Shown here piece after piece: positions 1 to 33,018 of a DNA stretch of 33,018 nt. Below the pieces are notes generated by a model, which was not told the DNA's origin, did not search any database, and was given only the letters and a program-made list of their open reading frames with translations. Source of the DNA: Chitinophaga pinensis (GTDB taxonomy: Bacteria > Bacteroidota > Bacteroidia > UBA4408); contig CAMBZU010000038.1 in NCBI GenBank assembly GCA_945872355.1, positions 1 to 33,018 on the forward strand, read 5' to 3'. A program made the translations under genes and the position numbers. The stretch's first letter is position 1. Each line of letters opens with the position of its first letter.

Positions 1-96
1 CAATTTCTTGTAGGTGCTGTTAGCGGTTAGTTGGTTATTTCTTACAAACTTTCAAAAATCGTTTATACATCCTTCTTTTCTATATTGAGCCATTTT

Positions 97-123
97 TAAA
101 AAAAAATCGACCGCTTCGCGGTT
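97..123 (-). terminator. Rho-independent terminator of the Lcl-domain gene
   Basis: On the minus strand a short hairpin (ACCGC / GCGGT around a 3-base loop, positions 110-122) is followed within three bases by a run of T (about positions 98-106 as A on the plus strand). It lies about 30 bases past the stop of the gene ending at 151, so it fits that gene's terminator. Confidence 0.7.
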
Positions 124-150
124 ATTAAAAATAGTTAAATTGATAAATAG

Positions 151-894
151 TTAAAAAGCCCGGACTGCACGAACATAGAAGTTGAATTGATCGTTACGGT
201 AGGCGAACTGGCGACCATCGTTGAAACGGTGAGCCCACATACCAGTGTGAGAGTACTCCGTAGAACTCCAATACCTTTCATTAGCAAAACCGCCAACCAC
301 ATCTCTGTTTTGGTATAATAAATTTAGCTCATCTTTAGTAGGTAAGCGCCAATCATTATAACTATTATGATTTGATTCAAGACATAAGCGGCTGGCTTCA
401 CCCCATCTAACCTCTCCAAAATCTTTATCTGCGCATACTAAACCATGGCTTCCTGTCTTGTCAAGATAAAAAACAATGCCACCTGCGTATTTTGATCCAA
501 CTCTCAGAATATCGGTATCTTTTATTGATGTTACAAACCACTCAGGGTGAGCAGTCGTAATTTCAACACCACCTTTTTCTTTTGCAAAAGCATTAAATTC
601 ATTTAAAGTTAAAGAATTATGTTCACCCAACGACCGGTACATTCTACCATTTTTTACATAACATAATTCAACCGCAGCGCCATAGGCATCTTTATGTCTT
701 GCCTCAAAAGTTCCCACATTCATTCCTGCATTTATGCTAAATTCAGCTGCACCTTCTTTTGTTCTTATAATTGCATGAGTTACATTCCACTTTGGATGAT
801 CTACAAAACGAATGTACACATAAGGGAATTTTGCCAACCACTCTTTATTAATAGTTGCAAGGGTTTTGTTGCTGTCAAATTTTATATCTGCCAT
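151..894 (-). CDS. Two-domain protein: family-specific N-domain plus DUF1566/Lcl C-terminal domain
   Basis: A 247-residue protein with no signal peptide. Residues 1 to about 110 are clearly related to the whole of the 124-residue protein at 2220-2594: both share FPY..RF, WDVTHA/WNVTHA, the identical stretch NVGTFE, and a YRSL..(H/N)xLTL segment. Residues about 135-247 form a DUF1566/Lcl-type domain, seen in GGIVFYLD, WRLPTKDEL, RYWSSTEYS and the C-terminal VRAVRAF. Such domains occur in surface and secreted proteins, but no substrate can be named. The ATG at 894 is supported by alignment of its N-terminus with the paralogue (MADIKFDSNK against MAEISFTGNK). The leader carries a 16-base sequence also found in front of the lipoprotein gene at 29395. 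The domain calls are firm; the function is unknown. Confidence 0.85.
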   Translation of the reverse strand: MADIKFDSNKTLATINKEWLAKFPYVYIRFVDHPKWNVTHAIIRTKEGAAEFSINAGMNVGTFEARHKDAYGAAVELCYVKNGRMYRSLGEHNSLTLNEFNAFAKEKGGVEITTAHPEWFVTSIKDTDILRVGSKYAGGIVFYLDKTGSHGLVCADKDFGEVRWGEASRLCLESNHNSYNDWRLPTKDELNLLYQNRDVVGGFANERYWSSTEYSHTGMWAHRFNDGRQFAYRNDQFNFYVRAVRAF

Positions 895-899
895 AATTA

Positions 900-915
900 T
901 TTTGCGTAGTCGCCA
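900..915 (-). repeat. 16-base leader sequence shared with the gene at 29395
   Basis: Read on the minus strand this is TGGCGACTACGCAAAA, ending six bases before the ATG at 894. The same 16 bases occur on the plus strand at 29375-29390, four bases before another start codon. The two downstream genes are unrelated. Confidence 0.85.
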
Positions 916-992
916 ATTTAGTTTATTATTTATTTAATTGTTATAGAAAACCTAGTATCTTTATAAGGCATTTTGGAGGTTTTCTTTATTAT

Positions 993-1100
993 TTATTCAA
1001 ACCACTCAGGATGGGCAGTTATAATTACAATACCGCCATTATATTTAGCAAAAGCATTAAATTTATTTTAATTTAAAGCGTTCTGTTCGCATAGCTAAGG
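993..1100 (-). pseudogene. Broken copy of the N-domain family seen at 151-894
   Basis: The plus-strand bases 998-1095 align with about 537-640 of the neighbouring gene (shared CCACTCAGG, GCAAAAGCATTAAAT and TTTAAAG blocks). On the minus strand the readable piece is FNAFAKYNGGIVIITAHPEWFE followed by a stop, against FNAFAKEKGGVEITTAHPEWFV in the intact gene. Just upstream the frame is interrupted by TAA. This is a decayed tandem duplicate of roughly residues 90-120, ending where the Lcl domain would begin. Confidence 0.75.
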
Positions 1101-1162
1101 GTGTTTTTTATCTCCTTTTTTACATACCTGATTTGTTTAGTTCTTATTTTACAAAACAGCTA

Positions 1163-1432
1163 CTATTTTCCTAAATAGCTATTGATAGCACTTCCTACAA
1201 TCAAAAAAAACCAAAATGCGGCACCGCTAGCCATGCCCAACTTAAGAACGAAAATAGAATAACGGCATTGAGACCAATGATTGCGGGGAGGAATGAAAAA
1301 TTCAGAAACTAGCCATGTTATAACAAACGTAATAATTGCTACAATTAGCGAAATTACAAATGCAATATAACCAGCTGTTTTTGATGAAATGGCTATAACA
1401 GAAAGCGAGGTCAGCGAAATTTCTATTGTCAT
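1163..1432 (-). CDS. Small integral membrane protein, unknown
   Basis: 89 residues with a long hydrophobic stretch at about residues 21-48 (IAFVISLIVAIITFVITWLV), a short polar segment with PPRNHWSQCR, and a second hydrophobic segment at about 65-85 (LGMASGAAFWFFLIVGSAI). It would sit in the inner membrane as a two-helix protein. No family is recognised. It lies within the paralogue cluster on the same strand but is well separated from both neighbours, so an operon is not implied. Confidence 0.6.
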   Translation of the reverse strand: MTIEISLTSLSVIAISSKTAGYIAFVISLIVAIITFVITWLVSEFFIPPRNHWSQCRYSIFVLKLGMASGAAFWFFLIVGSAINSYLGK

Positions 1433-1573
1433 TTAATCCTTTAATGTTATTCTTTGTGCACTTAAATTGTTTTTCTAAGCCTCATTATGGCGCCCTATGA
1501 TGTAGTATTCTATTTAATTTTGCAAGTAGCAATTAAATTGTGTTATGATTCTGTCGAAGTAATAAAAGGCAAT

Positions 1574-1966
1574 TTAAGAAAGCTTTAATTTTCCTTTTTG
1601 TTTTTCCGTCAACCACTCTTCCCTTATACCTTTTTCCATAATTTGTTTTATTGACATTTGTAGCTCGCTGCCAACAAAACGAAGTGCTCCAGCCCCTGTC
1701 TTTGGATAATAAACTATTTCAATATATTTCACACCTAATTTTTTTGTTAGTAGCTTGTCCATTTCTAATAAGGTTATATTTTCTGAGGCTTCAATAACAA
1801 CTGGAAGGGGTACAAAATCTTTAACCTTTGTATTGTGCGGATATCTATTGTCTACACTAAAATCATCGCTTTTATAAAAACGTAAAAAAATAGTAGGGTA
1901 TACATTATTGAATTCCACCATAAATTTACCTAATGTGGCAGCTGCTGATTTAACTTCTATTTTCAT
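1574..1966 (-). CDS. Divergent member of the N-domain paralogue family
   Basis: 130 residues, cytoplasmic by appearance. It keeps the pattern of the proteins at 151-894 and 2220-2594: an N-terminal stretch (LGKFMVEFNNVYPTIFLRFY) matching LLKSVANEFTSKFPYLWLRF, and later LGVKYIEIVYYPKTGAGALRF matching YGVKIEVMYIKADRKYRSL. Identity is low, so this is a remote paralogue. The tail is basic (KQKGKLKLS). No function is known; small single-domain proteins of this kind next to copies with surface-type domains suggest a recurring module. Confidence 0.7.
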   Translation of the reverse strand: MKIEVKSAAATLGKFMVEFNNVYPTIFLRFYKSDDFSVDNRYPHNTKVKDFVPLPVVIEASENITLLEMDKLLTKKLGVKYIEIVYYPKTGAGALRFVGSELQMSIKQIMEKGIREEWLTEKQKGKLKLS

Positions 1967-2074
1967 CTCTATATTTTTTTATTTATTTTATTTATGCAAA
2001 TTTTAAGCTTCAGAATTCTGGATTTCAAATTTTTGAACCAAAATTGTTTTGTTTGAAATAAAGCCAATAACGGT

Positions 2075-2157
2075 CGTCATTGCGAGGCTTTTTTTAGCCG
2101 AAGCAATCTCATATATTGGTGTGAGATGGCTTCAGTAGTGCCTCCTTCGCAATAACG
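2075..2157. repeat. REP-like imperfect palindrome
   Basis: CGTCATTGCGAGGC at 2075-2088 is complementary to CTCCTTCGCAATAACG at 2142-2157 with few mismatches, and the interior also pairs (GCAATCTCA against TGAGATGGC). Palindromes of this CGTCATTGCGAGG...CGCAATnACG type are dispersed intergenic repeats in many bacterial genomes. It fills the gap between 1966 and 2220. Confidence 0.75.
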
Positions 2158-2219
2158 TTCTAAGTTTTAATGCCGACTCTATAGACAGACACTAATTAAT
2201 TTTTTTAATTTATTTAAAA

Positions 2220-2594
2220 TTATTTAAAACTTGGAATAGCCTCTTTAGCTTTTTGAGCTCCCTTTTCGGCAACTTTTTTATTGTATTCAGCTAATGTTAA
2301 ATGGTTGTCCTCGTCTAAAGAACGATATTTCCTATCTGCTTTTATGTACATGACTTCAATTTTTACTCCATACGCCTCTTCGTACCTTTTTTCAAAAGTA
2401 CCTACGTTCATTGATGCGTTGGTTGATAATTCACTTTCTGATTTCTTAGCACGTATCGATGCATGTGTTACATCCCATGAGTTTGCGCCCCCTTCTTTAT
2501 TATAAAACCTAAGCCATAAATAAGGAAATTTACTTGTAAACTCATTTGCAACTGATTTTAATAATTTATTGCCTGTAAATGATATTTCTGCCAT
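2220..2594 (-). CDS. Single-domain paralogue of the Lcl-protein N-domain
   Basis: 124 residues, no signal peptide. It aligns over its length with residues 1-110 of the protein at 151-894, including FPYLWLRFYN, SWDVTHASIRAK, STNASMNVGTFEKRY and YRSLDEDNHLTLAEYNK. The C-terminal 20 residues are Lys/Ala-rich. This shows the domain can stand alone. The family name and role are unknown to me. The gene for a 39-residue basic peptide lies 72 bases upstream on the same strand and may be co-transcribed. Confidence 0.8.
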   Translation of the reverse strand: MAEISFTGNKLLKSVANEFTSKFPYLWLRFYNKEGGANSWDVTHASIRAKKSESELSTNASMNVGTFEKRYEEAYGVKIEVMYIKADRKYRSLDEDNHLTLAEYNKKVAEKGAQKAKEAIPSFK

Positions 2595-2666
2595 AATTTT
2601 ATTGTTTTTTTAATTTAATTACTTACTCTTTCAACGATTTTCAGCTTCCTCGTTTTTAAATTATTA

Positions 2667-2786
2667 TTAAATTTTTTTCTTAGCATCTAATTTCCCACTC
2701 ATAACCTTGGCTGCTTTTGTTCTGCCATCTAATGCTTTTTTCTTTGTTGAGTTGGTTCCTCTGGAACTACCTGTTGCTTTTGTCAT
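2667..2786 (-). CDS. 39-residue basic peptide
   Basis: Reading the minus strand from the ATG at 2786 gives MTKATGSSRGTNSTKKKA..., a 39-residue protein ending GKLDAKKKI before tandem TAA stops. About a third of the residues are Lys or Arg, with Ser/Thr/Gly-rich spacing like a disordered nucleic-acid-binding tail. A promoter-like TATATTTG lies about 80 bases upstream. It is the first gene of the minus-strand cluster. I do not recognise the family; the absence of in-frame stops and the tandem stops support it, but at this length coding remains unproven. Confidence 0.55.
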   Translation of the reverse strand: MTKATGSSRGTNSTKKKALDGRTKAAKVMSGKLDAKKKI

Positions 2787-2862
2787 TTTTTTTAGTGTAT
2801 AAAATTATTGATTACTTTTGTGTAAGTTTTTGAGGCTTACCTCATTTAAGTTTTACTTTTTA

Positions 2863-2870
2863 CAAATATA
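2863..2870 (-). promoter_or_regulatory. TAnnTTTG -7 element for the minus-strand cluster
   Basis: The minus strand reads TATATTTG here, matching the Bacteroidota -7 consensus TAnnTTTG. No well-spaced -33 TTTG was found. A small hairpin (TGAGG / CCTCA, 2831-2844) lies in the leader between it and the ATG at 2786. Confidence 0.4.
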
Positions 2871-2958
2871 TATCAACTAACAAAGTTTGACCGTTGCATC
2901 TTATTGCATCTTTTGGGGTTCATTAATTTACATCCTTTAAAAGTGTTTATATTTGACC

Positions 2959-4203
2959 ATGAAAAAGGTTGCAAATGAACTTGCCGAACATTTATATTTA
3001 AAAGAACTTGCCACTCGTTTCCAAAATCATTTGCAAGTAATGGTTAACGAATTCAATCAGTGTAAAATTATTTCCGAAAGTTTAGCAAATCATAATATAT
3101 TTATTTCGGCGCATACATTGGCTCGATTTTTCGGGTTAATGAAAAGCAACCACCGGCCCTATACGTCCACATTAAATCTTATATGTGTATATATAGGATA
3201 TTCCTCATTTGCTCATTTCTGCAAAACTATTAAAGAGGAGTTAGAAGATGCACTATATATGCCATCAGAAGCCTTTAGCACAGGTCATTACTCATTAATA
3301 ACACTGGAGATAGCGATAGCTAACGAAGATTGGAAAAATGTACAGCACATCTTAAATAGCTTTCAAATAAAGAGCACCTTTAAAAACGAATTAGCCATGC
3401 TGCTAGGCAACAAGGTCAGACAAAGCAATAATAAGGGCATTTTTCTCAAAAAATTAATTGAAATAGAAAACGGAAGGATTTTGTTTTACGAAAGCTTTGT
3501 AGATGAAGACGACCCAAACGGGTATTATTCATTCGCTCTTGAAAAGTATTACCAATCAGAATATAATAAAACAAGAAACCAACTTTTTGTAAATTCCTTT
3601 TTATTATCACAGTCTATTTACAAAAACAAAAATCAATATATTTCATTGCTAAATTCAGGTGTATGGAGATTAGATATGCCTTTTGAACAATTGCATTTTC
3701 ATGAATTATCACGTTATTTGGAGCTAGAGATTTTAATTGATTTTAAACAAAATAAATTAAAAAAAAGCTTGCCAGCGCATATCGACAGAATTCTTCAATA
3801 TTCAAATAAAGTATTACATTATGAACGTTGCTGGGTGCTAGCCAGAAGCATAAAGGCACTTGCATTTAGTGGGTTTTTAAAAACAGCTTTAAAGGATGAA
3901 GATTTCAGATTATTAATAGAAGAACTTTATCGAAAGTCGGACAATAAAATAGAAAGCATTGCCGAATTAATTATACAGCTTACTATTCATAGCATATTTA
4001 AAAAACAAGGAGAACTTAGTACCATTTTCCCACCAAGAAGAATTACTGCTTTACATGATAATGAAACAAATTCACGAATAATAATTGAAGCGGCAAATGC
4101 GCTGCTATATTCCAAAGGAGATATAAAATCTATACTAACCGAGAATGTTCATTCCTTCGCTCAAAAAAATGGACATACATGGGTATTTGAACTATTAAGT
4201 TAA
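2959..4203 (+). CDS. Helical protein with HTH-like N-terminus, putative regulator
   Basis: 414 residues from the ATG at 2959; a TTG six bases earlier is in frame but belongs to a TATATTTG motif and is less likely. Residues about 35-95 (ISESLANHNIFISAHTLARFFGL...YTSTLNLICVYIGYSSFAHFC) look like a small DNA-binding domain of a type common in Bacteroidota, where a TLxRFFGL helix is followed by a conserved YxGYxSFxxFC helix. The remaining 300 residues are predicted helical without metal or nucleotide motifs, resembling TPR-like scaffolds. No transmembrane segment is seen. It is divergent from the paralogue cluster, but a regulatory link to it is only a guess. Confidence 0.65.
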   Translation: MKKVANELAEHLYLKELATRFQNHLQVMVNEFNQCKIISESLANHNIFISAHTLARFFGLMKSNHRPYTSTLNLICVYIGYSSFAHFCKTIKEELEDALYMPSEAFSTGHYSLITLEIAIANEDWKNVQHILNSFQIKSTFKNELAMLLGNKVRQSNNKGIFLKKLIEIENGRILFYESFVDEDDPNGYYSFALEKYYQSEYNKTRNQLFVNSFLLSQSIYKNKNQYISLLNSGVWRLDMPFEQLHFHELSRYLELEILIDFKQNKLKKSLPAHIDRILQYSNKVLHYERCWVLARSIKALAFSGFLKTALKDEDFRLLIEELYRKSDNKIESIAELIIQLTIHSIFKKQGELSTIFPPRRITALHDNETNSRIIIEAANALLYSKGDIKSILTENVHSFAQKNGHTWVFELLS

Positions 4204-4267
4204 TTGTGTAAAATATTAAAAAGATTATATTTGAATATGTTTGCAAAGCATAGGATGCAATTTCAAC

Positions 4268-4295
4268 AAAAAAGCCCTTTCTTTAAGGGCTTTTT
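4268..4295. terminator. Bidirectional terminator
   Basis: AAGCCCTT at 4272-4279 and AAGGGCTT at 4285-4292 form an 8-bp stem with a 5-base loop, preceded by A and followed by T on the plus strand, so it works in both directions. It separates the convergent genes ending at 4203 and 4312. Confidence 0.85.
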
Positions 4296-4311
4296 ATTGT
4301 TTAGTAATCAT

Positions 4312-4545
4312 CTAATCCTTTTTTAGTAGTTCGTATAATTGATCTTTTAAATACACCCGTTTTAATCTGTAATCATTTAAAATTTCGTCAGTAACTACTT
4401 CGGCACCCGTTTCAATATTATATATTGTGTTGTTTATTTCATGATATTGATCAAAAAGTTTTCTGAAATGATTATCAGAAACTTTTAAAGAGTGAATTTT
4501 CTCATTCCATTCGGGGAAATCGTTGTGCAAGTTATGTTTTTCCAT
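4312..4545 (-). CDS. DUF465 / YdcH-family small protein
   Basis: 77 residues with the DUF465 pattern: DFPEWNEKIHSLKVSDNHF, LFDQYHEINNTIYNIETGAE, and a C-terminal RLKRVYLKDQLYELLKK helix. Proteins of this family are short helical hairpins of unknown function that are widespread in bacteria. The length is normal. A TACATTTG -7 motif lies about 20 bases upstream of the start. It stands alone between two terminators, so it is probably a single-gene transcript. Confidence 0.9.
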   Translation of the reverse strand: MEKHNLHNDFPEWNEKIHSLKVSDNHFRKLFDQYHEINNTIYNIETGAEVVTDEILNDYRLKRVYLKDQLYELLKKD

Positions 4546-4565
4546 TTTATTATTTTTTATTGCAA

Positions 4566-4573
4566 CAAATGTA
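4566..4573 (-). promoter_or_regulatory. TAnnTTTG -7 element upstream of the DUF465 gene
   Basis: The minus strand reads TACATTTG. This would give a short leader before the ATG at 4545. No convincing -33 box is visible. Confidence 0.45.
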
Positions 4574-4650
4574 GTTTTAATGAAAAATAAGAAAAATGAT
4601 AATTGTCATGTTTTAATTGATTGAAAAAAAAAGCTTCATTAAGTAGATAA

Positions 4651-4676
4651 AAAAAAGCCCAATTAAGGGCTTTTTT
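4651..4676. terminator. Terminator of clpC
   Basis: AAAAAAGCCC at 4651-4660 pairs with GGGCTTTTTT at 4667-4676 around a 6-base loop. On the minus strand it ends in a T-run 17 bases past the clpC stop. It is symmetric and could also act on the plus strand. Confidence 0.85.
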
Positions 4677-4692
4677 AGGTTTAAAACTTTAT

Positions 4693-7224
4693 TTATTCAT
4701 CTTTAGCTTTTTTCTTTTTAGCTTTGATTACTTGAATGGTAATTTCTACCTTTTCCTTATCAAAGTCAACTTCTATCACATCTCCTTCGCCTAACTTAGC
4801 TTTGATGATTTCTTCCGCTAACGGATCTTCAAGGTACTTTTGTATGGCTCTTTTTAATGGTCTTGCACCAAAGCTTGGATCAAATCCTTTGTCAGCAATA
4901 TAATCTTTAGCGTTTTCAGTCATTTTGATTTTGTAACCTAAATCTTCCATACGTTTGTATAGATTCTTTAATTCAATATCAATAATTTGATGAATGTCTT
5001 CGCGGCTTAAATTATTAAACATCACTACATCATCAATTCTATTTAAAAATTCTGGGGCAAAAGCCTTTTTTAAGGCATTTTCAATCACACTTTTAGATTG
5101 AACTTCAACAGATGATGATTTAGCGGAGGTATTAAAACCAACACCGGTGCCAAATTCTTTCAATTGACGCGAACCTATATTAGAAGTCATGATGATGATT
5201 GCGTTTTTAAAATCAATCTTTCTCCCTAAACTATCGGTAATTTGACCATCATCAAGCACTTGCAATAACAAGTTAAATACATCAGGATGTGCCTTTTCAA
5301 TTTCATCAAGTAAGATAACTGAGTAGGGTTTTCTGCGTACTTTCTCGGTTAATTGTCCTCCTTCTTCATAACCTACATATCCTGGAGGCGCTCCTATCAA
5401 ACGGCTAATGGCAAATTTCTCCATGTATTCGCTCATGTCTATTCTAATTAAAGCATCATCACTATCAAATAAATACTTTGAAAGCACTTTGGCCAATTGA
5501 GTTTTACCAACACCGGTAGGTCCTAAGAAAATAAATGAGCCAATTGGTTTATTCGGGTCTTTTAATCCAGCTCTATTTCTTTGAATAGCCTTCACTATTT
5601 TCTTTATGGCCTCATTTTGACCAATTACCTTATCATGAATTTCATCATACATTTTCATTAAACGAGCGCCTTCATTTTGAGCTATTCTTTGAACAGGCAC
5701 CCCGGTCATCATGGCCACTACTTCAGCCACATTGTCTTCAGATACTACTTGTCTGTTATTTTTAGTTTCTTCTTCCCAAATTTTCTTCGCTTTTTCAAGA
5801 TCTTCAAGCAATTGTCTTTCTGTATCACGCAATTTTGCAGCCTCTTCATATTTCTGACTACGCACTACGCGATTTTTTTCAATTTTAATCTCTTCAATTT
5901 TCTTTTCAATTTCAAGCACACTTTGAGGCACATTAATATTTGTGATATGCACCCTCGCTCCTACTTCATCCATTGCATCAATCGCTTTATCTGGCAAATG
6001 ACGATCGCTAATATAACGTTGTGTTAAAGTAACACAAGCTTGTAAAGCTTCGGGGGTGTATATTACATTGTGATGATCTTCGTATTTTGATTTGATGTTG
6101 TTCAATATAATTACCGACTCCTCTGCTGTTGCAGGCTCCACAATCACTTTTTGAAAGCGTCGCTCTAATGCGCCATCTTTTTCTATGTACTGACGATATT
6201 CATCTAGTGTTGTTGCACCAATACATTGAATTTCACCTCTTGCTAAAGCTGGCTTAAACATATTACTTGCATCAAGCGATCCGCTTGCGCCACCTGCGCC
6301 AATGATGGTATGAATTTCATCTATAAATAAAATCACATCAGGCGATTTCTCTAATTCATTCATTACTGCTTTCATGCGCTCCTCAAATTGGCCACGATAT
6401 TTTGTACCTGCCACCAACGAAGCCAAATCAAGTGTAACTACTCTTTTATTGAACAATACACGAGACACTTTCTTTTGTACAATTCTTAAAGCCAATCCTT
6501 CAGCTATAGCTGATTTACCAACACCTGGCTCACCAATTAAAATGGGATTGTTCTTTTTTCTACGACTTAATATTTGAGAAACACGTTCAATTTCTTTTTC
6601 CCTACCTACAATTGGGTCAAGTTTATCTTCCTCTGCTGCTTTGGTTAAATCTCTTCCAAAGTTATCTAAAACTGGCGTTTTAGATTTAGGGTCAACTGTT
6701 TTCTTGGCACTTTGACCAAATGAAGCTCCGTCATCTTCTGGCTCATCATCACCAGCATTGCTCGGGAATTCGCTTCTAATGTCGGGATTATCGGTCATTT
6801 TTTCTAATTCGTTTCTAACACTGTCATAAGTTACATTAAACCTATTTAAAATGGCAGCAGCCAGGTTATCATCAACTTTTAGGATACTTAACAGCAAATG
6901 CTCTGTGCCAATTAAATCACTTTTGAACATTTTTGCTTCTAGGTAAGTAATTTTTAAAGCTTTCTCGGCTTGTTTAACGAGTGGTATATTACCAATGTTG
7001 ATAGCCATTTTGCCCACCTTTTTAATGCCCGACTCTAAGGCTTTTCTCAATTCTTCGAGAGAAACACTGTGAGCCCTTAAAATTTGAATAGCTGCTCCTT
7101 CGCCGTCTCTTATTATGCCTAGTAATAGGTGTTCTGTGCCAATGTAATCGTGCCCCAAGCGGAGCGCTTCTTCACGACTGAAGGTAATTACATCCTTAAC
7201 TCTGGGTGAAAATTTAGCTTCCAT
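4693..7224 (-). CDS. clpC: ATP-dependent Clp protease ATP-binding subunit ClpC
   Basis: 843 residues, normal for ClpC. Order of parts: a double Clp-N repeat at about 1-140; AAA module 1 with Walker A GEPGVGKS (231-238) and Walker B VILFIDEIH (297-305); a UVR-type coiled middle domain at about 440-475; AAA module 2 with Walker A GPTGVGKT (568-575) and Walker B VILLDEIEKAH (636-646); a VGF tripeptide (695-697) at the loop that docks on ClpP; and the C-terminal D2-small domain. It is a cytoplasmic unfoldase that feeds substrates to ClpP. The Lys-rich tail (KAKKKKAKDE) is unremarkable. A terminator follows, and it is divergent from gyrA with a 255-bp gap holding a promoter candidate for each. Confidence 0.97.
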   Translation of the reverse strand: MEAKFSPRVKDVITFSREEALRLGHDYIGTEHLLLGIIRDGEGAAIQILRAHSVSLEELRKALESGIKKVGKMAINIGNIPLVKQAEKALKITYLEAKMFKSDLIGTEHLLLSILKVDDNLAAAILNRFNVTYDSVRNELEKMTDNPDIRSEFPSNAGDDEPEDDGASFGQSAKKTVDPKSKTPVLDNFGRDLTKAAEEDKLDPIVGREKEIERVSQILSRRKKNNPILIGEPGVGKSAIAEGLALRIVQKKVSRVLFNKRVVTLDLASLVAGTKYRGQFEERMKAVMNELEKSPDVILFIDEIHTIIGAGGASGSLDASNMFKPALARGEIQCIGATTLDEYRQYIEKDGALERRFQKVIVEPATAEESVIILNNIKSKYEDHHNVIYTPEALQACVTLTQRYISDRHLPDKAIDAMDEVGARVHITNINVPQSVLEIEKKIEEIKIEKNRVVRSQKYEEAAKLRDTERQLLEDLEKAKKIWEEETKNNRQVVSEDNVAEVVAMMTGVPVQRIAQNEGARLMKMYDEIHDKVIGQNEAIKKIVKAIQRNRAGLKDPNKPIGSFIFLGPTGVGKTQLAKVLSKYLFDSDDALIRIDMSEYMEKFAISRLIGAPPGYVGYEEGGQLTEKVRRKPYSVILLDEIEKAHPDVFNLLLQVLDDGQITDSLGRKIDFKNAIIIMTSNIGSRQLKEFGTGVGFNTSAKSSSVEVQSKSVIENALKKAFAPEFLNRIDDVVMFNNLSREDIHQIIDIELKNLYKRMEDLGYKIKMTENAKDYIADKGFDPSFGARPLKRAIQKYLEDPLAEEIIKAKLGEGDVIEVDFDKEKVEITIQVIKAKKKKAKDE

Positions 7225-7264
7225 ATTATGTATTTTTATTTTTCGAATTAATAACTGCTAGTGT

Positions 7265-7292
7265 CAAATGTAAAATTAAATTTGAACTCAAC
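7265..7292 (-). promoter_or_regulatory. Candidate clpC promoter
   Basis: The minus strand shows TACATTTG (7265-7272), matching TAnnTTTG, with GTTG (7289-7292) 16 bases upstream as a weak -33 element. It lies 41 bases before the clpC start. Confidence 0.5.
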
Positions 7293-7396
7293 AATATTAC
7301 ATTACTTAAAAAATCATGCCTAAATAAATAATATATATCTTTCAACATATATTTGTTAAGAAATATGCTGATATCTTTTAGCTTTTTTTTAGGCTG

Positions 7397-7423
7397 TTGG
7401 TAAGCATTTATTGACTATCTTCG
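7397..7423 (+). promoter_or_regulatory. Candidate gyrA promoter
   Basis: TTGG at 7397-7400 and TATCTTCG at 7416-7423 resemble TTTG / TAnnTTTG with one or two mismatches. The spacing is slightly short. It lies about 57 bases before the gyrA ATG. Confidence 0.35.
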
Positions 7424-7479
7424 GCACTTATTTTTTAAGAACACATAACGCATAACAAAAATAAAAGTTAACTGAAAAA

Positions 7480-10068
7480 ATGGCAGACGGAGAAAAAATT
7501 ATCAAAATTAACATTGAGGAGGAAATGAAAACCGCCTATATAGATTATTCTATGTCGGTTATAGTTTCAAGGGCATTGCCTGATGTAAGAGACGGGATGA
7601 AACCTGTTCACCGCAGGGTAATGTTTGGCATGTACGAATTAGGTGTTATGTCAAATAAGCCTTATAAAAAGTCTGCCAGAATTGTGGGTGAGGTTTTAGG
7701 TAAGTTCCATCCTCATGGAGATACTTCAGTTTATGATGCAATGGTGCGTATGGCTCAGGAATGGAGCTTAAGGTACCCTTTGGTAGATGGACAAGGTAAT
7801 TTTGGCTCAGTTGATGGAGATAGTCCAGCAGCAATGCGCTACACTGAAGCACGTTTAAAGAAAATAGCTGAAGAAATGTTGGCCGATATTGACAAAGAAA
7901 CAGTTGATATGCGACTTAATTTTGATGATACCTTGGAAGAACCAACAGTGCTTCCTAGTAAGATTCCGAATCTATTATTGAACGGAGCTAGCGGAATTGC
8001 TGTAGGTATGGCAACGAATATGCCTCCGCACAATCTTACCGAGGTTATTGACGGTATCACGGCCTACATTGATAATAAAGAAATTACCATTGAAGAGTTA
8101 ATGCAGTTTGTAAAAGCGCCTGATTTTCCAACAGGCGGTATTATTTATGGCTACGAAGGCGTAAGGGAGGCTTTTTTAACTGGTAGAGGACGTATAGTTA
8201 TGCGTGCAAAGGCTAATATTGAGGTTGATGCCAATGGTCGTGAAAAGATTATTGTTACCGAAATTCCATTTATGATTAACAAGGCTGAAATGATTAAAAA
8301 AACAGCCGATTTAATAAATGATAAAAAAATAGAAGGTATTTCTGACATACGTGATGAAAGCGATAGAGACGGAATGCGTATTGTATATGAAATTAAGAGA
8401 GATGCTATAACTAATGTAGTTCTCAATAAGTTATACAAGTTTACTGAACTTCAAACCTCATTCTCTGTTAACAATATTGCCCTTGTAAAAGGTCGTCCAA
8501 TGATGTTGAATCTTAAGGATATGATTCAATATTATGTTGAGCATCGTCATGATGTTGTGGTAAGAAGAACTAAATATGAATTAGCACAAGCAGAAAAAAG
8601 AGCACATATTTTAGAAGGTTATTTAATAGCCTTAGATAATTTAGATGAAGTTATTTCAATTATTAGAAATGCGCCAACACCCAATGAGGCGCAGGAGCAG
8701 TTGATCTCTAAATTTTCACTTTCTGATATTCAATCCAAAGCAATTCTTGACATGCGCTTAAGAGCATTAACAGGGCTTGAGCGTGATAAGATAAAAGAAG
8801 AGTATGATGAATTAATGAAAACAATCAACTATTTAAAAAGTATATTGGCTGACGAAGGACTAAGAATGAGCATCATTAAAGGCGAAATGCTTGAAATGAA
8901 AGAGAAATATGGTGATGCACGTAAAAGCGAAATTGTATACTCTGCAGATGATTTTAGAATGGAAGATATGATTGCTGATGAAGATGTGGTAATTACAATT
9001 TCTCGTTTGGGCTATATTAAACGTACTGCTTTAACTGAATATAAGGCACAAAACCGTGGTGGTACAGGTGCTAAAGGCACTGCCACAAGAGATGCAGATT
9101 TTTTAGAGCACATGTTTGTTGCCTCTACCCATAATTATATGTTATTCTTTACTGAACAAGGAAAATGCTATTGGTTAAGGGCTTTTGAAATTCCAGAAGG
9201 GAATAAAGCTTCAAAAGGAAGAGCTATACAGAACATGGTTAACATAGCACCAAACGACAAAGTTAAGGCATACATTAATGTAAAAGATCTTACTGATGTT
9301 GAGTATACCAAGAATAACTTTATTATTATGTGTACTCAAAAGGGTACAATTAAGAAAACATCACTTGAATCTTATTCACGCCCACGTCAGAATGGTATCA
9401 ACGCCATCACTGTAAAAGAAGGAGATATGCTTTTAGAAGCGCATTTAACCAGTGGCGCAGATGAAATATTAATAGCATCACGTAAAGGTAAGTTGGTTCG
9501 TTTTAATGAACAAAAAGTTAGGCCAATGGGCAGAAATGCTTCAGGTGTAAGAGGTATAAGGTTGGCTGCAGAAAATGATGAAGTAATTGGAATGATTGCT
9601 GCAAAGAGCAACGATACTAATATATTGGTTGTTTCTGAAAATGGCTATGGCAAACGTTCTGAAATTGAAGCTTATAGAGTAACCAATAGAGGTGCAAAAG
9701 GAGTTAAAACCTTAAATATTACTGATAAAACGGGTGCTTTAATTGCCATTAAAGATGTTACCGATAATGATGATATCATGATTATTAATAAATCGGGATT
9801 AACCATTAGAATTAGGGTTTCGGACTTACGCGTGATGGGCAGAGCAACACAGGGTGTTAGATTAATTAAATTTAAAAGCAGCGATGCCATTGCAGCAGTA
9901 GCAAAAGTTGAAACAGATGAAGAGGAAGAAGCAGCAGCTATTGATGGTGAAGAGTTGATTGATAATACACCATTAGATGCTGAAGATGATGATGCGGATG
10001 ACGCAGAAGAAGCAGCAGATGATACTGAAGAAGAAGGCAGTGAAGAAGCTGGCGATGATAAAGAATAA
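7480..10068 (+). CDS. gyrA: DNA gyrase subunit A
   Basis: 862 residues. The breakage-reunion domain starts with the typical [23 protein letters not shown]. The catalytic tyrosine is Y121 in [10 protein letters not shown]. In the quinolone-determining region ([10 protein letters not shown]) the residue equivalent to E. coli Ser83 is Thr82 and the Asp87 equivalent is Asp86, a wild-type-like state. The C-terminal beta-pinwheel has a GyrA box variant QNRGGTG at 524-530. Residues about 810-862 are a strongly acidic tail (runs of Glu/Asp). GyrA rather than ParC is preferred from the N-terminus, the box and the tail. The enzyme introduces negative supercoils with GyrB. The TPR gene 25 bp downstream is probably in the same transcript. 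Confidence 0.95.
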
Positions 10069-10093
10069 AATATTAATTAAAACATAATTATTT

Positions 10094-11503
10094 ATGCAAG
10101 TAAACAAGAAAACTATTTTAGCCCTTTGCATTGGCATTTTAGGCGCAACCACAAGTTTTGCTCAAAAAAGTAATTTAACAAGTGCCATCAATTATTTAGG
10201 CTATTATAATAAGGATAAAGATCCCAATGATTTGATTGATGCCAAAAAGTATATTGATATGGCCACCCTCAATGCTGAAACCAGCACAAAAGCTAAAACA
10301 TGGGTGAACAGGGCAGAAATATACATGAGTTTGTATAATTCAAAGGATGCCAAAGTGGCCGATTTGAAAAGTGGTGCGCTTGATGAAGCCGCTAAGTCTT
10401 ATGCAGAAACAATTAAACTTGATGAGAAAGTAATTTATCCTCAAGCAAAACAAGGTTTGAAGATTTGTGCTATTATAGCGAGTAACAGCGGGATTGAAAA
10501 TTTTAAAGCAGAAAAATATGCTGAAGCTTTAAATAATTTTGAAAAATCAATCCAGTTGAACGAAGAATTTATGAAAACAATAGATTCTAACGCGGTATAT
10601 AACGCTGCGATCTCTGCTGAAAAATCTCTAAACTACGATAAAGCGATACAATATTTTCAAAAATCAATTGATATAAAGTATGGTGGCACTAGCGACGGTC
10701 CTTTACTTTATAGCTTATTGGCCGATAGTTATTCAAAGAAAGGAGATAAAGCTAATTATATTGCTACCATTCAAAAAGGTCGCCAAGCTTATTCTAACGA
10801 CAAGTCTTTAATTTTATCAGAATTAAATTATTTTATTGAAGCTGGAAAATATAAAGAAGCTATTATCAATTTAGAATTAGCTATTAGTAAAGAACCAAAC
10901 AATGAAATTTTCCCATTCAATATTGGGGTTATTTATGACAATTTAGCAAATCCAGGTGAAGGGAAAACCGCGCCAACTGAGGCTGAGTTTAATGAATTTG
11001 TTGGCAAAGCAGAAGTATCTTACAATAAGGCGTTGTCAATTAATCCAAATTATTTTGATGCATTGTATAATATTGGTGCACTATATTTCAATAGAGCTGT
11101 AAAGCAAAGTGAAATAGTAAATAATATTAAGGACAACAACAAATACAAGATTGAAAGTGCCAAAGTTGATGAGATTTTCAAAAAGAGTTTACCTTATTTA
11201 GAAAAAGGGGAAGAGATTAGAACCAATGATATTGGCACCTATAAAAATCTTATTAGTACTTTACAAAAGTTGTATTTAATGACGGAGCAAACGCAAAAAT
11301 CGATTGCATGTAAGGGCAGACTTGCTGGCGGGCCAAACAAAATTATGATTGGTGATGAACTAGCAGCTGTTGAAGAAAAATTAGGTAAGCCTTTAAAAGT
11401 TACGAATGTAAAAGGCAAATCATACAACTCTGATACACTTGATTATCCTGAATATACCTTGTATATGGATGGTGGTTTTTTAACCAAGTGGGTGAAGAAA
11501 TAA
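10094..11503 (+). CDS. Exported TPR-repeat protein
   Basis: 469 residues with a Sec signal peptide (MQVNKKTILALCIGILGATTSFAQ, cleavage after the SFA-Q region). Several TPR-like units are visible: KTWVNRAEIYMSLYNSKD, AEALNNFEKSIQLN, YDKAIQYFQKSIDI, YKEAIINLELAISKEPNNE, and YNKALSINPNYFDALYNIGALYFNRA. The last 60 residues (MIGDELAAVEEKLGKPLKV...DYPEYTLYMDGGFLTKWVKK) look like a short beta domain rather than TPR. It probably works in the periplasm as a protein-interaction scaffold; partners are unknown. The 25-bp gap from gyrA and the terminator after it suggest a gyrA-TPR transcript. Confidence 0.85.
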   Translation: MQVNKKTILALCIGILGATTSFAQKSNLTSAINYLGYYNKDKDPNDLIDAKKYIDMATLNAETSTKAKTWVNRAEIYMSLYNSKDAKVADLKSGALDEAAKSYAETIKLDEKVIYPQAKQGLKICAIIASNSGIENFKAEKYAEALNNFEKSIQLNEEFMKTIDSNAVYNAAISAEKSLNYDKAIQYFQKSIDIKYGGTSDGPLLYSLLADSYSKKGDKANYIATIQKGRQAYSNDKSLILSELNYFIEAGKYKEAIINLELAISKEPNNEIFPFNIGVIYDNLANPGEGKTAPTEAEFNEFVGKAEVSYNKALSINPNYFDALYNIGALYFNRAVKQSEIVNNIKDNNKYKIESAKVDEIFKKSLPYLEKGEEIRTNDIGTYKNLISTLQKLYLMTEQTQKSIACKGRLAGGPNKIMIGDELAAVEEKLGKPLKVTNVKGKSYNSDTLDYPEYTLYMDGGFLTKWVKK

Positions 11504-11525
11504 AAAGTATTGTTTATAGATGATT

Positions 11526-11557
11526 CAAAAAGGGTGCGGTAATACTGCACCTTTTTT
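11526..11557 (+). terminator. Terminator after the gyrA-TPR unit
   Basis: AAAAAGGGTGCGGT pairs with ACTGCACCTTTTTT around AAT, with one bulged G and one G-T pair, then continues in T. It lies 23 bases past the TPR gene's stop. Confidence 0.85.
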
Positions 11558-11659
11558 GTTTTATGATAAGAAGTTCACCAAAATTAGAAATTGTTAAGGC
11601 AAATTGGGTAGTGTTTTGAAATGGCTATTGCTGCTGGCCCCTATTAAAGGGCCTTGTGT

Positions 11660-12385
11660 TTATTTAAATTGACCTCTATTTATAAATCCGTCAATTTCGT
11701 TTGAGTATACCTTTATACTCGAATAACTAAATACAAGTCTGAGTTTGGTTTTGAAAGTACCTTCGAATTGTTTCATGGTTGTAATTGCAATTTGCTTTGG
11801 TGCAAGATAAAATTCAGAAAGCCCTTTTCCGCATTCATAAATGAACTTTTTTTGAATGGCTTTCCAGCTTCCATCTTCGTCCTTTGCTTCCATTATTATT
11901 GGAAAAACATTACCAAATCCAATATCTAAAGTGTCACTTGACAGGTTTTCAATAAATACAGGGTATGCAATTTTATTGTCTCTATATTCAGCTTTGGTGT
12001 AAGTTTCATACACACCCATTTGTGAGCCAACAGTTTTTGTAGTGTCTACAGTAATGATCATTGATTTTGAGTCAGGCTTTTTGTGATTGCCTCTTTTACC
12101 AGCTCTATTTCCTAGTGTTGATGGCTTGTATGTAATTTTAATTTCAGTTTTCTTAAAGCCAATGTAAATGGGTGAAAATTGGGCTTTTGATATCATTGTT
12201 GCAGTATCTTTTTGCAATATGTTGTTAAACTGGTCAATCAATTTAAGTTTAGAATAATTCTTTTGATTGGCGTTTGCCCCGTTTTTGGTAACGGTATTTG
12301 CCAAGCCTTTATTATTATTTGTCTGTCCGAAAGTGGTCAGACAAAAGTTGGATAGTAAACATAAAATTGCAAGTTGTTTCATCAT
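11660..12385 (-). CDS. Secreted protein of unknown function
   Basis: 241 residues with a signal peptide (MMKQLAILCLLSNFCLTTFGQ). The mature part begins with an Asn/Lys-rich linker. It then contains beta-strand-like segments, including ENLSSDTLDIGFGNVFPIIMEAKDEDGSWKAI and KFIYECGKGLSEFYLAPKQIAITTMKQFEGTFKTKLRL. The last of these resembles periplasmic beta-sandwich proteins that compare an attribute against a deficiency term, but I cannot assign a family. Either Met of MMK could be the start. It is convergent with the TPR gene and lacks a clear promoter motif. Confidence 0.7.
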   Translation of the reverse strand: MMKQLAILCLLSNFCLTTFGQTNNNKGLANTVTKNGANANQKNYSKLKLIDQFNNILQKDTATMISKAQFSPIYIGFKKTEIKITYKPSTLGNRAGKRGNHKKPDSKSMIITVDTTKTVGSQMGVYETYTKAEYRDNKIAYPVFIENLSSDTLDIGFGNVFPIIMEAKDEDGSWKAIQKKFIYECGKGLSEFYLAPKQIAITTMKQFEGTFKTKLRLVFSYSSIKVYSNEIDGFINRGQFK

Positions 12386-12511
12386 GCAGTTGTTTTATTA
12401 TGATGCCCTATTATATTTTAAGCGCTGATACATTTATAAAATCATCAGTTAAACATTTTTTTTACAACTTATCTAATTGATTAAAGATAACAAGCTAACA
12501 CATTGAAGCAA

Positions 12512-12868
12512 TTATTGCGTAATTGTATCTTCAATCCAGGCTAAACTAATATCACTATGTGATGCATGGGCAATAGACTTCCCTCCTTTGATCATGATAA
12601 TTTGTGGTGACTCGTGCACAATTTGTAATTTTTGTGCTATATAATTAGAAATATTTCTGTATTGAATTAAATCGAGGTAATAAAAAGGGACATTAAATTG
12701 AGCTAAAAAATTAGCTTTTTGCATTCTGTTTAGCGCCATGCTGCTGATACTGCATCTTGTACTATGCTTAAATATGGCGTAAGTTTGCGAAGGGTTTTGT
12801 TCAGAAGCTAACAACATTTCATCAAAAGCAGCTTCTGTAATGATGGGGTACTTTACAGTTTCTTGCAT
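12512..12868 (-). CDS. ytxJ: YtxJ-family bacilliredoxin
   Basis: 118 residues with a thioredoxin-like pattern. The active-site region is FKHSTRCSISSMAL, with the single Cys in the TRCxIS motif typical of YtxJ. Later segments are FYYLDLIQYRNISNYIAQKL, ESPQIIMIKGGK (cis-Pro loop) and the terminal helix HSDISLAWIEDTI. Family members are proposed to remove bacillithiol from mixed disulfides in the cytoplasm. The length is normal. The gene lies 29 bp downstream of the 43-residue lipoprotein gene and probably shares its promoter at 13094-13124. Confidence 0.9.
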   Translation of the reverse strand: MQETVKYPIITEAAFDEMLLASEQNPSQTYAIFKHSTRCSISSMALNRMQKANFLAQFNVPFYYLDLIQYRNISNYIAQKLQIVHESPQIIMIKGGKSIAHASHSDISLAWIEDTITQ

Positions 12869-12897
12869 TTCAATACAATATTATTTACAACAAATCG

Positions 12898-13029
12898 TTA
12901 AACCGACTTTGCAATTGTTTTAGGTTGATTGACTTTACCGTAGGCAGGACAACGTTCATGCGTTTTGCAAGAAGCTAAAAACAACATTGCTGCTGAAAAA
13001 ATTGTAAGAATGAGTAAGTTTTTTTTCAT
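12898..13029 (-). CDS. 43-residue lipoprotein
   Basis: The minus strand from the ATG at 13029 reads MKKNLLILTIFSAAMLF, then LASC as lipobox, and then a short mature tail KTHERCPAYGKVNQ...KSV before TAA. The hydrophobic core plus Leu-Ala-Ser-Cys makes a good signal for lipidation. The mature part would have only 23 residues, including a second Cys. Very small lipoproteins with an xxxRCPAYGKV tail occur in Bacteroidota. Promoter and ytxJ linkage support expression. The function is unknown. Confidence 0.8.
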   Translation of the reverse strand: MKKNLLILTIFSAAMLFLASCKTHERCPAYGKVNQPKTIAKSV

Positions 13030-13093
13030 ATTTACCAGTTAACTTTCTTCTTTTGAAACGATTAAATGTATTTATTGTTTCGTAGGAATGGTA

Positions 13094-13124
13094 CAAAGGT
13101 AATTTTATAAAATTATTATTCAAA
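13094..13124 (-). promoter_or_regulatory. Promoter of the mini-lipoprotein / ytxJ unit
   Basis: The minus strand has TTTG (13121-13124), 19 bases, then TACCTTTG (13094-13101). This is an exact match to the Bacteroidota TTTG-N19-TAnnTTTG promoter. The start codon at 13029 is about 65 bases downstream. Confidence 0.75.
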
Positions 13125-13178
13125 TTTTGATGATAATTTTAGTTTATTTATCGTTTTAAAATTTACCATATTGCCATT

Positions 13179-14939
13179 TTGTTGATAAACTATTTTAAAT
13201 ACTGTGTTTATTTTTGGGCTTTAACTTGCCTCTACCCTGCTATTTTGTTGGCGCAAGGGCAACTTAAGGTACAAGTAATTACCAATGCAATAAGCACTGA
13301 AGAACAAAATTTTTGGAAGCATACAAATCAAAAATATAGCGAAAAGGACAGCATTGGTGTTGTTAATTTGGCAAAGCAAATACAAAATAAAGCTATAAAT
13401 AAAGGTTTTGTTGAAAGTTCCTACAGTTTGTTGAAGCAGGATAGCCTTAACTTTGAGCTTCAATTTAAATTAGGAACACCATATAAATGGATTTATTTAA
13501 GTGTAAATCCACTTTACAGGGATATTTTATATAAAGCTGGCTATAAATCTATCGATTACAATCAAAGACCTTTGAAGTATAGCAAACTAGCAGCTATTTT
13601 TGAAAAATCACTTGATATTTGCGACAATAGTGGTTATCCATTTGCCAACATTCATCTCGATAGTATTCAAATTAAAGACCATCAAATTAGTGGATATATT
13701 AATTTACAAACCAATAAATTTATTAAAATCGATAGCATTATTGTTAAGGGAAACTCAAAAATTTCGACTTACTTTTTGAACCACTACCTTGGTATAAAGG
13801 CAGGACAAGCCTATCAGGAAACAAAAATTTTGGCCATCGAAAATAGAATTAAAGAATTGCCTTTTTTAAAATCGATAAAACCATACGAGTTTACTTTTAC
13901 GCCAACACAAAATAAATTGGTGCTTTATATTGATAGCAAAAAAGCCAATCAGTTTGATGGCGTGCTTGGTTTCTTACCATCAGAAAAAACTGGTAAAATA
14001 GAGTTTACAGGACAAGCACATTTAAAACTTCAGAACGCATTAAATCGTGGTGAATTGATAGATATTGATTGGCGCAAACTGCAGCTTAACTCAAGAGATA
14101 TTAAAGCAAAATTAAGTTACCCTTATTTGCTAAACACCCCCTTAGGATTGGATTTTAATTTTAAATTGTTTCAGCGCGATACCATTTTTATTGATGTAAC
14201 ACAAAATGCAGGAATTCAGTATTTATTGAGTGGGAACAATTTTTTTAAAGTGTTTATCAATAATAGAAATCTATCTTTGGTTTCGACAAATGGACTGGCA
14301 TTTTTAAGCACTTTGCCCGATTATGCAGATGTTAAAGTATTAAGTTACGGCATTGGACTTAAACAGGAGAAAACCGATTATAGATTTAATCCAAGAAAGG
14401 GATATAAAATTAGCGCTAATCTCTCTACAGGTAATAAAACCATTATTAAGAATGCAAAAATTGATGAAAAGCTTTATGAAAATATTAATCTAAAATCCAC
14501 TTTATACAATGGTGATTTACAGCTTGATTTTTACATACCAATTTTAAGGCAAAGCACTATTAATATTGGCATAAAAGGCGCTGCATTGCAAGCTGAAAAC
14601 ATCTTTTTAAATGAAGCTTTTAGAATTGGAGGAAATAATTCATTAAGAGGATTTGATGAAGAGTCGATATACGCCACAAGTTATGGCATTGGTAATTTAG
14701 AATATCGCTTTTTGTTTGAGCAAAACTCCTATTTGTTTTTATTTGGCAATGCGGCCTGGTATGAATTGAACACTAAAAATGAATATATTAATGATACACC
14801 TTATGGCTTTGGCGCTGGCGTTAGTTTTCAGACCAAGGCAGGTATCTTTTCCATTTCCTATGCTTTGGGTAAACAATTTGAAAACCCTATCTTGCTAAGG
14901 GCTGCAAAAGTGCATTTTGGGATCATCAGTTTATTTTAG
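13179..14939 (+). CDS. Omp85/BamA-superfamily outer-membrane protein
   Basis: 586 residues. The N-terminus is a signal peptide (FWALTCLYPAILLAQ). A POTRA-like domain is seen at about residues 180-250 (IDSIIVKGNSKISTYFLNHYLGIKAGQ...IENRIKELPFLK). The C-terminal half is a 16-strand-type barrel with the conserved L6 signature GGNNSLRGFDEESIYAT, and the chain ends in Phe as outer-membrane barrels do. It could be an assembly or translocation factor like TamA/BamA relatives; it is too short for BamA itself. No ATG is present at the 5' end: TTG at 13179 or 13182 is the only start that keeps the signal peptide. It overlaps the convergent gene at 14936 by four bases. Confidence 0.88.
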   Translation: MLINYFKYCVYFWALTCLYPAILLAQGQLKVQVITNAISTEEQNFWKHTNQKYSEKDSIGVVNLAKQIQNKAINKGFVESSYSLLKQDSLNFELQFKLGTPYKWIYLSVNPLYRDILYKAGYKSIDYNQRPLKYSKLAAIFEKSLDICDNSGYPFANIHLDSIQIKDHQISGYINLQTNKFIKIDSIIVKGNSKISTYFLNHYLGIKAGQAYQETKILAIENRIKELPFLKSIKPYEFTFTPTQNKLVLYIDSKKANQFDGVLGFLPSEKTGKIEFTGQAHLKLQNALNRGELIDIDWRKLQLNSRDIKAKLSYPYLLNTPLGLDFNFKLFQRDTIFIDVTQNAGIQYLLSGNNFFKVFINNRNLSLVSTNGLAFLSTLPDYADVKVLSYGIGLKQEKTDYRFNPRKGYKISANLSTGNKTIIKNAKIDEKLYENINLKSTLYNGDLQLDFYIPILRQSTINIGIKGAALQAENIFLNEAFRIGGNNSLRGFDEESIYATSYGIGNLEYRFLFEQNSYLFLFGNAAWYELNTKNEYINDTPYGFGAGVSFQTKAGIFSISYALGKQFENPILLRAAKVHFGIISLF

Positions 14940-15292
14940 TATAATTGCAATGCTTCTGATGGATTCCAGAAGGAGTCGCTGAAGTTTTGAATTTGATCAT
15001 TTTCAATTATTAAGCCTTCGCTTTCAAGCAGCTGCTGCATTTCATGTTGATGTGCAAAGAAATGTTTTCCCGTAAGTACACCATTTCTATTAACAACCCT
15101 GTGTGCGGGCACTGGTGGCACTTGTACGTGTGAGTTGTTCATAGCATACCCTACCATGCGCGATGATTTTGCACTTCCCAGGTATTTTGCAATAGCACCG
15201 TAGGAAGTTACTTTCCCTTTGGGGATAAGCCTCACCAATTGATACACTTGCTGAAAGAAATCGTTCTGTTTTGCAAATTTTAATTTAGCCAC
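14936..15292 (-). CDS. Alkyltransferase-like (ATL) DNA-binding protein
   Basis: 118 residues covering only the DNA-binding domain of O6-alkylguanine transferases: FFQQVYQLVRLIPKGKVTSYGAIAKYLG, the recognition helix with SSRMVGYAM, and VPAHRVVNRNG. The active-site motif PCHRV reads PAHRV, with Ala63 where the acceptor Cys should be, so it cannot transfer alkyl groups. ATL proteins bind O6-alkylguanine, flip the base and hand lesions to nucleotide excision repair. It is the last gene of the tdk / murF-alr operon with a 1-bp gap. Confidence 0.9.
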   Translation of the reverse strand: MAKLKFAKQNDFFQQVYQLVRLIPKGKVTSYGAIAKYLGSAKSSRMVGYAMNNSHVQVPPVPAHRVVNRNGVLTGKHFFAHQHEMQQLLESEGLIIENDQIQNFSDSFWNPSEALQLY

Positions 15293-15293
15293 T

Positions 15294-17765
15294 TTACTCT
15301 TGGTAATAAACCCTTTTAATGCGAGATGACATATTGGTTAAAATTTCGTAGGGAATTGTACCTGCAGCTTTTGCTAAATCATCAATGGGGTAACCATCAC
15401 CAAAAACAATTACTTCATCGCCTTCTTGCACATCAATATCGGTAATATCTAACATGGTCATATCCATACAAATATTTCCAATTGTTGGCGCTAATACGCC
15501 ATTCACAAGCATGCACCCTGCCCCATTTCCTAACTTTCTTGTATAACCATCGGCATAACCTATGGGCACCGTTGCAATTTTAGTATTTTTAGTTACAATC
15601 CCTTTTCTGTTGTAGCCAACAGTTTTACCCGCTTCAATATTTTTAATTTGACTAACAATTGTTTTTAACTGTACTGTAGGAATAAATGCAGGGTGATTAA
15701 CAGCTGAAAATCCATGCATGCCAATTCCTATTCTTACCATATCGAACTGTTCATTTTTGAAACGGAGTGCGCCGGCACTATTTAAAATATGTTTTAAGAA
15801 GCCATAACCTAAATGATTGTGTATGGTATTACACATATTTAAATAAGAGCTGATTTGATTTCTTGTAAATTCGTCATGCTCAACATCATCGCTAGCTACT
15901 AGGTGAGAGAATACAGACTTTACTTCAATTGAGTTTGCATTCTTTAGGCGCACACATAATTCATTGATGTCTGACTCTTCAAAACCCAATCGGTGCATGC
16001 CGGTATCTAATTTAATGTGCACTGAAATACGCTCTTTCGCATTGCTATCAATAGCTTCAATAAATTCTTTTAAAATTTTAAAACTATAAATCTCCGGCTC
16101 TAAATTATATTTTATGATGCTATTGCAACTTTGTATTTCGGGACTCATTACCATTATTGGCAATTTTATGCCTGCTTTTCTGAGTTCAACACCTTCATCA
16201 GCGTAAGCCACAGCTAGGTAATCTACTCTATTGTACTGCAACACATTTGCTATTTCAAAGCTGCCACTTCCATAAGAAAAAGCCTTTACCATGGCCATTA
16301 TTTTAGTTGTAGGCTTTAAATTGCTTCTATAATAATTAATGTTATTCACCAAGGCACTCAAATTAACTTCGAGCACTGTTTGATGCGCTTTTTGTTGTAA
16401 TAATTTACTTATTTGTTCGAATTTAAAGCGCCTAGCCCCTTTTAAAAGAATGGTTTCATCTTTAAACTTGTTTGCCGAAAAATGGTGTAAAAAATCTTCC
16501 GTTGATTTATAAAATGTTTGATTAAAGTGAAAAAGGTGTTGATTTTTAATTAAGGCTTCTCCAATCCCAATAATTCTTGTAATACCTTTGCTGATGCACA
16601 TTTCAGCTACTTCGGTATATAATTTTATTTCTTCCTTTCCACTTTGAAGAATATCAGAAAGAATTAAAGTTTTATGAGGATGTTGATTTTGTTGATTTAA
16701 AAAATCGAGCGCAATGGCTAAAGAGCCAAGATCTGAGTTGTAACTATCATTTATGATTGAACAGTTATTAATGCCTTGTTTTAACTCGAGCCTCATTGCC
16801 ACAGGGCTTAAATAATGCATTCTTTCTTTTATTTGCTCTTGCGCAAGGCCTAGGAAAAGTAATAAACTCCAGCAGTGGATAGCATTTTCAATAGAAGCCT
16901 CATCCACAAAAGGGATGACAATTTGTATGAATTCGTTTTTGTAAATGCCTTGAATAAGGGTTTCAATTTTATCTTTTTCGATTTTTAAGATCAGTAAATC
17001 GGCATTGTTTTTTTTGCTCCAAGTAAAGAGGTTGACCTTTTGTGCAATTGCACTTTTTTTGATGACTTGGTGTAACAGTTCAAAATCTTTACAGTAAATT
17101 AAATTTTCGGTTTGTTCAAAAAGTTTAAGTTTTTCCTCTATCTTTTGATTAATATCAACAAAGTTTTCTGCGTGAGCCTCACCAATATTCGTAAAAACAC
17201 CAATTTGAGGATGAATAACAGCTTCTAATTTATTCATTTCATTGGGCAAAGAAATACCAGCTTCAAAAATGCCTAAATTATTATCATCATTAATTTGCCA
17301 AACACTAAGTGGTACGCCAACTTGAGAGTTATAACTTTTAGGACTTCTTACAATGTTGTAATCATTTCTTAATAATTGAAAGAGCCACTCTTTTACTATT
17401 GTTTTGCCGTTGCTACCTGTAATGCCAATGATTGGAAAATTATATTTCTCTCTGTGTTTTTGGGCTAATCGTTGCAATGCAGCAAGGGTGTCGTGGACCA
17501 ATAAGAAATTGGCTTCTTTAAAAGTGGCGTTGTAAAAACTTTTATCAGATACTACAAAATTACGTATGCCTTCTTGATAAAGCTTTTGAATGAATTGATG
17601 GCCATTGTTTCTTGCACCAACGATGGCAAAAAAGAGCGATTGTCTGTTGTTTTTTATACTTCTACTATCAATTGAAATTGTATTGATGATGGTACTTTCA
17701 GGAAGAAAGTCAGCAGTAAAAGTGGCTTCAATTAAGTTGGCAATTTGCTGAATGTTGTATTGCAT
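15294..17765 (-). CDS. Bifunctional MurF ligase / alanine racemase
   Basis: 823 residues, two enzymes in one chain. Residues about 1-460 are MurF (UDP-MurNAc-tripeptide:D-Ala-D-Ala ligase), with ATP-binding GITGSNGKT at 114-122 and a Mur-ligase C-terminal domain (INDSYNSDLGSLAIALDFL). Residues about 462-823 are a fold-type III alanine racemase, with the PLP lysine K494 in AMVKAFSYGSG, VGYNRKG carrying the catalytic Tyr, PIGYADGY, and the C-terminal MSSRIKRVY. The fusion couples D-Ala supply to its use in peptidoglycan precursors and is known in Bacteroidota. The gap to tdk is 4 bp and to atl 1 bp. Confidence 0.95.
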   Translation of the reverse strand: MQYNIQQIANLIEATFTADFLPESTIINTISIDSRSIKNNRQSLFFAIVGARNNGHQFIQKLYQEGIRNFVVSDKSFYNATFKEANFLLVHDTLAALQRLAQKHREKYNFPIIGITGSNGKTIVKEWLFQLLRNDYNIVRSPKSYNSQVGVPLSVWQINDDNNLGIFEAGISLPNEMNKLEAVIHPQIGVFTNIGEAHAENFVDINQKIEEKLKLFEQTENLIYCKDFELLHQVIKKSAIAQKVNLFTWSKKNNADLLILKIEKDKIETLIQGIYKNEFIQIVIPFVDEASIENAIHCWSLLLFLGLAQEQIKERMHYLSPVAMRLELKQGINNCSIINDSYNSDLGSLAIALDFLNQQNQHPHKTLILSDILQSGKEEIKLYTEVAEMCISKGITRIIGIGEALIKNQHLFHFNQTFYKSTEDFLHHFSANKFKDETILLKGARRFKFEQISKLLQQKAHQTVLEVNLSALVNNINYYRSNLKPTTKIMAMVKAFSYGSGSFEIANVLQYNRVDYLAVAYADEGVELRKAGIKLPIMVMSPEIQSCNSIIKYNLEPEIYSFKILKEFIEAIDSNAKERISVHIKLDTGMHRLGFEESDINELCVRLKNANSIEVKSVFSHLVASDDVEHDEFTRNQISSYLNMCNTIHNHLGYGFLKHILNSAGALRFKNEQFDMVRIGIGMHGFSAVNHPAFIPTVQLKTIVSQIKNIEAGKTVGYNRKGIVTKNTKIATVPIGYADGYTRKLGNGAGCMLVNGVLAPTIGNICMDMTMLDITDIDVQEGDEVIVFGDGYPIDDLAKAAGTIPYEILTNMSSRIKRVYYQE

Positions 17766-17769
17766 GCTT

Positions 17770-18351
17770 TTATTTCAAGTCATTTGATTCAACAAAACAA
17801 TCGCGGCAAAGCGGTTCGTAGCTATCTTTTTCTCCTAAAAGGACAAGTTTTTCATCATTAATAATACGATGAGAATGATTAGCCAAATTACCACATTGCA
17901 CACACACAGCGTGCACCTTTGTAATGTATTCGGCAATAGCCATTAGTGCGGGCATTGGCCCAAAAGGTTTTCCAAGATAATCCATGTCTAAACCAGCCAC
18001 AATAACTCGAATGCCTTTATTGGCAAGTTGGTTGCAAACAGCAACAATTTCCATATCCATAAATTGTGCTTCATCAATACCAACCACATCAACCTCATTG
18101 GCAAGCAATAAAATTGAAGAAGCATTCTCAACAGGTGTTGAGATAATACTATTTGAATCGTGAGAAACTACGTTAATGTCATCATACCTTTTATCGATGG
18201 CCGGTTTAAAGATTTCGACCCTTTGCTTGGCTATTTTAGCACGTTTTAACCTACGAATCAATTCTTCTGTTTTACCAGAAAACATAGAGCCACAAACTAC
18301 TTCAATCCATCCTTTACGTCTTTGCACATTGGCAATATTTTCAAGAAACAT
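17770..18351 (-). CDS. tdk: Thymidine kinase
   Basis: 193 residues, a type II (tetrameric) thymidine kinase. P-loop GSMFSGKT at 21-28; DEAQF with catalytic Glu at 93-97; lasso/substrate segment [17 protein letters not shown]; zinc ligands CVQC (150/153) and CRDC (182/185). It phosphorylates thymidine to dTMP in salvage. It is the first gene of the operon with murF-alr and atl, divergent from the acidic-protein gene at 18465. No clear promoter motif was found in the 113-bp gap. Confidence 0.96.
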
Positions 18352-18464
18352 ATATTACATTTAAGCTGATTAATAAAGAGTGCTAACATAAAAATAAAAT
18401 TTGTAGTTTTACTTTTTAAATTATTTCCAAAAATAGTCAAAAGCATTAAAGTAAAATTAAAATT

Positions 18465-19220
18465 ATGAGTTTGGACAAAAAAGCAATTCTAAAAGAGATA
18501 GAGGTTTTGATTAGAAGTATAAAAGTACATTATGATAACATTGAAAATGAGCATAGAATTCCAACCATTGAATTGGAGTTAATTACCTCTAAAATAAGGA
18601 AACTGCATGAAAAATCGATTGTATATAATCATATTCATTATTTGGAAGAGGAGCAATTGCAGAGCACCAAACGTTTAAAATTTGATCATATAGTACTTAA
18701 ACATGCAGCAGAAGAGGAACTTCAGCAAGATATTATTATTGAAACAAAAAATAATGAATTTTTTGAAACACAGATAAAATTTGAAGAGAAAATTTTAGTA
18801 ATTGACAAATCCATAGAAAGCGAAAACAGTGCTGAATCGGAAGATATTATAACAAATATTGAGGAAACAAAAGCTATTGAAACAGCAGCAGCCACTGCAC
18901 TTGATGAAGTTGAAGTAGCAGAAACCATTGTTACATCCGCTTTTTTAGTTGAAGAAGAAGAAAAAACAGTTGTTGAGCTTATTCAAGATTCGAATTTTAC
19001 ACCTAAGAAGTTGGGCAGTAAAATTGGTATAAATGATCGTTTTAGGTTTATTAAAAATTTATTTGGAGGTAATGGCGCTGCCATGGAAGCGTCAATTAAA
19101 GAGATAGAAAATTGCCAATCAAATGTAGCTTTCACAAATTGCATGTTAGGAGTTAAGCAGCAATATCAATGGAATGAGGAAGATGAAAATGTGATTGATT
19201 TTATGGCAATGCTGAAATAG
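18465..19220 (+). CDS. Conserved acidic protein with C-terminal domain, unknown
   Basis: 251 residues, cytoplasmic. Three parts are visible: an N-terminal helical segment (1-80); a low-complexity Glu/Ile/Ala/Thr-rich middle (about 85-175), probably disordered; and a compact C-terminus (about 185-251: IGINDRFRFIKNLFGGN...MEASIKEIENCQS...WNEEDENVIDFMAML). The C-terminal pattern with NDRFRFIKNLF is conserved in hypothetical proteins of Bacteroidota as I recall. No catalytic motif is seen. Confidence 0.75.
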   Translation: MSLDKKAILKEIEVLIRSIKVHYDNIENEHRIPTIELELITSKIRKLHEKSIVYNHIHYLEEEQLQSTKRLKFDHIVLKHAAEEELQQDIIIETKNNEFFETQIKFEEKILVIDKSIESENSAESEDIITNIEETKAIETAAATALDEVEVAETIVTSAFLVEEEEKTVVELIQDSNFTPKKLGSKIGINDRFRFIKNLFGGNGAAMEASIKEIENCQSNVAFTNCMLGVKQQYQWNEEDENVIDFMAMLK

Positions 19221-19227
19221 AATTGTG

Positions 19228-19362
19228 CTTTTCTGTTTTTGTGCGGGCTAAATAAAATTTATTTTAAATAGTAAACATCGCATACTTACTAATTGATATT
19301 CGGTTTCAACTCATTTTGCTATTAGCTTAGGAAGTTCTAATTGGCTTTAGTGCTGGCAAAAC
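19228..19362. repeat. Dispersed repeat block a, copy 1
   Basis: About 135 bases that recur with a handful of changes at 19474-19608, and in part at 31051-31168. Shared landmarks: ACATCGCATAC, ACTAATTGATATTCGG, CAACTCATTTTGCTATTAGC, TTAGGAAGTTCTAA and GGCTTTAGTGCTGGCAAAAC. No ORF. It opens the 1.1-kb gene-free stretch 19221-20312. Confidence 0.9.
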
Positions 19363-19473
19363 AAAAAAAAGTGTCATTCAGTAGGAAACTTTTTAAAAGT
19401 AAGCGATTAAGGAAAATTTTAAGATGCAAAGTTTTAAGCTTGCATAAAATAAGTGCCTAAATTATTAATGCAA
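19363..19473. repeat. Degenerate copy of repeat block b
   Basis: Begins AAAAAAAAGTGTCATTCAG and then GGAAACTTTTTAAAAGTAAGCG as in the better copies at 19879 and 31181, then diverges while keeping an AAAATAAGTGCCTAAATTATTAATGC version of AAAATCAGCGCATAATTTATTAATGC. This is an older, shortened copy. Confidence 0.7.
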
Positions 19474-19608
19474 GCTTATCCGTTTTTGTGCTCTTAAAAT
19501 AAAATTTATTTTAAACAGTCAACATCGCATACCTACTAATTGATATTCGGTTCCAACTCATTTTGCTATTAGCTTAGGAAGTTCTAAGTGGCTTTAGTGC
19601 TGGCAAAA
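19474..19608. repeat. Dispersed repeat block a, copy 2
   Basis: Direct repeat of 19228-19362, nearly identical over 135 bases, ending in the same GGCTTTAGTGCTGGCAAAAC. It is followed by a palindrome (CTTACTTTTTTT / AAAAAAAGTAAG, 19609-19636). Confidence 0.9.
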
Positions 19609-19652
19609 CTTACTTTTTTTAAGAAAAAAAAGTAAGCAAAAAATAGGTGGAA

Positions 19653-19798
19653 TCGATAAAACAAGGCAATTGTCATCAAAGCATTAGCATGCTTGGATGA
19701 CACCGCAGCTCATTGTTCGCATTTGATAAATATAGTGCTACATGTATTAGTTTTATAGTCCATGCTCTGCAACGACTGCTATTGCTGCGTTTTATCGA
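19653..19798. repeat. Inverted-repeat element with internal hairpin; carries the uninterrupted MITE target
   Basis: TCGATAAAAC at 19653-19662 is the exact complement of GTTTTATCGA at 19789-19798. Between them 19672-19701 forms a strong hairpin (GTCATC..AAGCA / TGCTT..GATGAC). The right arm GCTGCGTTTTATCGACACG is the empty version of the site that is split by an insertion at 20067 and 31370. Confidence 0.75.
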
Positions 19799-19878
19799 CA
19801 CGTTTCAATTGAAGCATTTAAGGTAAATTGAACGAATAATGTTATTGTTGATCGGATAAATGATTTCTTATGAAAGAT

Positions 19879-20240
19879 AAAAAAAAGTGTCATTCAGGAG
19901 GAAACTTTTTAAAAGTAAGCGTTTGATTTAAAAATTAAAATATAAAGGTTTGAGCTAGCACAAAATCAGCGCATAATTTATTAATGCGAGTCAACATCTA
20001 AAAAAGATTCCTCCTGAAAGACAAAAAAGTACATGCGCTACAATGACTGCTATTGCTGCGTTTTATACCAATTGCATTTATTTTTTAGTCCAAAAAAAAT
20101 AAATATGCAATGGTTAATGCCGATACTACTTGAAATTAGTACAATAAGGTAATGCCACAATTGGACTAAATTGAAAGTGTAATCGGTATTATCGACACGT
20201 TTCAATTGAAGCATTTAAGGTAAATTGAACGAATAAATTT
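19879..20240. repeat. Composite repeat block b, copy 2 (contains a MITE)
   Basis: About 360 bases repeated with roughly 90 percent or more identity at 31181-31540. Internal features: an inverted pair GTCATTCAGGAGGAA (19889-19903) and TTCCTCCTGAAAGAC (20008-20022); the GCTATTGCTGCG segment; the inserted element at about 20065-20190; and a right end TTTCAATTGAAGCATTTAAGG also present at 19803-19823. It holds no coding sequence. Confidence 0.9.
20065..20190. mobile_element. MITE-like insertion, about 125 bp
   Basis: The ends are imperfect inverted repeats of about 30 bp: ATACCAATTGCA...TTTAGTCCAA on the left, and the complement of the right end reads AATACCGATTACA...TTTAGTCCAA. Flanks GCTATTGCTGCGTTTTAT and TTATCGACACGTTTCAATTG are joined without the element at 19779-19810. 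The overlap of the flanks implies a 2-4 base target duplication within TTAT. There is no ORF, so movement would need a transposase in trans. Confidence 0.8.
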
Positions 20241-20312
20241 TTACTAGTAAGATAAAGGATAAGCGTTTAGATTAAAAAAATAAAGGTTAAGCTTAGATAA
20301 AACTGGTTTATA

Positions 20313-21320
20313 TTATTGATAATTTTCATTCATCAATCGCGCTTCTTCTTTCATTATTTGCACAAAACTTTTTGGTTTTAGCACTTTGCAAAATTGGCCC
20401 CAACTGAGCAGTGCTCTTTTTAATTCGTTATTTGGGATGAGTTCAAAACTAAAAATTACGCCTTTTTTATTTTGTGATTTCACTTTTTGTGAGTGATGTA
20501 AATGATTGGTTAAAAGATAATGGGCAATTAAAGGTTCAAACCAAACATCAATTTTTACAACTTTTGCGCCGTAGGGCATTGTAACGCCTATCACATTGTC
20601 GAAAATTGCAGCGATGTTTTTGTTGTATGAATAAGGCGCTTTTGATGGTTTAATTTCTTGAATACGATCGAGCCCAAAAGTTTGAAAATCATCAACCTTA
20701 CTGTTGTAAGTGATTACATACCAGCGGTTATCATGTTCCTTAATGAGCAGCGGACTTACATCATGGACTTTCATTTCACCTTTAAATTTAGTGTAAGACA
20801 AGAGGATGCTTTCTTTATTTTTAATGAATTGAATGAGCTGCGTAATAAAATGAGTTCCCTTTGCAAAATAGTTGGTTTCCATTAAAACAATTTGTTCAAC
20901 CTTTTTATGCTTAAGTGTTTTGCTTATTTCAAAGGAGTTTTGAAGCTTATTGACTGTTTCTTTAAAATGATTAAATACATCCACTTCCTTATAAGCATCA
21001 ATTACATTTAGCGCCAAATCAATGGCGTTGTAATCATCGGCAGATAATTTAACAAAGTGCCCAATGCTGTATCCTTTTTCAGCATAGAAATAGCCATTTT
21101 CTTTTTTAGAATATTCTAAAGGCGCATAAAAATGAAGTATTTCGCCATGTCGCATCTCACTGATATCTTTCTCCAATTGACTTTTAGAAACAATTTGGCC
21201 TGACTTTTCAATGATATAATTAAGTAATTCTTGCAGACTAGGATAAGGTTTTTTATACGGGTCATTTATTCTTTTATCAATTAAAAGATAGCGATAAAAT
21301 GCTGATTTGTTTAATGGCAT
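20313..21320 (-). CDS. WYL-domain transcriptional regulator
   Basis: 335 residues from the ATG at 21320 (MPLNKSAFYRYLLIDKRIND is the usual Bacteroidota start of this family; an ATG six codons upstream is less likely). The N-terminal winged-helix part (PSLQELLNYIIEKSG..VSKSQLEKDISEMR) is followed by a WYL domain at about 160-235 (ILLSYTKFKG..VSPLLIKEHDNRWYVITYN..FGLDRIQEI) and a WCX-like C-terminal domain. WYL proteins are ligand-sensing repressors or activators and are frequent next to phage-defence and DNA-damage genes. It is divergent from the AAA ATPase gene (67-bp gap), its likely target or partner. Confidence 0.9.
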   Translation of the reverse strand: MPLNKSAFYRYLLIDKRINDPYKKPYPSLQELLNYIIEKSGQIVSKSQLEKDISEMRHGEILHFYAPLEYSKKENGYFYAEKGYSIGHFVKLSADDYNAIDLALNVIDAYKEVDVFNHFKETVNKLQNSFEISKTLKHKKVEQIVLMETNYFAKGTHFITQLIQFIKNKESILLSYTKFKGEMKVHDVSPLLIKEHDNRWYVITYNSKVDDFQTFGLDRIQEIKPSKAPYSYNKNIAAIFDNVIGVTMPYGAKVVKIDVWFEPLIAHYLLTNHLHHSQKVKSQNKKGVIFSFELIPNNELKRALLSWGQFCKVLKPKSFVQIMKEEARLMNENYQ

Positions 21321-21387
21321 AAAAATATATTTACACAAATAGATTATGGTCTGCTCTATTTAATTTGGAGCCCTAAAATAACAATTA

Positions 21388-22473
21388 ATGGATCAAATTA
21401 CCAATTTTAATTTACAGACTATGTTTGAAAAGGCTTCTTTTATACAGCCCAATGCTCTATTTTACTGCTATTTTGGGCTTGTTCCATCAAAAAAAATGTT
21501 TTTAAATATTAATCATACTAAACTCTTAGATAACGTGCTTGAGATTTACAAGCCCCCTGCAGCGCAAGTGCATAGAAGTTGTACGATTGACAGTAAAAGA
21601 AATTTTTTTGAATTAAATAGTGTTTGGATAAGTATTCAACCGGGTGTTGCTTTGTTTTTTAATCCTGAGTCGGAACATTCGTCAGTGCGTGTTGAGTTAT
21701 TATATAAATATGATGCATGCCAGGTATTTTTAGATGAGATTGAAAAATTGATTTCGAAGTTTGCCTTGCCTAAAAAAAAGGTACAAAAGCATATACACAT
21801 TATTGTATCCTATAAAAATCATTTGCATGTGGAGCAATTTGAATTGCCAAAATCAAAGAGTTTACTGAGCGATCATTACAACGAAGATTTCATGGAAATC
21901 AATAAACAAATCATCAAAAGATTAAACACCAAAAATGATAAAGGAATTGTATTATTGCATGGCAGACCCGGCACAGGAAAAACAAGCTATTTGCGTTATT
22001 TGTGTCACCATGTGCGAAAACCTATTATTTTTATTACCCCACAAATAGCGCATGAATTGGCATCGCCTAATTTTATTAGTTTTTTAGCAGAGCATCAAAA
22101 TTCAGTGTTGGTGATTGAAGATGCTGAGCACATAATTATGGAAAAGAATGGCGGACGCAGCGCAGTTTTAAGTAATTTATTAAACATTTCAGATGGCCTA
22201 CTATCAGACTGTTTAAAGATACAATTGATATGTACTTTTAATTGCGAGGTGCATAAAATTGACAATGCATTAATGCGCAAAGGAAGGTTAATATGCTGTT
22301 ATGAATTTAAGGCATTAGTCATTAACAGTGCCAAAGCCTTGAGTAAGAAGCTAGGATTTAACAACAGCATTGAACAAGCCATGACCTTGGCCGAAATTTA
22401 CAATCAAAACGAAAGCAGTTTTGAAGATGTTGAAAGAAAAAAGATTGGCTTTAGGGTGTTTGATCATAACTAG
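21388..22473 (+). CDS. AAA+ ATPase, Bcs1-like
   Basis: 361 residues. Residues 1-170 are an unassigned N-terminal domain. An AAA module follows: Walker A GRPGTGKT at 192-199, Walker B VLVIEDAE at 240-247, sensor-1 region LICTFN at about 280-285, and RKGR at 297-300 as the arginine-finger region, the ALxRxGR pattern of Bcs1/FtsH-type AAA proteins. No transmembrane segment or protease domain is seen, so it is a soluble ATPase, perhaps a remodelling factor. It is divergent from the WYL regulator and followed by unknown genes on the same strand. Some Bcs1-like ATPases occur in anti-phage systems, but a defence role here is only inference. Confidence 0.85.
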   Translation: MDQITNFNLQTMFEKASFIQPNALFYCYFGLVPSKKMFLNINHTKLLDNVLEIYKPPAAQVHRSCTIDSKRNFFELNSVWISIQPGVALFFNPESEHSSVRVELLYKYDACQVFLDEIEKLISKFALPKKKVQKHIHIIVSYKNHLHVEQFELPKSKSLLSDHYNEDFMEINKQIIKRLNTKNDKGIVLLHGRPGTGKTSYLRYLCHHVRKPIIFITPQIAHELASPNFISFLAEHQNSVLVIEDAEHIIMEKNGGRSAVLSNLLNISDGLLSDCLKIQLICTFNCEVHKIDNALMRKGRLICCYEFKALVINSAKALSKKLGFNNSIEQAMTLAEIYNQNESSFEDVERKKIGFRVFDHN

Positions 22474-22603
22474 GTATGTGCTATGGCTGATGTGTTATCT
22501 AGGCATGAAAAAAATCTTGTTTTATAATAATAAATTTTACTCCGCAAATACGCTGTGGTTTGCCATAGTATACTTGCATTGATATTATTTAAATCGGAGC
22601 AAT

Positions 22604-23059
22604 ATGAAACGCATCCAACACATGATTAAGAGTAAGGCTGTAGGCTTTAATTTTAATGATAAAACAGGAGATTTAGCCATAGCAATGGAATATGAAAGTG
22701 TTGCTGCCGATGTGTTAAAAATGAAGCTCGCTGCCATTTATGTTGGATCTTACAGTATTAATTATGAGAAGACAGATATGGATTTTGCTATCAAGCATTT
22801 TGAAGATATACAAGTTGTATTTACGTATTTAAAATCAGCTTTAGTTGATCATGTTTCAATGACAAGTATTGAAGAAGTTAATAATCCTGAGGAATACTGG
22901 TTTGAAGTAAATCCTTGTTATTATATCAACAATAAAACATTTAACCTAAGGCTGGCTTTTGTTTTTATCATGCCTGATTTGCAGCGCGAAGAAAATGAAT
23001 TATGCTACGTAAAATTAACCTTAGACATTATTGAAAGTAATTTTGAACTTTTTGAATAG
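22604..23059 (+). CDS. Hypothetical protein
   Basis: 151 residues, acidic, no signal peptide or membrane helix. It reads as mixed alpha/beta (AIAMEYESVAADVLKMKLAAIYVGSYSINYEK, then NLRLAFVFIMPDLQREENELCYVKLTLDIIE). AATCGGAGCAATATG at its start gives a modest purine-rich ribosome site. It follows the AAA ATPase gene by 130 bp on the same strand. I do not recognise a family. Confidence 0.65.
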   Translation: MKRIQHMIKSKAVGFNFNDKTGDLAIAMEYESVAADVLKMKLAAIYVGSYSINYEKTDMDFAIKHFEDIQVVFTYLKSALVDHVSMTSIEEVNNPEEYWFEVNPCYYINNKTFNLRLAFVFIMPDLQREENELCYVKLTLDIIESNFELFE

Positions 23060-23343
23060 TAGAACAATCCTAAAAAACGATAGGATGTATTGAACAGTGT
23101 AAACAAGACGTAAGGATTAACAATTAACGATAACACGCCAACCGCCTTTGCTATGATCAATTGCTATTTAATATATTCCTCCCCTACCCGCCCCATTGCT
23201 TTGCGCCTATGCAAGCTATGTATAAAAATACTGGCTAATTGTGGTTGTGCTCTAAAAATAAATCCTTCGCAAATTTTAGCAGGTTATTCATTAACAAGGT
23301 ATAAATAAAATACAAACTGAATTATTAATAATAAAAACTAACT

Positions 23344-24186
23344 ATGAAAAGTGCATTTCAACAAACATTAAACTGGGACATTAGAATGGAACCATTAATG
23401 ATAAATAATACCATTGACATAGGTAAAATGGCCATTGTTAGAAACGACAATAACAAACTATTAAGCATTGTTGGCCAGCAATATGAACCAGTTTCAAATG
23501 CTAAACTCATGCATTTTACAACTGCGCTTACTAAAACAGGTGAGTTTGAATTAATGGGCTTTGACGAATTGAATGAAGGCAAGATTGTGCTGGCTTTTTT
23601 AAAAAACATGCAAAGTAACTTGAAAATTAATGGCTTTTTAAATGAAGAATATCTCTTTATTGGCAATTCGTTTGATGGCACAAAACGTTTTCATATTGGA
23701 ACTGCTTCCAGCTTGGTGCGCTGCGAAAATCAATTTTCTACTACACTAAAAGTGTTTAGCAAAAAGCATAATTCTTTGTTGAATATGAATGATGAAACTG
23801 TTAGGGATATTTTAAGTATTTACAATGAAAAAAAACAGATTTTTTACAAAACATTTGAAGAAATGGAATCGGTGCGCGTTGATGAAAGTGTAGTTATTCA
23901 GTTAATTAAGGAGGTTCATACGATGCTTACTTATGATAGTAAAGCCATACAGCCAAAAGACTGGACAACGAGCCCATCTATGATTACACTGCATAATGCT
24001 ATTCAGCGTGAGATGAAGGATCTTGGAAATAATGCCTTTGGATTGTTTAATGGTGTTACTTGGTATACCACTCATGACATGCGCAATAGCGAAGCGCATC
24101 ATAGCATGATTAACGGCACTGCAAACCGCATTAATCAGAAAGCCTATAGCTTTTGCAGCAAGCTAAAAGCATTTGCAAACAATTAA
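23344..24186 (+). CDS. DUF932 (phage/plasmid-like) protein
   Basis: 280 residues with the DUF932 pattern: an N-terminal AIVRNDNNKLLSIVGQQYEPVSNAKLMHF, then FLNEEYLFIGNSFDGTKRFHIGTASSLVRCENQFSTTLK, and a C-terminal GNNAFGLFNGVTWYTTHDMR. These proteins are commonly carried by plasmids, phages and integrative elements; their biochemical role is unknown. Its presence supports an accessory origin for this stretch. The next gene starts at or just after its end. A 284-bp gap upstream holds no gene, only a weak hairpin (ATCCTA / TAGGAT, 23067-23086) without a T-run. Confidence 0.85.
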   Translation: MKSAFQQTLNWDIRMEPLMINNTIDIGKMAIVRNDNNKLLSIVGQQYEPVSNAKLMHFTTALTKTGEFELMGFDELNEGKIVLAFLKNMQSNLKINGFLNEEYLFIGNSFDGTKRFHIGTASSLVRCENQFSTTLKVFSKKHNSLLNMNDETVRDILSIYNEKKQIFYKTFEEMESVRVDESVVIQLIKEVHTMLTYDSKAIQPKDWTTSPSMITLHNAIQREMKDLGNNAFGLFNGVTWYTTHDMRNSEAHHSMINGTANRINQKAYSFCSKLKAFANN

Positions 24187-24196
24187 AACAATAGCC

Positions 24197-24643
24197 TTGA
24201 AAAAGATTCAATTAACACTCTCAACAGACCTATTTATAAAGGACCATCAATGGCTGCCACGCGATTTTAATAAAGGAGAACAAGTTTATTTATTGATAGG
24301 CAACAACGATGGTTGTGTTGGTATGCATGGCCTTAATTGCCACAGTGGTGACAATGCTTTTTTTGAGCTGCCAACAGCAGCGCTCAGCGTAAAATATGCG
24401 CAAAAAAACTTTGGCATTTTTATGACGGAACAGGGCATAGATTATGAATTATTATACTGCAAAGAATTTCCATTCAACTATCATGAGCTGCTTGCTAAAA
24501 CGCAATCAAATGATTACTTAATAGCAACCAATAAGGGCAAGCCAGCTTATAAAGCTGAAAACCAAATTTTGAAGGTGATGATTAAGCATGGAAAAATAAC
24601 TTATCACAAGGCGCAGCATGAAGATTTAGCTCCTTTGTTTTAA
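24197..24643 (+). CDS. Hypothetical protein downstream of DUF932 gene
   Basis: 148 residues from TTG at 24197 (MKKIQLTLSTDLFIKDH...). An alternative in-frame TTG at 24173 would overlap the DUF932 gene by 14 bases and add eight residues; no ATG is available. Segments such as DFNKGEQVYLLIGNNDGCVGMHGLNCHSGDNAFFELPTAAL suggest a small beta-rich fold. No signal peptide. The tight or overlapping arrangement implies translational coupling with the DUF932 protein. No known family recognised. Confidence 0.65.
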   Translation: MKKIQLTLSTDLFIKDHQWLPRDFNKGEQVYLLIGNNDGCVGMHGLNCHSGDNAFFELPTAALSVKYAQKNFGIFMTEQGIDYELLYCKEFPFNYHELLAKTQSNDYLIATNKGKPAYKAENQILKVMIKHGKITYHKAQHEDLAPLF

Positions 24644-24796
24644 TACTTTGGATGTTTTGGTTGAAGAACTTTATTGGTAGCATTTGATTTAAATAAGTTG
24701 AAAGAGGTTGTTGCGATAATGAAGAAGACTATTTTTTCATAAAGCACGTAATTGCCATTTTATTAAGTAATTTTGAATCAATAAAATAAGTATAAT

Positions 24797-25351
24797 ATGC
24801 TACTAGATAGATTTTATAAACCGAGCGAGGACTTTATATTCTTCACCTTACTTGGCATTTTTATATTTTCGGCAATAATTATTCTCATTTATCCATTTGT
24901 TTATATGGAAGTTTTTAAGGTTAATTTTATTGTTTTTCTTTTGTGGGCTGTTTTTTTTAAGCGTGCTCTACTTTATTCGATAATGTGGATTGTACTTTTA
25001 CTTTGTTTGTTAAACTCATGGCAGACAACAGATATAGGCATAAACAAATTAAACTATTATAACACATTTAAGCCCTTAATGAAGTACAGATGTCTTGCAG
25101 GCTTTGATCTAATAAAAAATAAAATAACTACCAATTATAAATGTAACCAAGGTTTGACAATTAAAGAACGTATGGAAATTATTGCCTTCGAAAAAAACAA
25201 TGAAGCATTAATTCAACACTTTAAAAAGCTTGGATGTTACTCAATAGTAGTTTCAGATAATTTTGTGCAATTTTGGTTTACCGATGTTGTTATTCACATT
25301 GATAAAAACAAGGATAACGAAATTAACTATTATGTAAGTCAATTAGAATAA
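24797..25351 (+). CDS. Membrane protein with two helices and a soluble C-terminal domain
   Basis: 184 residues. Two hydrophobic segments at about 14-36 (FIFFTLLGIFIFSAIIILIYPF) and about 43-70 (VNFIVFLLWAVFFKRALLYSIMWIVLLLCLL) anchor it in the inner membrane. A roughly 110-residue tail follows (LTIKERMEIIAFEKNNEALIQHFKKLGCYSIVVSDNFVQFWFTDVVIHID), probably cytoplasmic or periplasmic alpha/beta. Unknown function. It is preceded by a 150-bp gap in which I see nothing notable. Confidence 0.65.
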   Translation: MLLDRFYKPSEDFIFFTLLGIFIFSAIIILIYPFVYMEVFKVNFIVFLLWAVFFKRALLYSIMWIVLLLCLLNSWQTTDIGINKLNYYNTFKPLMKYRCLAGFDLIKNKITTNYKCNQGLTIKERMEIIAFEKNNEALIQHFKKLGCYSIVVSDNFVQFWFTDVVIHIDKNKDNEINYYVSQLE

Positions 25352-25380
25352 TTCTTCTTTTTTAGCTCCGCGCTCCGCTG

Positions 25381-25402
25381 GCTTTGCCACTAGTGGCAAA
25401 GC
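25381..25402. repeat. Perfect 22-bp palindrome
   Basis: GCTTTGCCACT and its exact complement meet at 25391/25392. It directly abuts the 34-base repeat at 25401. Confidence 0.85.
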
Positions 25403-25434
25403 GTTGTGGGGTCAAATTATTTTTGCAATCAATA
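25401..25434. repeat. 34-base dispersed repeat, copy 1
   Basis: GCGTTGTGG, two variable bases, then TCAAATTATTTTTGCAATCAATA. It recurs at 28828-28861 with two differences, and its right half again near 30169. Confidence 0.85.
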
Positions 25435-25453
25435 ACAGTTTCGGGCTCTGTCG

Positions 25454-25555
25454 ACGGGTGGGTTTGCGAAGCACTCAACCTTCAACTTACAACAATTTTA
25501 CAGAAGAATTTTGAACTTACAAATTTGCAATAAACCCGCAAAGCGCTGAACCCGT
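25454..25555. repeat. Two-box inverted-repeat site
   Basis: ACGGGT (25454-25459) with ACCCGT (25550-25555), and TTTGCG (25463-25468) with CGCAAA (25537-25542), give two stems separated by an asymmetric unpaired stretch. Inside lie two similar 12-mers (TTCAACTTACAA / TTGAACTTACAA). It fills the gap between convergent genes at 25351 and 25609 and is shaped like a recombination site, though no match to a known site is claimed. Confidence 0.5.
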
Positions 25556-25608
25556 GTTTAGCTGTAGCCATTCTTCCGTCTATGTTTGCACTTTCTTTTG
25601 CCATTGCT

Positions 25609-27699
25609 CTAAACCTTTACGCCAATTACTAATATGTCGTCAGTTTGCTCTATTTCTTTTTTATAATTTGTTATGAATTTGTCGAGCTCTAATGCCTGCT
25701 GCTGAATTGTCAACTGTTGGATTGATAATAATAATTCTTTAAAGCGATTTTTTGTAAGTTTCCTTTCAGGTTGTCCACCAAACTGGTCAGCAAAGCCGTC
25801 ACTAAATAGATAAATGCTGGTGTCGGATTCCATCTTAAATTTATGGTTTGTAAATGGTTTTATGTTGTCATTATGACCAATACATTGCTTGTCTGCTTTG
25901 GTTTCAATTAGAATTCCATTATTAATTAACCAAATTGGATTATTTGCACCTGCCCACTCCAATAATCTTGTTTTGGTGTTTAAAGCACAAATTGAAATGT
26001 CCATTCCATCATGTATTTCATCTTCGCTTTTTGAGAAATTTTCTAAAACTATTTCTGCTGTCTTGTCAAGTATTGCTGCTGGTTGAGTTAAACCAAATTC
26101 TCGTACTGCTCTGTTTAGTGCGTTATGGCAAACTACTGAAACCATTGCACCCGGTACTCCGTGTCCAGTGCAATCGCAAGCTGCAAATAAAACCAAATCA
26201 TTTATTTGCTCCATCCAATAAAAGTCGCCTGCAACAATATCTTTAGGTTTATATAATATGAATGATTTTTCTAAATATTGGCGTACAATTTTTTGAGGAG
26301 GAAGAATAGCAGTTTGTATGCGTAAAGCATATTCAATGCTGTCAAGTATTTCTCTGTTTTTTTCTTCTACTAAATGTTTTTGCTTGTTAATTATTAAATT
26401 GTCTTTTCGTTTTCTTTTATAGCTTCTGTAACTTATCCCAGCAAGTAATATCATTAAGGCAAGCACTCCGAATAGTGCATATCGGAGTGTCTTTTCTTTT
26501 TCAAACTGTGTATCTTTTATTACTTTATCTTTGTTTAAAATTTCAATTTCTTTTTGTGCTTGTTCTGTTTCAGTTCTTGTTTGTATTTCAGAAATTATAT
26601 TTTGAGATTTATTATTTGTTAAAGAATCTTTGAGTAAAACAGCTTGTTTAAAATAAAGTAAAGATTGAGCAGGGTCATTTAATTTTTCTGTTACTTCAGA
26701 TAAGTTTTTCAATAATTCAATTTCTAAATTTATAATCTTTCCTTCGTTAGCAATTTTTAATGCTTTCAGTAATAGTTCTTTTGCTGTTGAATATTTTTTT
26801 TCTTCAATTAATAACTCACTTAATAAATTATAATGTTCCATCAGACCATTAATATCATTAAACTCTATATCTCCTTTTATAACTTTATCTATATATTTCT
26901 TTGCCTTCTCATAATCTTTTAATTTATAATATGATTTTGCAATTAGATAATTAGAACTAACAACAAATCCTTTATCTTTTGCTTTTTCTGCAAGTGATAA
27001 TGATTGTAGGCCAATTTTGTTAGCAGTTTCATAGTGTTTTTGATTATACTCAATTAGCCATTGCTCTTGTAAAATAAATAACTTTTTGTTAGAGTTCCAA
27101 TCCTTATATTTTAAATTTCCTACGCTGTCAATATGATTAACAATTTTATTTGCATCTGCGAATTTGTTATCATTAACTAAAACTTTAATTTTAGATAATA
27201 AAACTTGCAACTCAATTACGGTGTCTTTATACTGCTTTGCCAATAATACTGCTTTATCATAATATTCGTATGATTTTTTATAGTTCTCTAATTCATTATA
27301 TAGCTGTCCAATTTTAACATACATAAAAGTAGTTTCGTCTTTTTTATTTTGTTCAATGTCCAAATAACTTAACCCTTTTGTATAGTAATTTAAAGCATCT
27401 GCAATCTTTCCTATTGAATTGCTGAATAAACCTAAAGCAAGATAACTTCTATAAATATGATACCTATTTTTTGTTGTTAATGCTAAAACTAAAGCTTTGT
27501 TTGCATATTCAAAAGCTTTCCCCATCTCTGAAATTTCAGTGTAAGCGTAAGCTATTTTCCTTAAATATATTACCTTTTGTGTATCTGCTTTACATAATTT
27601 ATATTGTGTTTGCAAACTATCAAATTTATTTCTGTTTTGAGAAAAACAAAACGTACGAAACAAATTAAAAAGAAGAATAAGTAAAAATATTTTTTTCAT
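25609..27699 (-). CDS. TPR-containing membrane protein with SpoIIE-type PP2C phosphatase domain
   Basis: 696 residues. Signal peptide at 1-20 (IFLLILLFNLFRTFCFSQ); TPR repeats at about 45-360 in the periplasm; a coiled segment at about 375-403; one transmembrane helix at 404-424; then a cytoplasmic linker DSIEYALRIQTAILPP and a SpoIIE/RsbU phosphatase domain at about 480-696. Metal-binding acidic motifs are present: AGDFYW (490-495), CDCTGHG (508-514), DGMD (564-567), LFSDG (631-635) and TDDIL (686-690). Such proteins dephosphorylate anti-sigma-factor antagonists or similar partners in response to an external signal. All catalytic Asp residues are kept, so it should be active. No partner gene is adjacent. 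Confidence 0.92.
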   Translation of the reverse strand: MKKIFLLILLFNLFRTFCFSQNRNKFDSLQTQYKLCKADTQKVIYLRKIAYAYTEISEMGKAFEYANKALVLALTTKNRYHIYRSYLALGLFSNSIGKIADALNYYTKGLSYLDIEQNKKDETTFMYVKIGQLYNELENYKKSYEYYDKAVLLAKQYKDTVIELQVLLSKIKVLVNDNKFADANKIVNHIDSVGNLKYKDWNSNKKLFILQEQWLIEYNQKHYETANKIGLQSLSLAEKAKDKGFVVSSNYLIAKSYYKLKDYEKAKKYIDKVIKGDIEFNDINGLMEHYNLLSELLIEEKKYSTAKELLLKALKIANEGKIINLEIELLKNLSEVTEKLNDPAQSLLYFKQAVLLKDSLTNNKSQNIISEIQTRTETEQAQKEIEILNKDKVIKDTQFEKEKTLRYALFGVLALMILLAGISYRSYKRKRKDNLIINKQKHLVEEKNREILDSIEYALRIQTAILPPQKIVRQYLEKSFILYKPKDIVAGDFYWMEQINDLVLFAACDCTGHGVPGAMVSVVCHNALNRAVREFGLTQPAAILDKTAEIVLENFSKSEDEIHDGMDISICALNTKTRLLEWAGANNPIWLINNGILIETKADKQCIGHNDNIKPFTNHKFKMESDTSIYLFSDGFADQFGGQPERKLTKNRFKELLLSIQQLTIQQQALELDKFITNYKKEIEQTDDILVIGVKV

Positions 27700-27722
27700 T
27701 AGGTTAATATATTTATAAAATA

Positions 27723-27770
27723 TGGCGGATTTAAAAGCGGTGAACTTTCAGTTAAACACTAAATCCGCCA
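27723..27770. repeat. Inverted-repeat site between two minus-strand genes
   Basis: TGGCGGATTTA (27723-27733) is the exact complement of TAAATCCGCCA (27760-27770), spacer 26 bases. There is no T-run on the minus strand, so it is a poor terminator. It is comparable to the site at 29966-30054. Confidence 0.7.
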
Positions 27771-27803
27771 CATAAGTAAATGAATTGTTAAGAGTTTACT
27801 TTA

Positions 27804-28163
27804 TTATTCTTTTTTTAACTCATCCAATTTTTTATTTGTCTCGCTGTCATAAGACATTAAACGGTCAGTCTTAGGGTCATAAGTAAAATAAACCATTTTT
27901 CCGTCCAAAATTGCAATTAACTTTTGGTTTTTAGCGTCAAATAAAGCACTCCATCTTTCATCAGGTGCTTTTGTTCTGGAAACTTCAAATCCATTTCCCT
28001 TTTTAGAAATAGTCAAATGCGATATTATTCCTTCTGGTTTTTCGGGAGTAATAACCCATTTACTTATAAACTTTTCGCTTTGTGCGATTGAAGTTTTTGA
28101 TGACAGTAAACATACTGTTAGGGCAAAGAATGCCACTCTTAAAGATAAATTGATTTTTTTCAT
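27804..28163 (-). CDS. Small exported protein
   Basis: 119 residues from the ATG at 28163 (MKKINLSLRVAFFALTVCLLSSKTSIAQ, a clear signal peptide). A longer reading frame to 28304 runs into the intron-like sequence and is not credible. The mature 90 residues contain W.ITPEKPEGIISHLTISKKGNGFEVSRTK and LIAILDGKMVYFTYDPKTDRLMSYD, a beta-rich pattern of the kind seen in small secreted lipocalin-like proteins; no family is assigned. It is preceded by a 24-base sequence that also precedes the divergent gene at 29395. Confidence 0.8.
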   Translation of the reverse strand: MKKINLSLRVAFFALTVCLLSSKTSIAQSEKFISKWVITPEKPEGIISHLTISKKGNGFEVSRTKAPDERWSALFDAKNQKLIAILDGKMVYFTYDPKTDRLMSYDSETNKKLDELKKE

Positions 28164-28194
28164 TGTTGTTTTTTTTTTTATGCTACGTTTTTTA

Positions 28195-28218
28195 GAGTGG
28201 GTTCTGGTCTCCACTTTT
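28195..28218 (-). repeat. 24-base inverted repeat, left arm
   Basis: On the minus strand this reads AAAAGTGGAGACCAGAACCC plus ACTC. It matches 29326-29349 on the plus strand in 23 of 24 positions. Each arm lies upstream of a small exported-protein gene; together they bracket the 1.1 kb with the intron remnant. Confidence 0.9.
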
Positions 28219-28267
28219 TTATTTGTAATTGTCAACTTGAGATTTTGCTCTGTCTTTTTATGGTTGC

Positions 28268-28815
28268 ATAGTCGAGTAGGCAAGGGGAAATTACCCCAAG
28301 CCACTCACAGAAACGTACTTGGTAGTTTCCCATCATACGGATCTTAAGTTGATTGTTAGTGGTTACAGTGATTTTACAAATGTAGTTGTTCTAATTAACA
28401 TCATCAAATCAATCTGCTATCCCCTTCGCTCCGTTCACATTAAAGGAGTTTCATCGCTACTACTAAGTAGTCCGCCATCTTATGAAATATCGATATTCAG
28501 TCTTGTATTTTTATGTTCTTGTACTTTTCTCTTAATACTTTCATAAGACACCCACAGTTCCCTTCAAAAGCACGCACAGGATTCTTGCCTCCTCCGTGAC
28601 GTCTTTCATGCAGCCAATAAGCAGATAATCGCTGCGCTAGTACATGTGCGCAACTCACCAGAAGTTTTGACAGAGTTACCGTTTTTTCGACATTTCATCA
28701 GAGGTTCACTTGCGTTCAACTCTCCCATTCTCACCTGACACGTCAGGCATGCCTTTTCTATAGCTATTCAACACCGCTTAGTCATCCAAGAGGCACCGCA
28801 GTGTGGTTTGTTAAC
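28268..28815 (-). mobile_element. ORF-less, decayed group II intron
   Basis: Read on the minus strand, the 3' part has a domain-V-like hairpin (28310-28343: GATCCGTATGATGGGAAACT then ACCAAGTACGTTTC), then a domain-VI-like hairpin GAGTGGCTTGGGG / CCCCTTGCCTACTC (28274-28306), and ends near CGACTAT. Upstream, phrases such as GTGTCAGGTGAGAATGGGAG, GCAAGTGAACCTCTGATGAA, AAAACTTCTGGTGAGTTGCG and GGAACTGTGGGTGTCTTATG resemble group II intron domain I-III segments. Active domain V carries the catalytic AGC in GAGCCG; here it is GATCCG and the partner strand reads GTACGTTTC instead of GTACGGTTC, breaking two pairs. No reverse transcriptase is encoded. The 5' boundary near 28800 is uncertain. Confidence 0.75.
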
Positions 28816-28840
28816 CCTGTCGGCATAGCGTTGTGGATTC

Positions 28841-29020
28841 AAATTATTTTTGCAATCAATACCTAAGTCATAATAATTACTTTTGACAAAAATCTACAGG
28901 TTATAATTAATTCTAAAAGTATAAATTATTGATAAATTTAAGAATTTTTAAAGTGCTAAGTTTTGTAACACAAGCCAAGCTGCGGATAGTTGTTGGTATG
29001 CGGCAGCGAGGTAATTTCTT
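28841..29020. repeat. 180-bp dispersed repeat, copy 1
   Basis: Shares with 30169-30353 the run AAATTAT.TTTGCAATCAAT, TTACTTTTGA, AAAGTATAAATTATTGATAAA, GTGCTA and AACACAAGCCAAGCT in the same order, with many substitutions. No ORF. The rest of the gap to 29325 holds nothing I can name. Confidence 0.75.
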
Positions 29021-29325
29021 TTATTGGACGGGAGTGTAGAAAGTTTCTCGATTGTTACAAAATATATCAAACAATATAGACTAAATTATGAATTATATTG
29101 TAATTAGTAGGAATTGGAGATTTTTAAAACCATAGCTTAAATTTTACCAAAGTTTATAAAACTATTGCTTGGCAAAAAACAAACTATTTAAGGCTTTGTT
29201 TGTGCTTCAATTTGATAATTATATGCAAATAGTTATAAGCAAATTTAAAAGCCCTAGCGAAAAAACATGAAAGCCGCCAGAGGAAAAATTGATTTTTTTA
29301 AAAAAAAATTGTAAAATTGTGAATC

Positions 29326-29349
29326 AAAAGTGGAGTCCAGAACCCACTC
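29326..29349 (+). repeat. 24-base inverted repeat, right arm
   Basis: AAAAGTGGAGTCCAGAACCC followed by ACTC: complement of 28195-28218 with one mismatch. It could itself fold (AGTGG / CCACT) in the leader of the lipoprotein gene. Confidence 0.9.
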
Positions 29350-29374
29350 AAATAAACGGACATAATAAAAAACG

Positions 29375-29390
29375 TGGCGACTACGCAAAA
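29375..29390 (+). repeat. 16-base leader sequence shared with the gene at 894
   Basis: TGGCGACTACGCAAAA, identical to the complement of 900-915. It sits directly before the ATG at 29395. Confidence 0.85.
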
Positions 29391-29394
29391 AAAA

Positions 29395-29931
29395 ATGAAA
29401 AAAACAATATCAAACTTTGTATTGATTTGCTCAATAGCAATTTTCTTTACATCATGTGTATCAACTAACAAGGGATTTCAGTCATCTCCAGTAATTTCTA
29501 GAAATGTTCAATTAGACCCTATAAAAGCAGATATCAAAGTAAACGAAACAACTAAACTTTCAGGTCAAAGTTCAAGTACATATTTTTTATTTTTCAGAGT
29601 AAGTGGCGATAATACTTCTGCGGATGGAATCAATTACAGTACTGATGGTGGTGGTTCAATATTAAGTCAATACAATCCATTAAAACTGATGAAAACAGCT
29701 AAACTAAACAAAGTAAGATCGGCTGCTGCATATAAAGCGCTATCTACCGGAGATTATGACTTTTTAGTGCATCCAAATTACACTATGACCACAAAAAATT
29801 ATTTAGGTCTTGTGAAAATTTATGAATGTACAGTTGTAGGGTATGGTGCAAAATATCAAAACTTTAGAACAGAAAAGCAAAAAATTGTAATTTTTCAAGA
29901 AGGTAAAGAGATCATACTCCAAGACAAGTAG
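29395..29931 (+). CDS. Lipoprotein of unknown function
   Basis: 178 residues from ATG 29395; an in-frame GTG at 29374 lies in the shared leader and is less likely. MKKTISNFVLICSIAIFFTSC is a lipoprotein signal with lipobox FTSC. The mature part has VQLDPIKADIKVNETTKLSG, TYFLFFRVSGDN.SADGINY, LNKVRSAAAYKALSTGDYDFLVHPNYTM and KIYECTVVGYGAKYQNF. This order (a short beta region, an AAAYxAL helix, then a YxVxGYxAK strand) is seen in small outer-membrane or periplasmic lipoproteins of Bacteroidota. The role is unknown. An inverted-repeat site follows its stop. Confidence 0.8.
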   Translation: MKKTISNFVLICSIAIFFTSCVSTNKGFQSSPVISRNVQLDPIKADIKVNETTKLSGQSSSTYFLFFRVSGDNTSADGINYSTDGGGSILSQYNPLKLMKTAKLNKVRSAAAYKALSTGDYDFLVHPNYTMTTKNYLGLVKIYECTVVGYGAKYQNFRTEKQKIVIFQEGKEIILQDK

Positions 29932-29965
29932 TTTAATAAAACCAGCCTTTAATAGTGCTTAAAGG

Positions 29966-30054
29966 AAGTTGGCGGGATTGTAATCTTGAGAAAAATTTGT
30001 GGTGTAAGAAAAATCCTTCTCCTCAAAAACATCTCGGTTAAAACCCGCCAACTT
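29966..30054. repeat. Inverted-repeat site downstream of the lipoprotein gene
   Basis: AAGTTGGCGGG (29966-29976) is the exact complement of CCCGCCAACTT (30044-30054). Further in, TTGAG (about 29986) and CTCAA (about 30022) can extend the stem with unpaired spacers. It is not followed by a T-run. The long-range, multi-box shape resembles attC-type folded sites more than a terminator. Confidence 0.6.
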
Positions 30055-30168
30055 ATTTTAGCTTCAAACCATTATAACCAAAATAATTTCGTTATTTTCT
30101 TGAAATGAATTACATTTTAGCAAGAAAATAGAAGCCCCCCTCCCGCTGTTGGTTAAGTATTATGGGTA

Positions 30169-30353
30169 TTAAATTATGTTTGCAATCAATTAGGTTATTA
30201 TACTTTTTACTTTTGATAAACAAGTATAGCTTATAAGCTCATTTTAAAGTATAAATTATTGATAAAATTAAGCACTTTTGAAGTGCTATTTATTGCAACA
30301 CAAGCCAAGCTATTGATAGCAATCGGTATGTGGCTGCTGGTGAAGTAGGTAAA
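30169..30353. repeat. 180-bp dispersed repeat, copy 2
   Basis: Diverged direct copy of 28841-29020 (see there). Together with the inverted-repeat site it accounts for most of the gap 29932-30408. Confidence 0.75.
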
Positions 30354-30408
30354 TTCTTGCCATATGAGGCAATAATCCAATTGCGTTTTTAAGTCTGTTG
30401 TTTATTTT

Positions 30409-30966
30409 TTATATACTCTCATCAATCAATTTAATAGCCTCAATAAAATTAATTCCTTTAATTTCTTCAAAAAAATCTATTTCAGTTTCGTGAGGAAGAA
30501 AATCGGAAATGATGCGCACAATAAAATCTTTTTGTTTTTTTAAGAACATAAAAGTGTAATCTTCCATATTAATGATGGTTTGCTCAGCCAAATCGGTTGT
30601 TCTTACAAATTTATCGGAGGTGAGCGAGGCTAAGCATGGCAATTGTGTTTTAGGCTCAACAATTATTGGGGCACCATTTTCAAATATATCGCCTTCGTAA
30701 CCATATAATGATGAATGAGTAATTTCTATTGGTTTTCCAAATCCTAAGTAAGATGGTAAATCATTTTGCTTTCCAACGATTGCTGCAAAACCCATTAAAA
30801 TAGCAATATCATGGTGAGGTAAATTCATTATCGCTTTTGCCATACTTTCTCTGCCAATACCAGCAACTACAACTTCATAATTATGGTTTAAGTTATTAAT
30901 TTTAGATAAAGCATCTAACACTTTTACTTGTTCTACTTCCATTGGGGTAATGATAACTACTTTCAT
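30409..30966 (-). CDS. Short nucleosidase/phosphorylase-superfamily protein
   Basis: 185 residues. The pattern is that of MTA/SAH nucleosidases and related purine phosphorylases: KVVIITPMEVEQVKVLDAL, VVVAGIGRESMAKAI, HHDIAILMGFAAIVG, then LASLTSDKFVRT and INMEDYTFMFL, where ME corresponds to the ribose-binding Met-Glu. Usual MTA/SAH nucleosidases have about 230 residues; here the strand after the glycine-rich region and the C-terminus are short, and the MEAAA motif is altered to MEDYT. It could be a related hydrolase with a different substrate. It stands alone between repeat regions. Confidence 0.65.
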   Translation of the reverse strand: MKVVIITPMEVEQVKVLDALSKINNLNHNYEVVVAGIGRESMAKAIMNLPHHDIAILMGFAAIVGKQNDLPSYLGFGKPIEITHSSLYGYEGDIFENGAPIIVEPKTQLPCLASLTSDKFVRTTDLAEQTIINMEDYTFMFLKKQKDFIVRIISDFLPHETEIDFFEEIKGINFIEAIKLIDESI

Positions 30967-31009
30967 TCTTTTTTATTGATTTTGGGTGGTTTATTAAACG
31001 GTGAAATGT

Positions 31010-31032
31010 GATTTCAAATAAACAAAATATAA
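31010..31032 (+). repeat. 23-base direct repeat, left copy
   Basis: GATTTCAAATAAACAAAATA plus TAA, identical to 31586-31608. The two copies bracket the repeat mosaic 31033-31585. Confidence 0.9.
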
Positions 31033-31050
31033 GTATTGCTTTAGGCATTA

Positions 31051-31168
31051 TGTTCATCTGTTTTTACTAAAAAATTAAAATTATGTTTTGAACATCGTAT
31101 GCATACTAATTGATATTTGGTTCCAACTCATTTTGCTATTAACTTAGGAAGTTCTAATTTGCTTTAAA
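31051..31168. repeat. Dispersed repeat block a, copy 3
   Basis: Keeps ACTAATTGATATTTGGTTCC, AACTCATTTTGCTATTAACT and TTAGGAAGTTCTAATT as in 19228-19362, with a diverged left end. Confidence 0.85.
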
Positions 31169-31180
31169 TCCTTAAAGACA

Positions 31181-31540
31181 AAAAAAAATATGTCATTCAG
31201 GAGGAAACTTTTTAAAAGTAAGCTTTTGATTTAAAAATTAAAATATAAAGGTTTGAGCTGGCACAAAATCAGCGCATAATTTATTACTGCGAGTCAACAT
31301 CTAAAAATGATTCCTCCTGAAAGACAAAAAAGTACATGCGCTACAAAGATTGCTATTGCTGCGTTTTATACCAATTGCATTTATTTTTTAGGCCAAATAA
31401 AAAATAAATATGCAATGGTTAATACCGATACTACTTGAAATTAGTAAAATAAGGGAATTTCGCAATTGGACTAAATTGAAAGTGTAATCGGTATTACCGA
31501 CACGTTTCAATTAAAGCAATTAAGGTAAATTAAAGAATAT
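31181..31540. repeat. Composite repeat block b, copy 3 (contains a MITE)
   Basis: About 360 bases in the same order as 19879-20240, with scattered substitutions: TGTCATTCAGGAGGAAACTT, GTTTGAGCTGGCACAAAATC, ATTCCTCCTGAAAGACAAAA, GCTATTGCTGCG, the inserted element, then GACACGTTTCAATTAAAGCA. No coding sequence. Confidence 0.9.
31368..31495. mobile_element. MITE-like insertion, second copy
   Basis: Same element as at 20065-20190, at the same point in the host repeat (GCTGCGTTTTAT | ACCAATTGC ... AATCGGTATT | ACCGACACG). The left inverted repeat has drifted (TAGGCC against TAGTCC). This shows the composite was duplicated after the insertion. Confidence 0.8.
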
Positions 31541-31585
31541 ATTTATTACTGATTTGATAATGGATAAGCGTAAACTATTAAATAG

Positions 31586-31608
31586 GATTTCAAATAAACA
31601 AAATATAA
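31586..31608 (+). repeat. 23-base direct repeat, right copy
   Basis: Identical to 31010-31032; it closes the repeat mosaic just before the amidohydrolase gene's stop. Confidence 0.9.
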
Positions 31609-31629
31609 ATTTTGCATTCTACTTTTAAA

Positions 31630-32382
31630 TTAGCTATCGATTTCATTTTTAATCATTTCAATAAACCCTTCAATGATTTTTTTTGTTTCGTTAAACTTTT
31701 CAGATTTCACATTTGACGGCTCATTAAGATATAATGCTCTATTTACTTCAAGCATAATTGATTCCACCTTTTTATTTTTTTGATAATGTGCTAAAGGCAC
31801 GATGGTTCCTTTGTAGGGCCAATCAACACCTAATGAATAGCCGCTTTGTTTGAAATAGGCAATAGATGCATCTATCAATTTTTGCGGTGTGTGATACTTA
31901 TCAATTCCAATATTAAAATCTGGTCTAATGGCGGTAAGGTCTAAGTCCCTCATTAATGGTTTGGATGGATACGAATGACAATCTACAATTAAACAATTTC
32001 CGTTGTGTTTTATTTGCTTATTGACTTCTTCGAGCAGCGCATTATGATGCTTCCAATAATAGTTTTTAATAATATTTGCACGTAAAATAGGGGAAACTTT
32101 TCTGAGTAAACTTCCATCATCAAAACTTTGATAAAGCACTCCCATGCCCAATTTTGACATGATTTCTTGCTCGTCATTCTCAAAGCGCTCCACATCACAA
32201 AATATTCTTGAAAAAGGAGCAATAATCATACGCTCTGTTTCAGCATAAAAAAGCTCATCAGTATACCAATCGGTAAGTTTAATAAGCTCATGATTAATTT
32301 TTTCAGTATCCTTTATATAGCCATCTATAAGCGGAATGTTTATAGATGAGTGCGGAATGTGTAGGATTATTTTTTTTATCAT
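31630..32382 (-). CDS. N-formylglutamate amidohydrolase family protein
   Basis: 250 residues from the ATG at 32382 (MIKKIILHIPHSS); the longer reading frame upstream overlaps the neighbour and is rejected. Family motifs: HIPHSS at 8-13, LTDWYTDELF, FSRIFCDVERFENDEQE, LIVDCHSYPSKP and MLEVNRALYL. Members hydrolyse N-formylglutamate or related N-acyl amino acids using zinc held by His and Glu residues in these motifs. No histidine-degradation genes are nearby, so the true substrate is open. It lies 4 bp downstream of the unknown gene at 32387-32785, in an operon with it. Confidence 0.9.
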   Translation of the reverse strand: MIKKIILHIPHSSINIPLIDGYIKDTEKINHELIKLTDWYTDELFYAETERMIIAPFSRIFCDVERFENDEQEIMSKLGMGVLYQSFDDGSLLRKVSPILRANIIKNYYWKHHNALLEEVNKQIKHNGNCLIVDCHSYPSKPLMRDLDLTAIRPDFNIGIDKYHTPQKLIDASIAYFKQSGYSLGVDWPYKGTIVPLAHYQKNKKVESIMLEVNRALYLNEPSNVKSEKFNETKKIIEGFIEMIKNEIDS

Positions 32383-32386
32383 TAGT

Positions 32387-32785
32387 TTAGCTATTATAAT
32401 TAATTTGAAGGTGATATACACCCGAATTATTTCTTTGGATGTTTGGAATATAAAAACCACCTGGCTCAGGAATTTCCTCAACCATATCAAACACAGTGCA
32501 GTCTTTAGGTAAACCTTTAAATATTAGGGTGCAAACTGTTTCACCGATTTTGCATCTTGTCCACATAGGATAAAAACTAACATTAATTGCATGCACAAGT
32601 TTTATTTTTTTTCGATTGTTATGAGGTTTTAAAAATGTTGACTTCCAAATTCGAATTTTAGAGACGTATGGAAAGTGCAAATGCAAATGTATGATCACTA
32701 GAGCTTCCTCTTCCATTAATGTTTTTATAGCGTCCTTTAAATAAGGATCTAAGGTCACTTTTGGCGCTTCTTCAACGATTACCAT
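32387..32785 (-). CDS. Conserved hypothetical protein of Bacteroidota type
   Basis: 132 residues, no signal peptide. The C-terminal half has FYPMWTRCKIGETVCTLIFKGLPKDCTVFDMVEEIPEPGGFYIPNIQRNNSGVYHLQI, a pattern I recall from small conserved hypotheticals of this phylum (LIFxGLPKxCxxFDxxEEIPxPGGF..VYHLxI). It looks like a beta-sandwich. It sits between the partial gene (3-bp gap) and the amidohydrolase (4-bp gap), so it is co-transcribed with both. Confidence 0.75.
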   Translation of the reverse strand: MVIVEEAPKVTLDPYLKDAIKTLMEEEALVIIHLHLHFPYVSKIRIWKSTFLKPHNNRKKIKLVHAINVSFYPMWTRCKIGETVCTLIFKGLPKDCTVFDMVEEIPEPGGFYIPNIQRNNSGVYHLQINYNS

Positions 32786-32788
32786 AAT

Positions 32789-33018
32789 TTAATTGATATA
32801 ATGTGGAACATTCATTGCTATTATTTCATTGCCCTGTGTTAAAAGTGTTCCACCACTCGGAATACTTTCATTAAAATTTATTTCATTTTCCTCAAAGTAG
32901 TAGGCTGTTTCAGGTCCTTCTACTAAGCACATTCTACAAGGTTTTTTACGATCTTCTTCAACTTTGTTTTTTATACGTTTACAAAGATCTATTAGTTTGT
33001 TATGAAGTGCAGCTGTTT
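32789..33018 (-). CDS. C-terminal part of a hypothetical protein (cut by window edge)
   Basis: On the minus strand an open frame enters at the window edge and ends at TAA 32789-32791. The visible 75 residues run from TAALHNKLIDLCKRIKNKVE through KKPCRMCLVEGPETAYYFEE to IIAMNVPHYIN. A Cys-x2-Cys pair may bind metal. The start lies outside the window. The 3-bp gap to the next gene marks it as the upstream member of the amidohydrolase operon. Family unknown. Confidence 0.75.
   Translation of the reverse strand, partial: TAALHNKLIDLCKRIKNKVEEDRKKPCRMCLVEGPETAYYFEENEINFNESIPSGGTLLTQGNEIIAMNVPHYIN

What the first reader, a model, noticed from the sequence alone, without database searches (positions are those of the whole stretch)
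28268..28815. ORF-less group II intron with a mutated catalytic triad
The minus strand carries recognisable domain V and VI hairpins and several domain I-III phrases of a bacterial group II intron in about 550 bp, with no reverse transcriptase. The domain V AGC is changed (GAGCCG to GATCCG) and the partner strand lost its complement, so the ribozyme is probably dead or would need compensation. It sits between two divergent exported-protein genes.
Basis: partly seen in the sequence, partly recalled or inferred. Interest (0 to 1): 0.7.

Follow-up and report, generated by a model that had tools for sequence, protein, structure and literature searches.

The report
Dead, headless group II intron remnant
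This is the decayed remnant of a self-splicing mobile RNA (a group II intron) that has lost its protein gene, its front end and a key catalytic base; such dead copies are common in bacteria, so it is ordinary, though a handful of intact protein-less relatives turned up in other genomes of the same class.

Summary
Window 28831-28271 (minus strand) is a group II intron. Rfam Intron_gpII scores 41.3 bits against a cut-off of 40, and a profile of intact relatives matches domains I-III at E=2.9e-60 and V-VI at 4e-18. Domain IV is only about 75 nt, with no reverse transcriptase (RT). The catalytic AGC of domain V reads AUC, and its pairing partner also changed, giving two adjacent mismatches; 67 of 69 distinct relatives keep AGC.

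The first ~83 profile positions (5' splice site plus a hairpin kept in most relatives) are absent here and nowhere else in the window. They are replaced by a 40-nt non-intron repeat that occurs elsewhere in the window. Paired positions are worse kept than in 27 relatives. No RT domain and no second intron were found in the 96%-complete genome. It is a dead remnant that can neither splice nor move.

The closest relative is an RT-bearing intron (68% identity; grouping support 95/97). Other ORF-less relatives, several apparently intact, occur in five other families of the class. At least two of the ORF losses look separate. This is a known kind of element; interest is low.

The parts
28271..28831 (-). 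group II intron remnant (5'-truncated, ORF-less); left edge is the 3' intron end (..CUACUCGAC), right edge a truncation junction somewhere in 28822-28835
   Evidence: profile HMM match from model position 84; Rfam hit; alignment with intact relatives
28421..28831 (-). domains I (partial), II and III
   Evidence: nhmmer E 2.9e-60, model positions 84-502 of about 503
28346..28420 (-). domain IV, about 75 nt, without ORF; RT-bearing relatives have about 1300 nt here
   Evidence: distances between the two profile hits
28308..28345 (-). domain V with AGC changed to AUC (28342-28340) and partner G changed to U (28313)
   Evidence: Rfam alignment; comparison with 69 distinct domain V sequences
28271..28307 (-). 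domain VI, candidate branch-point A at 28277 still present
   Evidence: Rfam alignment
28822..28861 (-). non-intron 40-nt repeat abutting the truncation; other copies at 25395-25434 (93%) and 30152-30191 (65%), none followed by intron sequence
27804..28163 (-). gene for a small, probably exported protein downstream of the intron (119 aa); no Pfam or NCBIfam family
29374..29931 (+). divergent gene with lipoprotein-like N-terminus; no Pfam or NCBIfam family

Best explanation
A group II retro-intron related to RT-bearing introns of Bacteroidales and other bacteria once inserted here. The copy lost its RT gene from domain IV (before or after insertion) and its first ~83 profile positions including the 5' splice site (either by incomplete reverse transcription at insertion or by a later deletion). 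It then decayed by point mutation, including the catalytic triad. It cannot splice or move. Shown: homology, domain order, missing 5' end, missing ORF, triad change, elevated mispairing, no RT found in the assembled genome. Inferred: the order of events, the cause of the truncation, and the absence of activity.
For: Rfam hit above cut-off. Profile match starting only at model position 84, whereas the intact members used for the model start at 1-8 and other relatives not cut by a contig end mostly at 12-61. The separate 5' model finds nothing in the window (best E 5.2) but gives 42 matches at E<=0.01 over the collected loci. The sequence right upstream of the junction is a repeat found elsewhere without intron. 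Lowest share of canonical pairs of 28 introns in both halves under leave-one-out: 80% against mean 93% (sd 4) in I-III, 83% against mean 99% (sd 2) in V-VI. Triad AUC where 67 of 69 distinct sequences have AGC. Long terminal branch, 0.49 against 0.18 for the sister L069. No RVT_1, no other gpII hit and no second copy in the genome.
Against: The genome is a draft (133 contigs, 96.5% complete), so a multicopy RT-bearing intron could be lost at contig breaks. Some relatives (G203:C4, G079:C14) are nearly as poorly paired in domains I-III (81% and 84%) yet keep an intact domain V, so poor pairing alone does not prove death. No empty site in a close relative was found; the flanking protein is missing from the other genomes searched.
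Confidence: 0.93

Rival explanations
1. A functional non-autonomous ORF-less intron, spliced or mobilised in trans by an RT encoded elsewhere, as in Thermosynechococcus elongatus.
For: ORF-less relatives with intact AGC and 5' end exist in other genomes (G203:C7, G143:C14, G118:C61), and most of those genomes encode RTs.
Against: No RVT_1 in this genome; 5' splice site and start of domain I missing; triad mutated.
Confidence: 0.02
2. A split or circularly permuted group II ribozyme whose missing 5' piece lies elsewhere and assembles with this one.
For: Split (trans-splicing) and circularly permuted group II introns are known (PMC4424553, PMC8637638).
Against: Domain order here is canonical (I-II-III-IV-V-VI); the 5' piece is nowhere in the window; an L069 query finds only this locus in the genome; the triad is broken without compensation.
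Confidence: 0.02
3. The remnant has been co-opted as a 5' leader or regulatory RNA for the exported-protein gene at 27804-28163.
For: It is on the same strand and ends about 107 nt upstream of the ATG.
Against: Pairing is decaying rather than conserved; the intron is not found in the other genomes of the family that were searched; the gene has its own leader element, shared with two other genes, between the intron and the ATG.
Confidence: 0.03

Closest known systems
RT-bearing group II intron of a Bacteroidales MAG (JAUSOY010000008.1, locus L069)
   Same: nearest in the ribozyme tree (support 95/97), 67.9% identity over 486 aligned positions
   Different: encodes an RT in a ~1300-nt domain IV, has intact AGC; the window copy lacks ORF, 5' end and triad
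ORF-less TeI3 introns of Thermosynechococcus elongatus (PMC2882425)
   Same: group II introns with the ORF deleted from domain IV
   Different: those are multicopy, active and mobilised by host-encoded RTs, and derive from one ORF loss; this is a single dead copy in a genome without detectable RT
C.te.I1 of Clostridium tetani, described in PMC4424553 as the sole known bacterial ORF-less intron without a related intron protein in the genome
   Same: ORF-less, no RT detected in the genome
   Different: C.te.I1 self-splices; this copy lacks a 5' splice site and an intact triad
[quoted passage not shown] PMC4496777 for RmInt1)
   Same: non-functional intron remnant persisting in a bacterial genome
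   Different: PMC4496777 describes fragmentation with loss of the 3' end; here the 5' end is lost

Membership tests
group II intron (by descent) | domain V-VI covariance model match | tested here: met
   RF00029 41.3 bits against cut-off 40
group II intron (by descent) | domains I-III in canonical order upstream of V | tested here: met
   profile E 2.9e-60 on the same strand, 78 nt upstream of the domain V match
functional group II intron | catalytic triad AGC paired in domain V | tested here: not met
   AUC with U-U and C-U mismatches; 67 of 69 distinct sequences keep AGC
functional group II intron | 5' splice site (GUGYG-like) and start of domain I | tested here: not met
   profile positions 1-83 absent; no 5' match in the window, best E 5.2
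functional group II intron | splicing in vivo or in vitro | not testable with these tools
   needs RT-PCR or in vitro splicing
mobile group II intron (retroelement) | intron-encoded RT/maturase in cis | tested here: not met
   domain IV about 75 nt against about 1300 nt in RT-bearing relatives
trans-mobilised ORF-less intron | related RT elsewhere in the genome | tested here: not met
   no RVT_1 match in the own draft genome
circularly permuted group II RNA | domains V-VI placed upstream of domain I | tested here: not met
   canonical order; no 5' domain I piece downstream

The most novel reading that the evidence does not exclude
The remnant is one part of a split group II ribozyme, or has been co-opted as a leader RNA, so that it is still active or used despite the missing 5' end and altered triad.
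Probability: 0.03. Interest if true: 0.75.

Novelty: new member of a known kind. Interest (0 to 1): 0.15.

Why it matters
As a finding it is ordinary: degenerate group II introns are the rule in bacteria. Its modest value is that the search it prompted found six further ORF-less introns of one related group in five other genomes of the same class. At least two of the ORF losses look separate on the ribozyme tree, whereas the 2015 review PMC4424553 calls ORF-less bacterial introns rare. The short domain IVs of several still hold a GUCAAC..GGAGGA-like stretch seen near the ORF start in RT-bearing relatives, which would fit retention of an RT-binding site for use in trans; that reading is inference.

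Tried and rejected
Looked for a second intron copy, a remnant RT, or intron pieces elsewhere in the genome: none. Looked for the missing 5' piece anywhere in the window to test circular permutation or a split intron: none. Looked for an empty site in sister genomes through the downstream exported protein: no homologue in the 8 other genomes searched, so the cause of the truncation stays open. Tested whether ORF-less relatives form one lineage: they do not. The window groups with an RT-bearing intron, and ORF-less G118:C61 groups with RT-bearing G167 and G223. Considered G143:C14 as a second RT-less intact case; left open, because the assembly is a draft and another intron of different sequence is cut by a contig start at C27. 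Single-sequence folding of the whole element was uninformative (z -1.3). Plasmid and phage collections gave only three distant plasmid matches and none respectively. The intron's RT class (B, C, D, E, F, CL, ML) was not settled; the nearest solved RT by sequence is GsI-IIC, which does not decide it.

Full report
Observation. On the minus strand, Rfam Intron_gpII (domains V-VI) matches 28345-28271 with 41.3 bits, just above the gathering score of 40. No other group II hit, no second copy and no RVT_1 reverse transcriptase domain were found in the whole draft genome (3.40 Mb, 133 contigs, 96.5% complete). DNA relatives exist in 22 other genomes of the same class out of 395 searched. Two of the RT-bearing ones that were tested carry the standard group II maturase signature (TIGR04416, PF08388).

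Anatomy. An alignment with intact relatives and profile HMMs built from them without the window sequence place domains I-III at 28831-28421 (E 2.9e-60) and domains V-VI at 28343-28265 (E 4e-18). Between them lies a domain IV of about 75 nt, where RT-bearing relatives have about 1300 nt. The order is canonical.

Damage 1, domain V. The triad AGC is AUC (28342-28340), and the base pairing with its last C is changed as well (28313), leaving two adjacent mismatches. Of 69 distinct domain V sequences in the collected loci, 67 keep AGC.

The window matches the profile only from position 84 on. The members the model was built from start at positions 1-8 (one contig-cut copy was left out of that model), and other relatives not cut by a contig end mostly at 12-61; a few, among them G203:C4 and G203:C23, start later. 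A separate model of the first 96 positions gives 42 matches at E<=0.01 over the collected loci but nothing in the window (best E 5.2). What stands there instead, 28822-28861 and further upstream, is a repeat with other copies at 25395-25434 and 30152-30337 that carry no intron. The junction lies in 28822-28835, where intron-like and repeat-like sequence overlap in the short stretch CGCTNTGCC. Whether the truncation came from incomplete reverse transcription or later deletion is open.

Damage 3, general decay. With consensus structures computed from all other introns (leave-one-out), the window copy has the lowest share of canonical pairs in both halves: 80% in I-III (others mean 93%, sd 4, minimum 81%) and 83% in V-VI (others mean 99%, sd 2, minimum 91%). 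Two ORF-less relatives are almost as low in I-III, so this is supporting rather than decisive evidence.

Relatives and ORF loss. In a maximum-likelihood tree of the ribozyme part the window groups with the RT-bearing intron of a Bacteroidales MAG (L069; 67.9% identity; support 95/97) and sits on a longer branch than it (0.49 against 0.18). Seven ORF-less members were analysed: the window, G203:C7, G203:C4, G143:C14, G118:C61, G079:C14 and G037:C131. They do not form one clade: G118:C61 belongs with RT-bearing G167 and G223 (99.8/100), and the window with RT-bearing L069. So at least these two ORF losses look separate. G203:C7, G118:C61 and G143:C14 have intact AGC and a recognisable 5' end. 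RT domains are encoded elsewhere in G203, G118, G079 and G037 but were not detected in G143; the G143 draft has another intron cut by a contig start, so that absence is not firm.

Known context. [quoted passage not shown] PMC2882425 documents ORF-less introns mobilised by RTs in trans in T. elongatus. PMC4496777 discusses inactivation by point mutation and fragmentation, and uses a triad mutant as a splicing-deficient control. PMC8637638 describes circularly permuted group II RNAs; the window copy is not one of them (searches give the passages).

Verdict. The finding is real and its interpretation right, with one addition: the copy is 5'-truncated as well as ORF-less and triad-mutated. It is a dead remnant of a known kind of element.

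Noticed in passing
28171-28218 (-), 29326-29372 (+), and contig C26:9657-9705 of the same genome (L183): A 48-nt, 88-92% identical element with a hairpin (AAGTGGAGNCCAGAACCCACTC) lies directly upstream of three different genes for small, probably exported proteins. It may be a shared promoter or leader element; not identified.
   Followed up: partly
28822-29007, 30152-30337, 25395-25434: A diverged repeat of up to about 186 nt (65-93%) in intergenic regions. In genome-wide searches the 40-nt core was seen only in this window.
   Followed up: partly
19227-20266 and 31044-31571: Long intergenic repeats (up to 94% identical over 228 nt) containing inverted copies of TGTCATTCAGGAGGAAACTTTTT; they look like a dispersed repeat element.
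   Followed up: no
2654-2620 (-): Rfam DUF805b RNA (RF02914), 40.8 bits against cut-off 35.6, upstream of a small gene at 2220-2594 (-).
   Followed up: no
G203:C7 (L132), G118:C61 (L133), G143:C14 (L134): ORF-less group II introns of roughly 630-670 nt with intact domain V and recognisable 5' end in three different families of the class; G143 has no detectable RT in its draft genome.
   Followed up: partly
L160 (G143:C44): Another domain V with a changed triad (AGT instead of AGC).
   Followed up: no
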